The notes below the pieces were generated by a model. That model did not search any database, was not told the origin of the DNA, and saw only the letters and a program-made list of their open reading frames with translations. From positions 124,001-188,000 of the forward strand of contig NZ_RZYA01000002.1 in assembly GCF_004005495.1 (NCBI RefSeq): a DNA stretch of 64,000 bases, given 5' to 3'. Within the stretch, counting starts at the first letter, position 1; every line of letters begins with the position of its first letter. The stretch comes from Streptomyces antnestii. Lineage in GTDB: Bacteria > Actinomycetota > Actinomycetes > Streptomycetales > Streptomycetaceae. The position numbers were made by a program, and so were the translations under genes. Of the stretch, positions 1 to 64,000 are shown in pieces.

Positions 1-1
1 C

Positions 2-187
2 CACGCGACCGGCGCCGGATTCCCCTCGCTGCGCGGCTATCAGCTCGCGTTCGTCATGGCGGGTACCGTCGCCCTCGTGGTGATCGCGGCGGCGTTCGCC
101 GTCCCCGCCGACGCGGCGAACAACGACGGGCGCAGGTCCCTCTCCGGCACGACCGGGCGGACGGGCAAGGCCCTCGAAGGAGCGTGA
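2..187 (+). CDS. C-terminal end of an MFS drug/metabolite exporter (partial)
   Basis: This is the last 61 codons of a gene that begins before the window, ending in TGA. One hydrophobic helix is visible (YQLAFVMAGTVALVVIAAAF), followed by a polar, positively charged tail. That pattern fits the last transmembrane helix and cytoplasmic tail of a 14-helix DHA2-type major facilitator. The stop lies 4 bases before the GTG start of a TetR gene, so the two are probably one operon, and the TetR protein may repress this exporter. The family call rests on a short piece only. Confidence 0.55.
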   Translation, partial: HATGAGFPSLRGYQLAFVMAGTVALVVIAAAFAVPADAANNDGRRSLSGTTGRTGKALEGA

Positions 188-191
188 CCCC

Positions 192-830
192 GTGATGAGC
201 CCGGCCCCGACCGCATCCGCGGCCCCCGACGAGGCGTCCGCCGCCTCGGACGACTCCCGGCCGGGGCGGGCGCGCCGCGACGCCGAGGCGACCAAGGCGG
301 CGATCATCCGCGCCTGTCGTTACCTTCTCGCCCGGCACGCGCACACCGACATCACCCTCAAGGACGTCGCCGAGCGCGCCGGCGTCAGCGCCCCGCTGAT
401 CCTCAAGTACTTCGGCAACAAGGACGCCCTGTTCTCCCAGGTCATGAACTTCGAGGCGGACGTGGAGACCCTCCTCGACGCGCCCCTGGAGGACCTCGGC
501 CGGCACATGGTGCGCCACCTCCTCACCGGCCAGTCCGAACGCGGCACCGACCCCATCCTGCGCATCGTGTTCGCCCCGCTCCACGGCGAACAGGGCGACA
601 TCCTGCGCGCCAACTTCCGTGCCCAGGTCAGCGACCGCCTCGCCGAACGCCTGCGGGGACCGGACTCCGGACTGCGCGCCGAGCTGGCCGTCTCACTGCT
701 CCTCGGCCTCGGCGTCATGTACGGGATCGCGCGCGGCCCGCATGTGCGCTCCGCACCGGTCGAAGACGTCGTCGAACGCTACGGACCCGCCGTACAGGAG
801 CAGTTGACCCCTGGCACACTGGCCGGATGA
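192..830 (+). CDS. TetR/AcrR family transcriptional regulator
   Basis: A 212-residue protein of normal TetR length. The N-terminal helix-turn-helix spans about residues 35-80, with the recognition region DVAERAGVSAPLILKYFGNK, a form typical of the family. The rest is the variable ligand-binding and dimerisation domain. The start is GTG at 192, with an ATG directly after it at 195. The gene follows an MFS exporter tail by 4 bp and overlaps the next gene by 4 bp (ATGA), so it likely sits in the middle of an operon and may control the exporter. Its ligand cannot be read from sequence. Confidence 0.88.
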   Translation: MMSPAPTASAAPDEASAASDDSRPGRARRDAEATKAAIIRACRYLLARHAHTDITLKDVAERAGVSAPLILKYFGNKDALFSQVMNFEADVETLLDAPLEDLGRHMVRHLLTGQSERGTDPILRIVFAPLHGEQGDILRANFRAQVSDRLAERLRGPDSGLRAELAVSLLLGLGVMYGIARGPHVRSAPVEDVVERYGPAVQEQLTPGTLAG

Positions 831-1612
831 CCACAGCCGAGAAACATCCGGCGGACACCTCCGACCTGCTGTGCGGCTTTCTGGCCGGGCTGCGCGAAGC
901 GCTCACCGCGCCGTTCTCCCTGTGGGCGCATGGCTCGCTCGCCGGCGGGGACTACCAGGAGGGGCGCAGCGACCTCGACCTCATCGCCGTCGTGGCGCGC
1001 CCGCTGACATCCGACGACGAGGCACGGCTCACGGCGCTGCACGAAGGGCTCGACGCCGCGCTGCCGCTGGCCGCGCACCTGCACTGCAGCTATCTCGCGC
1101 TCGGCGACCTCGACGACCCGGCCCGCCCCCACTTCACCTGGGCCCACCGGGAGCCCTTCACCCGCACGGTCACCCCGATCACCCGGCGCGAACTGCACGC
1201 CTTCGGCCTCGTCCTCCACGGCGACCCGGTCGAGGGCACCCTGCCGCCGGTGGACGACCGCACCCTCAAGCAGTACATCCTCGCCGACCTGGCCGAGTAC
1301 TGGCGGCCCGCGACGCAGCGCCGCGAGCTGTGGCTGGAGGACATCTGGGTCGATCTGGGCCTGATGGTGCTGGCCCGTTCCACGGTCACCCTGCGCGAAG
1401 GCACCCTGCCCAGCAAGGCCGAGGCCCTGACCGTCCTCGCGGAACTGGACGCACCCGCCGAGGTCGTCGCGGACGTCCGACGACGCCGGTACGACGCCGC
1501 CCCGGCCACCGTCGCCGATCCCGGGTGGCCCGAGCGCCGGGCCGCGCTGACGCTCGACTGGCTCGTCCCCGCCCTCGACCGCACGGTCGCCGGGCACTCG
1601 GCCGACGGGTGA
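827..1612 (+). CDS. Nucleotidyltransferase-domain protein (aminoglycoside adenylyltransferase-like)
   Basis: A 261-residue protein. Near residues 36-51 it has the Pol-beta-type nucleotidyltransferase signature GSLAGG...SDLDLI, whose two aspartates (about 49 and 51) would hold the catalytic metal. The C-terminal half is helical and resembles the DUF4111-like part of ANT(3'')/ANT(9) enzymes. It overlaps the upstream TetR gene by ATGA, suggesting translational coupling. Known relatives transfer AMP to aminoglycosides, but many streptomycete members have no proven drug substrate, so resistance is only a possibility. Confidence 0.75.
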   Translation: MTTAEKHPADTSDLLCGFLAGLREALTAPFSLWAHGSLAGGDYQEGRSDLDLIAVVARPLTSDDEARLTALHEGLDAALPLAAHLHCSYLALGDLDDPARPHFTWAHREPFTRTVTPITRRELHAFGLVLHGDPVEGTLPPVDDRTLKQYILADLAEYWRPATQRRELWLEDIWVDLGLMVLARSTVTLREGTLPSKAEALTVLAELDAPAEVVADVRRRRYDAAPATVADPGWPERRAALTLDWLVPALDRTVAGHSADG

Positions 1613-1619
1613 GGGGCGA

Positions 1620-1641
1620 CGGCTCCCCGGCCGGGGAGCCG
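1620..1641. terminator. Perfect palindromic hairpin between convergent genes
   Basis: A 22-base perfect palindrome reads CGGCTCCCC-GGCC-GGGGAGCCG. It starts 8 bases after the nucleotidyltransferase stop. There is no U-tract, as is usual for streptomycete terminators. It probably ends the TetR-nucleotidyltransferase operon. Confidence 0.6.
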
Positions 1642-1735
1642 CGCGTTGCCCGTGTGCGGGCGGACGCCCGCGGAGTCACCGGTTCACGACCACACGTGCC
1701 CCCACCGTTCCCTCCCGCGGGCACCCCCCCCACGA

Positions 1736-1966
1736 TCACGTATGGACGCGGGACTCCGGCCCCATGTCGTACAGCTTCTCCAGCAGCCAGGCCTCGTTCC
1801 CCGCGAGTCCCGCGCGGGACAGGGCCTCGTCGGCCTCCGCGATCGGCAGGGCGAGCAGCGAGGCGGCGGTCGCGGGCTCGCATCCCGTCAGTGCGGCGCG
1901 TGCGGTGTGCAGCAGGCGATGGCAGGCCTGGGCCGCGGCGAGTTCGGCATTCCTGGTCGCGTTCAT
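1736..1966 (-). CDS. Small hypothetical protein (76 aa)
   Basis: A predicted 76-residue soluble, mostly helical protein rich in Ala, Leu and Glu, ending in GPESRVHT. I do not recognise a family. The start at 1966 is chosen because an AGGGG ribosome-binding site lies about 9 bases upstream; a longer frame to 2005 has no such site. It lies alone on the minus strand, convergent with the nucleotidyltransferase operon and downstream of a P450 gene in the same direction. Codon usage is normal for the region. Function unknown. Confidence 0.55.
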   Translation of the reverse strand: MNATRNAELAAAQACHRLLHTARAALTGCEPATAASLLALPIAEADEALSRAGLAGNEAWLLEKLYDMGPESRVHT

Positions 1967-2065
1967 GTCGATGGACCCCTCAGCTCGGCTTCGTAGTAAA
2001 GACATGTGTCTCCACTCTTGCGCACGGGTCTGACAATTCGTCCGCGACGCGGGGACCGGGCGTGT

Positions 2066-3547
2066 TCAGTCCGCCGTGCGGACCCGCGCGCGGCGCCCCA
2101 GGTTGAGCCGCAGGCCCTCGGGCATCAGCGTGAGGCGTTCCACGACGCGCAGCCGGTAGCCGGGTTCGGGGTGCAGGTCGTAGCGGCGCAGCAGCAGACC
2201 GAGGACCAACGTCGCCTCGTGCAGGGCGAATTGGCGGCCGATGCAGGCACGCGCCCCGGTGCCGAACGGCTTGAACACGTGCGGGGCGCGCGAGCGGACC
2301 GCCGCCGGAGCGAAGCGGTCGGGGTCGAAGGCCTCCGGGTCCTCGCCCCACGCCTCGGGGTCGCGGTGCAGGAGCGAGGTGAGCACCAGCGCCCACGCGC
2401 CCCTGCGCATCGGGTGCGTCCCGCCGAGCGTCGTGTCGACCGTGGCCTCGCGGGCGAACGCCGGAGCCGTCGGCCAAAGGCGCAGCGCCTCGTCGAGAAC
2501 GCGCCGCAGATAACGGAGCTTGGCGACCTGCTCGTACGCGGGCTCGTCCGTGTCGCCCCACACCCGCTCCACCTCCTCGCGCGCCTTCGCGAGGACGTCG
2601 GGGTGGTGTGCCAGATAGTGCAGCGCGAACGACAGCGCGCCCGACGTCGTCTCGTGCCCGGCCACCAGGAACGTGATGACCTGGCGCCGGATGTTCTCGG
2701 GGGACAGGCGCTCCCCGGTGTCGGGGTGGGCGACCTCCAGCATGCGGTCGAGCAGGTCGCCCTGCGCGCCGGTGGGCCGGCCGGCCCCGGCCCGGCGCGC
2801 CGCGACGACCTCGTCCACGGTCCGGTTGAGGTAGGCCATGTCCGCGGCGTTGCGCCGCTCCGCGCCCCGCAGCAGGAGGGGAGCGAGCGCCGGCGGCACG
2901 ACGTTGCGGCGCTGCGCGAACGACAGCGTCCCGACCATCGCGCTCACGAAGGGATGCGGACGCTCCCGCTCGAACGACCCGAAGTCATGGCCGAACCCGG
3001 TCCTCGCGATCGTCTCCAGGGTCAGCTTCGTCATGTCGCCGGGCACGTCGACGGCCTCGCCCGCCGCCTCCCGGGCGTCCCACGCCGCCATGAGGCGCCC
3101 GGCCACGTCGAGCATCAGCGGGTGGTACCCGGCCATGGCGTCACGGCCGAAGCCGGGCGCGAGCACGTCGTGCGCCAGCTGCCAGTTGGGCTCGTGGTTG
3201 TACGCGGTGAACAGCCCGTCACCGGCGACCGGCCGCAGGTTGGCCACTCCCAGGCCGACGTGCTTGGCGAAGCGCGACTCGTCGGCCAGGTCGGCGGCGT
3301 ACCGGGCACCCCACACGAAGACGATCTCGTTGCCGAACGCCTTGCGCCGGAAGACGGGACCGAGCTGCCTGCCGATCCTCATCGAGTCCTGGACCGGTGT
3401 GCGCACGTTCGCGCCGAGGACGTCGCCGATGAGGGGGAGGCGTCGCGGCGGGTGCGGGATCCGGTCGAGCTCCGGCCAGCCGAGCTCGGCGCTGCGAAAC
3501 CCCTTCGCCGGTGTCGAGTCCGTCGCCGGCCGCGTCAACTGAGCCAT
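2066..3547 (-). CDS. Cytochrome P450, CYP102-like heme domain without reductase
   Basis: A 493-residue P450. The oxygen-activating helix AGHETTSG lies near residue 290, and the heme loop FGTGARACIGRQ places the ligand Cys at about 435. DGLFTAYNHEPNW closely resembles the substrate-channel segment of P450 BM3. Whole stretches match the heme domain of the full CYP102 at 26414 in this window, but this protein stops where the FMN domain would begin, so it needs separate redox partners. The start at 3547 has a GGTGGGG site; an upstream in-frame ATG lacks one. It is divergent from a TetR gene across a region holding an inverted repeat, suggesting TetR control. A fatty-acid-like substrate is inferred from the family. 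Confidence 0.88.
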   Translation of the reverse strand: MAQLTRPATDSTPAKGFRSAELGWPELDRIPHPPRRLPLIGDVLGANVRTPVQDSMRIGRQLGPVFRRKAFGNEIVFVWGARYAADLADESRFAKHVGLGVANLRPVAGDGLFTAYNHEPNWQLAHDVLAPGFGRDAMAGYHPLMLDVAGRLMAAWDAREAAGEAVDVPGDMTKLTLETIARTGFGHDFGSFERERPHPFVSAMVGTLSFAQRRNVVPPALAPLLLRGAERRNAADMAYLNRTVDEVVAARRAGAGRPTGAQGDLLDRMLEVAHPDTGERLSPENIRRQVITFLVAGHETTSGALSFALHYLAHHPDVLAKAREEVERVWGDTDEPAYEQVAKLRYLRRVLDEALRLWPTAPAFAREATVDTTLGGTHPMRRGAWALVLTSLLHRDPEAWGEDPEAFDPDRFAPAAVRSRAPHVFKPFGTGARACIGRQFALHEATLVLGLLLRRYDLHPEPGYRLRVVERLTLMPEGLRLNLGRRARVRTAD

Positions 3548-3629
3548 GATCCCCACCTGTTGGACGTAGAGAGTGCCTGAACCGAGTGCCTGTACCGAGT
3601 GCCCGTACCCGACCGTTGTTATACGTGGG

Positions 3630-3664
3630 TTCAATACCGCTCCCAGTGTGGTCCCGCTATTGAA
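3630..3664. promoter_or_regulatory. Inverted repeat in P450/TetR divergent promoter
   Basis: Perfect 7-base arms TTCAATA (3630-3636) and TATTGAA (3658-3664) flank a 21-base spacer in the 159-bp gap between the divergent P450 and TetR genes. The AT-rich arms stand out against the GC-rich background. It is a candidate operator for the adjacent TetR protein; the wide spacer could mean two half-sites or two overlapping sites. Confidence 0.45.
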
Positions 3665-3706
3665 TTCGCGTCAAGTAAGCCGGGAGAGGTCGCGTAGGGT
3701 GCTGCC

Positions 3707-4327
3707 ATGTCCGCCAGGGAGCCTCGTCGGGGGCAGGAGCGCACGCGCCGTCGGCTGAGCACCGAGGAGCGCCGCGAACAGCTGCTCTGCGTGGGTGCGC
3801 GGCTCTTCGCGCAGAGCACGTACGACGACGTCTGGATCGAGCAGGTCGCCGAGATCGCCGGCGTCTCCCGGGGCCTGCTCTACCACTACTTCCCGACGAA
3901 ACGGGACTTCTTCGCCGCCGTCGTGCGGCGCGAGAGCGAGCGGATGCTGCGCCTGACCGCGGCCGTTCCCGGCGTGCCGGTGCGGGAGCAGCTCGCGGTC
4001 GGCCTCGACACGTTCCTCGGCTATGTGGCGGACCATGCCGAGGGCTTCCGCGCCTTCCACCGGGCCGAGGCCGCGGGCGACCCGGTCGTACGGGAGGTGT
4101 ACCGGCAGGGCCTGGCCGCGCAGGAACGCCAGATCGCCGCGGCCCTCGCCGCCGACCCCGGCAGCGCCCACATCGACGGCGACGCCCCGGCGCTCCGGCT
4201 CGCCGTCCGGGGCTGGCTGGCCTTCATGGTTGCCGTGTGCCTGGAGTGGCTCGACGAGCCGGAGTTGTCACGGGATCAGGTACGCGACCTGTGCGCACGG
4301 GCCCTGCTCGGGGCGATCACGCCGTAG
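3707..4327 (+). CDS. TetR/AcrR family transcriptional regulator
   Basis: A 206-residue TetR protein. The DNA-binding part is about residues 18-65, with the recognition region VAEIAGVSRGLLYHYFPTKRDFF, a textbook TetR form. The C-terminal domain looks like the TetR_C type common in actinobacteria, with a long aromatic-poor helix set. It is transcribed away from the CYP102-like P450 gene, and the shared promoter region holds an inverted repeat, so the simplest reading is a local repressor of that P450 and of itself. The inducer is unknown. Confidence 0.88.
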   Translation: MSAREPRRGQERTRRRLSTEERREQLLCVGARLFAQSTYDDVWIEQVAEIAGVSRGLLYHYFPTKRDFFAAVVRRESERMLRLTAAVPGVPVREQLAVGLDTFLGYVADHAEGFRAFHRAEAAGDPVVREVYRQGLAAQERQIAAALAADPGSAHIDGDAPALRLAVRGWLAFMVAVCLEWLDEPELSRDQVRDLCARALLGAITP

Positions 4328-4410
4328 GGCACCGCGCGGGCCGGGCTCGGCCTCCTGGAGTGGCCTGGCCGGATTGCGGCGGTGGACCGACGGTGTTGAG
4401 GGAACAGCCG

Positions 4411-5580
4411 TCAGGCAAGCACCTCGTACAGCGCCTTGATCAGGGTCATCTTGCGTGGATCGTCGGCGATGTGAGGGCCCATCCGGTTCATGACGTACCC
4501 CAGCGACACTCCCGCCTCGGGGTCGGCCAGTCCGCAGGAGCCGCCGAAGCCGTCGTGGCCGACCGCGCGCGGGTTCGGCCCGTACGAGCCGTTCGGTCCG
4601 CTCAGCCACAGGCCGAGGCCCAGCTCCGTATCGTGCGCGAACCCGGCGCCGAGGACCAGGTCGCGGCAGCTGCCCTGTCCCTCGCGGATCCGCTCGGCGC
4701 CCTGCGGGGAGAGGACCTGGCGGTCGCCGAACCGGCCGCGGCCCGCGACGATGCCGTAGAGCGCGGCGACGGCGCGCGCCGTGCCGTGGCCGTTGGCCGC
4801 CGGGATCTCGGCGGCGCGCCATGCCGCGGTGTTCGCCTCGGCCGCGCCCGCGAGCGGATTGGTGAGCGCGGCCAGGGCGGCGGGCGCCAACTGGGCGAAG
4901 ACCGCGGCCTGTTCACTGGTGACCTCGGTCCGCGGATGCACCAGCTCGGCCGCGCGCCCCGCCTCCTTCTCCGGCAGCCCGATCGTGAAGTCGATGCCGA
5001 GCGGCCCGGTCACTTCCCGCTCCAGGAACGCGCCCGGGAGCAGCCCGCTGACGCGCCGGACGACCTCGCCGACCAGGAACCCGTACGTCAGCGCGTGATA
5101 CCCGGAGACCGAACCGGGCTCCCACCAGGGCTCCTGCGCCGCGAGCCGGGAGGTGGTCAGCTCCCAGTCGTAGAGCTGGTCCAGGGAGTGCGGCTCGCGC
5201 AGCCCGGCGAGTCCGGCCCGGTGCGACAGCAGATGCCGTACGAGGACGCCTTCCTTGCCCGCGGCGGCGAACTCCGGCCAGTACGCGGCGACCGGCGCGT
5301 CCGGGTCGAGCAGACTGCGGTCGATGAGGATGTGGGCGCACAGGGCGGTCGGGCCCTTCGTCGTGGACCACACGTTGACGACGGTGTCGCGCTCCCACGC
5401 GCGCGTGCGGGCCGCATCGGCCCAGCCGCCCCACAGGTCGACCACGGGTGCGCCGTCGACCAGGACGGTGACGGCGGCGCCCAGCTCGCCGCGGTCGTCG
5501 AAGTTCTCCTCGAACGCGGCGCGGACGGCGCCGAAGCGCGCGTCGCAGTGTCCCTGGATGCCGGGCGCGTGCTGGGTCAT
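4411..5580 (-). CDS. Serine hydrolase, class C beta-lactamase/esterase family
   Basis: A 389-residue protein of the beta-lactamase/EstB type. The active-site SxxK motif is S72-T-T-K75 within VNVWSTTKGPTAL. A Tyr-containing second motif lies around SGYHALTYGF, and HDGFGG near the C-terminus fits the third motif region. HLLSHRAGL is typical of the family. No signal peptide is seen, so it is probably cytoplasmic, which favours an esterase or peptidase role over antibiotic resistance. It is convergent with the TetR gene and divergent from a MarR gene. A CCGAC-TG-GTCGG inverted repeat lies upstream. Confidence 0.85.
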   Translation of the reverse strand: MTQHAPGIQGHCDARFGAVRAAFEENFDDRGELGAAVTVLVDGAPVVDLWGGWADAARTRAWERDTVVNVWSTTKGPTALCAHILIDRSLLDPDAPVAAYWPEFAAAGKEGVLVRHLLSHRAGLAGLREPHSLDQLYDWELTTSRLAAQEPWWEPGSVSGYHALTYGFLVGEVVRRVSGLLPGAFLEREVTGPLGIDFTIGLPEKEAGRAAELVHPRTEVTSEQAAVFAQLAPAALAALTNPLAGAAEANTAAWRAAEIPAANGHGTARAVAALYGIVAGRGRFGDRQVLSPQGAERIREGQGSCRDLVLGAGFAHDTELGLGLWLSGPNGSYGPNPRAVGHDGFGGSCGLADPEAGVSLGYVMNRMGPHIADDPRKMTLIKALYEVLA

Positions 5581-5634
5581 GGCGTCTCCGTAGGCCGAGG
5601 CGATGAGTCCGGGGGAATCCGTAGGAGGAACATA

Positions 5635-5646
5635 CCGACTGGTCGG
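5635..5646. promoter_or_regulatory. Short inverted repeat upstream of serine hydrolase
   Basis: CCGACTGGTCGG sits about 55 bp upstream of the serine hydrolase start (minus strand), next to a TATGTT that could serve as a -10 box. ACCGACNNGTCGGT-like repeats are common TetR-type sites in streptomycetes. Which regulator binds is not evident, since the nearest TetR gene is two genes away. Confidence 0.3.
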
Positions 5647-5708
5647 AGTGGCGGGAAGGTGTCGGCGCCGGGGTGTTCGCCCATGGCGACTCGCCAGGGA
5701 AACTTGTA

Positions 5709-5717
5709 AGGTTACCT
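5709..5717. promoter_or_regulatory. Candidate MarR operator
   Basis: AGGT-T-ACCT forms a short symmetric element in an AT-richer stretch 22 bp before the MarR start. MarR proteins that sit beside MFS exporters usually bind such sites to control both genes. The element is short, so confidence is low. Confidence 0.3.
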
Positions 5718-5738
5718 GTCTATCTCTACGGTGGAAGC

Positions 5739-6185
5739 ATGCAGCGAGAACCCGCGGACGAGCAGCTCGCCGGACAGGTGGCCGCCGACCTCTCAGCCGT
5801 CGTCGGACGGCTCCTGAGGCGGCTGCGCAGCGCGTCGCCCGACAGCCTCCTCACCCCCACGCAGCGGACCGTGCTGGCCCGCCTCGACGGCGAGGGCCCC
5901 GCCACGACGGCCGCGCTCGCCCGCGCCGAGTACGTGCGGCCCCAGTCGATGCGGCTCACCCTCGGCGCCCTGGAGGAGCGGGGCTTCGTGGCGCGCACGC
6001 CCGACCCGGACGACGGCCGCCAGTCCGTCGTCGCCATCACGGACAGCGGCCGGAGCACCCTCGCCTCGGTCCGCGCCGCCAAGCACGGCTGGCTCGTCCA
6101 GGCCATGACCGGCGAACTCGACGACGCGGAACTGCGCACCCTCGCCGAGGCCACCAGGCTCATCGAGCGACTGGTGGAGAAGTGA
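5739..6185 (+). CDS. MarR family transcriptional regulator
   Basis: A 149-residue winged-helix MarR protein. The DNA-binding core runs from about TPTQRTVLARL through ALARAEYVRPQSMRLTLGALEERGFVARTPDPDDGR, with the family wing DPDDGR. The start at 5739 is chosen because GTGGAAG precedes it; a longer frame reaches into the promoter. Its stop overlaps the GTG start of the following MFS gene by 4 bp (GTGA), so the two are translationally coupled. This is the common arrangement of a local MarR repressor with its exporter. Confidence 0.88.
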   Translation: MQREPADEQLAGQVAADLSAVVGRLLRRLRSASPDSLLTPTQRTVLARLDGEGPATTAALARAEYVRPQSMRLTLGALEERGFVARTPDPDDGRQSVVAITDSGRSTLASVRAAKHGWLVQAMTGELDDAELRTLAEATRLIERLVEK

Positions 6186-7594
6186 GCCGCACGGAGACGG
6201 GACGCACCGGCGCGATATCCGGCGCCGGCCGCGGTGAACGGGGCTTCGCCGCCCGGCTCACCGCGCCGCTGCTCCTCGGCTCCGTGCTCAACCCCCTGAA
6301 CACCACCATGATCTCCACCGGCCTGGTGGCGATCGGGCACCACTTCGGGATCGGCGCCGCCGACACCGTGTGGCTCATCTCCGTTCTCTACCTGGCCAGC
6401 GCCGTCGCCCAGCCCGTCCTGGGCAAGCTCGCCGACGCGCTCGGACCGCGCCGCGTCTTCCTCGCCGGACTCGTCGTCGTCCTCGCCTCAGGACTCGTCG
6501 GCACCCTCGCCCCGACGTTCGCCTGGCTCGTCGTCTCCCGCCTGCTGCTCGGCATCGGCACCTCGGCCGCCTACCCGGCGGCGATGGCCGTGCTGCGCGA
6601 CGAGTCCCGCCGGGTGGGACGTGCCGTCCCGCGCCCCGTCCTCGCCCGCCTCTCCTTCGCCGCGCTCGGCAGCGCGGCCGTCGGACCCACGCTCGGCGGT
6701 TTCCTCGTCACGGTCGTCGGCTGGCGCGGCATCTTCGCGGTGAACGTCCCCGTGTCGGTGGTCGCCTTCGTGACCACCCTGCTCTGGATCCCCGCCGACC
6801 CCCGGCGCACCGCCACGGACACCCGCGGCAAGGCCCCCCGCCTCGCCCTCGACCCGCTCGGCATCGGCCTGTTCTCGACGGCCCTGACCGCCCTGGTCTT
6901 CTTCCTCCTCGACCTCACCCACCCGATGTGGTGGCTCCTCGCCCCGTTCGCCGCCCTGACCACCGCCCTCGTGTGGTGGCAACTGCGCTGCGCGACCCCG
7001 TTCATCGACCTGCGGATGCTCGCGGGCAACGGCCCCCTCGCCCGCACGTACCTGCGCCACGGACTCAGCTATCTGCTCATCTACTGCGTCATGTACGGCT
7101 ACACGCAATGGCTCGAAGAGGGACGCGGATACTCCTCCGGACACACCGGACTCCTCATGCTGCCGATGTCCGTGGCCGCCCTCGTGTGCTCGCTCGTCGG
7201 AGCCCGCACCAAGGGAATCCGCGCCCCGCTGACCGTCGCCTGTCTCCTGCTCACCGCCGGCGCGGGCGTCCTGACCCTCGTCTCCGGTGACACGCCGCTC
7301 GCCGTACTGCTCCTGGCCGGCGCCTGCTTCGGCGTCCCGCAGGGCCTCATCGGCACCAGCAACCAGGCCGCCGTCGCCCGGCACGCCCCGGCCGACGGCA
7401 TCGGCTCCGCCGCGGGCCTGCAGCGCACCGCCCAGTACATCGGCGCGATCACCGCATCCAGCCTCATCGCCGTGGCCTACGGGCAGCGGGCCGACGACGG
7501 CGGACTCCACGTGATGGCGAGTGCGTCCGTCGTCCTCGGCCTGCTCCTGATCGTCCTCACGGTCAGCGACAGGGCGCTGCGCGGGCGGGCGTGA
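6182..7594 (+). CDS. MFS transporter, DHA2-like multidrug exporter
   Basis: A 470-residue integral membrane protein with about 12-14 hydrophobic helices. The loop GKLADALGPRRVF between helices 2 and 3 is a motif A variant (G-x-x-x-D-x-x-G-x-R-R), and LLGIGTSAAYPAAMAVLRDE fits the family's fourth and fifth helix region. The start is GTG 6182, overlapping the MarR stop. Proton-driven export of a drug or metabolite from the cytoplasm is the family role; the substrate is unknown. Regulation by the upstream MarR protein is likely from the operon structure. Confidence 0.85.
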   Translation: MSRTETGRTGAISGAGRGERGFAARLTAPLLLGSVLNPLNTTMISTGLVAIGHHFGIGAADTVWLISVLYLASAVAQPVLGKLADALGPRRVFLAGLVVVLASGLVGTLAPTFAWLVVSRLLLGIGTSAAYPAAMAVLRDESRRVGRAVPRPVLARLSFAALGSAAVGPTLGGFLVTVVGWRGIFAVNVPVSVVAFVTTLLWIPADPRRTATDTRGKAPRLALDPLGIGLFSTALTALVFFLLDLTHPMWWLLAPFAALTTALVWWQLRCATPFIDLRMLAGNGPLARTYLRHGLSYLLIYCVMYGYTQWLEEGRGYSSGHTGLLMLPMSVAALVCSLVGARTKGIRAPLTVACLLLTAGAGVLTLVSGDTPLAVLLLAGACFGVPQGLIGTSNQAAVARHAPADGIGSAAGLQRTAQYIGAITASSLIAVAYGQRADDGGLHVMASASVVLGLLLIVLTVSDRALRGRA

Positions 7595-7597
7595 GGG

Positions 7598-8547
7598 TCA
7601 CTTGGAGGCGGCGGCGGAAACCGAGCGCGCCGACTCCGGTTCCTGCGCCGGTTCGGCGAGGTGGTCCACGGTGCCGTCCGGGTCGGCGAGCCGGTTCAGG
7701 CGGCCCGGCACGTCGAAGCAGACGAGCAGCACCACGATCACCGTTCCGGCGAAGGTCAGCACGGCCAGGGACCGCCCCAGGTCCATGCCCGCCGCGAGAT
7801 GCGCCCCGAGCACCGGCGCGACGGCCCCGCCGAGCGCGCCCACGTTGTACGTGAAGCCCAGCGCCGCGGCCCGGCTCTCCGTCGGGAAATGCCCGCCGAT
7901 GTAGCGCGGCAGCAGACCGGAGATGCCGAACTCGTCGCCTGGAGCACGAAGAGCAGGGTGCCGAGCAGCGGCAGGTTGTCCCGCACCGCGAACACCGGGA
8001 ACACGAAGACCAGCGACGCGAGCAGCGTCAGCGCGTAGGCCTTCTTCGTGCCTGTCCAGTCCCCGGCGAAGCCCGCGAGCCAGCAGCCCGCCATCGTGCC
8101 GAAGCCCGCGAAGTACAGCGCGTCGGTCACCTGGCCCGGCGAGTAACCCAGCTCGGTCTTGAGGTACGTCGGCAGGAGGGCCTGGATCGGCCACGAGTAC
8201 AGGAACGCGAAGAAGATCGTGACGATCATCGACACGTACAGCAGCCAGCTTCTGCGCCCGCCCAGCTGTACGGCGAACGCGACCAGTGCCAGCGCGGCCA
8301 CGACCGAGAGGAGCGGCACGAGACCGTCGCCCACCGGCGTGAAGATGACGAACAGGGACACGGTGGCCGCCACGGCCAGGACGAGGTTCACCGTCGACCT
8401 GACGGGCGTGGCGAACAGCGGGCGGAACGGGTTCGGGCGTTCGGCCCGCGCCTGCCTGCCGACCGACGCGTTCCAGTCCGCTCCCCATCTCGTCACCACC
8501 TGGGCCCGCTGGCCGGGCCGCCCCTACGCCACCAAGGCGTCGGACAT
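7598..8547 (-). pseudogene. Truncated, frameshifted NanT-like (SHS-type) MFS transporter
   Basis: Two frames together encode the C-terminal 60 percent of a transporter strongly resembling E. coli NanT, as I remember that sequence: FLYSWPIQALLPTYLKTELG, then LGTLLFVLQ, and after a frame change GISGLLPRYIGGHFPTESR and FTYNVGALGGAVAPVLGA. The change lies near 7935-7950, where the DNA is one base short of what the family alignment needs. The first 200 or so residues are missing. In that frame a start (8547, MSDALVA then TAG) follows the pcaD stop in a TGATG overlap, directly before the homology resumes. It therefore looks like the former last gene of the cat operon, broken by an internal deletion and a frameshift. 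A sequencing error could explain the frameshift but not the lost N-terminus. Confidence 0.75.
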
Positions 8548-8557
8548 CAGATGTCCG
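8541..8557. promoter_or_regulatory. 17-bp inverted repeat at pcaD stop / transporter start
   Basis: CGGACATC-A-GATGTCCG is a perfect inverted repeat around one central base. It overlaps both the pcaD stop codon and the ATG of the ruined transporter frame. Its shape (ATC-N-GAT core) resembles GntR/FCD operators, or it may be a small hairpin. No neighbouring gene obviously binds it. Confidence 0.3.
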
Positions 8558-9380
8558 GGGTGGGTAGGTCCAAAGAGGCCGGGCGGGCGGAGAGGTGCGT
8601 CAGGAGCGCGGTGGCGACGGCGCGCGGCTGCTCGTCCGCGAGATGTCCCGTGCGGACGGTCGTGAGCGTGGCGTGCGGAATGCCGGCCGCGAGCTCCTCG
8701 GCGTGGTCCAGGGGGGTGGCGAGATCCTGCGTGCCGCCGATCACGAGCGTGGGCGTGGTGATCTCGCGGAGCCGGGCCCGGACGTCGTACGAGGCGAGGG
8801 CGTCACAGCACGCGGCGTAGCCTTCCGGGTCGCACGTCGCGAGCCCGTCGAGGAGCCGGGCCTGTCGATCGGTCGCCGGGCCCCGGTCCGAGGCGAACCA
8901 GCGGCCCGGAGTGGCGGCGAGCAGCGGTCCCGTGCCCCCGTCCCGTACGAGCGCGGCCCGCTCCCACCACGGCCCCGGCCCGCCGAAGTGGGCCGAGGAG
9001 CACACGAGTGCCAGGGTGGCGACCCGTTCGGGCGCGGTCAGGGCGAGGTGCGCGCCGATCGCGCCGCCGAGCGAGATGCCCGCATAGTGGAAGCGGGAGA
9101 GCGAGAGGTCGCCCGCGAGGCGGAGGACGAGCGTCGCGAGGTCGTCGACGGTCGTCGCCCCGGCGGCGGCTCCCGGCAGCAGATGCGTGGGGGAGCCGCC
9201 GTGCCCGGGCAGGTCGAACCGGATCACTCTGAAGTGCCGTGAGAGTGACGCCAGTTGGGGATCCCAGACCACCGTCGACGTGCCGAGCGAGGGGCCGAGG
9301 AGCAGCGGTGGGGCATCGCTCGGACCGGTGACGACGTGGTGGAGCGACGGCGTCACGGCAGTGCGTCCGGGATCGTCCAT
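8547..9380 (-). CDS. pcaD: 3-oxoadipate enol-lactonase (alpha/beta hydrolase)
   Basis: A 277-residue alpha/beta hydrolase. The nucleophile elbow is GISLGG in HYAGISLGGAIGAHLAL, the oxyanion region is near LGPSLGTSTVVWDPQ, which is typical of PcaD/CatD, and the catalytic His is in TGHLADEQ. Known PcaD enzymes hydrolyse 3-oxoadipate enol-lactone to 3-oxoadipate in the shared branch of the beta-ketoadipate pathway. It sits 5 bp after catC in the same direction, with an AGGAGG site before the start, which strongly supports the role. It lacks the fused PcaC domain seen in PcaL proteins of some actinobacteria. Confidence 0.85.
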   Translation of the reverse strand: MDDPGRTAVTPSLHHVVTGPSDAPPLLLGPSLGTSTVVWDPQLASLSRHFRVIRFDLPGHGGSPTHLLPGAAAGATTVDDLATLVLRLAGDLSLSRFHYAGISLGGAIGAHLALTAPERVATLALVCSSAHFGGPGPWWERAALVRDGGTGPLLAATPGRWFASDRGPATDRQARLLDGLATCDPEGYAACCDALASYDVRARLREITTPTLVIGGTQDLATPLDHAEELAAGIPHATLTTVRTGHLADEQPRAVATALLTHLSARPASLDLPTPDI

Positions 9381-9385
9381 GCCGG

Positions 9386-9676
9386 TCAGACCTCCTGGGC
9401 CGCGAGATCGGACGGGTGCTGGGCCAGGGGCGTCACGTCGATCCTCATGTACGGGAAGAGCGGCAGCCGCCACAGCACGTCGTGCAGCGCGTCGTTGCTC
9501 TCCACATCGAAGACGCTGAGGTTCGCGTACCGCCCCACATGACGCCAGATGTGCCGCCATACACCGGACTTCTGCAGCTCCTGGCAGTAGGCCTTCTCGC
9601 GCGCGACGAGGTCGGCGCGGACGTCGGGGTCGAGCCCCGCGGGGATGTCGACGTCCATCTTCACGGCGAACAGCAT
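9386..9676 (-). CDS. catC: Muconolactone delta-isomerase
   Basis: A 96-residue protein of exactly the CatC length. It begins MLFAVKMDVDIPAGL and contains EKAYCQELQKSG and the LFPYMRIDVTPLAQHPSD end region, all characteristic of the family, which forms a ferredoxin-like homodecamer. It isomerises muconolactone to 3-oxoadipate enol-lactone, the substrate of the next gene product. It lies 9 bp after catA and 5 bp before pcaD, so it is clearly part of the cat operon. Confidence 0.93.
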   Translation of the reverse strand: MLFAVKMDVDIPAGLDPDVRADLVAREKAYCQELQKSGVWRHIWRHVGRYANLSVFDVESNDALHDVLWRLPLFPYMRIDVTPLAQHPSDLAAQEV

Positions 9677-9685
9677 GGTTCTCCC

Positions 9686-10648
<963 letters not shown>

Positions 10649-10666
10649 TCAAAAGGGTTGGTCGGC

Positions 10667-11770
10667 TCAGCCGTCCTGGCGGTAGCGCGCCAGCTTGACC
10701 GGGTCGATCTCGATGCCCAGGCCCGCGCTCTCACGGACCCGGAGCATGCCCTGCTGGATGGTGAGCGGCTCGGCCAGCAGGTCGTCGCTCATGTCGAGGT
10801 AGTTGGAGAGTTCCGCCGCGCGGGCGGAGGTGGAGCGCTGCGAGGCGCCGAACACGGCCGTGCACAACGTGCCTATCTGGCCGTCGATCTGATTGCCCAT
10901 CACGACCTCGACGCCAAGTCCCTCGCACAGGTGCGCCACGCGCTGCGAGTACGAGAAGCCCGTGCGGGCCGTCTTGATGCTGATGGCCGTCGCCGAACCC
11001 CCGAGGATCTCCCGGGTCACCTCGGCCGGCCGCGTCGCGGACTCGTCGGCGATGAACGGCACCCTGGACTGCGCCACGAGCCAGCGCCGCCCCAGCACGT
11101 CGTCGGCCGGACACAGCTCCTCGGCGAAGGTGATCCCGACGTCCTCCAACTCCCGTAGTGCACGGGCGGATTCGGAGGCGGTCCAGCCGCGGTTGCCGTC
11201 GACGTACAGCTCCACGTCGGGCCCGAGAGCCTGCCGCAGCGACCGGCAGGCCTCGACGTCGTCGCCGTAGGGGCGTCGGCCCACCTTCACCTTGAACGTC
11301 GTGATGCCGTAGGTGTCCCTGACCCGCTCGGCCTCCGTGACCATCTCGGCGGCCGGGGCGAAGCCCACCATGTGGCTGACGCGCAGCCGGTCGGTGAATC
11401 CGCCGAGCAGCTCGCCGACCGGCAGGCCCACGCTCTGCCCGATGATGTCCCAAAGGGCCATGTCGAGCGCCGACTTGGCGGTCGGATTGCCGACCGTGCG
11501 GTCGAGACGGGCGTGCACGGTCTCCCGGCGCGTGGGGGAGAGCCCGAGGAGCTGCGGGGCGAAGAGCTTGTCCACGACCGCGACGATCGACTCCTGCGTC
11601 TCGCCGTAGGTGAACGGGCGGGGCGGTGCCTCCGCCGTACCGACGAGCCCGTCGTCGGTGTGCACCCGCACGAGGACGTGCTCGGCGGTGTGCACCTCGC
11701 CGCTCGCGAACCGCAGCGGCTTCTTGTAGGGGATGGCGAAGGGGATCGCCTCGACCCTGGTGATCTTCAA
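10667..11770 (-). CDS. catB: Muconate cycloisomerase
   Basis: A 367-residue enolase-superfamily protein with the cycloisomerase pattern: the KVKV lysine motif, metal ligands in YVDGNRGW, EEL and ADES, and a second lysine in AISIKTARTG. It turns cis,cis-muconate into muconolactone with Mn2+. The start is TTG at 11770, preceded by GGAGG 8 bases away, and overlaps the catR stop as TTGA. No ATG or GTG in the right place fits, so the TTG start and coupling to catR are well supported. Related dipeptide epimerases are unlikely given the operon. Confidence 0.9.
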   Translation of the reverse strand: MKITRVEAIPFAIPYKKPLRFASGEVHTAEHVLVRVHTDDGLVGTAEAPPRPFTYGETQESIVAVVDKLFAPQLLGLSPTRRETVHARLDRTVGNPTAKSALDMALWDIIGQSVGLPVGELLGGFTDRLRVSHMVGFAPAAEMVTEAERVRDTYGITTFKVKVGRRPYGDDVEACRSLRQALGPDVELYVDGNRGWTASESARALRELEDVGITFAEELCPADDVLGRRWLVAQSRVPFIADESATRPAEVTREILGGSATAISIKTARTGFSYSQRVAHLCEGLGVEVVMGNQIDGQIGTLCTAVFGASQRSTSARAAELSNYLDMSDDLLAEPLTIQQGMLRVRESAGLGIEIDPVKLARYRQDG

Positions 11771-12696
11771 GGGGTTTCCTCCAGGAGCTGTTCCCCGAAT
11801 ATCCGGTGGGCCGCCATGACGTCGAGGAAGGTCCTCAGGAGCGGGGAGGTGTCCCGCTCGCGCCAGGCAAGCGCGAGTTCGACGAACACCCCGTGCACGG
11901 GGGAGCCGGGGTGTTCGAGCGGCACGCACACGACGCCCTCGCGGGCCGCCGAGCGCACCGAGTCGGGCATCACGGTGATGCCGAGACCCGCCGAGACAAG
12001 CGCGAGCGCCGTCGACGTCTCGTGCACCTCGTGCGCTACGTGGGGATAGAACCCGGCCGTCAGGCAGGCCCGGGATACCGCGTCGTTGACGACGGAGCGC
12101 GACGACGCCGCGTACAGGACGAAGTCCTCACCGCGCAGGCACTCGACGGGTACGGCGTCGCGCTCGCCCAGCCAGTGGCCCTCGGGGACGACCACGACCA
12201 GGGGTTCACGCACGATGACGCGGTGGGCGATGCCCTCGGTGCGGGTCGGTGGCCGCAGCACACCGACGTCGAGCCGACCCTCGTCAAGGGCCGATTCCTG
12301 CGCCGGGGTGAGCAGTTCGGTGTGGATCTCCAGGTCCACGCCCGGCATCGTCTCCTTCACGAGGCGGGCCATCCGCGGGAGCTGGCGGTACGCGGCCGAG
12401 CCGGTGAGCCCGATCCGCAGCACGCCCTCGGCGCCCTGCGCGAACCGCCGCACCCGGGCGACCGACTCGTCGACCGAGGCGAGGATCCGCCGCACGTCGG
12501 CGTGGAACACGCTGCCCGCGTCGGTCAGGGCGACCTGCCGCGTGGTCCGGGTGAGGAGCTCCACGCCCAGCTCCGACTCCAGCTGCCGGATGGCCTGCGA
12601 GAGGGGGGGCTGCGCCATGTGCAGCTGCTCCGCGGCCCGGCCGAAATGGCAGGTGCCGGCCACGGCGGCGAAATAGCGAAGATGCCTGAGTTCCAC
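11767..12696 (-). CDS. catR: LysR family regulator of the cat operon
   Basis: A 309-residue LysR protein. The N-terminal winged helix (residues 1-60) reads MELRHLRYFAAVAGTCHFGR with AAEQLHMAQPPLSQAIRQLE, as in CatR/BenM. The C-terminal co-inducer domain follows. The start is GTG 12696 behind GGGAGG. Unlike most LysR genes it is not divergent from its catabolic targets: it is the first gene of catR-catB-catA-catC-pcaD and overlaps catB by 4 bp, so regulator and enzymes share a transcript. It is divergent from benA, and the 196-bp gap contains an ATATCCA/TGGATAT inverted repeat. cis,cis-Muconate is the likely inducer. Confidence 0.85.
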   Translation of the reverse strand: MELRHLRYFAAVAGTCHFGRAAEQLHMAQPPLSQAIRQLESELGVELLTRTTRQVALTDAGSVFHADVRRILASVDESVARVRRFAQGAEGVLRIGLTGSAAYRQLPRMARLVKETMPGVDLEIHTELLTPAQESALDEGRLDVGVLRPPTRTEGIAHRVIVREPLVVVVPEGHWLGERDAVPVECLRGEDFVLYAASSRSVVNDAVSRACLTAGFYPHVAHEVHETSTALALVSAGLGITVMPDSVRSAAREGVVCVPLEHPGSPVHGVFVELALAWRERDTSPLLRTFLDVMAAHRIFGEQLLEETP

Positions 12697-12758
12697 GGAA
12701 CCTCCCTCGGGCCGCGTCGGCTGCGCTCATCGTAGGGAGCGAATCTCAGACGCAACAA

Positions 12759-12794
12759 ATATCCAATCCAGAGTGATTCATATGGGCTGGATAT
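12759..12794. promoter_or_regulatory. Inverted repeat in catR-benA divergent promoter
   Basis: ATATCCA (12759-12765) and TGGATAT (12788-12794) are perfect 7-base arms separated by 22 bases, in the AT-rich middle of the cat/ben divergent region. It is a plausible binding site for CatR or for the LuxR-type regulator at 16700. The arms also fall where -35/-10 elements of one of the two promoters are expected. Confidence 0.45.
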
Positions 12795-12892
12795 GAAAGA
12801 GACCCTGGGTCAACCCTGGGAAATGCCCTGGGGCCCCGAATTCACGCCCCTGTCACGGTGTCGCAAAGAAGCCGTCACCAGGGAGGTAGCCG

Positions 12893-14257
12893 ATGGCCGA
12901 GGCCCGGAGCAATGCGCGCACCCTCGTAGAGGGGGCTCTCGAGGAGGACCCGGAGCGCGGTGTGTACCGCGTCCGCCGGTCCGTCTTCACCGACGAAGAG
13001 CTTTTCGAGCTGGAAATGAGGCACATTTTCGAGGGCAACTGGATCTATCTCGCCCACGAGAGCCAGATTCCGGAAACCGGCGATTACTTCACCACGTACA
13101 TCGGTCGCCAGCCCGTCGTGATCTCCCGCGACAAACAGGGCGCACTGCACGCCCACATCAACGCGTGCTCCCACCGCGGCGCCATGCTCTGCCGCCGGAA
13201 GACCGACAACCGGACCACCTTCACGTGCCCCTTCCACGGCTGGACGTTCAGCAACACCGGGCGCCTGCTGAAGGTGAAGGACCCGCGCGGGGCGGGCTAT
13301 CCGGAGCAGTTCAACACCGACGGCTCCCACGACCTGACCAGGGTCGCCCGCTTCGAGAGCTACCGCGGCTTCCTCTTCGGCAGCCTCAACGCCGGAGTCA
13401 AGCCGCTCACCGAGCACCTCGGCGACGCGGCCACCGTCATCGACATGGTCGTCGACCAGTCACCGCAGGGCCTCGAAGTGCTGCGCGGATCGTCGACGTA
13501 CACCTTCGACGGCAACTGGAAGCTCCAGGCCGAGAACGGCGCGGACGGCTATCACGTCTCCGCGACCCACTGGAACTACGCGGCGACCACCGCGCGCCGC
13601 ACCTCGGGCGAGTCCCGCAACGACACGAAGAACATGGACGCCGGCGGCTGGTCCAAGCAGCGCGGCGGCTTCTACTCCTTCGCCCACGGCCATCTGCTGC
13701 TGTGGACCAAGTGGCTCGACCCGGCCAACCGGCCCCTGAACGAGCGCCGCGACGAACTGGTCGCCGAGTTCGGCGAGGCCAAGGCCGACTGGATGATCGG
13801 CGTCTCCCGCAATCTGTGCCTCTACCCGAACGTCTACCTGATGGACCAGTTCAGCTCCCAGATACGGCACTTGAGGCCCGTGTCCGTCGACAAGACCGAG
13901 GTCACCATCTACTGCATCGCGCCCAAGGGCGAGTCGGCGCAGGCGCGTGCCCAGCGCATCCGCCAGTACGAGGACTTCTTCAACGCCACCGGCATGGCCA
14001 CCCCCGACGACCTGGAGGAGTTCCGCTCCTGCCAGAAGACGTACCAGGCGGTCGCCGCGCCCTGGAACGACCTCAGCCGCGGCGCGGTGCACCAGATCAC
14101 CGGGCCCGACGAGGACGCCAAGGCCATCGGCCTCGACCCGGTCGCCAGCGGCTCGCGCACCGAGGACGAAGGTCTCTACCCCATCCAGCACGGCTACTGG
14201 CTGGAGACCATGCGCCGCGCCCTCGACGCCGAGACGAACACCGGAGCCGCGTCATGA
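12893..14257 (+). CDS. benA: Benzoate 1,2-dioxygenase, large (alpha) subunit
   Basis: A 454-residue Rieske non-haem oxygenase alpha subunit. The Rieske [2Fe-2S] ligands are C92-x-H94 ([10 protein letters not shown]) and C112-x2-H115 (TCPFHGW). The mononuclear iron site is in [16 protein letters not shown]. The length and the BenA-like end suggest benzoate or a close analogue such as toluate or anthranilate. With BenB and BenC it forms benzoate 1,2-cis-dihydrodiol. A GGGAGGT site precedes ATG 12893. The stop overlaps benB (ATGA). Confidence 0.93.
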
Positions 14258-14775
14258 GCACCCCGACGAGCACCGAGACGCCCAGGACCGTCACCCTCGA
14301 CCACGTCGTGCCGTTCCTGTACCGCGAGGCCCGCCACCTGGACGACCGCGAGTTCGAGCAGTGGCTCGACTGCTACCACCCCGACGTCGAGTACTGGATG
14401 CCGGCCTGGGCCGACGACGACGCGCTGACCCGCGACCCGCACAGCGAGATCTCGCTGATCTACTACGCCAACCGCGGCGGCCTGGAAGACCGCGTCTTCC
14501 GCATCCGCACCGACCGCTCCAGCGCCACGAGCCTGCCCGAGCCGCGCACCGGCCACAACATCACCAACGTGGAGATCACCGGCCAGCACGGCGCCGTGGC
14601 CGACGTCCGCTTCAACTGGTTCACGCTCTACTACCGCTACCAGACCGTCGACACGTACTTCGGCACCTCGTACTACCGCATCGACTTCACCGGTGAGACC
14701 CCCCTGATCACCCGCAAGAAGGTGGTCCTCAAGAACGACTACGTGCACCACGTCGTCGACATCTACCACGTGTGA
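14254..14775 (+). CDS. benB: Benzoate 1,2-dioxygenase, small (beta) subunit
   Basis: A 173-residue cystatin-like-fold beta subunit, about the usual length. Family segments include [29 protein letters not shown] and the [14 protein letters not shown] region. It has no cofactor and stabilises the alpha3beta3 dioxygenase, contributing to substrate choice. The start at 14254 overlaps the benA stop by ATGA, a coupling expected for subunits made in equal amounts. It precedes benC by 45 bp. Confidence 0.93.
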
Positions 14776-14820
14776 GCCGGACCGGTCCCCGTTCACTCAC
14801 TCACCGATCCCCTGTCCGAA

Positions 14821-15870
14821 ATGAGCATCACCATGGCATTCCAGGTCGCCCTGAGCTTCGAGGACGGCATCACCCGGTTCGTCGACTGCGCCCCCGACGA
14901 GACCGTGGCCGACGCCTCGTACAAGGCCCGCATCAACATCCCCCTCGACTGCCGCGACGGCGCGTGCGGCACGTGCAAAGTCCTCTGCGAGTCCGGCAGT
15001 TACGACGGCGGTGACTACATCGACGAGGCGCTCACCGACGACGAGGCCGCGCTCGGCTACGCGCTGCCCTGCCAGATGACGCCACGCAGCGACCTCGTCC
15101 TGCGCCTGCCCACCACCTCCGCGACGGCCAAGACGGGCCCCGGCACCCACACCGCCACCGTCACCGCCGTCGAACGCCACTCGGCGACGACGGTCGGCTT
15201 CACCGTCGACGTCGACGACCGCGCGGCACTCGACTTCCTGCCGGGCCAGTACGTCAACATCACCGTGCCCGGTACGGAGTCGGTCCGCTCGTACTCGTTC
15301 AGCTCTGGGCCGAGCCGGCGGCAGGCCTCGTTCCTCGTGCGCCTCACCGACGGCGGCGCCATGTCGGAGTACCTGCGCGAACGGGCCGCCGTCGGCGACC
15401 GCCTCGACCTCACCGGCCCCATCGGCAGCTTCTTCCTGCGCGACGTGAAGCGCCCCGCCCTGCTCCTCGCCGGCGGCACCGGCCTCGCACCCCTGCTCTC
15501 CATGCTGGAGAAACTCGCCCAGGAACCGCCCGCACACCCCCTCCACCTCCTGTACGGCGTCACCACCGACGCCGACCTCGTCCACCTCGACACCCTCGAC
15601 GACTACGCGCGCGTCATCCCCGGCTTCACCTACGACCACTGCGTGGCCGACCCCGCGAGCACCGCCCGCAACAAGGGATACGTCACCTCGCTCATCGACG
15701 CCGCGGCCCTCCACGACGGCGACGCCGACGTGTACCTGTGCGGTCCGCCCGCGATGGTCGAGGCCGTGCGCGCGCACATCGCCTCCCTCCGCGTGACCCC
15801 GGCGAGCTTCCACTACGAGAAGTTCGCGACGGCCGCCACCACGACTGTCGTGACGGCGGAGGCGGCGTGA
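14821..15870 (+). CDS. benC: Benzoate 1,2-dioxygenase reductase (ferredoxin-FAD/NADH)
   Basis: A 349-residue electron-transfer protein. The N-terminal plant-type [2Fe-2S] ferredoxin has C44, C49, C52 (CRDGACGTC) and C84. Next come the FAD-binding segment RSYSFSSGP and the NADH domain with LAGGTGLAPLLSML and YLCGPPAMVEAV. It passes electrons from NADH to the BenAB oxygenase. Two starts are possible, ATG 14821 and ATG 14833 (MAFQVAL); neither has a good ribosome-binding site, so translation may depend on the upstream genes. The stop touches benD. Confidence 0.93.
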   Translation: MSITMAFQVALSFEDGITRFVDCAPDETVADASYKARINIPLDCRDGACGTCKVLCESGSYDGGDYIDEALTDDEAALGYALPCQMTPRSDLVLRLPTTSATAKTGPGTHTATVTAVERHSATTVGFTVDVDDRAALDFLPGQYVNITVPGTESVRSYSFSSGPSRRQASFLVRLTDGGAMSEYLRERAAVGDRLDLTGPIGSFFLRDVKRPALLLAGGTGLAPLLSMLEKLAQEPPAHPLHLLYGVTTDADLVHLDTLDDYARVIPGFTYDHCVADPASTARNKGYVTSLIDAAALHDGDADVYLCGPPAMVEAVRAHIASLRVTPASFHYEKFATAATTTVVTAEAA

Positions 15871-16655
15871 TGACCGTGCCGCCCCACCCCGACCGGTTCG
15901 GCGGCCGCACCGTCGTCGTCACCGGCGCCGCCCAGGGCATCGGCCACGCCGTCGCCCGCAGGCTCGCCGCCGAGGGAGCCACGCTCGCGCTCGTCGACCG
16001 CTCCGACCTCGTCCACGAAGTGGCCGCCGACCTCGCAGGCGCGCACGCCGTCACCGCCGACCTGGAGGAGTTCGCGGGCGCCGAGCACGCGATCACCGAG
16101 GCGCACCGCCTGCTCGGCGGCCGGATCGACGTACTGATCAACAACGTCGGCGGCACGATCTGGGCCAAGCCCTACGAGCACTACGCACCCGACGAGATCC
16201 TCGCCGAGGTGCGGCGTTCGCTCCTGCCGACGCTGTGGACCTGCCGCGCCGTCCTGCCCCTGCTCATCGCCCAGCGAGCGGGCACCATCGTGAACGTCTC
16301 GTCCGTGGCCACGCGCGGTGTCAACCGTGTCCCGTACGCGGCGGCCAAGGGCGGCGTCAACGCCGTCACGGCCTCGCTCGCGCTGGAGGCGGCCCCGTAC
16401 GGCATCCGTGTCGTCGCCACCGCCCCCGGCGGCACCGACGCGCCCGCACGCCGCGTCCCGCGCGGCCCCGGCGCGGACAGCCCGCAGGAGAAGGCCTGGT
16501 ACACGCAGATCGTCGACCAGACCGTCGACTCCTCCCTGATGAAGCGCTACGGGACCCTCGACGAACAGGCGGCCGCGATCACGTTCCTCGCCTCCGACGA
16601 GGCGTCCTACATCACCGGGACCGTCCTGCCCGTCGCGGGCGGTGACCTGGGATGA
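15870..16655 (+). CDS. benD: 1,6-dihydroxycyclohexa-2,4-diene-1-carboxylate dehydrogenase
   Basis: A 261-residue short-chain dehydrogenase. The NAD-binding motif is TGAAQGIG, the catalytic pair is Y-A-A-A-K in VPYAAAKGG, and NNVGGTIWAKPYEHY closely fits BenD proteins. It oxidises and decarboxylates benzoate cis-dihydrodiol to catechol, the substrate of CatA. The start is ATG 15870, sharing a base with the benC stop (TGATG); an overlapping GTG at 15867 is an alternative. It closes the ben operon and precedes the LuxR-type regulator by 44 bp. Confidence 0.92.
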   Translation: MTVPPHPDRFGGRTVVVTGAAQGIGHAVARRLAAEGATLALVDRSDLVHEVAADLAGAHAVTADLEEFAGAEHAITEAHRLLGGRIDVLINNVGGTIWAKPYEHYAPDEILAEVRRSLLPTLWTCRAVLPLLIAQRAGTIVNVSSVATRGVNRVPYAAAKGGVNAVTASLALEAAPYGIRVVATAPGGTDAPARRVPRGPGADSPQEKAWYTQIVDQTVDSSLMKRYGTLDEQAAAITFLASDEASYITGTVLPVAGGDLG

Positions 16656-16699
16656 CCTGGGGTTGCCGAGGCTCTTGGCGCCGTCATTAGGGTGGGGGC

Positions 16700-19474
16700 A
16701 TGGACGACACGGCCGGGCGGGACAGCGGTGGCACGCTCGTCGGGCGCACCGCCGAGCTGGCCGCGCTGACCCGCCTCCTCGACGCGGCCGCCACCGGGCA
16801 CCCCGCCCTGGCCGCCGTCACCGGGCCGTCCGGCATCGGCAAGACGGCCCTGATCGACCACGCGCTCACCCTCCGCGAGAACCTGGACGTCGTACGGGTA
16901 CGCGGGGTGCGCTGGGAGTCGGAGATACCCCTCGGGGTCGCCCGGCAGCTCGACCCGCGGTGCGCCGGGGAACTTGACGCCACCGCGGTCGTCGCCGGCG
17001 AGCGGCTGCACGCCACCTGGGCGGCACGGTCCGCCCGCGACTCGCACCCGGTGGTCGTCGTCGTGGACGACGCCCACTGGGCCGACACCGAGTCGCTCCA
17101 GGCCCTGCGCACCGCCGTGCGCCGCATGACGGACGAACGCGTCCTCGTGCTGCTCGCGGCGGTCGACGACCGTCCCGGCGACCTCACGGCCGAGGCGCTG
17201 GACTTCTGGGAGAGCTGCCGCGACGACGTGCTGCCCGTCGGCCCGCTGAACGCCGAGGACCTCCGCGCGTTCGCGGCCCGGGCCCACGGCACCGCGCTCT
17301 CCCGGCCCGCCGCCCGTCACCTCGCCGCCCACACGGGCGGCAACCCGCTGCACACCGGCCGCCTCCTGCGGGAACTGCCCGCCAAGACCTGGCAGGACTG
17401 GCAGCCGGAACTCCCCGCGCCGGCCCGCTTCGCCGCCGCCGTACGCACCCGCCTCGACCGGTGCGGCCCCGAGGCCAGGACCCTCGTCGAGGCGAGCAGT
17501 GTCCTGGACGACGGCACATCGCTGGAGACGGCGTGGGCGCTGGCCTGCCCCTGCGCGGAGGCGGCCCCGGGCGAGGAAGACTCCCAGGCCCACCCCCACC
17601 CCCTGCCGCTCCCCGCCCTCGACGAGGCCTGCGCCGCCGGGCTGCTCGTCGTCAGCGCGGGGCCGGGGCGGGCCCTGCTGTCGTTCCCCGACCCCCTGAC
17701 GCGGGCGGCCGTGCGCGACGCCGTGCCGCTCACCCGCCGCACCGACCTCCACCGCCGCGCGGCACACCTGGTCGCCGACCGGGGCCGCGCCCTGCGCCAC
17801 CGGATCTTCGCCGCCTCCGTAGCGGACGCCCAACTCGCCGACGAACTGGAGGAGTTCGCCGCCGAAGAGGCGGCGGCCGGTGCCTGGTCGAGCGTGGCCG
17901 ACACCCTCATCAAGGCGAGCCGCCTCACTCCCGAGTCCGCCCTGCGCCAGGACCGCATGCTGCGCGCCACGGACGCGCTCGTCGGCGCGGGCGAGGTCGC
18001 CCACGCCGCCACGTTCGCACCGGAACTGAGCAGCTTCCCGCCCCGCCCGCTGCGCGACGCCGTCCTCGGCTACCTCGCCATCATGCGCGGCCGTGCGGGG
18101 GAGGCCGAGACGCTCCTCGCCCAGGCCTGGGACCACTGCGACCCGGCCCGGGAGCCGGACCTCGCGGGCGTCATCTCCCAGCGGCGCGTCCTGCACGCCC
18201 TCGGCCGCTGGGACCCGGCCGACATCGTCACCTGGGCCCGCCGCGCCCTCGGCCTCGCCGCCGCCGACAGCCCCTCCGGCATCGAGGCGGAAGCCGTCCT
18301 CGGACTCGGGCTCGCCGCCATGGGCCGCACCGCGGAGGCCGTCGCCGTCTACGAGGCCGCCGCCGTCGAACTCCCCACCGGCGCCCAGATCCAGCGCTTC
18401 CAGCTGGGCCGGGGCTGGGTCGACCTCGCCGCGCTCGACGCCCCGGAGTCCGCCCTGCGGCGCCTGGAGGCGGCCGTGCCCACCGGGTTCCGCATGGGCT
18501 CCGTACGGATCTCCCTGTGGGCGCAGGGCTGGCTGGCCCGCACCCAGTTCACGATGGGCGCCTGGGACGACGCGCTGGAGACCGTCGAACGCGCGGCGGC
18601 CCAACTCGCCGAGGTCCGCATGGAGATCATGCGCCCGCTCGTCCACTGGACCGGCGCCCAGATCAACGCGCTGCGCGGTGACTGGCCCGCCGCCGAACGG
18701 CACCTCGGGCGCGCCGCGGGCCTGCACCACTACGAGGCGATGCGCATCCCCGCGTGCCTCGCCGCCGCCCAGGTCGCCGAGGCCCGCGGCGCCTACGACC
18801 GTGTCCTGGACGCACTCGCCCCCGTCGCCCGCGCCGACCGCCGCGAAGGCCTCGACGAACCCGGCTTCTGGCCCTGGCAGGACATCTACGCCAACGCCCT
18901 CGTCATGGTGGGCCGGGCCTCCGACGCCGACGCGTTCCTGCGCCCCCACGAGGAACTCGCCGCCGCCCGCGGCCACCGCTCCACCCAGGCCCGCCTCGGT
19001 CTCGCGCGCGGCCGCGTCGCCGGAACCGACGGTGACATCGGCGCGGCCCGCGCCCACTTCGAGGAAGCCCTCGCCCATCTCGCCCCGCTGCCTCTGCCCT
19101 ACGACACGGCCCGCGTGAGCTACGCGTACGGGCAGACGCTGCGCAGGGCCGGGAAGCGGCGCGAGGCGGACGCCGTGCTGCGCAGGGCGCGCGACGGCTA
19201 CGCGCAGCTCGGTGCCCACACGTACGTCGCCCGCTGCGACCGCGAGCTGCACGCCGGCGGCCTCAACTCCCGCAGGGCGGAACCCGGTTCACAGGACCGG
19301 CTCACGGCGCAGGAGCAGGCGGTGGCCCGGCTCGTCGCGGGCGGGCTCAGCAACCAGGAGACGGCGGCGGAGCTGTTCATCTCCGTGAAGACCGTCCAGT
19401 ACCACCTGACGCACATCTACACGAAGCTCGGGATCCGCTCGCGCAGCGAACTGGCCGCGCTGTCCCGGGACTGA
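16700..19474 (+). CDS. LAL-type LuxR regulator (ATPase + HTH), probable ben activator
   Basis: A 924-residue MalT/LAL-type regulator. The P-loop is GPSGIGKTAL (about residues 42-50), the Walker B region is VVVVVDDAHWAD (about 113-124), then a long TPR-like helical region, and a C-terminal LuxR HTH (about 860-924) in LTAQEQAVARLVAGGLSNQE with VKTVQYHLTHIYTKLGIRSR. In Rhodococcus and Corynebacterium a protein of this class next to benABCD, called BenR, activates the operon with benzoate. Position 44 bp after benD supports the same role. A long reading frame on the opposite strand is a codon-bias artefact. Confidence 0.85.
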   Translation: MDDTAGRDSGGTLVGRTAELAALTRLLDAAATGHPALAAVTGPSGIGKTALIDHALTLRENLDVVRVRGVRWESEIPLGVARQLDPRCAGELDATAVVAGERLHATWAARSARDSHPVVVVVDDAHWADTESLQALRTAVRRMTDERVLVLLAAVDDRPGDLTAEALDFWESCRDDVLPVGPLNAEDLRAFAARAHGTALSRPAARHLAAHTGGNPLHTGRLLRELPAKTWQDWQPELPAPARFAAAVRTRLDRCGPEARTLVEASSVLDDGTSLETAWALACPCAEAAPGEEDSQAHPHPLPLPALDEACAAGLLVVSAGPGRALLSFPDPLTRAAVRDAVPLTRRTDLHRRAAHLVADRGRALRHRIFAASVADAQLADELEEFAAEEAAAGAWSSVADTLIKASRLTPESALRQDRMLRATDALVGAGEVAHAATFAPELSSFPPRPLRDAVLGYLAIMRGRAGEAETLLAQAWDHCDPAREPDLAGVISQRRVLHALGRWDPADIVTWARRALGLAAADSPSGIEAEAVLGLGLAAMGRTAEAVAVYEAAAVELPTGAQIQRFQLGRGWVDLAALDAPESALRRLEAAVPTGFRMGSVRISLWAQGWLARTQFTMGAWDDALETVERAAAQLAEVRMEIMRPLVHWTGAQINALRGDWPAAERHLGRAAGLHHYEAMRIPACLAAAQVAEARGAYDRVLDALAPVARADRREGLDEPGFWPWQDIYANALVMVGRASDADAFLRPHEELAAARGHRSTQARLGLARGRVAGTDGDIGAARAHFEEALAHLAPLPLPYDTARVSYAYGQTLRRAGKRREADAVLRRARDGYAQLGAHTYVARCDRELHAGGLNSRRAEPGSQDRLTAQEQAVARLVAGGLSNQETAAELFISVKTVQYHLTHIYTKLGIRSRSELAALSRD

Positions 19475-19489
19475 CCCCGCGTCACCGGG

Positions 19490-20329
19490 TCACTCCCCGG
19501 TGTCGTCGTGCGTGCCCTCCTCGACGGCGGGCGGTGGTGGTGACGCAGGCGGGGTGGACGGCGGGCCGGCCTGCTGGGCCCGCTCCAGGAAGCGCAGGAG
19601 TTCCACCGGGAAGGGCAGGACGAGGGTGGAGTTCTTCTCGGCGGCGACGGCCACCACGGTCTGCAGAAGCCTCAGTTGGAGTGCCGCGGGCTGCTCCGAC
19701 ATCTGCTTGGCCGCCTCGGCGAGCTTCTTGGAGGCCTGGAGTTCGGCGTCCGCGTTGATGACGCGGGCGCGCCGCTCCCGGTCCGCCTCGGCCTGCCGCG
19801 CCATGGAGCGCTTCATGGTCTCGGGCAGGGACACGTCCTTGATCTCGACCCGGTCGATCTGCACACCCCAGCCGATGGCGGGGCTGTCGATCATCAGCTC
19901 CAGGCCCTGGTTGAGCTTCTCGCGGTTGGAGAGCAGGTCGTCGAGATCGCTCTTGCCGATGATGGACCGCAGCGACGTCTGCGCCATCTGCGAGACGGCG
20001 AAGCGGTAGTCCTCGACCTGCACGAGCGCGTTCACCGCGTCGACGACCTTGAAGTAGATGACGGCGTCGACCCGCACCGTCACGTTGTCCCGGGTGATGC
20101 CGTCCTGCGCGGGCACCGGCATCGTCACGATCTGCATGTTGACCTTGTACAGTCGGTCGATCATGGGGATGACGGTGGTGAACCCCGGCCCGCGGATGGT
20201 GCCGTACACCCGGCCCAGACGGAAGACCACGCCTCGCTCGTACTGCTTGACGACGCGGGCCGCCGCGGCGGCGTAGACGGCGCAGGCCGACGCGGCCGCG
20301 ACCGCCGCCGTGACAAGTTCCGCCATCAT
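19490..20329 (-). CDS. SPFH/slipin (stomatin-like) membrane protein
   Basis: A 279-residue band-7 protein. An N-terminal membrane segment (about residues 3-24) is followed by the SPFH domain with QYERGVVFRLGR, GPGFTTVIPMIDR and AVSQMAQTSLRSIIGKSDLDDLL. An Ala/Glu-rich coiled coil (QAEADRERRARVINADAE) follows, then a Pro-rich acidic tail. The start ATG 20329 has GAGGTG upstream. Slipins form membrane-edge oligomers, often with an NfeD protease; no nfeD gene is next to it here. It converges with the LAL regulator. Confidence 0.88.
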   Translation of the reverse strand: MMAELVTAAVAAASACAVYAAAAARVVKQYERGVVFRLGRVYGTIRGPGFTTVIPMIDRLYKVNMQIVTMPVPAQDGITRDNVTVRVDAVIYFKVVDAVNALVQVEDYRFAVSQMAQTSLRSIIGKSDLDDLLSNREKLNQGLELMIDSPAIGWGVQIDRVEIKDVSLPETMKRSMARQAEADRERRARVINADAELQASKKLAEAAKQMSEQPAALQLRLLQTVVAVAAEKNSTLVLPFPVELLRFLERAQQAGPPSTPPASPPPPAVEEGTHDDTGE

Positions 20330-20680
20330 GACGAACACCTCACGTCCGGTCGTCCAGCCAGTGTTCGTAATCCACGATATGCCCGAAATCTTGGCGATGA
20401 GGGGCCTGCAACCCAAAGTGATCCGGTTGTCACCACATGTCAAGAGGGGGTCGGAGGCGGGTGCGAGTGCGGTGTGCCGACCGGTCCCAACTACCCGCCG
20501 GAGGACGGCTTCGGGCTGAGGTAGTGTTACCGCTCCCAGCAGCGCTTCGGCCGAGGAGGTGAGACCCATTACCGCTGTGTCAGGTCGGGTGCTCCCCTCG
20601 CAGACCCGGGCGTTCCACCGGTCATAGGTGTGCCGCAGGTCGGGAGCCCCAGCGGCATCCCGAAAGGTCACGCTTCACCT
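20330..20680. other. 351-bp intergenic region with a possible leader ORF
   Basis: The gap between the divergent SPFH and methyltransferase genes has an AT-richer half (about 20330-20450) that probably carries both promoters. The half nearer the methyltransferase has an ideal AGGAGGTGA and a 22-codon frame, described separately. It also holds GGGTGCTCCC and a later GGGAGC that could pair. I recognise no known riboswitch. Confidence 0.4.
20559..20627 (+). CDS. Possible 22-codon leader peptide
   Basis: A frame beginning GTG 20559 (VRPITAVSGRVLPSQTRAFH...) ends at TAG 20625-20627. It overlaps an ideal Shine-Dalgarno sequence AGGAGGTGA, which is better placed for the ATT codon 5 bases downstream than for the GTG itself. 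It ends 53 bases before the methyltransferase ATG. It could be a leader peptide or the SD could be chance; there is no homology evidence. Confidence 0.25.
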   Translation: MRPITAVSGRVLPSQTRAFHRS

Positions 20681-21505
20681 ATGTCGGTTCACCCGTCACC
20701 CTCGTCGCCCCCGTCCCACCCCGCCGTCGTCTCCACGCTGCGCGCCGCAGGCTGTGTCTTCGCCGAGGAAGAGGCGGACATCCTCGTCTCGACGGCCCGC
20801 ACACCGGACGAACTCGCCGCGATGGTCGCGCGCCGCGTCGACGGACTGCCCCTCGAACACGTCGTCGGCTGGGCCGAGTTCTGCGGACTGCGCATCACGC
20901 TCGAACCCGGCGTCTTCGTCCCGAGACGCCGCACCGAGTTCCTCGCCCGGCAGGCCGTGGCGCTCGCCCCGCCGGCCGCCGTCGTCCTCGATCTGTGCTG
21001 CGGCAGCGGCGCGGTCGCCGCCGCGCTCGCCGGCCACGCCGACCCCGCCGAACTCCACGCCGCCGACCTCGACCCCGCGGCCGTGCGCTGCGCACGCCGC
21101 AACGTGTCACCGTTCGGCGGCCGGGTCCACGAGGGCGACCTGTACGCGCCCCTGCCCGCCACGCTCAGGGGCCGCGTCGACATCCTCGCCGCCAACGGCC
21201 CGTACGTCCCCACGGGCGACGTCGCCCTGCTCCCACCGGAGGCCCGAGACCACGAGCGGCGCATGGCCCTCGACGGGGGCGCCGACGGGCTCGACATCAT
21301 GCGGCGCGTCGCCGCCGGGGCCGGCGAATGGCTCGCGCCCGGCGGGCACCTCTTCGTCGAGACCAGCGAACGCCAGGCCGACGAAGCCGTCGTGGCCGTC
21401 GTCCGCGGCGGCCTCGCGGCCCGGGTGGTGACGGACGACGACCTGTACGCCACCGTCGTCATCGGCACGAAGAAGGACGCTCGCCAGCTTCAAGACACCC
21501 GCTAG
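20681..21505 (+). CDS. PrmC/HemK-like protein N5-glutamine methyltransferase homologue
   Basis: A 274-residue class I SAM methyltransferase. The SAM motif is VLDLCCGSGAVAAAL and the acidic motif is HAADLDPAAVRCARRN. The family's catalytic NPPY is NGPY here (ANGPYVP), a change found in a side group annotated as putative glutamine methyltransferases. True PrmC methylates the GGQ Gln of release factors; with the altered motif and no prfA neighbour, the substrate is uncertain. The start ATG 20681 has only a weak AAAGG site 10 or more bases upstream; GTG 20630 in the same frame is an alternative. Confidence 0.75.
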   Translation: MSVHPSPSSPPSHPAVVSTLRAAGCVFAEEEADILVSTARTPDELAAMVARRVDGLPLEHVVGWAEFCGLRITLEPGVFVPRRRTEFLARQAVALAPPAAVVLDLCCGSGAVAAALAGHADPAELHAADLDPAAVRCARRNVSPFGGRVHEGDLYAPLPATLRGRVDILAANGPYVPTGDVALLPPEARDHERRMALDGGADGLDIMRRVAAGAGEWLAPGGHLFVETSERQADEAVVAVVRGGLAARVVTDDDLYATVVIGTKKDARQLQDTR

Positions 21506-21526
21506 TTTCAGGGACACCCGCTGGCT

Positions 21527-22573
21527 TCAGGGGCGGGGCACTCGCCGGTTCCGGGTCCAGTCGAGGAGCGTGCCGGCCGACCAGGTGTTCACCACGCGGT
21601 CGGCCGGTACACCGCACTCCTCGGCGCGGGCGCAGCCGATGTCCTGCCAGTCGAGCTGGCCCGGCGCGTGCGCGTCCGTGTCCACGGCGAACAGCGTCCC
21701 CGCCGCCACCGCCTCGCGCAGCAGCCGGCGGGGCGGATCGCGCCGTTCGGGGCGGCTGTTGATCTCGACGGCGGTCCCCGACGCGGCACACGCCGCGAAC
21801 ACGGCTTCCGCGTCGAACTGCGACTCGGGGCGGCCCCGGCCCGGTCCCCCTCCCCGAGCCGTCAGGAGCCGTCCCGTGCAGTGCCCGAGGACATCGGCGA
21901 GCGGGTTGCTGACGGCGGCCACCATCCGCCGCGTCATCGCCGGCGCGTCCATGCGCAGTTTGGAGTGCACCGACACGACGACCAGGTCGAGCTCGTCGAG
22001 GAGTTCGGGCTCCTGGTCGAGCGACCCGTCGGCGAGGATGTCGCACTCGATGCCGGTGAGCAGCCGGAACGGGGCCCAGCGCGCGTTCAGTTCGGCCACC
22101 ACCGCCAGTTGCTCGCGCAGCCGCTCCGGCGACAGGCCGCGGGCCACCGTGAGCCGGGGCGAGTGGTCGGTCAGCACCGCCCACTCATGGCCGAGGGCGA
22201 TCGCCGCGCGGCCCATCTCCTCGACGGGACTGCCGCCGTCCGACCAGTCGGAGTGCAGATGGCAGTCACCGCGCAGCAGCGCGCGAAGGCGCTCACCGCC
22301 CTCGGCGAGCGGGGCCGCGGCGCCCTCGCTCTCCAGGTGTTCGAGATAGGCCGGCACCTCGCCCGCCAGCGCCTCGCGCACCACCTGAGCCGTCTTGGGC
22401 CCGACCCCCTTGAGGGATTCCAGCGTCCCGGCGGCGGCCCGCTCGGCCACCTCGCCGTCGGGCAGCGCGCCGAGAACCTGCGCGGCGGTACGGAAGGCAC
22501 CTGCGCGGTACGGGGGCGCCAGCGTGCGCTCCAGCAGGAACGCGACCCGCTCCAGCGCCTCCACGGGTTCCAT
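21527..22573 (-). CDS. PHP-domain phosphoesterase with N-terminal helix-hairpin-helix region
   Basis: A 348-residue protein. The N-terminal part (about 1-95) resembles the PolX helix-hairpin-helix DNA-binding region (LKGVGPKTAQVVREAL). The C-terminal PHP domain has metal motifs DCHLHSDWSDGG, TDHSPRL, an HSK near the middle, EINSRPER and DTDAHAPGQ. This is the family of stand-alone PHP proteins related to the PolX C-terminus and histidinol-phosphatases. A phosphatase or DNA 3'-end processing role is possible; no polymerase domain is present. The start ATG 22573 has GGTGG upstream. Confidence 0.8.
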   Translation of the reverse strand: MEPVEALERVAFLLERTLAPPYRAGAFRTAAQVLGALPDGEVAERAAAGTLESLKGVGPKTAQVVREALAGEVPAYLEHLESEGAAAPLAEGGERLRALLRGDCHLHSDWSDGGSPVEEMGRAAIALGHEWAVLTDHSPRLTVARGLSPERLREQLAVVAELNARWAPFRLLTGIECDILADGSLDQEPELLDELDLVVVSVHSKLRMDAPAMTRRMVAAVSNPLADVLGHCTGRLLTARGGGPGRGRPESQFDAEAVFAACAASGTAVEINSRPERRDPPRRLLREAVAAGTLFAVDTDAHAPGQLDWQDIGCARAEECGVPADRVVNTWSAGTLLDWTRNRRVPRP

Positions 22574-22734
22574 CGCCACCTTCTGAGCCACCTCCTGAGC
22601 CGCCTCCACAGCCGTGGCCCGCGCGACTTTCCCAGCCGGGCGCGGCTCCCCCCAGCGTCGCTCACCCGCGCGGACGCCGCGACATGCGGAAGCGCCGGCA
22701 GCATGCGTGGACGCCGACGGCACGCGGGAACGTC

Positions 22735-22771
22735 GACGGCCCGGGAGCGGTGTGAGCGCTCCCGGGCCGTC
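22735..22771. terminator. Strong hairpin after the SPW-repeat gene
   Basis: A perfect 15-bp stem (GACGGCCCGGGAGCG with its complement) surrounds a 7-base loop. It lies 54 bp past the SPW gene stop on the minus strand and well upstream of the PHP gene. It very likely ends the SPW transcript and insulates the PHP gene. Confidence 0.75.
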
Positions 22772-22824
22772 AGAGACTCCAGATTCCGTTGGGTGTGCCG
22801 ACTCCTCGGGGACGGCCGTGTCTG

Positions 22825-23265
22825 TTACGTCGCCCGGCTGTTCTTCATCGACAGGCCCGCGCACAGGGCACCGAGCAGGACGGTGAGACCACCGAGGATC
22901 ACGTTGTTGAGGATGACTCCCTTGTCGGGGCTGGACCCCACGATCCACGGCGCGATGATCAGCCAGACACCCATCGCGCACATGGCCCAGCTGAGGCCGT
23001 ACATACGGGTCGGGGTGACGGCGAACCCGACGGCCAGGACGCCGATCGCGATGCCCATGATGAGGTTGTGGGTCGCGAGCTCGGGCTGGCTGGCGCTGAA
23101 GTGGACCGTCCAGGGAGAGATGGCGCAGTAGAGACCGATCAGGAAGACCGGTGCGTCCATGAGCGCCACATCGCGGCCACCGAGTACGCGCGCGTACCGG
23201 TCCCGCATTTCAGAGACATCGGGGTGACTGGCGAGGTCAGGCCCTTGGTGTGACACGTCGGCCAT
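22825..23265 (-). CDS. SPW-repeat integral membrane protein
   Basis: A 146-residue protein with a soluble N-terminal stretch of about 35 residues and four transmembrane helices. The helix pairs carry the SPW signature (YCAISPWTVHF) and its second copy in degenerate form (LIIAPWIVGSS), as in SPW-repeat proteins. These are widespread in actinobacteria with no firm function. ATG 23265 follows a GGAG site. It has its own terminator, so it is probably monocistronic. Confidence 0.85.
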   Translation of the reverse strand: MADVSHQGPDLASHPDVSEMRDRYARVLGGRDVALMDAPVFLIGLYCAISPWTVHFSASQPELATHNLIMGIAIGVLAVGFAVTPTRMYGLSWAMCAMGVWLIIAPWIVGSSPDKGVILNNVILGGLTVLLGALCAGLSMKNSRAT

Positions 23266-23341
23266 GAGAATCGACTCCTTAGGTTTCGAAGTCTGACCGC
23301 GTTGCGCGGCGCGCTGCCACGCACTCTCATTCTGCGCTTAT

Positions 23342-24514
23342 TTAATCCTTATGTGTAGCTGTGGGGGCAATGAGGTGCCGATTGGGGCGAATCGCCTCGT
23401 CGGCGAGGTCCTCGATCTCCGCGACGGCCACTCCGGCGCCCTCCAGGATCCCGATGCCGTCGGCTCCCGCCACGAAGGTGTCGGGCTCGCGCCAGGCCGT
23501 CACCACGCGCCGTGCGCCGGAGTCGAGGATGAGCCGCGCGCAGGGCCTCGGGCGGGACGCACGGCGGGCACACGGTTCGAGGCTGCTGTAGACGGTGGCG
23601 GTCCGCAGCCGGGGATCCGCCGGGTCGATCTTCGCGAGCGCCGCCTCCTCCGCGTGCACCACGGGGTCGCCGCCCTCGCGGGAGTGGCCGCGGGCCAGCT
23701 CCGTACCGTCGCCCGCGACGATCACCGCGCCGACGCTGAACGCCGTGTCGGACGGCGGACAGTCCGCGGCGAGCGTGCAGGCCAGGGCGAGCCAGTGCCG
23801 GTCGGCGGCCGTGGGGGAGTCGTCCGTGCCGGGTGCGCGGGGCGCGTACCGCATGAGGACCACGTCGCCGACCGGTCGGGTCTCCAGGAGTCGCATCCGG
23901 TGCCGGACCCCGCCGGGGTACGCGCCGGGGCCGAAGAGCCGCGGGGCGTCCGGTTCGCCCACCACGAGGGGCGCCACCGCGAGCTGCAGCTCGTCGGCGA
24001 GCCCGCGCTGGAGCAGCTGCGTGTGCACCCGGGCGCCTCCCTCCACCATCAGCCGCCGCACGCCCCGCGCCGACGCGAGGTCGTGCAGTACGGACGTCCA
24101 CTCGACCGCCGGTCCGAGCGCGACCACCTCGGCGAGCGGGCCGAGCCGTTCCCGGGCGAGCGCTGCGCCGGCGTCGGTCGTGTAGACGACTTTGTCGCCG
24201 CCCGTCGTCCAGAACGGGTCGCCCCCGTCCAGGTCCCCCGACGCGGTCACCGCCACCTTCAGCGGATCCGCGGACAGGCCGGCGGCGACCCGGTCGGCGC
24301 GCCGCTGCTCCGACCTGACGAGCAGTCGTGGCCGGTCGGCCCGCAGCGTGCCCGCGCCCACGAGGATCGCGTCGCACGAGGCGCGCACCACGTCGACCCG
24401 GTCGAAGTCCTCGGCGTTGGACAGGAGCAGCCGCTCGGGCCCCGTGTCGTCGAGGCAGCCGTCGAGCGAGACGGCCGCCGACAGGAGGACGTAGGGGCGG
24501 GACGGGCGGGACAT
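23342..24514 (-). CDS. RibD-like bifunctional protein, domains in reversed order
   Basis: A 390-residue protein. The N-terminal half is a RibD_C/dihydrofolate-reductase-like reductase (SLDGCLDDTGPERLLLSN, ILVGAGTLRAD, LMVEGGARVHTQLL). The C-terminal part is a cytidine/deoxycytidylate-type deaminase with zinc ligands in VVHAEEAAL and EPCARRASRPRPC. Canonical RibD/RibG of riboflavin synthesis has deaminase first and reductase second. Here the order is swapped, and no rib genes are nearby. It may act on a pyrimidine or pterin of another pathway. Two identical inverted-repeat sites lie upstream. Confidence 0.8.
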   Translation of the reverse strand: MSRPSRPYVLLSAAVSLDGCLDDTGPERLLLSNAEDFDRVDVVRASCDAILVGAGTLRADRPRLLVRSEQRRADRVAAGLSADPLKVAVTASGDLDGGDPFWTTGGDKVVYTTDAGAALARERLGPLAEVVALGPAVEWTSVLHDLASARGVRRLMVEGGARVHTQLLQRGLADELQLAVAPLVVGEPDAPRLFGPGAYPGGVRHRMRLLETRPVGDVVLMRYAPRAPGTDDSPTAADRHWLALACTLAADCPPSDTAFSVGAVIVAGDGTELARGHSREGGDPVVHAEEAALAKIDPADPRLRTATVYSSLEPCARRASRPRPCARLILDSGARRVVTAWREPDTFVAGADGIGILEGAGVAVAEIEDLADEAIRPNRHLIAPTATHKD

Positions 24515-24548
24515 GGCGGCTCCGGTCCGGGGGCGCGGGCAGTGGTTC

Positions 24549-24581
24549 GGTTCCGAATGAACCCTGGGTTCCGAATGAACC
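24549..24581. promoter_or_regulatory. Tandem operator-like repeats (GGTTC-N5-GAACC twice)
   Basis: Two identical 15-base elements, GGTTCCGAATGAACC, occur at 24549-24563 and 24567-24581. Each is an inverted repeat, and together they form an 18-bp tandem period. They lie 35-67 bp upstream of the RibD-like start and 130 bp from the ArsR gene. This looks like a pair of operator sites for a dimeric regulator. Confidence 0.55.
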
Positions 24582-24676
24582 CTAGCCGCGACCGGCCGCC
24601 ACATGATCCCGGGCAAGAGCCCTCGCAATCCCGGCAAGAGCTCTCACGCCTCCCCGGCACGGCATCCTCGCATTCC

Positions 24677-24713
24677 TTGACCGGCATATAACCCACGAGG
24701 CATATTGGACTCA
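24677..24713 (+). promoter_or_regulatory. Leaderless promoter of the ArsR gene
   Basis: TTGACC (24677-24682) and CATATT (24701-24706) are separated by 18 bases. The expected transcription start falls on the A of the ArsR ATG at 24713. No ribosome-binding site is visible, which fits a leaderless mRNA. A GGCATAT direct repeat within the promoter could be the ArsR operator. Confidence 0.5.
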
Positions 24714-25051
24714 TGCCCGCCCCCGCCGTATGGACCGCGCTCGCCGATCCGCACCGCCGCGCCATCGTCGCGCTGCTGCTCGAGCGCCCGCGGCCCGTCG
24801 GTGAGATCGTCGACGCGTGCGGCCTGAGCCAGCCCGGCACGTCGAAGCATCTGCGGGTACTGCGCGAGGCGGGCCTGGTCCGCGTCGAACAGGAGGCCCA
24901 GCGCCGCGTGTACCGGCTCGACCCCGCACCCGTCGCCGAGCTCGACGCCTGGCTGGAGCCCTACCGGCGCCTGTGGAACGACCGCCTCGACGCACTCGGG
25001 CGCCGCCTGGACGCGCACGCCCGCGAGGACGACGAACCAGCGAAGGACTGA
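24713..25051 (+). CDS. ArsR family winged-helix regulator
   Basis: A 112-residue protein of the ArsR group paired with SRPBCC genes. The HTH region is IVDACGLSQPGTSKHLRVLREAGLV, with the wing EQEAQRRVYRLDP. No metal-binding cysteine motif is present (only one Cys, in the HTH), so metal sensing is unlikely. It is 5 bp upstream of the SRPBCC gene, the common actinobacterial pair in which the regulator represses its own operon. The start appears leaderless. Confidence 0.85.
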   Translation: MPAPAVWTALADPHRRAIVALLLERPRPVGEIVDACGLSQPGTSKHLRVLREAGLVRVEQEAQRRVYRLDPAPVAELDAWLEPYRRLWNDRLDALGRRLDAHAREDDEPAKD

Positions 25052-25056
25052 ACGCC

Positions 25057-25599
25057 ATGACCACCCCGCACGACGCAGCCACCGGCACCTACGCCCCGCT
25101 CGACGACGGCCGCCCCGCCGTCCGCTTCACCCGCACCTACGACCACCCGATCGAGCACGTCTGGCGGTACGTCACCGATCCCGGCGAACTCGCCCACTGG
25201 TTCCCCTCCAAGGTCGAGATCGACCTGCGGCCCGACGGCGCGATCCGCTTCTACAGCGACCCGAACACGCCGGAGTCGACGGGCCGGGTCATCGCCGTCG
25301 ACGCCCCACGGCACCTCTCCTTCTCCTGGGGCGGCGACGAACTCCGCTTCGACCTGGAGGCGCTCGGCGAGGGCCGCACCCGCTTCACGCTGACCAACGT
25401 CCTGGAGGCCGCCGACACCGCTGCGCGCAACGCCGCGGGCTGGGAGGTCTGCCTCGACGCCCTGGACGCGGCCGACCGCGGCCGGCCCCTCACCGGCCCG
25501 GACACCGGGGCGTCCGATCGGTGGAAGACGCACTACGAGGCCTATCTCGCGGCAGGTGTCCCCTCGGGCGCCCGGGTCCCGGGCATGGATGAGGCCTGA
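25057..25599 (+). CDS. SRPBCC/AHSA1-domain protein
   Basis: A 180-residue START-like protein. RTYDHPIEHVWRYVTDPGELAHWFPS is the typical start of the AHSA1/SRPBCC fold, followed by VDAPRHLSFSWGGDELRFDL and a helical C-terminus. These proteins bind hydrophobic ligands in a deep cavity, and some resemble Hsp90 co-chaperone Aha1. The gene forms a two-gene operon with the ArsR regulator. The ligand is unknown. Confidence 0.83.
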   Translation: MTTPHDAATGTYAPLDDGRPAVRFTRTYDHPIEHVWRYVTDPGELAHWFPSKVEIDLRPDGAIRFYSDPNTPESTGRVIAVDAPRHLSFSWGGDELRFDLEALGEGRTRFTLTNVLEAADTAARNAAGWEVCLDALDAADRGRPLTGPDTGASDRWKTHYEAYLAAGVPSGARVPGMDEA

Positions 25600-25623
25600 C
25601 GCAGGCCGGCGGTACGCAATGAG

Positions 25624-26253
25624 TCAATCCCCGGGTACGGCGACGCGCGGCGGCCACACCCCAGGCGCCAGCACGCCCGACGCGTAGGCGCGCGCGACCA
25701 GTTCCGTACGGTTCGTGGCGCCCCACCGGTGGGACAGGCGCCGGAGGTGGTAGTTGACGCCGTCCGTGGTCAGGCCCGTCTCCCGGGCCGCCTGCGCGGT
25801 GGTGGCACCGGCGGCGAGCAGCTCCAGGATGCGTGACTCGGCCGGGCCGGCCGTCGCCCGGGGGCCGTCGGGTGCCGTCGCCCGGTGCTCGCCCACGATC
25901 CGCAGCATGACCAGCAGATCCGGCGTCCGCTCGACGGTGTCACTGACCGGATCCACGGTCAGCTCGCCCTCGCGCAGCGCCCCGTCGGGCGTCCGCCAGG
26001 TCACCGAGACCTCGTAGCGGGAGCGGCGCCGCAGCCGCAGCGCCTCGGCGATCCGGTGGAGCTGCGACGCGTCCCCCGGGCGGAACAGGTCCATGATGTT
26101 CCGGCCCTTCAGACGGCCGGGGGTGGTGCCGCACTCGGCGGCCATCGCCGCGTTCGCCAGCATGATCGTCCCGCGCGGTCCGCACACCGCGACCGGCATC
26201 GGGATCCGGTCGAAGAGCAGCATCGCGCGGTTGCGCCACAGCACCCCGTCCAT
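25624..26253 (-). CDS. PAS-LuxR regulator, probable regulator of the CYP102 gene
   Basis: A 209-residue protein. The N-terminal PAS domain (about 10-125) includes MPVAVCGPRGTIMLANAAMA and MDLFRPGDA. The C-terminal LuxR-type HTH includes ESRILELLAAGATTAQAARE and DGVNYHLRRLSHRWGATNRTELV. It resembles small PAS-LuxR regulators such as those controlling polyene clusters. It is transcribed away from the CYP102 gene, and a perfect 7+6+7 inverted repeat lies between them. The start ATG 26253 follows GGGAG; a GTG at 26274 is an alternative. A sensed ligand, perhaps a fatty acid, is speculation. Confidence 0.83.
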   Translation of the reverse strand: MDGVLWRNRAMLLFDRIPMPVAVCGPRGTIMLANAAMAAECGTTPGRLKGRNIMDLFRPGDASQLHRIAEALRLRRRSRYEVSVTWRTPDGALREGELTVDPVSDTVERTPDLLVMLRIVGEHRATAPDGPRATAGPAESRILELLAAGATTAQAARETGLTTDGVNYHLRRLSHRWGATNRTELVARAYASGVLAPGVWPPRVAVPGD

Positions 26254-26313
26254 CAGGTCTCCCGTCCCCACGTCACGTCCGGCCGGCGAGCGCAAGCGAG
26301 GCGCGCCGCAGGT

Positions 26314-26333
26314 CACTACACAATCATGTAGTG
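26314..26333. promoter_or_regulatory. Inverted repeat between PAS-LuxR and CYP102 genes
   Basis: CACTACA and TGTAGTG are perfect arms around the 6-base spacer CAATCA. It is 61 bp upstream of the PAS-LuxR start and 81 bp upstream of the CYP102 start. It is a clear candidate binding site for the adjacent PAS-LuxR protein, controlling one or both promoters. Confidence 0.6.
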
Positions 26334-26413
26334 CGATGGCCCGGCCCGGCGGGGCCACGGCACCAAGCTGGGGAGACAGCGAACTCCGTACCGCGAAAGG
26401 CAGTTGCCCCCCC

Positions 26414-29400
26414 ATGCCCGACTCCGCGCTGCTCCCGCCGGCCCCCACCGACGGCCTTCCGCTCGTCGACATCTCCGCGACGGGTCCAGGACCCGCGCCC
26501 CTCCAGCAGGCCATGGAGCTGTCCCGCCGCCACGGCCCCGCGTTCGTGCGCAGGCTGCACGGCCGTGACGCCCTCTTCGTCAGCGACCTCGACCTCGTCA
26601 CCGAACTCGCCGACGAGACCCGGTTCGCCAAGCACGTGGGGCCCGCCCTGGAGAACGTCCGCGCCTTCGCCGCCGACGGCCTCTTCACGGCCTACAACGA
26701 CGAGCCCAACTGGGCCCGCGCCCACGACATCCTCATGCCCGCCTTCGCCCTGGGCTCCATGCGGACCTACCACCCCGTGATGTACCAGGTGTCCCGCCGC
26801 GTCATCGAGTCCTGGGACCGCGCCGCCCGCTCGGGCACCCCCGTGGACGTACCCGGCGACATGACGCGGATGACCCTCGACACCATCGGACTCGCCGGAT
26901 TCGGCTACGACTTCGGGTCCTTCGAGCGCTCCGATCCGCACCCCTTCGTCGAGTCCATGGTGCGCTGCCTGGAATGGTCGATGAAGCGCATGGCGCGGAC
27001 GCCCGGCGGTGACTACTCGGCCGCCGACGCCGCGTTCCGCGCCGACGCGGACTATCTCGCCCAGGTCGTCGACGACGTCGTCGCGGCGCGCGCCGACGCC
27101 CCCGGCGGCGACGACCTGCTCGGCCTCATGCTCACCGCCCGCCACCCCCAGGACGGCACCGCTCTCGACACGGCGAACATCCGCAACCAGGTCATCACCT
27201 TCCTCATCGCGGGCCACGAGACCACCTCCGGCGCGATGTCCTTCGCCCTGTACTACCTGGCCAAGCACCCGGCCGTCCTCGACCTCGTACGCCGCGAGGC
27301 CGACGCCCTCTTCGGGGACGCGGGCGACCCCGAGCCCACCTTCGACGAGGTCGGCCGGCTCACCTACACGCGGCAGGTCCTGAACGAGGCCCTGCGACTC
27401 TGGCCGACCGCGGCCGCGTTCAGCCGTCACCCCCGCGAGGACACGCTCCTCGGCGGACGCATCCCGCTGCGCGCCGGACAGGCCGTCACCGTCCTCGCGC
27501 CGATGCTGCACCGGCAGCCCGTGTGGGGCGACAACCCGGAACTCTTCGACCCCTCGCGGTTCACGCCCGAGGCGGAGGCCGCGCGCTCGCCGCACGCCTT
27601 CAAGCCGTTCGGCACCGGTGAACGCGCCTGTATCGGGCGGCAGTTCGCGCTCCACGAGGCCACGATGCTGCTCGCCCTCCTCGCACACCGCTACCGGCTC
27701 GTCGACCACGCCGACTACCAGCTGAACGTCAAGGAGACCCTGACCCTCAAGCCCGAGGGATTCACCCTCACCCTCGTCCCGCGCACCGCCGCGGACCGGA
27801 ACCACCCCCCGCTGCCCGGCCATGTGCCCGCCACCCGGGAGCGGGCCACCGCCCCCGACACGCTGCCCACCCGGGTACGGCCCGGCACTGGCGTCCTGTT
27901 CCTGCACGGCAGCAACTACGGGACCTGCCGCGGCCTCGCCGAGCAGCTCGCCGACGACGCCGCCGCGCTCGGCTGCGACACGTCCGTCGCACCGCTCGAC
28001 ACCCAGGCCGGAGCCCTGCCCACCGACCGTCCCGTCGTCGTGGTCGCCGCCTCCTACAACGGCCGCCCCACCGACGACGCCGCCGAGTTCGCCGCCTGGC
28101 TCGACGGTGCACAGGAAGGCGCCGCGCACGACGTCACGTACGCGGTGCTCGGCGTCGGCGACCGCAACTGGGCCGCCACCTACCAGCACGTCCCGACCCG
28201 CATCGACGAACGGCTCGACGCCCTCGGCGGCAGCCGCCTGTGCGAGCGCGCCGCCGCCGACGCCTCCGGCGACCTCAACGCGACCGTCCGCACCTTCACG
28301 ACCCGCCTGCGCGCCGCGCTCCTCACCCAGTACGGGGACCCCGACGCCGCTCCGGCCGGCGCGGCGGACGCCTCGGACGCCTCGGACGACGAAGACGCGT
28401 ACGAGATCCGGGAGATCGCCGGCGGGCCCCTCGACGCGGCGGCCGCCCGGCACGGGCTCGTCCCGTTCACCGTCACCGAGGCCCGCTCCCTCACGGCGCC
28501 CGACCACCCCCGCATCAAGCGCTTCGTGCGTCTCGCGCTGCCCGACGGCGTCACCTACCGGACGGGCGACCACCTGACCGTCCTGCCCGCGCAGGACCCG
28601 GCGCTCGTCGCACGGGCGGCGGAGGCGTTCGGAGTCGACCCCGACGCCGTCCTCGACATCAGGGCACGGCGTCCGCGTCGCGACGGACTCGCCGTCGACC
28701 GGCCGCTGACGGTCCGTGAACTCCTCACGCAGCACGTCGAGTTGGGGCACGTTCCCACCCGCGAGCAGGTCGCCCTGCTCGCCGACGCGAACCCCTGCCC
28801 GCCCGAGCAGGCCGCGCTGCGAGCCCTCGCCGACGACCCGCGCACCCTCGTGGAACTGGTCGAGGACCACCCGGCGCTGCGCGGCGCCCTGACCTGGCCG
28901 CAGCTCCTGGACCTGCTGCCGCCCCTGCGGCCCCGCCACTACTCGATCTCGTCGAGCGCCGCGGGCAGCCCCGCGCACGCCGACCTCATGGTGTCCGTCC
29001 TCGACACCCCGGCCCGCTCCGGCCGCGGCCGTTTCCGCGGCACCGGCTCGGCACACCTCGCGGGCCTGCGACCCAGGGACACGGTGCTCGCACGCGTCCA
29101 GCCGTGCCGCGAGGTCTTCCGCGTCCCGCACGACACAAAGACCCCGGTCGTGATGATCGCCGCGGGGACGGGCCTCGCGCCGTTCCGTGGCGTCGTCGCC
29201 GACCGCACGGCTCTGCTCGCCGCGGGCACCCCGCTCGCCCCCGCCTTGTGCTACTTCGGCTGCGACCACCCCGAGCGCGACTTCCTGCACGCCGAGGAGC
29301 TGCGGGCCGCCGAGACCGCCGGCGCGGTCTCCCTGCGCCCCGTCTTCAGCGAGGCGCCCGACGCGGGCCACGCCTTCGTCCAGCACCGGGTGGCCGCCGA

Positions 29401-29605
29401 AGCCGACGAGCTGTGGGCCCTGCTCGCGGCCGGGGCGCGCGTGTACGTCTGCGGTGACGGGGCCCGGATGGCACCCGGCGTACGCGACGCGTTCCGCGCC
29501 CTGTTCCGTGACCGGACGCCAGGTGCGGGCGACGAGGAGGCGGAGGCCTGGCTGGCCGGCCTGGTCGCTGACGGGCGGTACGTGGAGGACGTCTACGCGG
29601 GCTGA
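26414..29605 (+). CDS. Self-sufficient cytochrome P450 (CYP102, P450 BM3 type)
   Basis: A 1063-residue fusion enzyme, close to the 1048 of P450 BM3. The heme domain (1-460) has I-helix AGHETTSG (266-273), ExxR at 325-328, the BM3-like substrate segment DGLFTAYNDEPNW, and heme ligand C406 in FGTGERACIGRQ. The FMN/flavodoxin domain (about 491-640) has LHGSNYGTCRGLAEQLAD. The FAD/NADPH reductase domain (about 690-1063) has RHYSISSS, AAGTGLAPFRG and YVCGDGARMAPGV. Family members hydroxylate medium to long fatty acids at sub-terminal carbons. The start ATG 26414 has only a distant AAAGG site. It is divergent from a PAS-LuxR gene with an operator-like repeat between. Confidence 0.95.
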   Translation: MPDSALLPPAPTDGLPLVDISATGPGPAPLQQAMELSRRHGPAFVRRLHGRDALFVSDLDLVTELADETRFAKHVGPALENVRAFAADGLFTAYNDEPNWARAHDILMPAFALGSMRTYHPVMYQVSRRVIESWDRAARSGTPVDVPGDMTRMTLDTIGLAGFGYDFGSFERSDPHPFVESMVRCLEWSMKRMARTPGGDYSAADAAFRADADYLAQVVDDVVAARADAPGGDDLLGLMLTARHPQDGTALDTANIRNQVITFLIAGHETTSGAMSFALYYLAKHPAVLDLVRREADALFGDAGDPEPTFDEVGRLTYTRQVLNEALRLWPTAAAFSRHPREDTLLGGRIPLRAGQAVTVLAPMLHRQPVWGDNPELFDPSRFTPEAEAARSPHAFKPFGTGERACIGRQFALHEATMLLALLAHRYRLVDHADYQLNVKETLTLKPEGFTLTLVPRTAADRNHPPLPGHVPATRERATAPDTLPTRVRPGTGVLFLHGSNYGTCRGLAEQLADDAAALGCDTSVAPLDTQAGALPTDRPVVVVAASYNGRPTDDAAEFAAWLDGAQEGAAHDVTYAVLGVGDRNWAATYQHVPTRIDERLDALGGSRLCERAAADASGDLNATVRTFTTRLRAALLTQYGDPDAAPAGAADASDASDDEDAYEIREIAGGPLDAAAARHGLVPFTVTEARSLTAPDHPRIKRFVRLALPDGVTYRTGDHLTVLPAQDPALVARAAEAFGVDPDAVLDIRARRPRRDGLAVDRPLTVRELLTQHVELGHVPTREQVALLADANPCPPEQAALRALADDPRTLVELVEDHPALRGALTWPQLLDLLPPLRPRHYSISSSAAGSPAHADLMVSVLDTPARSGRGRFRGTGSAHLAGLRPRDTVLARVQPCREVFRVPHDTKTPVVMIAAGTGLAPFRGVVADRTALLAAGTPLAPALCYFGCDHPERDFLHAEELRAAETAGAVSLRPVFSEAPDAGHAFVQHRVAAEADELWALLAAGARVYVCGDGARMAPGVRDAFRALFRDRTPGAGDEEAEAWLAGLVADGRYVEDVYAG

Positions 29606-29619
29606 CCGCTGTGGTGACA

Positions 29620-29657
29620 GGGCCGCGCGCCGCCGGACGTTCCGCGGCGCGCGGCCC
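29620..29657. terminator. Hairpin between convergent CYP102 and FAD oxidoreductase genes
   Basis: A perfect 14-bp stem, GGGCCGCGCGCCGC and its complement, surrounds a 10-base loop, 15 bp after the CYP102 stop and 22 bp from the stop of the convergent gene. It probably serves both directions. Confidence 0.75.
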
Positions 29658-29678
29658 CTCTTCTCACGAGGGTGCTTC

Positions 29679-30863
29679 TCAGGCCGTCGCGGCCAGCGAC
29701 TCGTCGAACGTGGCGGCGGCGAGGCCGAAGGAGAGCGTCATGCCGATGCCCGAGGTGACCGAGATCGCCCGGACGCCGGGCGCCATGTCACGGACCAGGA
29801 GCGGGCCGCGGGCACTGCTCGCGTAGACGCCCTGCCAGCGTTCCGTCACGTGCAGCTCGCCGGCGCCGAGGACGTCGGCCGTCGCGGCGAGGAGCAGCCG
29901 CGACGTCGGTTCGTCCACGAAGGGGGTCTCGGTCCGGCCGTAGAAGTGGGAGTCGCCGACGAGGACCGTGCCGTCGGGCAGGCGGGTGAACATGACGTTC
30001 GCCACGACGTCGAGCAACTCGGGGCTGTGGCCGGTCACTTCCTCGCGCAGACGGGTCGCCGCGGGCGTGGCCGTGAAGGCGTCGTAGCGCAGCATGGACG
30101 TCGCGGTGAGGATCGCCGCGTCGGTGCGGAAGGCGTCCGGCGCCGTGACGCGGGCCATCGTCAGCCGACAGCGCTCGATGCCGTGTTCGTCCGCCGCCGT
30201 GGGGTACAGGCGGTCCAGGTCGTGGCCCACGCAGACGAGGATCCGGTCGCCGTGGACCGGGCCCCGGCTGGTGTGGACGGTGCCTTCCTCGACGCCGGTC
30301 ACGTTCGTGCCCCACACCACGGTGACGCCAGGTTGTATGGACAGCCACGCGGCCAGGTCCGGGGCGGCCTCGCGCGGGTTGACGCGGAGATCATCGGGGA
30401 GGAACGCGCCGCCCACGATGTCGCCGCCGTCGGCGTCCCGGCCGAGTGTGCCAGCGACCTCCTCGCGGGTCCGCAGCTGGACCGTGTCGGCCCCGCGCTC
30501 CTCACGCAGCTCCTCGAGGACCGCCAGCTCGGTGGCCGACCTGGCCACCACGAGGGCGCCGGCCTCCCGGGCCCACAGTCCCGAGCTCTTCGCGGCCTCG
30601 AGCCATCCCGCCCGCGAACGGTAGGCGAGTTCCAGCAGGTCGTCGCGCTGTGCCGTGATGCAGCAGTGGCCGAAGTTGCGGACCGAGGCCCCCACGGGCT
30701 GCCAGTCACGCTCGACGACCGTCACGGTCAGGCCGCGCCGGGCGGCCTCGAAGGCGTGGGCGAGGCCGACGATCCCGGCACCGACGATCACCAGGTCGCT
30801 GCGGCCGCCGGGCAGGACGGCGGCGGGCGAGGGAGCGGAGGAAGGTGCTGTAGAGAAGCTCAT
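29679..30863 (-). CDS. FAD-dependent (DAO-type) oxidoreductase of a phosphonate module
   Basis: A 394-residue flavoprotein. The N-terminal Rossmann motif is DLVIVGAGIVGLAHAFEAARRG, then VERDWQPVGASVRNFGHCC, and near the C-terminus a second FAD contact in SVTSGIGMTLSFGLA. It matches the DAO-fold family (TIGR03364-like) that travels with phosphonatase genes; characterised relatives oxidise 2-aminoethylphosphonate or its N-methyl form to phosphonoacetaldehyde. The start ATG 30863 is 38 bp from an operator shared in sequence with the divergent GntR gene. Together with the PhnX-like gene it suggests aminophosphonate use. Confidence 0.8.
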   Translation of the reverse strand: MSFSTAPSSAPSPAAVLPGGRSDLVIVGAGIVGLAHAFEAARRGLTVTVVERDWQPVGASVRNFGHCCITAQRDDLLELAYRSRAGWLEAAKSSGLWAREAGALVVARSATELAVLEELREERGADTVQLRTREEVAGTLGRDADGGDIVGGAFLPDDLRVNPREAAPDLAAWLSIQPGVTVVWGTNVTGVEEGTVHTSRGPVHGDRILVCVGHDLDRLYPTAADEHGIERCRLTMARVTAPDAFRTDAAILTATSMLRYDAFTATPAATRLREEVTGHSPELLDVVANVMFTRLPDGTVLVGDSHFYGRTETPFVDEPTSRLLLAATADVLGAGELHVTERWQGVYASSARGPLLVRDMAPGVRAISVTSGIGMTLSFGLAAATFDESLAATA

Positions 30864-30900
30864 GGTGTGCAGCGTGCGAGGCGCCGAGCGCCAGGGCAAG

Positions 30901-30916
30901 ACTTGTGTGTACAAGT
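30901..30916. promoter_or_regulatory. GntR operator 1 (upstream of FAD gene)
   Basis: ACTTGT-GTGT-ACAAGT is a perfect inverted repeat with a 4-base spacer, 38 bp upstream of the FAD gene start. A second copy of the core (CTTGT-N4-ACAAG) overlaps the GntR start codon. Two matching sites flanking one GntR gene make a strong operator candidate. Confidence 0.65.
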
Positions 30917-31048
30917 TTCCCGTCTGTTTACCTTCCGTGCCCCTGAACGGCCCCGAACAGCCCCCGACGACCCCGAACGACCCCGGATGGTCACCCGCAC
31001 GTCGCCTCGCCGGGCTTGAGAAAAGGGCGCCTGAGCTGCGATAGTCGT

Positions 31049-31062
31049 CTTGTGAAGACAAG
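31049..31062. promoter_or_regulatory. GntR operator 2 overlapping the GntR start codon
   Basis: CTTGT-GAAG-ACAAG covers the GTG start at 31052-31054. The transcript appears leaderless (a GATAGT -10-like element lies just upstream), so a protein bound here would block transcription initiation directly. It shares the CTTGT-N4-ACAAG core with the site at 30901. Confidence 0.6.
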
Positions 31063-31825
31063 TAAGGGTGCGCCGCTCCACGAGCAGCTCGGCGCCGAGT
31101 TCCTTCGACGCATCGAGTCCGGTGAGTGGCCGGAGGGTGAGCCGGTACCGAGCGAGGCCCAGCTCTGCGAGGAGTTCGGGACCTCCCGCGGTCCGGTCAG
31201 GCAGGCCCTGTCGATCCTGCGGTCGGAGGGGCATCTCGTGGGCGGGCGCGGCAAGCCGCCCGTCGCCCGCAGGGCCGCCCCGTCGCAGCCCTTCGAGTCC
31301 CTGATGTCGTTCACCCAGTGGGCCAGGTCCATCGGCCGTGAACCGGGGCAGCTCACTGTCGAGGTGGCCCGCCGCCGGGCCTCGCCCGAGGCCGCCGCCC
31401 GGCTCGGCCTCGACGAGGGCGAACCGGTGGTCGACCTGATCCGGCTGCGCCATCTGGACGGCGTGCCGGTCATGGTCGAGCGCTCCACCTTCGTGCTCCA
31501 CGTCGGCCGCCACCTCTTCGACATCGACCCGGACGCGGGCTCGATATACGAGGCCCTGTGCGCCCGCGACGTCGACCTGCACCACGCCCGCCACACCATC
31601 GACGCCATCGCCGCCGACCCCCAGGACTCCGCGCTCCTCGGCGTCGAACCCGGCGAACCGCTGCTGCGCGTAAGGCGGTTGGCGTTCTCGCGGGACAACG
31701 TGCCGCTGGAGTACGCCGACGACCGCTATCTGCCCACGCTCGCCAACTTCACCATCGAGAACACCGCCGAGGGACGCACCGTCGTCGGCCGGTACCGCAC
31801 GGACATGGAGCACCACAGTGATTGA
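31052..31825 (+). CDS. GntR/HutC family regulator (UTRA domain)
   Basis: A 257-residue protein. The winged-helix N-terminus (about 5-72) includes PLHEQLGAEFLRRIESGEWP and EFGTSRGPVRQALSILRSEG. The C-terminal UTRA ligand-binding domain has EPVVDLIRLRHLDGVPVMVERS. The start is GTG 31052 without a ribosome-binding site, apparently leaderless, and it lies inside an operator repeat, indicating autorepression. It overlaps the PhnX-like gene by 8 bp and is divergent from the FAD oxidoreductase. A phosphonate metabolite is the likely inducer, by analogy with PhnF/PhnR-type regulators. Confidence 0.85.
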   Translation: MKTSKGAPLHEQLGAEFLRRIESGEWPEGEPVPSEAQLCEEFGTSRGPVRQALSILRSEGHLVGGRGKPPVARRAAPSQPFESLMSFTQWARSIGREPGQLTVEVARRRASPEAAARLGLDEGEPVVDLIRLRHLDGVPVMVERSTFVLHVGRHLFDIDPDAGSIYEALCARDVDLHHARHTIDAIAADPQDSALLGVEPGEPLLRVRRLAFSRDNVPLEYADDRYLPTLANFTIENTAEGRTVVGRYRTDMEHHSD

Positions 31826-32507
31826 ACTCGCCGTCTTCGACATGGCCGGCACCACCATCGACGAACACGGCGCCGTGTACGAGGCGCTGCGCCACGCCGT
31901 CGAGTCGACCGGGGCGACCGTCGACCCGCACGACCTGCAGACCTGGATGGGCACGGACAAGCGCGAGGCCATCGACGCCCTGGTGCGCCTCGGCGGCGGC
32001 ACCCCCGACGCCGACCTCGTCGAGCGCCAGTACGGCGAGTTCCGCGCGTTCCTGAAGAAGCGCTACGAGGAGGTCCCGCCCGAGCCGATCGCCGAGGCGG
32101 ACAAGGCCCTCGCCGTGCTGCGCGCCCGGGGCATCAAGGTCGCCCTCACCACCGGCTTCAGCGACGACGTCGCCCTGCCGCTGCTCGCCTCGCTCGGCTG
32201 GTCCACGGGCGAGGGCGGGAACCTCGACGCGGTCGTCACCTCCGACGAGGTGGTGCGCGGCCGCCCCGCCCCGTACATGATCCACCGGGCCATGGAGAAG
32301 GCCGGCGTCGTGGACGTCCGCAAGGTGCTCGTCGCCGGTGACACCGCGGTCGACCTCCAGGCGGGACACCACGCGGGCGCGGGGGTCGTGGTGGGCGTCC
32401 TCACGGGCCAGCTCCCGCGCACGGCGCTCGAAGGGGAGCCGCACACCTACGTGCTGGACAGCGTCGCCCAGGTGCCGGACCTCGCGGAGACCGCGACCGC
32501 CGAGTAG
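31818..32507 (+). CDS. PhnX-like HAD hydrolase (phosphonatase-like)
   Basis: A 229-residue haloacid dehalogenase-fold protein. Motif I is FDMAGTTIDEHG, with the nucleophile Asp followed by A-G-T-T as in phosphonoacetaldehyde hydrolase, motif II is near LTTGFSDD, and motif IV is VLVAGDTAVDLQAGHHAG. Phosphonatases split phosphonoacetaldehyde to acetaldehyde and phosphate; this shorter group (TIGR03351-like) lacks the known Schiff-base lysine context that I can identify, so activity may differ. The GTG start overlaps the GntR gene by 8 bp behind GGAG. A strong terminator follows. Confidence 0.82.
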   Translation: MIELAVFDMAGTTIDEHGAVYEALRHAVESTGATVDPHDLQTWMGTDKREAIDALVRLGGGTPDADLVERQYGEFRAFLKKRYEEVPPEPIAEADKALAVLRARGIKVALTTGFSDDVALPLLASLGWSTGEGGNLDAVVTSDEVVRGRPAPYMIHRAMEKAGVVDVRKVLVAGDTAVDLQAGHHAGAGVVVGVLTGQLPRTALEGEPHTYVLDSVAQVPDLAETATAE

Positions 32508-32538
32508 GCGGGGGTATCTGCTGAGAGGCTGAGAGGCT

Positions 32539-32580
32539 GAGAGGCGGTGTGTGGGGCCGAGACCCCACGCACCGCCTCTC
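32539..32580. terminator. Long bidirectional hairpin between PhnX-like and pgm genes
   Basis: An 18-bp stem with one G-T wobble surrounds a 6-base loop (CCGAGA). It lies 31 bp after the PhnX-like stop and 17 bp from the pgm stop on the other strand. Just before it, TGAGAGGC is repeated three times. It likely ends both convergent transcripts. Confidence 0.8.
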
Positions 32581-32597
32581 ACTTGATCACGTGATCC

Positions 32598-34226
32598 TCA
32601 GTCCTCCGCCAGCGCCGCGTCCACGATCGACTGTGCCTCGGTCTGCACCCGGGCGAGATGGTCGGGGCCGCGGAACGACTCGGCGTAGATCTTGTACACG
32701 TCCTCCGTGCCGCTCGGCCGTGCCGCGAACCAGGCGTTCTCCGCCGTGACCTTCACACCGCCGATCGCCGCGCCGTTGCCCGGCGCGTGGCTCAGCCGCC
32801 CCGTGATGAATTCGCCCGCGAGGGTCTCCGCGGTGATCGCGTCCCCGCCGAGCTGCGCAAGGCGCGCCTTCTGCGCCTTGGTCGCCTTCGCGTCCACGCG
32901 CGCGTACGACGACGAGCCGTGCTCCGCGGCGAGTTCGGCGTAGTACACCGACGGGGTCTTCCCGGTCACCGCCGTGATCTCGGCCGCGAGCAGGGCGAGC
33001 AGGATGCCGTCCTTGTCGGTCGTCCACACGCCGCCGTCCTTGCGGACGAAGCTCGCCCCCGCGCTCTCCTCGCCGCCGAACGCGACCGATCCGTCGACGA
33101 GTCCCGGCACGAACCACTTGAACCCGACGGGGACTTCGAGCAGCTCGCGGCCGAGCGAGGCGACGACACGGTCGATGACGGCGCTCGACACCAGCGTCTT
33201 GCCGATCGCGGCGTCGGACCGCCAGCCGGTGCGGTGCGTGCACAGGTAGTGGATCGCGACGGCGAGATAGTGGTTCGGGTTCATGAGCCCGGCGTCCGGT
33301 GTGACGATGCCGTGCCGGTCGGCGTCCGCGTCGTTCCCGGTGAGCAGGTCGAAGTCGTGCCGCTTCGCGAGCACGGACGCCATCGCGGGCGCCGACGAGG
33401 GATCCATCCGGATCTTGCCGTCCCAGTCGAGCGTCATGAACCGCCAGGTCGGATCGACCTCCGGATTGACCACGGTCAGATCGAGCCCGTACACCTCGGC
33501 GATCCGCGCCCAGTAGTGCACACTCGCCCCGCCGAGCGGGTCGGCACCGATGCGCAGGCCCGACTCCCTGATGGCGTCGGTGTCGATGACACTGCTCAGC
33601 TCCTCCACGTACCGCTCGAGGAAGTCGTACGTCTCCGGAGCCACGTCCTTCGTGGTGCGCACCCCCCGGTTCCCGTCCGCGAGCAGTTCGTTGGCACGGC
33701 GGGCGATCCAGGAGGTCGCCGTGGAGTCGGCGGGGCCGCCGTGCGGCGGGTTGTACTTGAAGCCGCCGTCGCGAGGCGGGTTGTGGCTCGGCGTGATGAC
33801 GATGCCGTCCGCCTGGCCCTGCCCGTCGGACACGGTGCTGTTCCAGCGCAGGATGGCGTGGCTGAGCGCCGGGGTCGGAACGTAGCTGTCGTGGACGTCG
33901 GCGAGAACACGTACACCGTTCGCCGTGAGGACGCCGAGTGCCGTGTCGAGCGCGGGGCGCGAGAGGGCGTGGGTGTCGGGCCCGATGAACAGCGGGCCCG
34001 TGATGCCCTCCGCCGTGCGGTACTCGACGATGGCCTGCGTGATGGCCGCGATGTGCCGCTCGTTGAACGCGCCGTCCAGGCTGGAGCCCCGGTGCCCGCT
34101 CGTACCGAACACGACGCGTTGCTCGGGGCGGTCCATATCGGGGACCTTGGTGAAGTACGCGTCGACGAGTGCGTCGACGTCGACGAGATCCTCCGGCCGG
34201 GCCTGGGTTCCTGCGCGCTCAGTCAT
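32598..34226 (-). CDS. pgm: Phosphoglucomutase (alpha-D-glucose phosphate-specific)
   Basis: A 542-residue alpha-D-phosphohexomutase. The phosphoserine loop is [11 protein letters not shown], the Mg2+ loop is DADADRHG, the sugar-binding loop is GGEESAG, and the phosphate-binding loop near the C-terminus is [12 protein letters not shown]. The [12 protein letters not shown] opening is typical of Pgm. It interconverts glucose 1- and 6-phosphate, linking glycogen/trehalose metabolism and sugar-nucleotide supply to glycolysis. It stands alone, bounded by a terminator at each end. Confidence 0.95.
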
Positions 34227-34282
34227 GGGGGCAGTCTCCCATCCGGGCCCCGCGCGACGCAGGACCGCGGTGGTGTCCCGAG

Positions 34283-34320
34283 GGCCGGCCGGGGGAATCG
34301 TCCCGTACCCCCGGCCGGCC
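34283..34320. terminator. Hairpin after the Clp-N/HTH gene
   Basis: GGCCGGCCGGGGG (34283-34295) pairs perfectly with 34308-34320 around a 12-base loop. It starts 10 bp after the stop of the Clp-N gene (minus strand). It probably ends that transcript before the pgm promoter. Confidence 0.7.
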
Positions 34321-34329
34321 GACGCGACG

Positions 34330-35079
34330 TCAGGACGGGTTCTTCGCCTGCTCCTTGATGATCGCGGCCAGTGTGTCCGCGATGTACGCCTCGGTCGCCT
34401 CCTTGTCGATGCCGAGCTCCGCCAGCACACCCGTCCCGTTCTCCTGCTCCAGGAGCGCCAGCAGGATGTGCTCGGTGCCGATGTAGTTGTGGCCGAGCCG
34501 CAGGGCCTCGCGGAACGTGAGCTCCAGGGTCTTCTTCGCCGCCGCGTCGAACGGCACCAGGGCCGGCATGTCCTCGGCCGCGGGCGGCAGACCCGACATC
34601 GCGGCCTGGCGGACGGCGTCGAGCGACACGTGCTGCGCGAGGATCGCTTTGGCGGCGAGGCCCTCCGGCTCGTGCAGCAGGCCGAGCACCAGATGGACGG
34701 TGCCGATCTGCGCGCTGTTCGCGGAGCGGGCCTCGTTCTGCGACGCCACCACCACGTTGCGGGCGCGGGGCGTGTAGCGGCTGAAGCCCTGGCTCGGGTC
34801 GATGTCGCTCTCGGCGCCCTTGGCGACGAACCGCTTCTGGGCGGCCTGGCGGGTGACCCCCATGCTGGAGCCGATCTCGGTCCAGGAGGCGCCCGAGCGG
34901 CGGGCCTGGTCGACGAAGTGACCGATCAGATGGTCGGCGATGTCACCGAGGTGATCCGCCGCGATCACGGCGTCCTGCAACTGCTCCAGGGGCTGGGTGT
35001 GGGCCTTCTTGATGCCTGCGATGAGGTCGTCGAGACGTACGGGCAGGGTCAGGCCTGCCGGTTCCGTGGATTCCGTCAT
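34330..35079 (-). CDS. Clp N-terminal-domain protein with HTH
   Basis: A 249-residue protein. The N-terminal third has an HTH-like stretch, [20 protein letters not shown]. The C-terminal two-thirds holds a Clp_N double repeat ([30 protein letters not shown] and [26 protein letters not shown]), the substrate/adaptor-binding module of ClpA/ClpC, but no AAA ATPase. It may be a regulator that senses protein stress or ClpC. Its promoter carries repeated GTTGACAGT motifs and a leaderless start, suggesting autoregulation. Confidence 0.8.
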
Positions 35080-35129
35080 GTGACAACCCTAGGTTGACAG
35101 TGGGAGGGTGTCAACTGTCGGTTGACAGT
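35080..35129 (-). promoter_or_regulatory. Leaderless promoter with repeated GGTTGACAGT boxes
   Basis: On the minus strand TTGACA (complement of 35109-35114) and TAGGGT (complement of 35086-35091) are 17 bases apart, and the expected start is the A of the ATG at 35079. GGTTGACAGT occurs at 35092-35101 and again at 35120-35129. TGTCAAC/GTTGACA forms an inverted repeat at 35109-35127 that covers the -35 box. The encoded protein has an HTH and may bind here. Confidence 0.55.
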
Positions 35130-35193
35130 AATGTTTCCCGGCGCGGAGCGAGGCCGTCCGCCCGTCGTAGGGTGAGGAGTTGCCGAGGAGTTC

Positions 35194-35709
35194 ATGACGG
35201 ACTTCGCGACGCACCGACCGCTGAAGGGGACAGACATGCCGGCCGCCCGAGTGTCACTGGAGGCCGTACTGCGTACGGCGGAAGCGTCCCGGACGGGAGC
35301 CCTCTGGAAGCTCGACGGAGCGGCGCGGCAGCTCGACGCGAACCTCGTCAGACTGCCCTCGGGCGCCGGTGTCACCGAGCACGTCGAGCCCGATCTGGAC
35401 GTCCTGCTCGTCGTCGTGGAGGGAAGCGGGACGCTCCACCACGCCGGCGACGAGGAGGAACTGGCGCCCGGAGCGCTCGTCTTCGTGCCCCGCGGCGAGC
35501 GGCGCTCCGTGACGGCAGGCCCCGGCGGCCTTGCCTACCTCACCGCCCACCGCAGGCGCCCCGGCCTCACCATCGGACGCACCCAGGCCCGCGAGGGCGG
35601 CGAACCGGCCTGCCTGCTCGGCCGGATCTGCCCCGCCTGCGACCGGGTCTCCGAGGATCCGTCGGCGTCCTTCTGCGGCCGCTGCGGCGGACGGCTGCCC
35701 ACCGCCTGA
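35194..35709 (+). CDS. Cupin-domain protein with C-terminal zinc ribbon
   Basis: A 171-residue protein. A cupin barrel (about 45-120) has EHVEPDLDVLLVVVEGSGTLHHAGDEEEL and PGALVFVPRGERRSV. Metal-binding His residues are fewer than in catalytic cupins. A C-terminal zinc ribbon has C-x2-C (ICPACD) and C-x2-C (FCGRCG). It may be a small regulatory or binding protein. Start choice: ATG 35194 has AGGAG close by; ATG 35236 has GAAGGGG and matches where the domain begins. Both are plausible. Confidence 0.7.
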   Translation: MTDFATHRPLKGTDMPAARVSLEAVLRTAEASRTGALWKLDGAARQLDANLVRLPSGAGVTEHVEPDLDVLLVVVEGSGTLHHAGDEEELAPGALVFVPRGERRSVTAGPGGLAYLTAHRRRPGLTIGRTQAREGGEPACLLGRICPACDRVSEDPSASFCGRCGGRLPTA

Positions 35710-35863
35710 CGGGGCACTCCCCGACGCGACCGAGCGGGCGTTCGTCCCCGCCGGACGGTCGGGCCTGCGCCGCCCCGCACCTCCGCGCCCGTACGGTGCC
35801 GGGGATGAGCAGGACCGGGGACGAGCAGGACCGGGCGACCGCAGCGAGGGAGAACCACCCGAC

Positions 35864-36304
35864 ATGGCCGAATACCGCATCGAGACCGTCCGCAACGGCT
35901 TCCGCGACTGGACCGCGCGCAACGACCGCGGCGCCGAGGTCCGGATCGGCGCTGCCGAAGACCCCGACGTGCAGCCGTCGTTCACGCCCGTCGAGCTGCT
36001 CCTCGCCGCCGTCGGCGGCTGCGGCGGCCTCGTCACCGACCGCACGGCCCGCACCGTCGAGCACGACGGACTGCGCATCGTCGTGGAGTCCGTGTCGCGC
36101 CCCGAGGACGACGGCCGTGTCGGCGCGATCCGCGTCAGCTACGAACTGGAGCTGCCCGAGGGCGACGAACACGCCGCCGACGCGTTCGCCCGCGGAGTGC
36201 GCCTGACCCACGAGAAGTACTGCACCGTCAGCCGGACCGTGGAGCACGGCGCCCGCATCGAGGCGAGGCTCCCCGACGGCACGCTCGTCTTCATGGCGGG
36301 CTGA
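35864..36304 (+). CDS. OsmC family protein
   Basis: A 146-residue OsmC/Ohr-fold protein. The central segment SFTPVELLLAAVGGCGGLVTDRTAR is the long helix region, with the cysteine (GGC) where the first catalytic Cys of the family sits. EKYCTVSRTVEHG near the C-terminus carries the second Cys. OsmC proteins reduce organic hydroperoxides or act as carriers. The start ATG 35864 has AGGGAG about 12 bases upstream. It is 154 bp after the cupin gene and converges with the chitinase gene. Confidence 0.88.
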   Translation: MAEYRIETVRNGFRDWTARNDRGAEVRIGAAEDPDVQPSFTPVELLLAAVGGCGGLVTDRTARTVEHDGLRIVVESVSRPEDDGRVGAIRVSYELELPEGDEHAADAFARGVRLTHEKYCTVSRTVEHGARIEARLPDGTLVFMAG

Positions 36305-36392
36305 CCGTCATGGCGGGCTGAGCGGTTCATGCTGGGCGGTTCATGGCGGCTGAGCGGCACGCGCTGGAGGAGCGCGCGCCGCCAGAGGCCCC

Positions 36393-38081
36393 CTACGGGA
36401 GGTTGTGCACCTTGGGTCCGACGGCGTTCGACCAGGAGTTGCCCGCCGTGGCGTCCCAGTTCGTGGACCAGGTCATCGCGCCGCGCAGCCCCGGATAGGT
36501 CTTGCCCGGCTTGAAGGAACCGCAGCCGGTGCCGCGGGTCAGGCAGTCGAGGGCGTTGCCGACCACCGACGGGTCCACATAGCCGCTGCCCGCGCCGCGC
36601 GTCGAGGCGGGGACACCGAGGCCGACCTGGGACGGGTCGAGGCCGCCCTCCAGCTGGATGCAGGCGAGCGCGGTCAGGAAGTCGACCGAGCCCTGCGCGT
36701 ACACCTTGCCGTCGCAGCCCAGCATCGAACCGCTGTTGTAGAACTGGGTGTTGACGACGGTGAGGATGTCCTTCACGTTCAGTGCCGTCTTGAAGTACTC
36801 ACCGGACGTCGACTGCATGTCGATGGTCTGCGGCGCCATCGTGAGCACCAGCTTCGGACCCGCCTTCGCGGCGAGCTGGTGCAACGCCTTCGACATGTAC
36901 GTCGAGTTGAGGCCGTTCTCCAGGTCGATGTCGACGCCGTCGAACCCGTAACTCTGCATCAGGGCGTAGGCGCTGTCGGCGAACGCCGTGGCCGACGCGT
37001 CGCTGTTGACGGAGATGCTGCCCTTCTCGCCGCCGACCGAGAGGATCACGGACTTGCCCGCGGCCTGCTTGGCGGCGATGTCGGCCTTGAAGTCGGCGGC
37101 CGACGCGTACCCGACGGCCGGGTCCAGGGTGAAGGAGATCTGCCCGGGTGTGGCGGTCGCGTCGGCGAAGGACACCGCGATGATGTCGTACTGCGAGGGG
37201 ACGTCCCGCAGCTTCTGGACGGTCGCGCCGTTGTCGAAGTTCTGCCAGTAGCCGGTCACCGCGTGCCTGGGCACGGTGCCGCCTCCGCCGCCTCCCGATG
37301 CCTTCGTCGTCGCGGTCACGGCCGCCGACTTCGCGGACTCACCGGCCGAGTTGGTCGCGCTGACCTGGAAGCTGTACGAGGTGCCGGCGGTGAGCCCGGT
37401 GACGGTGGCCGAGGCGCCGCTCACGGACGCGACCTTGGAGCCGTCCCGGTACACGTTGTAGCCGGTGGCGCCGGTGACCGGGTTCCAGGAGAGGTCGGCC
37501 GAGGACGTGGTGGTGGCGCCGGCGGAGAGCCCGGCCGGCACGGCGGGTACGACGACGGGATCGCCACCGCCCCCGCCGCCGTCGGGACCGAGCACGCTCA
37601 CGTCGTCCGCGTAGTACGCGCCCTGCCCGTACCAGCCGTGCGTGTAGACGGTCACGGACGTGGTGTTCGCGCCGGTGGTGAAGGTGGTGCTCAGCTGCTG
37701 CCAGCCGGAGGAGCCGGGCGTCCACGTGGACACGTCGGTGGTGCCGGTGCCGCTCGCACCGAGGTACACATAGCTGCCCTGGACCCAGGAACTCAGCGTG
37801 TACGTCGAGTTGGGCCTGACGGCCACGGCCTGGGAGCACTGGGCGGTGTCCTGCGCGGTCGGGGTGCCCTTGAGCGCCTTGGCGCCGCCGTGCACGGGGG
37901 AGCCGACCACGGAACCGGTGCCGGCCGAGCAGGTCCAGTTGCTCAGGTCCGACTCGAACCCGGCGTTCCTCGCGACGTTGACGTCGGCGGCCTGCGCCGT
38001 GGTCGCCAGGGCGGTGACGCCGAGCGCGGTGGCCGCGGTGACGGCCAGCGCGCCCTCGATCCATCTGCGTGGACGGTTCAC
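36393..38081 (-). CDS. Secreted chitinase, GH18 with CBM and FnIII domains
   Basis: A 562-residue exoenzyme. The signal peptide ends near ALATTAQAA (residue 32). Next come a carbohydrate-binding jelly-roll module (about 34-165), a Gly linker, a fibronectin type III domain (about 180-262), and a GH18 catalytic domain (about 275-562) with the DGVDIDLE motif, whose last Glu is the acid/base, and ILSVGGEKGS. It cleaves chitin outside the cell. The start is GTG 38081 behind GGAGG. A DasR-like box lies 71-82 bp upstream, so induction by N-acetylglucosamine/chitin oligomers is expected. Confidence 0.92.
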   Translation of the reverse strand: MNRPRRWIEGALAVTAATALGVTALATTAQAADVNVARNAGFESDLSNWTCSAGTGSVVGSPVHGGAKALKGTPTAQDTAQCSQAVAVRPNSTYTLSSWVQGSYVYLGASGTGTTDVSTWTPGSSGWQQLSTTFTTGANTTSVTVYTHGWYGQGAYYADDVSVLGPDGGGGGGDPVVVPAVPAGLSAGATTTSSADLSWNPVTGATGYNVYRDGSKVASVSGASATVTGLTAGTSYSFQVSATNSAGESAKSAAVTATTKASGGGGGGTVPRHAVTGYWQNFDNGATVQKLRDVPSQYDIIAVSFADATATPGQISFTLDPAVGYASAADFKADIAAKQAAGKSVILSVGGEKGSISVNSDASATAFADSAYALMQSYGFDGVDIDLENGLNSTYMSKALHQLAAKAGPKLVLTMAPQTIDMQSTSGEYFKTALNVKDILTVVNTQFYNSGSMLGCDGKVYAQGSVDFLTALACIQLEGGLDPSQVGLGVPASTRGAGSGYVDPSVVGNALDCLTRGTGCGSFKPGKTYPGLRGAMTWSTNWDATAGNSWSNAVGPKVHNLP

Positions 38082-38151
38082 GTGCTGCCTCCGGTGGGGG
38101 AGTGGAAGGGGGGCGGGAGTGAACGGTGGCCACCGCTGTAGAGCCCAAAGC

Positions 38152-38163
38152 TGGTCCAGACCA
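38152..38163. promoter_or_regulatory. DasR-type box (dre) upstream of chitinase
   Basis: TGGTCCAGACCA is a near-perfect match to the known DasR site core (TGGTCTAGACCA), and a form of the direct-repeat element long known from Streptomyces chitinase promoters. It is placed 71-82 bp upstream of the chitinase GTG start. Confidence 0.8.
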
Positions 38164-38268
38164 ATGGAGTTGTCAAGACCTCGACCGCGCCGGGATCGCT
38201 GCGAGAAGCGATGAGTTCCGTGGGCGTCGACGGTCCTAGAAGTGACGGAAGATGCCGAGGAGGCAGAG

Positions 38269-38556
38269 ATGAGCACGTCCAGCAATCTGAACGAGGAGTT
38301 CAGCGCCGTCCTGGAGAAGAGCCCGACGGAAGGCGGCTGGACCTATGTCGTCTGGCCCGAATCGGCCGCCTTCTTCGGCACACGCGGCCTGGTCAAGGTC
38401 AGGGGCACGGTCGACGGCCATCCGTTCCGGAGCTCGTTCATGGCTCTCGGGGACGGCCGGCACAAGCTGCCCGTCAAGGCCGATGTGCGCAAGGCGATCG
38501 GCAAGGAGGCGGGGGACCGCGTCACCGTACGTCTTGAGGAGCGGCTCGGCGCATGA
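38269..38556 (+). CDS. DUF1905 domain protein
   Basis: A 95-residue protein of the DUF1905 family: an EEFSAVLEK start, [29 protein letters not shown], and a [26 protein letters not shown] end typical of a small beta-barrel. The function of the family is unknown; relatives are fused to YdeI-type proteins. The start ATG 38269 is preceded by GAGGAGG; a GTG 27 bases earlier is weaker. Two hairpins follow. Confidence 0.82.
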
Positions 38557-38558
38557 GG

Positions 38559-38592
38559 CCGGCCCGCTCCGGGGTGAGGGGGAGCGGGCCGG
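38559..38592. terminator. Hairpin 1 after the DUF1905 gene
   Basis: CCGGCCCGCTCC and its exact complement form a 12-bp stem around a 10-base loop, 2 bases past the DUF1905 stop codon. It is a likely terminator for that gene. Confidence 0.7.
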
Positions 38593-38616
38593 GGGGTGGG
38601 TGAGGTGGAGCGAGAC

Positions 38617-38660
38617 GGGGCCGCCGGCCTGGGCGTGGGTAGGGAGTGGCCGGCGGCCCC
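38617..38660. terminator. Hairpin 2 between DUF1905 and DinB genes
   Basis: GGGGCCGCCGGCC (38617-38629) pairs perfectly with 38648-38660 around an 18-base loop. It lies between convergent genes and may end the DinB transcript from the other side. The following 124 bp up to the DinB stop hold no gene that I can support. Confidence 0.6.
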
Positions 38661-38784
38661 TCCGCGCAGGAGCCGTCATCCTGTGCGGGGTTCCACTCGT
38701 TAGTGGACTGCGTCGTTCCGATGGCTGGAAGCGTGCGAACACTCTCGCTAGGTGTGCCTGATTCACACGGGGCGCGCGCGGACT

Positions 38785-39294
38785 TCAGAGGCGTTCGAGA
38801 ACGCCGCGCACGAAGGCGGCCTGCCCCGAGTGCTGGAGATCGTCGGCAATCACACTCACCAGCCGCACGCCCAGCGTCACCGGCGGCGACCAGGTGTCGT
38901 CGATCACCTGGTCCAGGTCCTCGTCGGTGAGTCCTGCCACGTAGGCGAGGGTGCGCTCGTGCACGGCGTCGAAGTAACCGAGCAGCAGATCGGCCGACGG
39001 CACCCGCACCTTGGCCACCTGTCCGCCGCTGTGGCCGTACCCCGTGTCCGAGGGTGGCAGGCCCAGATCGAGGCGCTCGGCCCAGCCGTCGCCGAGCCAT
39101 ACCTGATCGGAACGGGACGCGTCCGCGATGTGATCGTCCTGCACGCGCGAGAGATGCCAAATCAGCCACGCGATCGAGTTCGAGTCGTCATTGAGCCGGG
39201 TGTTGAGTTCCTCGGCGGAAAGATCTTCCACGGCGGAGTGAACCGTTTCGTGGATCCGGCCGAACGCGTCGGTGAGAACGTCCTTGGAGTGCAT
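38785..39294 (-). CDS. DinB-family protein (DUF664 type)
   Basis: A 169-residue four-helix protein of the DinB/YfiT/MST fold. SNSIAWLIWHLSRVQDDHIAD holds the first metal-binding His of the family's three, and DDLQHSGQAAFVRGVLE the later one. Streptomycete members often act as mycothiol-dependent transferases or detoxification enzymes. The start ATG 39294 has GAGGAAG upstream. It is divergent from a small hypothetical gene. Confidence 0.83.
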   Translation of the reverse strand: MHSKDVLTDAFGRIHETVHSAVEDLSAEELNTRLNDDSNSIAWLIWHLSRVQDDHIADASRSDQVWLGDGWAERLDLGLPPSDTGYGHSGGQVAKVRVPSADLLLGYFDAVHERTLAYVAGLTDEDLDQVIDDTWSPPVTLGVRLVSVIADDLQHSGQAAFVRGVLERL

Positions 39295-39531
39295 GACGTG
39301 CTGCTTCCTCGGCGGCGGGGATTTCACACCCGGACACCCGTTCCATTCCGGCCATTCGGACCCCTGAATATGCCAGGAGGCTGGCCGGAAAGGCGTGGTG
39401 ACAGCGCGTCGGAAGTGTCGATACTCGTCATCTGGGGCAGTTGAACGGCGCAGTTGCCGGTCGGCGGTGAATGGATCACTTCGGATGAAAGCGAGGCCCG
39501 CAGGGCGGCGGACGACGCGACGGGGGAGAAC

Positions 39532-39948
39532 ATGCACGACGAATTCCTGTGCCATGTCACCGCGTACGGAATCTGCGGTGGTCAGCGCGTCGGTGTACCG
39601 CTCGGAACGTATCGCGCGCCCACCCTGCCGCTCGCGATGTGGTGGCTTCGCGACCGCGCTTCCTGGATAGCCGAACGGCTCGATCCGCGCCCCGGAAATC
39701 CGCATTTCCCCGAACACGCCATTACCCCCGTCGCGGACACCGTGCCCGATGTCCCCGGCGCGCTGCGCGCCTGGTGCGGAGATATCGAGCGGCAGGAACG
39801 CGTGGCCGAGGAACTCGCCACCGGAAAGCTCGTCCGGCTGATCACACGCGACGACACCACGGAATACGAGTTCCTCGCCGAGTCGGTCGACGCCCTGCGG
39901 ATGCAGCGCACCCGCGCCGCCATGCCCGCGCTCGTTCCCCGCCCCTGA
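39532..39948 (+). CDS. Hypothetical protein (138 aa)
   Basis: A 138-residue soluble protein beginning MHDEFLCHVTAYGICGGQRVG, with a Trp-rich middle (LAMWWLRDRASWIAERLDPRPG) and a charged C-terminus ending in PALVPRP. I do not recognise the family. The start ATG 39532 has a clear GGGGAG site, and codon bias is typical, so the gene is real. It lies between the DinB gene (divergent) and the small secreted-protein cluster. Confidence 0.6.
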   Translation: MHDEFLCHVTAYGICGGQRVGVPLGTYRAPTLPLAMWWLRDRASWIAERLDPRPGNPHFPEHAITPVADTVPDVPGALRAWCGDIERQERVAEELATGKLVRLITRDDTTEYEFLAESVDALRMQRTRAAMPALVPRP

Positions 39949-40091
39949 GCAGCGCCCCTCACCGGCGCCATTGATCGCCCCGGTATCCATATGACAAGTA
40001 GCCGGTACGGGTGGAGCCGCGCTTACCTGCGGAAATGCGGGGGGATTGTCGTCATGCACGGCATCGCCCCCACATTTTCGGAGCCGCACGA

Positions 40092-40484
40092 ATGCACCGT
40101 GGAACAACACTGCTCACCACCGCCCTCGCCACCGTCGCCGCCGCGCTGACCCTCGCAGCGCCGACCGCGGGAGCCACCGCCCCGACCGGATCCGCCCGCG
40201 CCGCCGCCCCCGGACAGGTCTGCTTCTGGACCGAGCCGGGAATGCACGGCAACGCCTGGTGTTACGCGCCACCCGGCTACGCCGAAGCCGAGAACGGCAC
40301 CCAGCGCCACGCCTACTCCTTCGACTCCCGCGTCGACGGCACCATCTACGCGATCAGCTACGGACCGGGAAGCGGCTGCCTCTACCGCGAGATCCGCAAG
40401 GACGACTACGACGAGAACTGGGAGGCGTGGGCCACCAAGTTCGACGGCGTCAGCGACAACACGATGGGTTGCGAAGTGGGCTGA
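40092..40484 (+). CDS. Secreted protein, peptidase inhibitor I36-like
   Basis: A 130-residue secreted protein. The signal peptide (about 1-29, ending around AGATA) is followed by a short linker and a Cys-containing domain, GQVCFWTEPGMHGNAWCY, ending GCEVG. The FCFW/LCLW-like opening and gamma-crystallin-like size resemble the I36 family of Streptomyces metalloproteinase inhibitors (SMPI). It is 7 bp upstream of a lipoprotein gene and two genes upstream of a clearer I36 homologue, suggesting an operon of extracellular small proteins. Confidence 0.65.
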   Translation: MHRGTTLLTTALATVAAALTLAAPTAGATAPTGSARAAAPGQVCFWTEPGMHGNAWCYAPPGYAEAENGTQRHAYSFDSRVDGTIYAISYGPGSGCLYREIRKDDYDENWEAWATKFDGVSDNTMGCEVG

Positions 40485-40491
40485 TCCGCCG

Positions 40492-41055
40492 ATGACCCAC
40501 CGACCGCCGCCCCGGGCGCGCCGGCTCCTGGCGCGCACCTTCCTCGGCCCCCTCTCCCTGAGCGGCCTGCTCCTGACCGGCTGCGCGGCCCCGGCCTCCG
40601 GGCCCCCGCTCTCCCCGGACGACACCGTCAGGGCCGCCACCCGACTCCTGACCGACCACTGCCTCACCGCGCGCGGGCTCACCCCGCCACGGCCCGGCAG
40701 GCACCCCGGCACGGACGCCCAGGAAGAACGCCTGACCGACGCCCTCTTCGGCGCCGGCCCCGCGGAACTCTCCCTGAAGCTGCCGACCGGCTACTCCGTG
40801 CGCGCCCACACCGACGGCTGCCTGGCCTCGGCGCAGCGCACCCTCTACGGCGACCAGCGCCGCTGGTTCCAGGTCTCGACCGTCGTCAACAACCTCAAGC
40901 CGGAAGCGGCGTACCGCGAGACCAGCCTCGCCTCGGTCCGCGCCAGGCACCGCACCGAAGTCGCCGACTGGCGGCGCCTGCGGGAGCACGCCCTGGTCCG
41001 CGCGACCGACCTCCTCACCCACCAGCGACAGCAGCAACAGAAAGAGACCCAGTGA
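40492..41055 (+). CDS. Putative lipoprotein, function unknown
   Basis: A 187-residue protein. A Arg-rich N-terminus leads into a hydrophobic stretch and lipobox LLLTGC (Cys about 31), so it should be anchored to the outer face of the membrane. The mature part is polar, with two Cys (DHCLTARG and DGCLASAQ) that could form a disulfide, and ends in a Gln-rich tail. I do not recognise the domain. It overlaps the following I36-like gene by 4 bp (GTGA). Confidence 0.65.
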   Translation: MTHRPPPRARRLLARTFLGPLSLSGLLLTGCAAPASGPPLSPDDTVRAATRLLTDHCLTARGLTPPRPGRHPGTDAQEERLTDALFGAGPAELSLKLPTGYSVRAHTDGCLASAQRTLYGDQRRWFQVSTVVNNLKPEAAYRETSLASVRARHRTEVADWRRLREHALVRATDLLTHQRQQQQKETQ

Positions 41056-41429
41056 TCATCAAGCACTCCGCCGCGCTCGTCGCGGCCGTCGGCCTCGCCC
41101 TCGGCGGCACCGTCGCCACCTCGTCCGCGGCCTTCGGCGCCTCGTGCCCCAGCGGCCAGTTCTGCGCCTGGACGGACGCGGACTTCGGCGGCCAGCGCAC
41201 CAACTGGTCCGGCGACGACGAGGACTGGGAGGACCCCATCCAGGACCAGGACTCGTCCTGGGCGAACCATGGCATTTCGGGCCCCGGCATCAAGGACCAC
41301 GTGCAGGTCTACGAGAACCCGGGCCTCATCGGCCTCGGCACCGTCTGCCTCGGTCCGGGCCAGGAGATCGCCTCCGACAGCTGGGGCAACGACAGCGGCG
41401 ACTCCCATACGTGGAAAATGGAGTGCTGA
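41052..41429 (+). CDS. Secreted peptidase inhibitor family I36 protein
   Basis: A 125-residue secreted protein. The signal peptide ends near SSAAFGA (residue 30). The mature domain starts SCPSGQFCAWTDADFGGQRTNW, the hallmark of I36/SMPI-like proteins, with four Cys likely in two disulfides, and a very acidic middle (GDDEDWEDPIQDQDSS). SMPI inhibits thermolysin-type metalloproteinases, but many family members are untested. The GTG start overlaps the lipoprotein stop, so export of the pair is coordinated. Confidence 0.75.
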   Translation: MIIKHSAALVAAVGLALGGTVATSSAAFGASCPSGQFCAWTDADFGGQRTNWSGDDEDWEDPIQDQDSSWANHGISGPGIKDHVQVYENPGLIGLGTVCLGPGQEIASDSWGNDSGDSHTWKMEC

Positions 41430-41542
41430 CCTCGCACCCGGGATGACCGGAACGGAACGGACGGCGGCCTCCGCCGTCCGTTCCGCCGGTTATGACTGCC
41501 GCACGCGCCACTGGGTATCAGGATGGCTGCAGGGGAGTTACT

Positions 41543-42022
41543 GTGCCGACCGACCCAAGAGAGAACCGCATGACCGAGTACCTGGACGGAGCCTTGATCC
41601 CGACCGGTGCTGCCGACCCCGTCGAGCCGCTGCGCCGGGCGACCCAGTACACCGGAGAGCCGGGCTGCATCGCCGACGCACGCGCCTTCGCCGAGGTGTT
41701 CCTCGAGCAGCTGCGGTCGGAATGGTGCGCCGTCATCGACGCCAGGTCGCGCGGTGACCTGCTGCTCCTGGTCAGCGAGCTCGTCACCAACGCGGACCGC
41801 CACAGCCACGGCCCGTACGTCCTCGACCTCGAAGGATCACGGGACGCCGTGGCCGTCACCGTTTACGACAGCAGCGTCGCCGTACCTCGCCGCTTCGTCA
41901 GGGATCCCGGCCGTGTCGGCGGCCACGGTCTCGAGATAGTGCACGCCCTCGCCACCGAGGTCATCGTCGAGCGGGTACCCGTCGGAAAGTGGATCAAGGC
42001 CGTCTTCAGCCTGCGCCCCTGA
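41543..42022 (+). CDS. Anti-sigma-like ATP-binding protein (HATPase_c)
   Basis: A predicted 159-residue GHKL-fold protein of the RsbW/SpoIIAB type. The N box is LLLLVSELVTNADRHSHG (conserved Glu-Leu-x-x-Asn), the G1-like motif is FVRDPGRVGGHGLEIV. Streptomycetes have many such stand-alone regulatory kinases that bind sigma factors or anti-anti-sigma proteins. The start is GTG 41543, preceded by AGGGGAG at good spacing; ATG 41570 with weaker AGAGAG is an alternative giving 150 residues. No partner gene lies beside it. Confidence 0.83.
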   Translation: MPTDPRENRMTEYLDGALIPTGAADPVEPLRRATQYTGEPGCIADARAFAEVFLEQLRSEWCAVIDARSRGDLLLLVSELVTNADRHSHGPYVLDLEGSRDAVAVTVYDSSVAVPRRFVRDPGRVGGHGLEIVHALATEVIVERVPVGKWIKAVFSLRP

Positions 42023-42319
42023 TCGAACGGGTTCTCGCCTGAGGGGCCGCCGGCCGCTCTGCCCGCCCCTCCGTCGGCCGCCCCGTCCCGCCCTCTCCGC
42101 CGGCCGCCACGCTCCGACCCGCCGCCGACTGCTCCGCGCCCGGCCCCGGCCGCCGCCGTCTGCTCCGCCCACGGCCCCCCACCCCCGCCGCCGCATGGTC
42201 AGCACTTTGCCCGCCGCGCCGCCCTAAATGAGCAATTTGTCTGCTTATCCGACTTACGGTGCGTGTGTTGCCAGGGGGGTCGCGCAACGCGTCCCCAGTG
42301 GACGCGGGTTGGGATGCCG
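42023..42319. other. C-rich intergenic stretch before the deacetylase gene
   Basis: About 297 bp without a gene. From about 42045 to 42200 the plus strand is dominated by C with scattered CGGCCGCC units and almost no A. It then switches to an AT-rich segment (about 42225-42262, TGAGCAATTTGTCTGCTTATCC) that likely holds the promoter of the next gene. I see no RNA gene. Confidence 0.4.
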
Positions 42320-43603
42320 ATGAGTGAGATCAGCCGCAGAAGCGCCGTGGGCCTGGGACTCGGGATCGGACTGGGCGCCGCCGCCGCGGGGCTCGCCGGA
42401 TGCGGGGCGGACCAGAAGTCCGCCCGGCCGCCCGCAGGCCCCGGACGCCAGCCCGACCGGGTCGCCCACCCGGGCACGAAGACGGCGCCCCGGCTGATCG
42501 GCGACGGTTCGACCGCGTTCACCGGCAGGCAGCCGAAGCAGCCCGAGGCGGCCACCCCGCTCGAACCGGGCCAGACGCCACCGCAGTTCGTGATCTTCTC
42601 CTGGGACGGCGCGGGCGAGGTCGGCAACGGACTCTTCCCGCGCTTCCTCGAACTGGCCCGTAACCACGACGCCCACATGACCTTCTTCCTGTCGGGCGTG
42701 TACCTCCTGCCCGAGTCGAAGAAGCGGCTCTACGACCCGCCGAACAACCCCGTCGGCGCCTCTGACATCGGGTACCTCACCGACGCCCACCTCAAGGAGA
42801 CGCTGAAGTACACCCGCCAGGCCTGGCTCGACGGCCATGAGATCGGCACCCACTTCAACGGCCACTTCTGCGCCGGCTCCGGCTCCGTGGCCCACTGGAC
42901 GCCCGCACAGTGGCGCAGCGAGATCGAACAGGCCCGCTCGTTCATCAAGTCCTGGCGTACGAACACGGGTTGGCACGACCACGACCCCCTGCCGTTCGAC
43001 TACGACAAGGAACTCATCGGCGGCCGCACGCCCTGTCTGCTCGGCCAGGACAACCTGCTGCCCGCCGCCCGCGAGCTCGGCTGGCGCTACGACGCCTCCT
43101 CGCCCGGCGGCGTCCAGCGCTGGCCCGGCAAGCGCCACGGACTGTGGGACCTGCCGCTCCAGGGCATCCCGTTCCCCGGCCACCGCTTCGAAGTCCTCTC
43201 GATGGACTACAACATCCTCGCCAACCAGTCGAAGAACTCCACCCGGGCGCCGTCCTACAACTACGACGGCTGGCGTCAGCAGGCCACCGAGTCGTATCTC
43301 GCGGGCTTCAACAGGGCGTACGAGACGAACCGGGCGCCGTTCTTCATCGGCAACCACTTCGAGGACTGGAACGGCGGTATCTACATGGACGCCGTCGAGT
43401 CCGCCCTCAAGCAGATCGCCGGCAAGAAGGACGTACGCCTCGTGTCCTTCCGGCAGTTCGTCGACTGGCTGGACGTCCAGGACCCGAACGTCCTCGACCG
43501 GCTGCGCTCGCTCGAGGTGGGACAGGCGCCCGCGGGCGGCTGGGCGCGGTTCCTCGGCGGGGCGGTCGCGACGTCGGCGGGCACGGCGCGCACCCGCGCC
43601 TGA
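42320..43603 (+). CDS. Exported polysaccharide deacetylase-like lipoprotein
   Basis: A 427-residue protein. The N-terminus ISRRSAVGLGLGIG...LAGCG has a twin-arginine pair and a lipobox, suggesting Tat export and lipid anchoring. The catalytic region resembles NodB-type deacetylases: FVIFSWDGAGE, AHMTFFLSGVYLL, and DGHEIGTHFNGHFC with the paired His. The Asp in the first motif and His in the third would hold the metal. The substrate may be cell-wall or exopolysaccharide. The start ATG 42320 is preferred over 42314 on spacing only. Confidence 0.8.
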   Translation: MSEISRRSAVGLGLGIGLGAAAAGLAGCGADQKSARPPAGPGRQPDRVAHPGTKTAPRLIGDGSTAFTGRQPKQPEAATPLEPGQTPPQFVIFSWDGAGEVGNGLFPRFLELARNHDAHMTFFLSGVYLLPESKKRLYDPPNNPVGASDIGYLTDAHLKETLKYTRQAWLDGHEIGTHFNGHFCAGSGSVAHWTPAQWRSEIEQARSFIKSWRTNTGWHDHDPLPFDYDKELIGGRTPCLLGQDNLLPAARELGWRYDASSPGGVQRWPGKRHGLWDLPLQGIPFPGHRFEVLSMDYNILANQSKNSTRAPSYNYDGWRQQATESYLAGFNRAYETNRAPFFIGNHFEDWNGGIYMDAVESALKQIAGKKDVRLVSFRQFVDWLDVQDPNVLDRLRSLEVGQAPAGGWARFLGGAVATSAGTARTRA

Positions 43604-43678
43604 GCCCGTTCGCCGACACGATGTCAGCCCGCCGACGCACACTGGAAGGGACATGATCAGCGACAGAGGGGCAGGCGC

Positions 43679-44551
43679 ATGACCGGTCGGATCACCGTGG
43701 GAGTGGACGGGTCGCCGGAGAGCGCGGCCGCGGCGGCCTGGGCGGCGCGCGAAGCGGTCCGCCGCGGATCCGCGCTGCACCTGCTGCACGCCTGGACGCC
43801 GCTGCCGGACGTGGCGGCGTCCGCGCCCGACGCGGCGGCGCAGGCCGAGTGGGCCAGGAGCGTCGCCGAGGAGGCCGGGCGGGTCGTGGCGGGCGCCCAC
43901 CCCGGACTCTCCGTGTCGACCGGATCCCCGTCCGGCGACGCCGTGCCCGCGCTTCTCGCCGCCGCCGAGGACGCGGATCTCCTCGTCCTCGGCTCCCGGG
44001 GGCACGGCGCGTTCGTCGGCTTCCTGGTCGGGTCGGTCGGCCAGCAGGTCGTCGCCGGGTCCGGCCGCCCCGTCGTCCTGGTCAGAGCCGACGACCGTGC
44101 CGAACCCGAGGCGGCCGGCCGCGAGATCGTCGTGGGCCAGGAAGGCGAACCCGAGGACAGCAGGGCGGCCCTCGAATTCGCCTTCGCCACGGCCGCCGCC
44201 CGCGGCGCGACCGTGCGCGCCGTCCGCGCCTGGACGCTCCCGCCCCTCTACGCCTACAGCCCCGCCTCGCTGCAGCTGCTCGACGACGCGGGCGGCATGG
44301 AACCGTACGAGGGGAAGGCGCTCGGTGAGGCGCTCGGCCCGCTGCGGGAGCGGTATCCCGAAGTGCCGGTCGTCGAGCACGTCGAGATCGGCAGCGCGGG
44401 ACAGGTGCTTCTCGCGTCGGCCGCGGGGGCCCAGCTGGTGGTCGTGGGCCGTCGCGCCCGACGCTCGGCGGTCGGGTCCCGGATCGGGTCCGTCGCGCAC
44501 GCCGTGATGCATCACGCGCCCTGCCCGGTCGCCGTGGTCCCGCCCGTCTGA
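43679..44551 (+). CDS. Universal stress protein, two Usp domains
   Basis: A 290-residue tandem UspA protein. Domain 1 (about 1-140) has ITVGVDGSPESAAAAAWA and ends VGSVGQQVVAGSGRPVVLVRA. Domain 2 (about 145-290) has an altered start, EIVVGQEGEPEDSRAAL, and ends IGSVAHAVMHHAPCPVAVVPP. The GxxG(9)GS/T ATP-binding pattern is kept near the end of both. It probably binds ATP and responds to stress. GGGG precedes the ATG. It is 75 bp after the deacetylase gene. Confidence 0.9.
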   Translation: MTGRITVGVDGSPESAAAAAWAAREAVRRGSALHLLHAWTPLPDVAASAPDAAAQAEWARSVAEEAGRVVAGAHPGLSVSTGSPSGDAVPALLAAAEDADLLVLGSRGHGAFVGFLVGSVGQQVVAGSGRPVVLVRADDRAEPEAAGREIVVGQEGEPEDSRAALEFAFATAAARGATVRAVRAWTLPPLYAYSPASLQLLDDAGGMEPYEGKALGEALGPLRERYPEVPVVEHVEIGSAGQVLLASAAGAQLVVVGRRARRSAVGSRIGSVAHAVMHHAPCPVAVVPPV

Positions 44552-44560
44552 GCGTCCCGG

Positions 44561-44773
44561 TCAGGCGTCGGCGACGGTGATGGCCCGCACCGGACAGGCG
44601 CGGGCCGCCTCCCGCACCAGCGGGTCACCGGCGCCGTCGTCGCGGCCCTCGATGAGCTCACTGAAGCCGTCGTCGTCCTGCGTGAACACGCTCGGCGCGG
44701 TGAGCGCACACATGCCCGCCCCCACGCACCTGTCCTTGTCGATCCGGATCCGCACGGTCTGCGCCTCTCTCAC
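44561..44773 (-). CDS. Ferredoxin, 3Fe-4S type, partner of the P450
   Basis: A 70-residue ferredoxin. The cluster ligands are in DRCVGAGMCALTAP (C-x5-C) and ACPVRAI, the pattern of 3Fe-4S ferredoxins of the SoyB/Fdx type. Such genes follow CYP105 genes in streptomycetes and deliver electrons to them. The stop lies close to the convergent Usp gene, and the start is 33 bp after the P450 stop. A shorter start at VRIRIDKDRC is possible. Confidence 0.88.
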   Translation of the reverse strand: MREAQTVRIRIDKDRCVGAGMCALTAPSVFTQDDDGFSELIEGRDDGAGDPLVREAARACPVRAITVADA

Positions 44774-44806
44774 GGCTGCTCGGGTTCGGTTCTGGGGTTC
44801 GGGCGG

Positions 44807-46021
44807 TCACCAGGTGACCGGGAGTTCGAGCATCCCCTGGATCGTGTCGCCCGGCTTGAAAGGGATCTCCTCGGGGGGCGCCGCCAGACGCAGCCCCGGG
44901 AACCGCGCGAACAGCGAGCGCAGGGCGATCTCCATCTCGGCCCGGGCGAGGTTCTGCCCCAGGCACTGGTGGACCCCGTAGCCGAACGCGAGATGGTGGC
45001 GTGAGGGGCGGTGCCAGTCGAGGGAGTCGGGGGCGGTGTAGGTGTCGCCGTCGCGGTTGAGGATCGACGTGGAGAAGATGACCCCGTCGTCCGCCAGGAT
45101 GGTCTCGCCGGCGACCTCGATGTCCTCGGTGGCGACGCGCAGGATGCCGTCGGCGATGGACAGGAAGCGCAGCAGCTCCTCCACGGCGGAAGGCAGCAGC
45201 GCGTCCGCGGAGCGCAGCTCGGCCAGCCGGTCCGGGTGCCGCAGCAGCGTGAACGTACCGAGCGAGATCATGTTCGCCGTCGTCTCGTGCCCCGCGACGA
45301 GCAGCACTGTGGCGAGGCTGATCAGCTCCTCACGGTCCGGTGCCCGTACGGAGCCGTCGCCCTGCCCGCGCCGGATGAGCTCGTCGAGGAGCCCGTCACC
45401 CGGGTCGCGACGCTTGCGGTCGATCAACTCTCCGAAGTACGAGTCCAGTTGAACGCGCGCCTCCTCCGTGTCCACCACGGCCGGCCCGCGCAGCAGCCGC
45501 CGTGACTGCTCCTCGAAGAAGTCGTGGTCGGCGTAGGGCACCCCGAGCAGGGCGCAGATCACCATGGACGGCACGGGCAGCGCGAAGGCGCTCACCAGCT
45601 CGGCCGGCGGACCCTGCTCGGCCATCGCGTCCAGCAGCCGGTCGACGGTCTCCTGGATGCGGGGCCGCAGCGCCGTGATCCGCTTGAGGGTGAAGCTCGG
45701 GATCAGCATGCGGCGCTGGGCGTTGTGCTCGGGGTCGTCGACGCCGAGGAGGGCGATGCGGCGGTTGCGCACGCTCGCGATGCGTTCGGTGGGCATCGGG
45801 AAGGCGCGGTTCTGCCGGTCGGTGGACAGGCGCGGGTCGACGAGCAGGTCGCGCGCGGTCGACTGTCCGGTGACCACCCACACGGTCCGCCCGTCGAAGA
45901 GCGAGACACGGGAGAGCGGGCGCGCCGAGCGCAGCGGGTCGTAGGAGGCGGGCGGGTGGTAGGGACACGTGCGGTCCTGGGGGTAGGCGACGGTGTCCGG
46001 CGTGGGGGGTGTCACGGTCAT
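44807..46021 (-). CDS. Cytochrome P450, CYP105-like
   Basis: A 404-residue soluble P450. I-helix LVAGHETTANMISLGTFTLL, ExxR in EELLRF, and heme loop FGYGVHQCLGQNLARAEMEIAL with Cys ligand are close to CYP105 enzymes. These hydroxylate antibiotics, xenobiotics or terpenoids with help of a small ferredoxin, here the next gene. The start ATG 46021 is preceded on the minus strand by a region with five 11-12-bp repeats. The frame extends further upstream, but the repeats argue that is not coded. Confidence 0.9.
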   Translation of the reverse strand: MTVTPPTPDTVAYPQDRTCPYHPPASYDPLRSARPLSRVSLFDGRTVWVVTGQSTARDLLVDPRLSTDRQNRAFPMPTERIASVRNRRIALLGVDDPEHNAQRRMLIPSFTLKRITALRPRIQETVDRLLDAMAEQGPPAELVSAFALPVPSMVICALLGVPYADHDFFEEQSRRLLRGPAVVDTEEARVQLDSYFGELIDRKRRDPGDGLLDELIRRGQGDGSVRAPDREELISLATVLLVAGHETTANMISLGTFTLLRHPDRLAELRSADALLPSAVEELLRFLSIADGILRVATEDIEVAGETILADDGVIFSTSILNRDGDTYTAPDSLDWHRPSRHHLAFGYGVHQCLGQNLARAEMEIALRSLFARFPGLRLAAPPEEIPFKPGDTIQGMLELPVTW

Positions 46022-46415
46022 GGCTGACCTCGCAGGCGGTATGTCTTCCTCGTGGCTTGCCAGGAACTTCCCTGGGTGACTTCCTAGGAGCTTCCCTGGA
46101 GCTTCCCTGGAGCTTCCTTCGTGATCTTCATTAGATGCCTCGGGCATCCATTCGTCCACGGGCAGACCGGCCAGTCCGGCCCCGGTGGACATCTGGCCGA
46201 ACCCCGCCGTTGTGGTGCGGCCGGGGGGGCGTCGTGTCAGGTCGGGGCGTGCCCGTGGACCGGCGCGGTGGTCGCGGCGGGCGCCCGGCGGCCGGAGCCG
46301 ATGGGGTGCCGTCGGGCGTGGCGCGGCTTGTTCCCGCCCCGCGGGCGTGTCACGCTCGCGCGCCCCGGGGAAATCCGGATGCCCGTGCGAGAAGCGGTGG
46401 GTATCGTCGCCGCAC
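46022..46415. other. 394-bp divergent intergenic region
   Basis: This region separates the CYP105 start from the FBP gene start. It contains the 11-bp repeat array (46063-46118), annotated separately. The remaining 300 bp is GC-rich with open frames on both strands by composition only; I see no gene. A GTATCG element 10 bp before the FBP GTG may be its -10. Confidence 0.4.
46063..46118. repeat. 11-bp phased repeat array upstream of CYP105
   Basis: Five copies in register: GGAACTTCCCT, GGGTGACTTCCT, then GGAGCTTCCCT twice and GGAGCTTCCT once. The spacing is 11-12 bases, close to a helical turn, placing them on one DNA face. They lie 42-97 bp upstream of the P450 start. They could be operator repeats or a strand-slippage tract. 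Confidence 0.6.
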
Positions 46416-46922
46416 GTGGAACCACTGAACGAGAAACAGATCCGGGAATCCTTCGTGAACTGCACGAAGGGCGAGGCCGCCCGGATGAAGCTCCCCCTCG
46501 ACTTCGCCGAGCTCCCCTGGGACGACCTGGACTTCCTCGGCTGGATCGACCCGGGAGCGCCCCTGCGGGCCCACCTCGTGCGCCCCCGCCCCGACGGACC
46601 GCTCGGCATCACGCTGCGGGTCCCCTCGGTGGGCCGGACCAGCGCCGTGAAGTCCAGCCTGTGCCAGGTGTGCCTGACCGGGCACGCCTCCTCCGGTGTC
46701 GCCCTCCTGGCGGCGCCCCTGGCCGGAGTGCGCGGACGGGAGGGCAACACCGTCGGCATCTACCTCTGCGCGGACCTCGCCTGCTCCCTCTACCTGCGCG
46801 GCAAGCGCCAGCCCAGGCTGCGGGCCGGCCGCTACGAGGAGTCGCTCTCGCTCGACGAGCGGATCGACCGCACCATGACCAACCTCGACGCCTTCACCGC
46901 CAAGGTCACCGGGGCGGCGTGA
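46416..46922 (+). CDS. FBP-type zinc-finger protein (FusB/EF-G-binding-like)
   Basis: A 168-residue protein with a C-terminal treble-clef zinc finger: C83-x2-C86 (SLCQVCLTGH) and a second Cys pair in YLCADLACSLYL. This is the FBP domain of FusB/FusC proteins, which bind elongation factor G and release it from fusidic acid-stalled ribosomes. Actinobacterial single-domain members are of unproved function. The GTG start (46416) has no good ribosome-binding site and may be leaderless. The last codons form half of a strong terminator hairpin. Confidence 0.8.
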   Translation: MEPLNEKQIRESFVNCTKGEAARMKLPLDFAELPWDDLDFLGWIDPGAPLRAHLVRPRPDGPLGITLRVPSVGRTSAVKSSLCQVCLTGHASSGVALLAAPLAGVRGREGNTVGIYLCADLACSLYLRGKRQPRLRAGRYEESLSLDERIDRTMTNLDAFTAKVTGAA

Positions 46923-46940
46923 TGCCGCCCCGGTGACCTT
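46902..46940. terminator. Terminator overlapping the end of the FBP coding region
   Basis: A perfect 17-bp stem with a 5-base loop (GTGAT, holding the stop codon TGA). The 5' arm at 46902-46918 is coding sequence for the last residues. It lies between convergent genes and is strong enough to serve both. Confidence 0.8.
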
Positions 46941-46966
46941 GGGTGCTACCGGCCCTTCTGCCAGCC

Positions 46967-47006
46967 CTTCTGCCGGGCCCTCTACCTCTTCTGCCGGGCC
47001 CTCTAC
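46967..47006. repeat. 19-bp direct repeat at the end of the 417-aa protein gene
   Basis: CTTCTGCCGGGCCCTCTAC occurs at 46967-46985 and again at 46988-47006, 21 bp apart. The second copy includes the stop codon of the minus-strand gene. This is probably a small tandem duplication at the 3' end; a third degenerate copy lies just before. Confidence 0.6.
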
Positions 47007-48256
47007 TGGACCTTGGCCTGGATCGCCGAGATGCAGGAGGCGATGGCCTGCTGGAGGTCTTCGAGGCGCTTGAGCATGTCGTCCTCGAAGACGTCGTCCT
47101 CGGCGTCGTCGAGCGTCAGCTCCTCGAACACCTTCGTCGCCTTCTGCAGGCTGTTGTAGAACTTCGCCCTGCGCTCCTTCACCCGCAGCTCGGGGTCGCT
47201 CTCGACGGTCCTGGTGACGAGCTCGCGGACGCTGTCGTAGGCCTCACGCGCCCACTCGCCCGCCTCCTCGTCGCCGTCCAGCTCGTCGATGAGCGAGAGG
47301 TGCCGCTCGGCCTCCTCGCGCAGCTCGCGCGGCGCCTCGATCTTCTGCCCGGCCGGCGTCCTGATCTGGCCGACCTCCGCGATCTGGCGGACGTACTCGA
47401 CCCGGTCCCCGGTCTTCGCCTCGGCGGCGACGGCCTTCTTCAGGTCGTCGGCGCGCACGATGTCCTTGACCAGCTCGGTGCGCAGCGCGGGGTCCTCCTC
47501 CAGGCGGTCCATCAGGGCCTTCCTGGCGGCCTCGGCGGTGCCGGGGTCGGCGAGGATCGCGGCGCGCAGGGCGGTCGGGTTCTCGGCGACCTCCAGGGCC
47601 TTGGTCGGGCGGATGCCCTCGGCCTCGGCGGCCGCGGAGATCGCGTGGCCGCGCGGCGAGGCGGCGCTGGAGCGGGAGGAGTAGTACGCCAACCAGACGT
47701 CGGCGTCCGGGAGTTCGACCTCCTGACCCGGGGCCAGAGCCTCGAACTGCGGGACGAGCCCGTCGTCGGCGGCGCTGTCCCAGGCCTTGTAGAAGCGCAT
47801 GACGCGCTCGGCGGAGCAGCCGGCCAGCTCGCTGAACCGCCGGGCCGAGACCTTCGGCGTCCCGCCCACGGCCTGTCCGCCGGGACGCACACTGCGCGCG
47901 ACCATGAGGGCGAAGGCCCAGCCGCCGGTCCGGGCGTAGACGCCGAAGGCGCGCGCGTCCTCGGCGACCAGCTCGGAGACCTCCGACGTGTCGTCAGCCG
48001 TGTCCTCCGCGGCGTCGTCGTCCGCGGCGTCGTCGTCCGTGACGGGGCCGGGCGCCTCGTCCGTGGCCCCGCCCGGAATCCAGATGTTCGCCTCGTCCGG
48101 CGCCTGAGCCGTTCCCGAGCCGGTCCCGGCTCCCGCCTCCGTCCCGGCTCCCGCGCCGGGGTCGGCGGACCCGGCCTGCGCCGGGACGGCCTCCTCGGAC
48201 GCGACGCCGGTCACGGCGGATTCGGTCGCTTCGGTCGGGGCGATCGCTGCGGTCAC
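47003..48256 (-). CDS. Hypothetical acidic helical protein (417 aa)
   Basis: A 417-residue protein that I do not recognise. Residues 1-95 are low complexity (Ala/Gly/Thr then Asp/Ala-rich DDDAADDDAAEDTADD), probably disordered. Residues 100-200 form a compact region (DARAFGVYARTGGWAFALMVARSV, SARRFSELAGCSAERVMRFYKAWD) that looks like an HTH-like DNA-binding fold. The rest is charged, helical and probably coiled coil. A nucleoid- or plasmid-type DNA-binding role is only a guess. ATG 48256 has a GGAG site nearby. Confidence 0.65.
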   Translation of the reverse strand: MTAAIAPTEATESAVTGVASEEAVPAQAGSADPGAGAGTEAGAGTGSGTAQAPDEANIWIPGGATDEAPGPVTDDDAADDDAAEDTADDTSEVSELVAEDARAFGVYARTGGWAFALMVARSVRPGGQAVGGTPKVSARRFSELAGCSAERVMRFYKAWDSAADDGLVPQFEALAPGQEVELPDADVWLAYYSSRSSAASPRGHAISAAAEAEGIRPTKALEVAENPTALRAAILADPGTAEAARKALMDRLEEDPALRTELVKDIVRADDLKKAVAAEAKTGDRVEYVRQIAEVGQIRTPAGQKIEAPRELREEAERHLSLIDELDGDEEAGEWAREAYDSVRELVTRTVESDPELRVKERRAKFYNSLQKATKVFEELTLDDAEDDVFEDDMLKRLEDLQQAIASCISAIQAKVQ

Positions 48257-48352
48257 GTAAGTTCTCCTGAGGCGTCACGAGCGGACGAAGGTTGACGCGC
48301 TACTTTATCCCTCCTAATCAACCGTTTTGCACTCGGCGGCCCGCATGACGGC

Positions 48353-50005
48353 CTACGCGCGGTGCTCGACCTTGCCGCCCACCACGACCGTCTCGGCCAC
48401 CGTGCCCGGGATGTCCTCGGGCGCGGCGCGCAGGATGTCGCGGGACAGGACCACGAAGTCCGCCGCCTTGCCGATGCTCAGCGAACCCCGCTCGTGCTCA
48501 ATGAAGTTGGCGTAGGCGGAGCCCATCGTGTACCCGTGCACCGCGGTCTCCACGTCCACGGTCTCGCCGGGCATCCAAGCCTCGCCGCCGTCCAGCGGGC
48601 GCCGCGTGACCGCCGTGTAGATGCCGACCATCGGGTCCATCTCGGCCACGTTCCAGTCGCTGGAGAAGGCCAGGACGGCACCGGACTCGTGCAGGCTGCG
48701 CATCGGCCAGGCCTTGTGCCAGCGGTCGGTGCCCACGTTCTCCGCCCAGTCCTTGCCGGGCCCGGCGACCTCGGGCGCGCAGTGCCGCGGCTGCATGCAG
48801 GCGACGACGCCGAGCGCGGCGAAGCGCGCGGTGTCGGCGGGGTCGAGGCACTCGACGTGGACGACCTGGTGGCGGGCGTCCCGCTCGCCGTTGGCCGTAC
48901 GGGCGTGCTCGACGGCGTCGAGGACCGTACGGATGCCGCGGTCGCCCGTCGCGTGGACGAAGCACTGGAAGCCGCGCGCGTCGAGCTTGGCGAGCAGGTC
49001 CGCGAACTCCTCCGGCGGGTAGAAGGTCTCCCCGCGGTGGTGGCCGCAGCCCGCGTACGGCTCCAGGAGCGCGGCGGTGCGCGGCTCGACGACGTCGTCG
49101 ATGTAGAGCTTCAGCGGTCCCACGCGCAGCCGGTCGTCCGCGTGGCGCTCCGCCGCCGCGGCGAAGTCGTCGAGGTCGGCGTCGGTGGTGCCGCGCGGGT
49201 GGAAGAGCGCGGCGACGATGCGCGAGCGGAGCCGGCCCTCGGAGCGGGCACGCTCGTACAGGGCGAGGTCGTCGAGCGAGTTCTGCGGCTCGACGACGGT
49301 CGTGATGCCGAAGCGGATCGCGTCGTCGAGGGACTTGGCGAGACGCCCGTACTGCCGGTCGGCCGAGGCCCACGGCACACCCAGCTGCTGCAGTGCGCGG
49401 TGCCCGTCGCGCGACAGGCCCTTCACGGCGAAGTCCTTGACGAATCCGGTGGGTTCACCGGTCCCGGGGTCGGTCGCGGCCTCGCCGAACGGCAGGCTCG
49501 TGCGGTCCTTGTCGATGCCGAGGCGGCGCAGCGCGGCCGTGTTCAGCCAGGCGGTGTGCACGTCGTAGCTGAGGACGAACGCGGGCGTGTCGCCGGTCAC
49601 CGGGTCGAGGTCGGCGGCGGTGGGCATGCGGCCGCCGGGGATCGCCGAGTAGTCGAACGCCTCCGCCTCGATCCACGCGGCGCCCGGGTGCGCGCCCCGC
49701 CACGCGCGGATCCGGTCGTGGATCTCGTCGAGGGTGTCCGCGCCGGCCAGCTGCACGCACGCGTCGTCGGAGCCGAGGCGTACGTGGTTGTGGGCGTCGA
49801 TGAAGCCGGGCAGGACCAGCTTGCCGCCGGCGTCGAGGACCTCGGTGCCGGGCCCCGTCCAGGCGTCGGCGTCCGCGTCGGCCCCGAGCCAGACGATCTT
49901 CCCGTCGCGCACGGCCAGTGCCTGCGCCTCGGGCAGGGCCGGGTCGACGGTGTGGACGCGCGCGCCGCGCAGGACGAGGTCGGCGGGGGCGGGGGAGTGG
50001 GACAT
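48353..50005 (-). CDS. Amidohydrolase family protein (YtcJ-like)
   Basis: A 550-residue metal-dependent hydrolase of the amidohydrolase_3 group. The N-terminal beta-sandwich region precedes the HxH metal motif in PGFIDAHNHVRLGSDD; CFVHATGDRGIRTVLDA and VVHVECLDPAD hold later His ligands, and FSSDWNVAEMDP holds the Asp. Substrates of YtcJ-like proteins are mostly unknown. The start ATG 50005 is chosen at MSHSPAP. The nested inverted repeat between this gene and the divergent TetR gene suggests strict local repression. Confidence 0.88.
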   Translation of the reverse strand: MSHSPAPADLVLRGARVHTVDPALPEAQALAVRDGKIVWLGADADADAWTGPGTEVLDAGGKLVLPGFIDAHNHVRLGSDDACVQLAGADTLDEIHDRIRAWRGAHPGAAWIEAEAFDYSAIPGGRMPTAADLDPVTGDTPAFVLSYDVHTAWLNTAALRRLGIDKDRTSLPFGEAATDPGTGEPTGFVKDFAVKGLSRDGHRALQQLGVPWASADRQYGRLAKSLDDAIRFGITTVVEPQNSLDDLALYERARSEGRLRSRIVAALFHPRGTTDADLDDFAAAAERHADDRLRVGPLKLYIDDVVEPRTAALLEPYAGCGHHRGETFYPPEEFADLLAKLDARGFQCFVHATGDRGIRTVLDAVEHARTANGERDARHQVVHVECLDPADTARFAALGVVACMQPRHCAPEVAGPGKDWAENVGTDRWHKAWPMRSLHESGAVLAFSSDWNVAEMDPMVGIYTAVTRRPLDGGEAWMPGETVDVETAVHGYTMGSAYANFIEHERGSLSIGKAADFVVLSRDILRAAPEDIPGTVAETVVVGGKVEHRA

Positions 50006-50039
50006 CAGCGGAAACTCCTGGGAAGTCGCACCGGAACGA

Positions 50040-50082
50040 CATCTTGAATGCCGTTCTAGCTTCTTGAACGGCATTCAAGATG
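50040..50082. promoter_or_regulatory. Nested TetR-type operator pair
   Basis: A perfect 17-bp inverted repeat: CATCTTGAATGCCGTTC (50040-50056) and its exact complement at 50066-50082, with a 9-base spacer. The right half contains a second palindrome, CTTGAA-CGGCA-TTCAAG, and the left half a one-mismatch copy, CTTGAA-TGCCG-TTCTAG. This reads as two TetR dimer sites side by side, 35 bp upstream of the amidohydrolase start. Confidence 0.75.
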
Positions 50083-50187
50083 CGCCTCCGCGTCGCATAC
50101 GTCAAGACCCCCCAGGGAAATCGCCGGATAGGGTCAGGGCCTCGGGAGCACGGATCGGTCGGGACCACGGATCAGGGAGGCGCGGCG

Positions 50188-50790
50188 GTGGCGGCTACGG
50201 CGCGACGGCGCGACGGACAGGTCGCCCAGGAGCGGATGCTGGAGGAGGCGATGACGGCCATCGCCGAGGACGGCCTCGCGTCGCTCACGATGTCGGCGCT
50301 CGGCAAGCGCCTCGGCACCAGCGGCGGCCACATCCTGTACTACTTCGGCAGCAAGGACCGGCTGCTCCTCGAAGCCCTGCGCTGGAGCGAGAGCGGCCTC
50401 GCCGACGAGCGCAGGGCGCTCCTGAACAGGCGCGTCACCGCCGACCGCAAACTCGACCAGTTCATGGAGCTGTACCTGCCGCGCGGACCGCGCGACCCGC
50501 GATGGACGCTGTGGATCGAACTGTGGGCCCGCACCTCCGCCGACGAGGCGCTGCGGCAGGCCCAGGACGAGCTGGACCGGGGCTGGCAGGAAGACCTCGT
50601 CTCGCTCCTGGACAAGGGGGTCCGGCAGGGGCGGTTCGCCCCTCTCGACGCCGCCGAGTGCGCCTCCCAACTCCTCGCCCTGCTGGACGGGTTGAGTACC
50701 CGCATCGTGCTCGGCCAGCGCGGGTCCGAGCGGTCCGCCGTGCTGGCCACGGCCCGGTCCGCGGCGCGGCGGCTTGTGGCGCGGACCTAG
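50188..50790 (+). CDS. TetR/AcrR family regulator
   Basis: A 200-residue TetR protein. The HTH is in AMTAIAEDGLASLTMSALGKRLGTSGGHILYYFGSK, about residues 17-55. The C-terminal domain resembles the BetI/TetR_C_6 type. The start GTG 50188 follows AGGGAGG. It is divergent from the amidohydrolase, with a nested operator pair between. The stop codon TAG supplies the first two bases (AG) of a MITE-like element, so the element inserted right at the end of this gene; the reading frame is intact. Confidence 0.87.
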   Translation: MAATARRRDGQVAQERMLEEAMTAIAEDGLASLTMSALGKRLGTSGGHILYYFGSKDRLLLEALRWSESGLADERRALLNRRVTADRKLDQFMELYLPRGPRDPRWTLWIELWARTSADEALRQAQDELDRGWQEDLVSLLDKGVRQGRFAPLDAAECASQLLALLDGLSTRIVLGQRGSERSAVLATARSAARRLVART

Positions 50791-51000
50791 GGCGTGTTTC
50801 GAAAGTCCCGCCTGCCCCGCGGCGTCTGGCACGCACTCCCCCACTCTCGGCTTCGCTCGAGCGGGGGGACCCCCATGCGGCGTTGCCGAAACGTCCGAGT
50901 GGCTCCGCCACTAGGACGCTCCGGCGCCTTGCGATCGCACGCACCAGACGCCGCGGGGCCCGCCCTCCGGGCGGACGACGCTACTTTCGAAACACGCCCT
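50789..51000. mobile_element. MITE-like element with 18-bp terminal inverted repeats
   Basis: The ends AGGGCGTGTTTCGAAAGT (50789-50806) and its exact complement (50983-51000) bound 212 bp with no transposase. The arms are partly mirrored further in: CCCCGCGGCGTCTGG occurs inside both ends, and the middle has a CTCGGCTTCGCTCGAG palindrome-like segment. Similar repeats recur between genes in many Streptomyces genomes, from memory. I cannot see a clear target-site duplication. It starts within the TAG stop of the TetR gene. Confidence 0.8.
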
Positions 51001-51064
51001 GACGGCCGGGCCCCGGCGAGGGGTGTGGTGCCCGCCGCGCGTGGGCACTGGCATGATCGGTGTC

Positions 51065-51751
51065 ATGGCAGAACGCGTAATCGCCGCGTGTGACGGGGCG
51101 TCGAAAGGAAACCCCGGGCCCGCCGGCTGGGCCTGGGTCGTCGCCGATGCGGGGGAGACCCCGGTCCGCTGGGAGGCCGGCGCCCTGGGCACGGCGACGA
51201 ACAACGTCGCGGAGCTCACCGCCCTGGAACGCCTCCTCGCCGCCACCGACCCGGGCGAGCCGCTCGAAGTGCGGATGGACTCCCAGTACGCGATGAAGGC
51301 CGTCACGACCTGGCTGCCCGGCTGGAAGCGCAACGGCTGGAAGACCTCCGCGGGCAAGCCGGTAGCCAACCAGGAACTCGTCACCCGCATCGACGCGCTC
51401 CTCGAAGGCCGCGCCGTCGAGTTCCGCTACGTCCCCGCCCACCAGGTCGACGGCGACCGGCTCAACGACTTCGCCGACCGGGCCGCGAGCCAGGCCGCCG
51501 TCGTGCAGGCCCCGGCCGGCAGCGACCACGGCTCCCCGGAACCCCCGCCGTCACCCGACACCGTCCCCTCCCGCGGCCCGTCGAAGAAGCGGCCCGCTCG
51601 TACGAAGACGGCCTCGGCCCGCACGCTCAACGCCAAGTTCCCCGGCCGCTGCGCCTGCGGCCGCTCCTACGCGGCCGGCGAGCCCATCGCCAAGAACCCC
51701 AAGGGCTGGGGACACCCGGAGTGCCGCTCGGGCGCGGGCGCGGCGGAATGA
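51065..51751 (+). CDS. RNase HI-like protein with C-terminal zinc-ribbon extension
   Basis: A 228-residue protein. The N-terminal RNase H fold (about 1-140) has the catalytic acidic residues in AACDGASKGNPGPAGW, NNVAELTALERLL, VRMDSQYAMKAV and DRLNDFADRAA. After a Pro/Ser-rich linker, a C-terminal unit GRCACGRSYAAGEPIAKN...GWGHPEC looks like a small zinc finger. RNase HI cleaves RNA in RNA-DNA hybrids. The start ATG 51065 has no strong ribosome-binding site, and is 64 bp after the MITE-like element, which could affect its expression. Confidence 0.85.
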   Translation: MAERVIAACDGASKGNPGPAGWAWVVADAGETPVRWEAGALGTATNNVAELTALERLLAATDPGEPLEVRMDSQYAMKAVTTWLPGWKRNGWKTSAGKPVANQELVTRIDALLEGRAVEFRYVPAHQVDGDRLNDFADRAASQAAVVQAPAGSDHGSPEPPPSPDTVPSRGPSKKRPARTKTASARTLNAKFPGRCACGRSYAAGEPIAKNPKGWGHPECRSGAGAAE

Positions 51752-51860
51752 CCACGGTGACCTGGGGTGCGGCGTGCCCGCAGCACCCCGACTCCCCGCG
51801 CGAGTACGGCGTACAGGGTCCGGGCTCCGGATCCCGCGCGACCGGCGCCCCGGGGTCCGC

Positions 51861-52676
51861 GTGACCGCCGCGCCCCCCGACACAGCCGTGGAACCCGGCG
51901 AGCCGGCGCTGCCCGGCCCGTGGAGCGGCGGTCCGTCCCTCTGGCTGCTCAGGGCCCCGGCCCTGGGAGAGCGGCCCGTCCTGGACGCATCCTGCCTCGA
52001 CACGGACGAGCGGGCCAGGGCCGCCGCCTTCGTACGGGACCAGGACCGCGCCCTCTACCTGACCGCACACATCGCGCTGCGCCGGCTCCTCGGCGCCGGA
52101 CTGGGGATCGCGCCCGGCGACGTCCGGTTCACCCGCGAGCCGTGCCCCGAGTGCGACGGCCCGCACGGGCGCCCGGCGCTGCCCGGCCCCCGCCCCCCGT
52201 TCCACTTCTCCCTCTCGCACTGCGAAGGCCTCGTCCTGATCGGCACGGCGGCGGGCCCGCTGGGCGTCGACGTCGAGCGGGTACCGGACCCCGGATCCGT
52301 GGACGGCCTGGTGAAGGAACTGCATCCGGGTGAGCGGGCGGACCTGGCGGCGCTGGCGGACGCGTCACGTGCCGAGGCGTTCTGCCGGGTGTGGTCGCGC
52401 AAGGAGGCCTACCTCAAGGGCGTCGGCGTGGGCCTCGCCCGCGCCCTGGACGCCGACTACGTGGGGGAACGTCCACGTCATGACGCGGTCCACCCCTCCG
52501 GGTGGCACCTGCGCTCGCTCGACCTCGGCCCGCACCGCGCCACCCACGCCGCCGCGGCCGCCCTGCGCGAGGCCGCGCCGCCCGTCCTGCGCCTCCTGCC
52601 CGACACCTACGCGCACGCTCCTCGGCCGCACGCCCCGCGACAGGTGCCGCCGCCCGGCAGCGGACGAACCCACTAG
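51861..52676 (+). CDS. 4'-phosphopantetheinyl transferase (Sfp type)
   Basis: A 271-residue Sfp-type PPTase. Signature elements are HFSLSHCEGLVLIG, the Mg-binding GVDVERVPDP, and WSRKEAYLKGVGVGL. It transfers phosphopantetheine from CoA to carrier proteins of polyketide or peptide synthases. No synthase gene is in the window, so it acts in trans. The start GTG 51861 lies near a weak site; GTG 51774 in the same frame gives a 29-residue N-terminal extension rich in Arg/Pro that looks non-coding. Confidence 0.88.
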   Translation: MTAAPPDTAVEPGEPALPGPWSGGPSLWLLRAPALGERPVLDASCLDTDERARAAAFVRDQDRALYLTAHIALRRLLGAGLGIAPGDVRFTREPCPECDGPHGRPALPGPRPPFHFSLSHCEGLVLIGTAAGPLGVDVERVPDPGSVDGLVKELHPGERADLAALADASRAEAFCRVWSRKEAYLKGVGVGLARALDADYVGERPRHDAVHPSGWHLRSLDLGPHRATHAAAAALREAAPPVLRLLPDTYAHAPRPHAPRQVPPPGSGRTH

Positions 52677-52677
52677 G

Positions 52678-52697
52678 GTTTCCGGTATACCGGAAAC
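52678..52697. promoter_or_regulatory. Perfect 20-bp palindrome upstream of D-2-hydroxyacid dehydrogenase
   Basis: GTTTCCGGTATACCGGAAAC is fully self-complementary and centred on GGTATACC, a core seen in several GntR-family operators. It lies 16 bp before the start codon, between the PPTase stop and the dehydrogenase. The GntR gene at 53854 is a candidate binder. Confidence 0.65.
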
Positions 52698-52712
52698 TTC
52701 AGGGGAGTTGTG

Positions 52713-53678
52713 TTGACCAGACTGCGCTGCGCCGTGCTCGACGACTACCAAGGCGTGGCCTTGTCCATGGCGGACTGGACCAGTGTCGGGACGGACGTCG
52801 AGGTCCGCTCCCTCCAGCGCCACCTGCCGACCGAGGACGCCGTCGTCGCGGCGACGGCCGACTGCGAGATCGTGGTGGCGATGCGGGAACGCACCCCCTT
52901 CACCGACTCCCTCTTCGCCCGCCTTCCCCAGCTGCGCCTCCTCATCACCTCGGGGATGCGCAACGCCTCCATCGACCTCGCCGCCGCGGCCCGGCACGGG
53001 GTCACCGTGTGCGGCACGGCCAGCAACTCCGAGCCGCCCGTCGAACTGACCTGGGCCCTCATCCTCGGCCTCGCCCGCAACGTGGTGCGCGAGGCCAACG
53101 CCCTGCGCGACGCCGGCCCCTGGCAGAGCACGCTCGGCGCGGACCTGTACGGGCGCCGGCTCGGCGTCCTCGGGCTCGGGAAGATCGGCACAAAGGTCGC
53201 CAGGGTCGCCCAGGCCTTCGGCATGGAGGTGGCCGCGTGGAGCGAGCACCTCACCGCAGAACGCGCCGCGGCAGCCGGTGTCTCCCTCGCCTCCTCCAAG
53301 GAAGAGCTCCTGGAGACCAGCGACTTCGTCTCCGTCCATCTCGTGCTCAGCGACCGCACGCGCGGCCTCATCGGCGAGGACGACCTCAAGCGCATGCGCC
53401 CCACCGCCTACCTCGTCAATACCTCGCGCGCTGCGATCGTCGACCAGGACGCCCTGGTGCGCGCCCTGCACGACGGCTGGATCGCGGGCGCCGGCGCCGA
53501 CGTCTTCGACATGGAGCCGCTCCCGGCCGGCCACCCCCTGCGCACCGCCCCGAACTTCCTCGGCCTGCCGCACCTCGGCTACGTCACCCGCCGCAACTAC
53601 GAGGGCTACTTCGAGGGGGCGGTCGAGGACATCGAGGCTTTCCTCGCGGGGACCCCGGTCCGCGTCCTCACCGCGTGA
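52713..53678 (+). CDS. D-2-hydroxyacid dehydrogenase family protein
   Basis: A 321-residue NAD-dependent dehydrogenase. The Rossmann motif is GVLGLGKIGTKVARVAQAFG, with catalytic Arg in LVNTSRAAIVDQDAL and Glu/His in the PLPAGHPLRTAPNFLGLPHLGYVT region. The family reduces 2-oxoacids or oxidises D-2-hydroxyacids; relatives include D-3-phosphoglycerate dehydrogenase. The TTG start (52713) is favoured by AGGGGAG spacing over GTG 52710. The perfect palindrome upstream suggests specific regulation. Confidence 0.87.
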   Translation: MTRLRCAVLDDYQGVALSMADWTSVGTDVEVRSLQRHLPTEDAVVAATADCEIVVAMRERTPFTDSLFARLPQLRLLITSGMRNASIDLAAAARHGVTVCGTASNSEPPVELTWALILGLARNVVREANALRDAGPWQSTLGADLYGRRLGVLGLGKIGTKVARVAQAFGMEVAAWSEHLTAERAAAAGVSLASSKEELLETSDFVSVHLVLSDRTRGLIGEDDLKRMRPTAYLVNTSRAAIVDQDALVRALHDGWIAGAGADVFDMEPLPAGHPLRTAPNFLGLPHLGYVTRRNYEGYFEGAVEDIEAFLAGTPVRVLTA

Positions 53679-53777
53679 GCGACCTGTCGCCGGATTCCCG
53701 CCCGTCTGCCCGGCGTAACCGAGAAATCGCTCGGCAAACCCGCAGCTCAGCGGTTTTCGCAGGTCACGATGGGTGGC

Positions 53778-53793
53778 GTAACGTCGGCGTAAC
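53778..53793. promoter_or_regulatory. GTAAC-N6-GTAAC direct repeat
   Basis: GTAAC occurs at 53778-53782 and 53789-53793, matching the GTnAC-N6-GTnAC form of OmpR-type response-regulator sites (AfsQ1/MtrA group) in streptomycetes. A third GGCGTAAC lies at about 53712-53719. It is 61-76 bp upstream of the GntR ATG, a normal position for such sites. Confidence 0.4.
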
Positions 53794-53853
53794 GCGAGCG
53801 AGGCGGGTGGTGGGGTAGTTTCGGGCCTTCGAGAGGAGGTGACGACGCACCCC

Positions 53854-54606
53854 ATGTCCGACCAACAGGGACCGCAGCCCCGTGCCGAGAGGGCGCGGCG
53901 GGTCGCCGACACGCTCCGGCAGCAGATCACCTCCGGCGCCTACGAACAAGGGAAGCTGCCCGACGAGCGCGTGCTCGGCCACGCGCTCGGCGCCACCCGC
54001 AATGTGGTCAGGGAAGCGCTCGCGCTGCTCGGCGACGAGGGACTGGTCATCCGCAGGCGCGGCATCGGCACCCAGGTCGTGACGGCGAAGTACGGGCACG
54101 GCCTGGAACGCCTCACCGGCCTCGCGGAGACGCTCGTCGACCACGGCACGGTGACGAACGAGGTGCGCACCGCACGGGTCGTGCCGCACGCCCCGAAGGC
54201 GGTCACCGAACGGCTCCGGCTCCCCGACGGCAGCGAGGCCGTCCACCTCGAACGGCTGAGGAGCCTCGACGGCCGGCCCCTCTCCGTCGACTCGACCTGG
54301 CTGGCCCCGGACATCGGACGCCCCCTCCTCGACCTCGACCTCGCCCACCGGGACGTCTTCGACCTCATCGAGGAGTCCACGGGACACCGGCTCGGCAGCG
54401 CGGAGGTCACCGTGCACGCCGTCACCGCCGAACCGGACACCGCCCGGCTCCTCGAAATCCCCGCGGGCGCCGCCCTGTTCGCGATCGACCGCCTCACGTG
54501 TCTGGCCGACGGCCGCCCCGTGGACGCGGAGTCCCTGCGGGTGCGCGCCGACCGGTTCACCCTGCACGCCCTGGTCCACCGGGGCCCCGTACCGCCCCGC
54601 GACTGA
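53854..54606 (+). CDS. GntR family regulator with UTRA domain
   Basis: A 250-residue HutC-type GntR protein. The winged-helix region is about 15-80 (ADTLRQQITSGAYEQGKLPDE, LGATRNVVREALALLGDEGLV). The UTRA domain follows (EAVHLERLRSLDGRPLSVDSTW). The ATG 53854 lies about 14 bases after an ideal AGGAGGTGA; GTG 53839 overlaps that sequence and is less likely. It is followed at 41 bp by a TauE exporter, which it may regulate. The GGTATACC palindrome at 52678 is another possible target. Confidence 0.87.
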   Translation: MSDQQGPQPRAERARRVADTLRQQITSGAYEQGKLPDERVLGHALGATRNVVREALALLGDEGLVIRRRGIGTQVVTAKYGHGLERLTGLAETLVDHGTVTNEVRTARVVPHAPKAVTERLRLPDGSEAVHLERLRSLDGRPLSVDSTWLAPDIGRPLLDLDLAHRDVFDLIEESTGHRLGSAEVTVHAVTAEPDTARLLEIPAGAALFAIDRLTCLADGRPVDAESLRVRADRFTLHALVHRGPVPPRD

Positions 54607-54647
54607 CCGCGGTACGCCCCTCCCAAGCCGCCCTCGGAGGCACCCCC

Positions 54648-55421
54648 ATGCCCATGGACCTCGACGTCCTCACCCTGGTACTTCTCGCTCTGTTCGGGCT
54701 CGCGGGAGGCATCGGGATCACCGCGGTGGGGCCCGGCGGTGTGCTGCCCACGATCGGGATGTTCCTGCTGACCGGGCTCTCCCCGGCCGGGGTCGCGGGC
54801 ACCGCCATCGCCACGCATGTGGCGACCGGCGCGCTCGGCACGGCCGCCTACACCCGCTCGGGACAGCTGCGGGACGCCGTCACGCGGCGCACGGCGACGG
54901 TCCTGGCCATGGCCGCTCTCCTCGGCACACCTCTCGGTGTCCTCCTCAACACCCTTGTATCGGGGAGGGGGTTCGGGATGCTGCTGGCGTGTGCCGTCAC
55001 GGTGACCGGCGTCCTGGTGTGGGTGCGGGAGCGCCGCGCCGGGGCCGTGGGGAGTGAGCCGGTGAGCGTGCCGCTCACGCGAATCTCCGTGGTGGGCTTC
55101 GGAGTTGCGGTCGCGGCAGGGCTCTTCGGTCTGGGCGGGCCGATGCTGAGCGTGCCCCTTCTGGTCGTCTGCGGGCTGCCCGTGCTGTCCGCGCTGGCCG
55201 CGGCGCAGGCGCAGTCCGTGGTGATCGCGGCGATCGGCACGGTCGGGTACGTGCTGCACGGCTCGGTCGACTGGGGGCTCGCCGCGCTGGTGGGTGTGCC
55301 CGAGCTGGCCGGCGTGATCGTGGGGTGGCGGATCGCCCACTCGGTCCCGGCGCGCCGCCTCAAGTACGCCCTCGTGGGAACACTCCTGGCGCTGGCCCCG
55401 TACCTCGCCTTCCACTCCTGA
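54648..55421 (+). CDS. TauE/SafE family membrane transporter
   Basis: A 257-residue protein with about 8 transmembrane helices. The repeated signature of the family is seen in GGIGITAVGPGGVLPTIGMFLLTG and AAGLFGLGGPMLSVPLLVV, the two internal halves. TauE/SafE proteins export sulfite, sulfoacetate or small anions. GGAGG lies 8 bases before ATG 54648; a second ATG follows at 54654. It is in an operon with the GntR gene and converges with the MerR gene. Confidence 0.88.
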   Translation: MPMDLDVLTLVLLALFGLAGGIGITAVGPGGVLPTIGMFLLTGLSPAGVAGTAIATHVATGALGTAAYTRSGQLRDAVTRRTATVLAMAALLGTPLGVLLNTLVSGRGFGMLLACAVTVTGVLVWVRERRAGAVGSEPVSVPLTRISVVGFGVAVAAGLFGLGGPMLSVPLLVVCGLPVLSALAAAQAQSVVIAAIGTVGYVLHGSVDWGLAALVGVPELAGVIVGWRIAHSVPARRLKYALVGTLLALAPYLAFHS

Positions 55422-55451
55422 CGCCGTCCGGGGCCCGTCGGCCGCCGGGTG

Positions 55452-56093
55452 TCAGAGACCGAACCGGCGCGCGGAGTGCTCCTCCTGGGCGAGCCGGTGC
55501 AGCATGAGCAGGACCGGCTCGTACAGGATCGCCGCGGCGACCGCGATCTCGACCTTCTCCACCTCTTCGGGGATCGTGTCGAGACGGTCGATGTCGTGTT
55601 CCGCGACCCGCTCCATGTGCCGGGCGTACGGGGTGAGTTCGGGTGTTCCGCACGGGTAACCGAGACGGTTGAGCGTGGCCACCGTCGTGACGAGCGTGCG
55701 GTACGACGGGGAGAGGCTGCCGATCTCGCGCGCGGTGTCCCAGCCGAGCTCGTCGAGAAGCCGGTCGACGGTCGACGCCGCCTCGGCCGTGGCCGGGTCG
55801 TCCTCGGGGGCCTCGGGCGGCTGCGGCAGCGCCCACAGCGCCGCGCCCAGGCGGATCGTGCGGCCGAGCGAGTCGTCGTCCACGGCCGCGAGCACCTCGC
55901 GCGCGGTCGCCACGGGCACCCGGCCGACCTGGATCAGCGCCCGGACGAGCCGCAGCCGGCGCAGGTGGGAGTCGTCGTACTCGGCCTGCGTGGCCGTGAT
56001 CCGCCGCCCCGGGGGCAGGAGTTGCTCCCGCAGGTAGTACTTGATGGTGGGGATGGGGACCCCGCTCGATTCGCTGAGTTCCGCGAGCCGCAT
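55452..56093 (-). CDS. MerR family regulator
   Basis: A 213-residue protein. The N-terminal MerR HTH-wing is MRLAELSESSGVPIPTIKYYLREQLLPPG (the family YYxRExLL pattern), followed by a long helical domain. There is no Cys-rich metal site, so it probably senses an organic effector or is a two-subdomain TipA-like regulator. The start ATG 56093 has GAGGGG upstream; a longer frame to 56129 would cover the operator. Two operator copies lie between it and the divergent DUF4188 gene. Confidence 0.85.
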   Translation of the reverse strand: MRLAELSESSGVPIPTIKYYLREQLLPPGRRITATQAEYDDSHLRRLRLVRALIQVGRVPVATAREVLAAVDDDSLGRTIRLGAALWALPQPPEAPEDDPATAEAASTVDRLLDELGWDTAREIGSLSPSYRTLVTTVATLNRLGYPCGTPELTPYARHMERVAEHDIDRLDTIPEEVEKVEIAVAAAILYEPVLLMLHRLAQEEHSARRFGL

Positions 56094-56108
56094 CTCTTGC
56101 ACCCCTCG

Positions 56109-56160
56109 TTGGACAGTGTCACTATCCAATCACGGGTGCCTGGGTAGTGGCACTCTCCAA
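56109..56160. promoter_or_regulatory. Two MerR operator-like palindromes
   Basis: Site 1 (56109-56129) is TTGGACAGTG-T-CACTATCCAA, with one mismatched pair. Site 2 (56140-56160) is CTGGGTAGTG-G-CACTCTCCAA. They share the TAGTG/CAGTG-N-CACT centre, and the centres are 31 bp apart (about three helical turns). Both lie in the MerR-DUF4188 divergent promoter. Confidence 0.6.
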
Positions 56161-56181
56161 GGACGCCGAATCGGGGGTCAC

Positions 56182-56661
56182 ATGAGTACGAAGACACATA
56201 TGGGACGGACGACCGCGGGAGCGCAGGGAGACGTGGTGGTCTTCCTCATCGGGATGCGGGTCAACCACTTCTGGGCGGTCCACCGGTGGTTGCCGGTGTT
56301 TTTCGCGATGCCCATGATGCTCAGGGAGCTGAACGCGGACCGCTCCCTCGGACTCCTGCACCACATCCTCCTCACGAGCTCGCCGAGGAACTACGTGGTC
56401 GTCCAGTACTGGGAGTCGAAGGAGAAGCTGCTCGCCTACGCCGCCTCGCCGCAGCGCCGCCACCACCCGTGGTGGGCGCGGGTCAACCGGTACGTCCGCA
56501 AGAGCGGGGGACACGTCGGGCTCTGGCACGAGACGTACGTCGTCCCGGAGGGCTCCTACGAGACGATCTACGGCGACATGCCGGCCCAGGGCCTCGGCAA
56601 GGCCTACGGCATCGCGGGCCTCAAGGACGGGGTGCAGGCGCAGGACCGGCTGAAGGTCTGA
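56182..56661 (+). CDS. DUF4188 family protein
   Basis: A 159-residue protein. [24 protein letters not shown] and the hydrophobic, His-rich start ([24 protein letters not shown]) fit DUF4188, an uncharacterised family with a dimeric ferredoxin-like (ABM monooxygenase-like) fold. It might be a haem- or cofactor-free monooxygenase. GGGGG precedes ATG 56182. Divergent MerR control is likely from the shared operators. A strong terminator follows. Confidence 0.75.
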
Positions 56662-56681
56662 CCCGGGCCCGGCCGACGGCG

Positions 56682-56721
56682 GGCGCCGGGGCTCCCTAGG
56701 GCGTGCCCTAGCCCCGGCGCC
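56682..56721. terminator. Hairpin after the DUF4188 gene
   Basis: A 12-bp outer stem (GGCGCCGGGGCT and its complement at 56710-56721) and a 5-bp inner stem (AGGGC/GCCCT) with a 4-base bulge. It begins 20 bp after the DUF4188 stop and 40 bp before ligA. It probably terminates the upstream gene. Confidence 0.65.
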
Positions 56722-56761
56722 GCTCAAGTGGATTGTCAGTGCCACCAGGCACGATGGCACC

Positions 56762-58852
56762 ATGACAACGACTTCTGGTGAGTTCGTCCTGGCCGATGCC
56801 GCTGCCTACGCCCAGGCCGTCACCGACGCGTCCGAGGCGGCGGGTGCCTACTACACGGGCGGGACGTCCGCCCTCGACGACGACGCGTACGACCGGCTCG
56901 TGAGGGCCGTCGCGGCCTACGAGGCGGACCACCCCGACGAGGTCCTTGCGCACTCGCCGACCGGCAAGGTCGCGGGCGGCGCCGTCGAGGGGGACGTGCC
57001 GCACACGGTGCCGATGCTCAGCCTCGACAACGTCTTCGACGGTGAGCAGTTCACCACCTGGACCGCCTCGGTGGCCCGCCGGATCGGCCACGAGGTGACC
57101 CGGTGGAACGTCCAGCCCAAGCTGGACGGCCTCGCCATCGCCGCGCGTTACCACGAGGGCCGCCTCACGCGCCTGATCACCCGGGGCGACGGGATGGCCG
57201 GGGAGGACGTCTCGCACGCCATCGGCACCATCGAGGGCCTGCCCGACCGGCTCACCGAACCGCACACCGTCGAGGTGCGGGGCGAAGTCCTCATGACCAT
57301 CAGCCAGTTCGAGCACGCGAACGAGGTGCGGACGGCGCACGGCGGCGCCCCCTTCGCGAACCCGAGGAACGCCGCGGCGGGCACCCTCAGGGCCAAGGAG
57401 CGCTCGTACACGGTGCCGATGACGTTCTTCGCGTACGGCCTGCTGCCGCTGCCGGGCACCTCTGCCGAGCACACCGAGGAGCTGCGCACCCTGGCCCACG
57501 GCGAGCTGATGGACCGCGCGGCCGGACTCGGCGTCAACACCCCCGCCACGACGGACGTTTCGGGCCTCACCGTCGACACCGTCGAGCAGGTCCTGGAGCG
57601 GGTCGGGCACATCGCGGGCCTGCGCGCCGAGCTGCCGTTCGGCATCGACGGGATCGTCGTCAAGGCGGATCTCGCGGCCGACCAGGAGGCCGCGGGCACG
57701 GGCACGCGCGCCCCGCGCTGGGCCATCGCGTTCAAGCTCCCCGCCGTGGAGAAGATCACCCGCCTCCTGGACGTCGAGTGGAACGTGGGCCGTACGGGCA
57801 TCATCGCCCCGCGCGCCGTCCTCACCCCCGTCGACATCGACGGCAGCACGGTCGCGTACGCCACGCTGCACAACCCCGCCGACATCACCCGGCGCGACCT
57901 GCGGATCGGCGACCACGTGATGGTCTACAAGGCGGGCGACATCATCCCCCGCATCGAGGCGCCCGTCGCCCACCTGCGCACCGGCGACGAACAGCCGATC
58001 GTGTTCCCCGAGGTCTGCCCGCAGTGCGGCTCCGGCATCGACACGAGCGAGCAGCGCTGGCGTTGCGAGCGCGGCCGGAACTGCCACGTGGTGGCCTCGC
58101 TCTCGTACGCGGCGGGCCGCGACCAGCTCGACATCGAAGGCCTCGGCGGCACGCGCGTCGTCCAGCTCGTCGACGCGGGCCTCGTCGCCGATCTCGCCGA
58201 CCTGTTCGCCCTCACCCGCGACGGGCTGCTCGCCCTCGACCGGATGGGCGAGACCAGCACGGACAACCTCCTCGCCGCGATCGAGGCCGCCAAGGCCCAG
58301 CCGCTGTCCCGGGTGCTGTGCGCGCTCGGGGTGCGCGGCACCGGACGGTCCATGTCCCGCCGTATAGCCCGCCACTTCGCCACGATGGACCACATCCGCG
58401 CGGCGGACGCCGAGGCCATGCAGCGCGTCGAGGGCATCGGCGCGGAGAAGGCCCCGGTCATCGTCTCCGAACTGGCCGAACTGGCCCCGCTCATCGACCG
58501 GTTGGCCGCGGCAGGGGTCAACATGACCGAACCCGGCGCCACCCCGCCCGCCCCCGAGGGCGAGACCGAGGACGGCGCGTCGGGCGAACAGGCCGCCGCG
58601 GGCCCGCTCGACGGGATGACGGTGGTCGTCACGGGAGCCATGACGGGCCCTCTGGAGAAGCTCAGCCGCAATCAGATGAACGAGCTGATCGAGCGCGCCG
58701 GCGGCAAGTCGTCCTCCAGCGTCTCCAAGCGCACCGGGCTCGTCGTCGCCGGTGAGGGCGCCGGATCGAAGCGGACCAAGGCCGAGGACCTGGGCATCCG
58801 CCTTGCCACGCCGGACGAGTTCGCCGAACTCGTCGCGGACCTCCTGGACTGA
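56762..58852 (+). CDS. ligA: NAD-dependent DNA ligase, probable second LigA
   Basis: A 696-residue LigA. The Ia domain opens [20 protein letters not shown]; the AMP-accepting lysine is K120 ([12 protein letters not shown]). The OB fold, four zinc-finger Cys (CPQCGSG and CERGRNC), helix-hairpin-helix repeats and a C-terminal BRCT domain (about 612-690) follow. The BRCT is preceded by a Pro/Glu-rich linker. QPKLDG departs from the usual EPKLDG, and the length is shorter than the housekeeping streptomycete enzyme (about 735), so this may be the accessory paralogue. No ligA-linked gatC is next to it. Confidence 0.9.
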
Positions 58853-59012
58853 CGGGAGGTGGCGCCGGGGGATCGGGGGCCCGGGATGGGGGAGAGGCGG
58901 TGAAGGCGACCGGCCTGAAGTGACCGGTGGCCTAGAATGCTCGGCCGACGAGGGGCTCCATCGTGCGCCCCACTGGAACGGACGGCCCTCGACGGCCGGG
59001 CGCGGAGGACAC

Positions 59013-59984
59013 ATGGCAACGGGGGGATGGGGACCGGGATACGGGCCCCAGAACAACGGAGGACAGCCACCGGCGGGTCCGGGCCCGGGCAATCCGTACG
59101 GCCCACCACCCGCAGGCCCCTACGGCCCGCAGCCCGGCGCCGGGCCGTACGGACCTCCGCAGCCGATCCCGCCGCAGGTCGGGCCGTACCCCTACGGCCC
59201 GACCCGGCCGCCCCGCCGCCGCAACCCGCTGCGTCGCGTCCCGTTCCTCAACATCATCTCCGGGATCATCCACTCGGCACACCACGCGGCGGACCGGCTC
59301 TTCGTGCAGGACGGCGGCGTCCGCATCAACGACCCCGTGGTGGAGCGCGTCCAGCTCTTCCGTTCGGTGCTCGGCCTCCTCGCCACGCTCGCCATCGCCT
59401 TCTTCTACGGCAAGGGCGACGAGGTGTGGAGCGGAGCGGCGGGCTCCGGCGTCGGCAACCTCATCATCACGCCCGTCCTGCTGATCGTCACGGGCCCGCT
59501 CGTCGTCCTGGGCTTCATCCTGTACGCCCCTCCCCACGTGCGGCCGGCCCTGCGCTCCCGGCTCAGGGCACCGCTCAGGACGGTGGCCTGGTACGTGCTG
59601 TCCGTGTCCGTCTTCGTCGGCGCGATGGTGGCCACGGCCAAGAGCGCCTACCTGTTCACGCTCCCTCACTGGGCCGCGGGCACGCTGGCGCTCATCCTCC
59701 TGGCCATGATCGTCTGGGGTATCCCCTTCCTCTTCTTCGCCTCCCTCTACTCCGCGAAGACGTCCTTCAACACAGCCCATGTGCACCCGATGCTGCCCGG
59801 CGTGCTCACCGCCGTACTGGTCTGGGCGGTGGCGGTCGTCAACGTGTTCGTGGACGGCATGCCGGAAGGCCCGGTCGCCGTACGGCTCTGCTCGCTGCTG
59901 GGCGGCCCGCTGTCGGTCACGGCCGTCGCCCTGTGGGAGCTGCGGAGGATGCGAACCCGCCACGGAGTCTTCCTGCGTGGCTGA
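59013..59984 (+). CDS. Integral membrane protein with Pro/Gly-rich N-terminus
   Basis: A 323-residue protein. Residues 1-70 are low-complexity Gly/Pro/Tyr (GPYGPQPGAGPYGPP), a cytoplasmic tail common in actinobacterial membrane proteins. About 6 transmembrane helices follow, beginning near FLNIISGIIHSAHHAAD. No catalytic motif is recognised. GGAGG precedes ATG 59013, and a TAGAAT (58933-58938) may be its -10. It is 42 bp upstream of a small one-helix protein and perhaps makes an operon with it. Confidence 0.7.
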   Translation: MATGGWGPGYGPQNNGGQPPAGPGPGNPYGPPPAGPYGPQPGAGPYGPPQPIPPQVGPYPYGPTRPPRRRNPLRRVPFLNIISGIIHSAHHAADRLFVQDGGVRINDPVVERVQLFRSVLGLLATLAIAFFYGKGDEVWSGAAGSGVGNLIITPVLLIVTGPLVVLGFILYAPPHVRPALRSRLRAPLRTVAWYVLSVSVFVGAMVATAKSAYLFTLPHWAAGTLALILLAMIVWGIPFLFFASLYSAKTSFNTAHVHPMLPGVLTAVLVWAVAVVNVFVDGMPEGPVAVRLCSLLGGPLSVTAVALWELRRMRTRHGVFLRG

Positions 59985-60026
59985 AGTCGGGCGCAACGCG
60001 TTGCCCCGCAAGGGAGTTGACCCTGC

Positions 60027-60203
60027 GTGACCCAGTCGCACGGACAGCAGATCCCCCTCGACCCCGGTGGCCCGCACCGCGGCCGGTATCCGCCCCGGGC
60101 GGAGCGCCGGCCCCGGGCCTGGCGCGAGTACGGCACGCTCGTGATGGCGATCGTCGGGCTCACCCTGTCGCTCAGCACCTTCCTGGCCGCGGCCCTGCGC
60201 TGA
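60027..60203 (+). CDS. Small single-helix membrane protein (58 aa)
   Basis: A 58-residue protein starting GTG (VTQSHGQQIPLDPGG), with a basic Arg/Pro-rich middle and a C-terminal hydrophobic helix (TLVMAIVGLTLSLSTFLAAAL). AAGGGAG lies 10 bases upstream. It directly follows the membrane protein at 59013, and a strong terminator comes after it, so it is probably the second gene of that operon. It could be a small accessory subunit; no homology is recognised. Confidence 0.6.
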   Translation: MTQSHGQQIPLDPGGPHRGRYPPRAERRPRAWREYGTLVMAIVGLTLSLSTFLAAALR

Positions 60204-60523
60204 CAGCCCCTCCGGCGCGGACAGCCTTGCTCGGCGCTGACGGTCCTGGTCCGGCGCGGCACCGCAGGAAGAGCGCAGACTCCAGAAGCGCCGAAGGCGT
60301 CGGTGCTTCTGGAGTCTCCTGGCCCTGCGCGCCCCGATCTGGATGCCACGAGGAGGCGCGCGGCGTGATCATCGTGGCGGGCCCGGGCGCGGAGGCGCGC
60401 GCGGATCGCCCGGATGCGGAGAAAGCTTTCACCTTCTTCACAATTTGTTGCACCGTTCACACCCGGAGTGGCCGCCCGACGGGGGTCCGGCGGGGGTCCG
60501 GCACGGCGCCGTAGACTCGACTC
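60204..60523. other. 320-bp intergenic region with terminator and promoter
   Basis: The first 115 bp hold a terminator hairpin (60277-60317). From about 60420 to 60470 the sequence is unusually AT-rich (AAAGCTTTCACCTTCTTCAC). A CGGGGGTCCGG direct repeat is near 60480-60500. A TAGACT (60512-60517) sits 6 bases before the next ATG. I see no gene. Confidence 0.45.
60277..60317. terminator. Hairpin after the small membrane protein gene
   Basis: AGACTCCAGAAGCGCC (60277-60292) pairs with 60302-60317 across 16 bases with one G-T wobble, around a 9-base loop. It is a likely terminator of the membrane-protein operon, 73 bp after its stop. Confidence 0.75.
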
Positions 60524-60524
60524 A
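60512..60524 (+). promoter_or_regulatory. Leaderless promoter of the PPOX gene
   Basis: TAGACT (60512-60517) lies 6 bases before ATG 60524, so transcription should begin at or next to the A of the start codon. No ribosome-binding site is present. The -35 region is not clear. Confidence 0.5.
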
Positions 60525-60910
60525 TGGATGTCACGCGGCTCGCGCGGCTCGGCGCAGGGAAGTATCTGCTGGTCACCAGCTTCCGGAAGAACGGCAGCCC
60601 GGTGGCGACCCCCGTCTGGGTGGTCAGGGACGGGTCCTCGCTCGGGGTGTGGACCGTCGCCGACTCGTGGAAGGTGAAGCGGATCCGGCAGCGCGGCGAC
60701 GTGCTCGTGGGACCCTGCGACGCCCGCGGAAACCCGACCGGTGAGCAGACTCCCGCCACGGCCGAGATCTGCACCCCCGAGGTCACCGCCCGCTACCGCA
60801 CCCTGATCCGCCGGAAATACGGCCTGCTCGGCACGTTGACGCTGCTGGGCAGCCGGCTGCGGCGTGGCCTGCGCGGCACGGTCGGCATCCGCATCACCCT
60901 CGGGGAGTGA
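60524..60910 (+). CDS. PPOX-class F420/FMN-dependent oxidoreductase
   Basis: A 128-residue split beta-barrel protein. TSFRKNGSPVATPVWVVRDGSSLGVWT and SWKVKRIRQRGDVLVGPCDARGNPTGEQ are the typical opening of PPOX-type F420- or FMN-binding enzymes (DDN-like). They reduce a wide range of small molecules. The start is ATG 60524, apparently leaderless. It is monocistronic with the next gene 212 bp away. Confidence 0.87.
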   Translation: MDVTRLARLGAGKYLLVTSFRKNGSPVATPVWVVRDGSSLGVWTVADSWKVKRIRQRGDVLVGPCDARGNPTGEQTPATAEICTPEVTARYRTLIRRKYGLLGTLTLLGSRLRRGLRGTVGIRITLGE

Positions 60911-61122
60911 AGGCCCGGCCCGCCTGATTTCGGCCACGAGGCACGTCGATTCAGGGCGTCAACTCGGGTGACAGCGGGCGGAATTGGTGCGGAACACACC
61001 GTACCGCCCGCGAAGCTGATTGTTTGTGCAAGGATTTGCCATACATGTTGCAGGAACGAGCTCTGCTCGGCACGGTGTTCCCGTTGTGTCCCTTCGGTGC
61101 ACGCACGTAGACGGGAGACCCC

Positions 61123-63354
61123 TTGTCCGGGAGAGCTCACAGAGAGCACAGAACCGCAACGGTCCGCACCTCCCCGAACCCCACGCGCCACGGCCCGTCC
61201 CGTGCCCTGCGCGCCCTGTCCGTGGCCGGCGCCGCCACGGCCCTCGCGTTCGGCGGCCTCGCGGGACCGTCCGCCGCGCCCGCCGCCGCGGCCACCCCGT
61301 ACCCCAACCTCACCCCGACCCCGCCCATGGGCTGGAACAACTGGTCCTACTACGGCTGCGACATCAGCGAGGAGACCGTCCTCGCCAACGCCCGCGCCCT
61401 CGTCTCCTCCGGCCTGGCCGCCAAGGGATACGACACCGTCACCACCGACGACTGCTGGATGACGCACACCCGCGCCGCCGACGGCAACCTCGTCCCCGAC
61501 CCCACCCGCTTCCCGCACGGCATGGCCTACGTCGGTGAACAACTGCACGCCATGGGCCTGAAGTTCGGCATCTACGAGGACGCCGGAACGTCGACCTGCG
61601 GCGGCTACCCCGGCAGTTACGGCCACATCAAGCAGGACGCCGACCTCTTCGCCAAGTGGAAGGTCGACTACCTGAAACTGGACGGCTGCAACGTGCCCGT
61701 CCCCGCCGGCCAGAGCGCCGACGACGCTTACCACAAGCTCTACGGCGACATGAGCCAGGCGCTCCTCGACACCGGCCGCCCCATCGTCTACTCCGTGTCC
61801 GCGCCCGCCTACTTCGAGGGCGAGAAGGACTGGCACCACGTCATCTCCTGGTCCGCCGAGGTCGGCAACCTGTGGCGGGAGGGCGCCGACGTCGCCATGG
61901 AGTCGTCGTCCGCGCGCGGCAAGTGGTCCTCCATCAAGTACAACTACACCTACAACGTGCCGCTGGCCGACCTGCAGAGCCCGGGCCGCTGGAACGACCC
62001 CGACTTCCTCCTGGCCGGCCAGTCCCGGCTCACCGGCGACGAGATCCGCAGCCAGATGTCGCTCTGGTCCGTGATGGCGGCCCCGCTCATCTCCAGCACC
62101 GACCTGACCAAGGCCTCACCCGACGCGCTCTCCGTACTCGGCAACAAGGACGTCATCGCCGTCGACCAGGACGCCAAGGGCCTCCAGGGCCGCATCGTGC
62201 GGCACGGCGACGGATACGACGTCCTGTCCAAGCCCCTCGCGAACGGCGACCGGGCCGTGGCCCTGTTCAACTCGTCCGACGAGGCGCGGACCATCACCAC
62301 GACGGCCGCCGAGGCCGGGCTGCCCGACGGGAACTCGTACCTCCTGAAGGACCTGTGGTCGAAGGAGACCACGCGGACCACCGGGACCATCGCGGCCGAC
62401 GTTCCCGCGCACGCGACCGTCCTGTACCGCGTCCACGCCGGAAGCGCGCCCCGCGTGCAGCCCGCCACCGCGATCACCTGGACCCGGACCGGCGGCGAGG
62501 GCACCACCTCGACCTGGAAGGTGGCTCTGGCCGACCACGGTCCGACCGGACTCACCGGCGCGCGGCTGAAGCTCGGCGCGCCCGACGGCTGGAACCTCAG
62601 CGACTCCGACGTGTCCCTCGGCAACGTCAGGCCCGGCGGCTCGGCCACCGCGACCGTGACGGCCAAGGGCCCCGACGCCAAGCCCGGCACCACCGTCACG
62701 CCCCTGACCGCGACGGCCCGCTACCGTGCAGGCGGCGCCGGTGAAGGATCCGTGACGGGACAGGCCTCGGTCGTCACCGAGGTGCCGTACCCGAGCCTGG
62801 AAGCCGCCTTCAACAACGTGGGCGTGACCAACGACGCGGCGCCGCCGGCCGAGGGCAACTACACGACCGGCAACTTCGACGGCGGCGGCGACAGTTACTC
62901 CGCCCAGGCCCTCGCGGCGGCCGGCGTCACACCCGGAGCCGAGCTCGCCAAGGACGGAGTGACCTGGACCTTCCCGGCCGCCAAGCCGGGCACCCCGGAC
63001 AACGTCGCCCTCGCCGGCCAGTCGATCACTCTCACGGGCAGCGGCTCGAAGCTCTGGTTCCTCGGCGCGGAGGCCGGATTCGTCTCGGGCCAGGTCAAGG
63101 TCACCTACACCGACGGCACCACGAGCACGGGCAGCCTCGGCTTCCCCAACTGGTGCTGCACGGCGGGCACGGAGTACGGCGCGACGACCGTCGCCACGTC
63201 CGGCCACCGCAACACCCCGAACGGCCCCGCCAACTTCGGCATCGGCTACAAACTGTTCGGCAACTCCGTCCCGCTCACCGCGGGCAAGACGATCCGCACG
63301 GTCACCCTGCCGGACGCGGACGCGATCCACGTGTTCGCGGTCACGGTCCAGTAG
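61123..63354 (+). CDS. Secreted alpha-galactosidase, GH27
   Basis: A 743-residue exoenzyme. A long signal peptide ends near APAAAA (residue 57). The GH27 domain (about 60-440) has the opening PPMGWNNWSYYGC, nucleophile D187 in YLKLDGCN, and acid/base Asp in GRWNDPDFLL. Then come a NEW3-type domain (about 455-545) and a C-terminal sugar-binding beta-sandwich (about 560-743). It releases alpha-galactose from galactomannan or raffinose-type sugars. The start TTG 61123 is 5 bases after GGGAGA. AT-rich DNA with TTGTGCAAGG, about 100 bp upstream, may bind a LacI-type regulator. Confidence 0.92.
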   Translation: MSGRAHREHRTATVRTSPNPTRHGPSRALRALSVAGAATALAFGGLAGPSAAPAAAATPYPNLTPTPPMGWNNWSYYGCDISEETVLANARALVSSGLAAKGYDTVTTDDCWMTHTRAADGNLVPDPTRFPHGMAYVGEQLHAMGLKFGIYEDAGTSTCGGYPGSYGHIKQDADLFAKWKVDYLKLDGCNVPVPAGQSADDAYHKLYGDMSQALLDTGRPIVYSVSAPAYFEGEKDWHHVISWSAEVGNLWREGADVAMESSSARGKWSSIKYNYTYNVPLADLQSPGRWNDPDFLLAGQSRLTGDEIRSQMSLWSVMAAPLISSTDLTKASPDALSVLGNKDVIAVDQDAKGLQGRIVRHGDGYDVLSKPLANGDRAVALFNSSDEARTITTTAAEAGLPDGNSYLLKDLWSKETTRTTGTIAADVPAHATVLYRVHAGSAPRVQPATAITWTRTGGEGTTSTWKVALADHGPTGLTGARLKLGAPDGWNLSDSDVSLGNVRPGGSATATVTAKGPDAKPGTTVTPLTATARYRAGGAGEGSVTGQASVVTEVPYPSLEAAFNNVGVTNDAAPPAEGNYTTGNFDGGGDSYSAQALAAAGVTPGAELAKDGVTWTFPAAKPGTPDNVALAGQSITLTGSGSKLWFLGAEAGFVSGQVKVTYTDGTTSTGSLGFPNWCCTAGTEYGATTVATSGHRNTPNGPANFGIGYKLFGNSVPLTAGKTIRTVTLPDADAIHVFAVTVQ

Positions 63355-63358
63355 GAGC

Positions 63359-63432
63359 CGGCCGCGCAGGCGCCCGCCGTGAACGCCTCAGTCCCGGTGT
63401 TCGCACGGCCCGTGCGGGTCGCCTGCCGGCCG
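63359..63432. terminator. Long imperfect hairpin after the alpha-galactosidase gene
   Basis: A 13-bp stem (63359-63372 with 63420-63432) has one bulged base, and the loop carries a second small palindrome (GCACGG-C-CCGTGC). It begins 4 bases after the stop codon. It is a likely terminator. Confidence 0.6.
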
Positions 63433-63526
63433 TCGCCACTGCCGATCGAGTGGACGCGGAGCCCCCGCGGCGTGCGAAAGCCGGGCCGAGGAGCGCGCGG
63501 GCCATGGGGAATGCGAGGATGGCGTC

Positions 63527-64000
63527 ATGGCAATCAAGGCATATTTCGACATCACCATCGACGACCAGCCCGCCGGGCGCATCACCTTCAACCTCTTCGA
63601 CGACGTCGTCCCGAAGACGGTGGAGAACTTCCGCGCCCTGGCCACGGGCGAGAAGGGCTACGGCTACAAGGGGTCGTCGTTCCACCGCATCATCCCGGCG
63701 TTCATGCTCCAGGGCGGTGACTTCACCGCCGGTAACGGCACGGGCGGCAAGAGCATCTACGGCGAGAAGTTCGCCGACGAGAACTTCAAGCTCAAGCACA
63801 CCAAGCCGGGCCTGCTCTCCATGGCCAACGCGGGCCCGAACACCAACGGCTCGCAGTTCTTCATCACCACGATCGTGACCGACTGGCTCGACGGCAAGCA
63901 CGTCGTGTTCGGCGAGGTCGCCGACGAGGACAGCATGAAGCTCGTCAAGAAGATCGAGGCCCTCGGCTCCGGCAGCGGCACCCCCTCGGCCAAGGTCACC
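63527..64000 (+). CDS. Peptidyl-prolyl cis-trans isomerase, cyclophilin (3' end outside window)
   Basis: The first 158 residues of a cyclophilin, normally about 165. The catalytic segments [41 protein letters not shown] and [12 protein letters not shown] are complete, including the Arg, Phe, Gln and Trp of the active site. It speeds proline isomerisation in protein folding, in the cytoplasm. The start ATG 63527 has GAGG upstream. The gene continues past the window by about 7 codons. Confidence 0.93.

Follow-up and report, generated by a model that had tools for sequence, protein, structure and literature searches.

TetR-type operators present in several copies are already known, as the tet pair and SCO7222 illustrate (PMC3511530). 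In the classical tetR/tetA system, as that source describes it, two 15-bp operators lie in the divergent intergenic region, one proximal to tetR and the other to tetA, and both genes are repressed. The same source reports five tested Streptomyces TetR regulators encoded less than 200 bp from a divergent neighbor, all of which repressed that neighbor. It also describes the SCO7222/SCO7223 pair of S. coelicolor, in which a TetR regulator lies less than 200 bp from its divergent target, a monooxygenase, and forms three complexes in EMSA with its three 15-bp palindromes (TGGAACGNCGTTCCA), of which two lie closer to the regulator gene and the third closer to the target; the sites were footprinted and the regulator represses. 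Another arrangement is that of QacR and CprB, where two dimers occupy opposite sides of one site of 22 to 32 bp (PMC4150764), and MAB_4384 is described with one 27-bp palindrome (PMC5895659).

The locus studied here, with 182 bp between the start codons of an amidohydrolase gene and a divergent tetR gene and with two palindromic units in between, falls in the class of divergent TetR regulators at less than 200 bp (PMC3511530). It resembles tetR/tetA in having two 15-bp units between divergent genes, but these are in tandem at 20 bp on one promoter. It shares with SCO7222/SCO7223 the short divergent spacing and several 15-bp palindromes with a GAACGNCGTTC core, and differs in the half-site (TTGAAC/T here, TGGAAC there; PMC3511530). 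An orthology with SCO7222 was considered and is unlikely: the TetR genes found beside TGGAACGNCGTTCCA sites in two genomes (G069 and G021) encode another recognition helix, and SCO7222, judged through these genes, probably belongs to a different subfamily. None of the titles among the literature matches listed names the present system, which may still exist in print, and the matches for the operator letters were unrelated by title. The sequence-only reading had presented the symmetric pair as unusually regular. The layout is indeed very regular, but it is not of a new kind given the multiple 15-bp operators of SCO7222 (PMC3511530), and the pair is best described as an ordinary TetR operator that is well supported and whose double layout is very regular.

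A repeat made of two putative operator units

The features of the locus are given in Table 1. The inverted repeat at 50040-50082 has two fully complementary 17-bp arms (50040-50056 and 50066-50082) separated by a 9-bp spacer, as the sequence-only reading had it, and extends inward to 20-bp arms with one mismatch. The perfect CTTGAA-N5-TTCAAG that it placed in the right arm and the one-mismatch copy that it placed in the left arm were both recovered, as two units lying 20 bp apart from center to center. In the window, i.e., the whole 64-kb stretch of DNA that was analyzed, there are four perfect inverted repeats with arms of at least 15 bp and loops of up to 30, this one being the second longest, vs none in each of 20 windows simulated with a first-order Markov model. 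The perfect right-unit pattern occurs in a single place of the whole 8.93-Mb genome. When up to two mismatches were allowed, both units matched with none (the left one with one on the opposite strand), and every remaining match in the genome had two; the totals were 12 forward and 12 reverse matches, vs 8 and 14 for the pattern read backward. A genome-wide regulon was hence rejected in this genome: matches without mismatches are restricted to the two units, those with two mismatches are at the level of the control, and the system was treated as having a single locus.

Table 1. Coordinates of the features at the locus, numbered from the first letter of the window
Feature	Position	Strand	Remarks
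Amidohydrolase, Amidohydro_3 (YtcJ-like) metal hydrolase, 550 aa	48353-50005	-	Pfam PF07969, 302.7 bits
AGGAG, likely ribosome-binding site of the amidohydrolase	50015-50019	-	similar to AGGAGTTACC, which precedes the hydrolase in G347 and G200
Left operator unit CTTGAATGCCGTTCTAG	50043-50059	.	one mismatched pair; outer half TTGAA, inner half TAGAA
15-bp core of the left unit TTGAATGCCGTTCTA	50044-50058
Right operator unit CTTGAACGGCATTCAAG	50063-50079	.	perfect palindrome; core 50064-50078; overlaps the -10
Likely -10 CATCTT of the amidohydrolase promoter (permease-amidohydrolase in most relatives)	50077-50082	-
Likely -35 TTGACG	50100-50105	-	conserved block; 17-bp spacer here
Possible tetR -10 TAGGGT	50129-50134	+	outside the operators; weak evidence
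TetR-family regulator, GTG start, 200 aa	50188-50790	+	Pfam TetR_N 42.3 bits, TetR_C_6 76.2 bits

Conservation and co-occurrence of operator and regulator

We searched 100 genomes, including this one, and found TetR orthologues with 69-77% identity in 12 others, with a clear step down to paralogues at 44-51%. Both units are present at all 12 orthologous loci, and among the genomes searched for both proteins, an orthologue of the amidohydrolase (at least 82%) occurs in exactly the 13 genomes, this one included, that have the TetR orthologue. A pattern for the paired operator was then built from 13 of the loci counted below, with up to three mismatches allowed and with GAA and the 5-bp gap fixed up to these. 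It was present in 65 of 392 Streptomyces genomes, vs 0 of 392 for the reversed pattern. The TetR orthologue (E of at most 1e-60) was present in 66, the two together in 64, and neither in the other 325 at these thresholds. The search for TetR is independent of the loci from which the pattern was derived, while the operator count is not. Among the discordant loci, the TetR match of G263 spans residues 9-118 only, in G142 both units are present, with a gap of 4 bp and centers 19 bp apart, and G191 has a degenerate pair with 21 bp between centers. Two sites therefore lie upstream of tetR at 67 of 67 loci, one pair being degenerate and 65 having the 20-bp spacing. The comparative check that had been proposed for the symmetry, its persistence in orthologous regions, thus came out in its favor, and the conservation indicates that the pair is not due to chance. 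A second collection of named genomes from GTDB gave two sites at 80 of 80 TetR loci, 79 of them through the pattern; at L207, two one-mismatch sites at 20 bp were recognized on inspection. This collection shares many genomes with the set of 392 and is not independent of it. We found no operator beside the 55-56% relatives of the amidohydrolase in other genera (L170 and L171), and no match to TetR or the permease in these stretches at E of at most 1e-3.

The tight association bears on which protein binds the sites. This genome has 21 further TetR relatives at E of at most 0.001 (22 matches in all), any of which might in principle act here instead of the adjacent regulator. However, 64 of the 67 loci have both the operator and this TetR at the thresholds, as all 67 do when inspected, and the nearest paralogue comes with variant sites of its own, located next to the cluster to which it belongs, so that we give hardly any credence to another regulator.

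The operator was aligned using 60 distinct sequences from the 65 loci, leaving out G142 and G191. Conservation peaks in the two operator cores, where most columns carry 1.8-2.0 bits, and in the -10 and -35, with the left flank mostly below 0.45 bit. The two units are inverted copies of one slightly asymmetric site, with a fixed outer half and a more variable inner half. The outer half of the right unit is TTCAA in 60 of 60 sequences. The inner half of the left unit is TTCTA in 56 of the 60, i.e., its mismatch is itself kept. Some genomes have additional sites: G270 (L116) has three units, the third continuing the 20-bp phase, and in G200 and G304 an extra weaker site, with two and one mismatches, respectively, overlaps the left unit.

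The whole element could alternatively be one operator for a single dimer-of-dimers assembly of the QacR/CprB type, with the dimers on opposite sides of the DNA. It has a global dyad, its units are inverted copies, TetR proteins binding in this manner are known with operators of 22 to 32 bp (PMC4150764), and two TetR-type dimers on one regulatory element are what we predict here too. In contrast to the one site of these proteins, the two units here are separable. Each is a near-palindrome of 15-17 bp, the size of an operator for a single dimer (15 bp in TetR, 17 in SimR, and 17 in DesT, according to PMC4150764). Moreover, the spacing varies between 19, 20, and 21 bp, three units occur in G270, and the units of the paralogous clade described below are mostly 68-69 bp apart. 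Such an assembly is quite improbable in our view, and by its letters the element falls outside the QacR/CprB operator class.

A further alternative would be for the repeat to function as an RNA hairpin or a DNA cruciform, for instance in attenuation in the leader of the amidohydrolase. The leader strand of the window does fold strongly, at -47.7 kcal/mol (z of -4.15, with 0 of 200 shuffles as stable). Yet all 15 arm pairs are kept in only 7 of 46 distinct sequences (9 with G-U), while the six variable column pairs tested from arm to arm all stay within their shuffles, the best being reached in 167 of 1,000. The center column has 19 of 46, vs 18.3 expected. In addition, transcription from the predicted start, which is within the right arm, would not yield the full hairpin, and no terminator-like site was found. 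A hairpin or cruciform is thus extremely improbable, and we rejected it: the fold is strong here, yet covariation is absent across the 46 sequences. More generally, no tested column pair, arm to arm or within the dyad of a unit, covaried above shuffles, which fits contacts with a protein rather than base pairing. Without covariation within the units, their symmetry is not separately proven by compensating changes.

The promoter and a proposed mechanism

The motif TTGACN-N17/18-CAT(C/T)TT is found on the minus strand in 64 of 65 loci, with CATCTT in 61 of those; the spacer is 18 bp in 53 loci and 17 bp in 11, and L123 lacks the usual spacing of -35 and -10. A scan with the sigma-70 consensus gave no promoter above threshold and left the -10 unflagged, hence the promoter claim rests on conservation. 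The predicted start of transcription is near 50070 on the minus strand. The right unit overlaps the -10 and this predicted start, and the left unit would lie approximately between +13 and +27 in the transcript starting there. The sequence-only reading had placed the operators at the promoter of the amidohydrolase: their overlap with a conserved promoter stands, but the usual target is a permease-amidohydrolase operon. On the other side, a TA(A/G)GGT hexamer downstream of the operator is loosely conserved (27 of 65 loci). This candidate -10 of tetR is located downstream of the operators, at a distance of about 50 bp and without overlap, which makes no clear case for autoregulation of tetR.

Very probably, the 43-bp repeat serves two dimers of the divergently encoded TetR-family repressor as a double operator, and these would shut the promoter on the amidohydrolase side. 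The operator role that had been predicted from the palindromes gains weight from the pair conserved in 67 of 67 loci, from its overlap with the conserved promoter, and from the 15-bp unit common to the paralogous clade. We propose that each unit of 15-17 bp (TWGAAYGNCRTTCWA) binds one dimer of the adjacent TetR. The units being about two helical turns apart, two dimers could lie next to each other, facing roughly the same side of the helix. Bound over the -10, the start, and the early leader, they would exclude RNA polymerase or block it, until a small and probably nitrogen-containing ligand releases them. In most relatives this promoter would drive an NCS1 permease and then the amidohydrolase, and in this genome the hydrolase directly.

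The regulator and the hydrolase

The most likely start codons are the ATG at 50005 (minus strand) for the amidohydrolase and the GTG at 50188 (plus strand) for tetR, both picked by eye from the ribosome-binding sites. The regulator has the helix-turn-helix of TetR_N (PF00440, 42.3 bits vs a cut-off of 24), with a recognition helix at about residues 44-53 (TSGGHILYYF). Its AlphaFold2 model (pLDDT of 92) has nine helices in the all-helical TetR fold, including the ligand-binding domain at the C terminus, and its nearest PDB entries are 4jnn, 4ich, 4nel, and 4kwa, with TM scores of 0.83-0.86 on the query. Among these, 4jnn and 4kwa are regulators of S. viridis, about 30% identical to ours, that were solved with benzamidine or choline. 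This gives a weak hint that the ligand may be nitrogen-containing and cationic. An identification with BetI, the choline-responsive repressor, was rejected, since the NCBIfam equivalog scores 66.5 bits vs a cut-off of 201.3; the two share only the type of C-terminal domain, TetR_C_6.

The PF07969 profile aligns to the hydrolase over positions 1-470 of 472, making it a member of Amidohydro_3. H71 and H73 of its HNH (HxH) metal motif, as well as D449 (all numbered without the start Met), are invariant in an alignment of 23 sequences. Its relatives are 82-88% identical in the 12 genomes and 75-96% identical in 62 other loci with a match. The nearest structures to its model (pLDDT of 86, with a low segment at 306-325) are two uncharacterized Pyrococcus hydrolases, followed by imidazolonepropionase, adenosine deaminase, and triazine hydrolases. 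Together with the family of the permease, these neighbors suggest a small nitrogen-containing compound as the substrate, which they do not fix.

The predicted target operon and the loss of the permease

The gene directly behind the promoter encodes an NCS1-type permease in 63 of 67 loci (the copy of G041 matches PF02133), and the amidohydrolase was matched in 63 of 67, either next after the permease or in the place of a missing one. Matches are partial for the permease in L035 and L133 and for the hydrolase in L109 and L110. Of the four loci without hydrolase, two end at a contig edge, G012 has its hydrolase elsewhere, and the 19 kb read of G124 contain no hydrolase. A second operator for the amidohydrolase of G012 was sought in the surrounding 17 kb (L159), where none was found.

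This genome has no orthologue of the permease, its best relative being at 36%. The closest sampled relatives, G200 and G347 (92-93% for TetR and 95-96% for the hydrolase), keep it. The permease is also missing in G125, which shares an identical hydrolase with S. violens. In the collection of 80 named loci, those without permease are from S. violens, S. ochraceiscleroticus, and Streptomyces sp. B-S-A6. In G142 (L160), which has no permease, the start codon of the hydrolase comes directly behind the operator with 19-bp spacing. In G191 (L161), there is no NCS1 permease, and a transporter of the amino-acid-permease type (2653-4215; PF13520, 114.9 bits) sits between the degenerate operator pair and the hydrolase. 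A tree of the hydrolase, obtained by a quick search without the short rows L109 and L133, has five changes of permease state; its extreme branch, L110 (G263), is probably an out-of-frame reading and an artefact. The loss in this genome would be one of about five such changes. The operator abuts the hydrolase here because the permease was lost. Both operators were kept, as were the promoter and a ribosome-binding region that resembles the one of the G347 and G200 hydrolases.

A more speculative proposal starts from the roughly five losses or replacements of the permease, through which TetR, operator, and hydrolase persisted. On this view, the inducer would come from within the cell or through another route, the switch could guard an internal nitrogen-rich metabolite, in salvage or metabolite repair, instead of a nutrient imported by the permease, and the operator and helix differences from the paralogous clade (see below) could form a specificity code; we regard this combined proposal as rather unlikely. 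If true, the code would keep two paralogous switches apart in one cell.

A paralogous TetR clade with variant sites

The paralogous TetR proteins (44-51% identical) are encoded next to agmatine deiminase, and most of the loci read also have urease-like genes and an NCS1 permease. In this genome, the paralogous TetR (L044, G000:C1, 9165-14911) is clustered with urease-like genes and agmatine deiminase, the NCS1 permease being divergent, and the cluster has two single sites of 15 bp that follow the same grammar but have GAG half-sites. The same 15-bp motif, with at most one mismatch, occurs near the promoters of these genes in 27 of 28 paralogue loci: 24 have two sites, two have one, and one has three. 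L276 is cut at a contig end, and one distant match of L044 was dropped. There are 54 matches in the 28 real stretches (410 kb), vs 0-3 in each of 10 simulations. Unlike the tandem units of the orthologues, these are single sites, and 18 of their 26 spacings are of 68-69 bp.

The two clades also differ in their half-sites, which are GAG in 88 of 106 cases among the paralogues and always GAA in the 60 orthologue sequences; the paralogue pattern allowed either base, and the orthologue pattern was built on GAA with mismatches allowed. The recognition helix is TSGGHIL in the orthologues, with S45, G46, G47, and H48 in 67 of 67, T44 in 65, and I49 in 66, vs MSSGHLL in the paralogues, with M44 and S46 in 18 of 18 and L49 in 16 of 18 (18 of the 28 loci were compared). 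The change from A to G in the operator is linked with T44M, G46S, and I49L between the clades, a correlation only, as further residues of the domain also differ. Our literature search found no paper on recognition-helix crosstalk. The paralogue pair would allow testing how TetR proteins tell near-identical operators apart. A local palindrome has led here to a predicted switch that is carried by 67 of the 392 Streptomyces genomes in the sample and for which operator, promoter, and target operon are defined. Its natural variants (spacings of 19, 20, and 21 bp, three units, and loci without permease) make a series for the effects of spacing and copy number on repression by TetR. The regular 20-bp tandem, these spacing variants, and the repeated loss of the permease may perhaps be useful to specialists.

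Other inverted repeats of the window

The longest perfect inverted repeat of the window lies at 46900-46942, with 19-bp arms and a 5-bp loop. It overlaps the stop of a plus-strand ORF (46185-46922), opposite a convergent minus-strand ORF (47003-48256), and is probably a terminator. Perfect 15-bp inverted repeats are also found at 22735-22771 and 41453-41485, beyond what the 20 simulated windows yielded.
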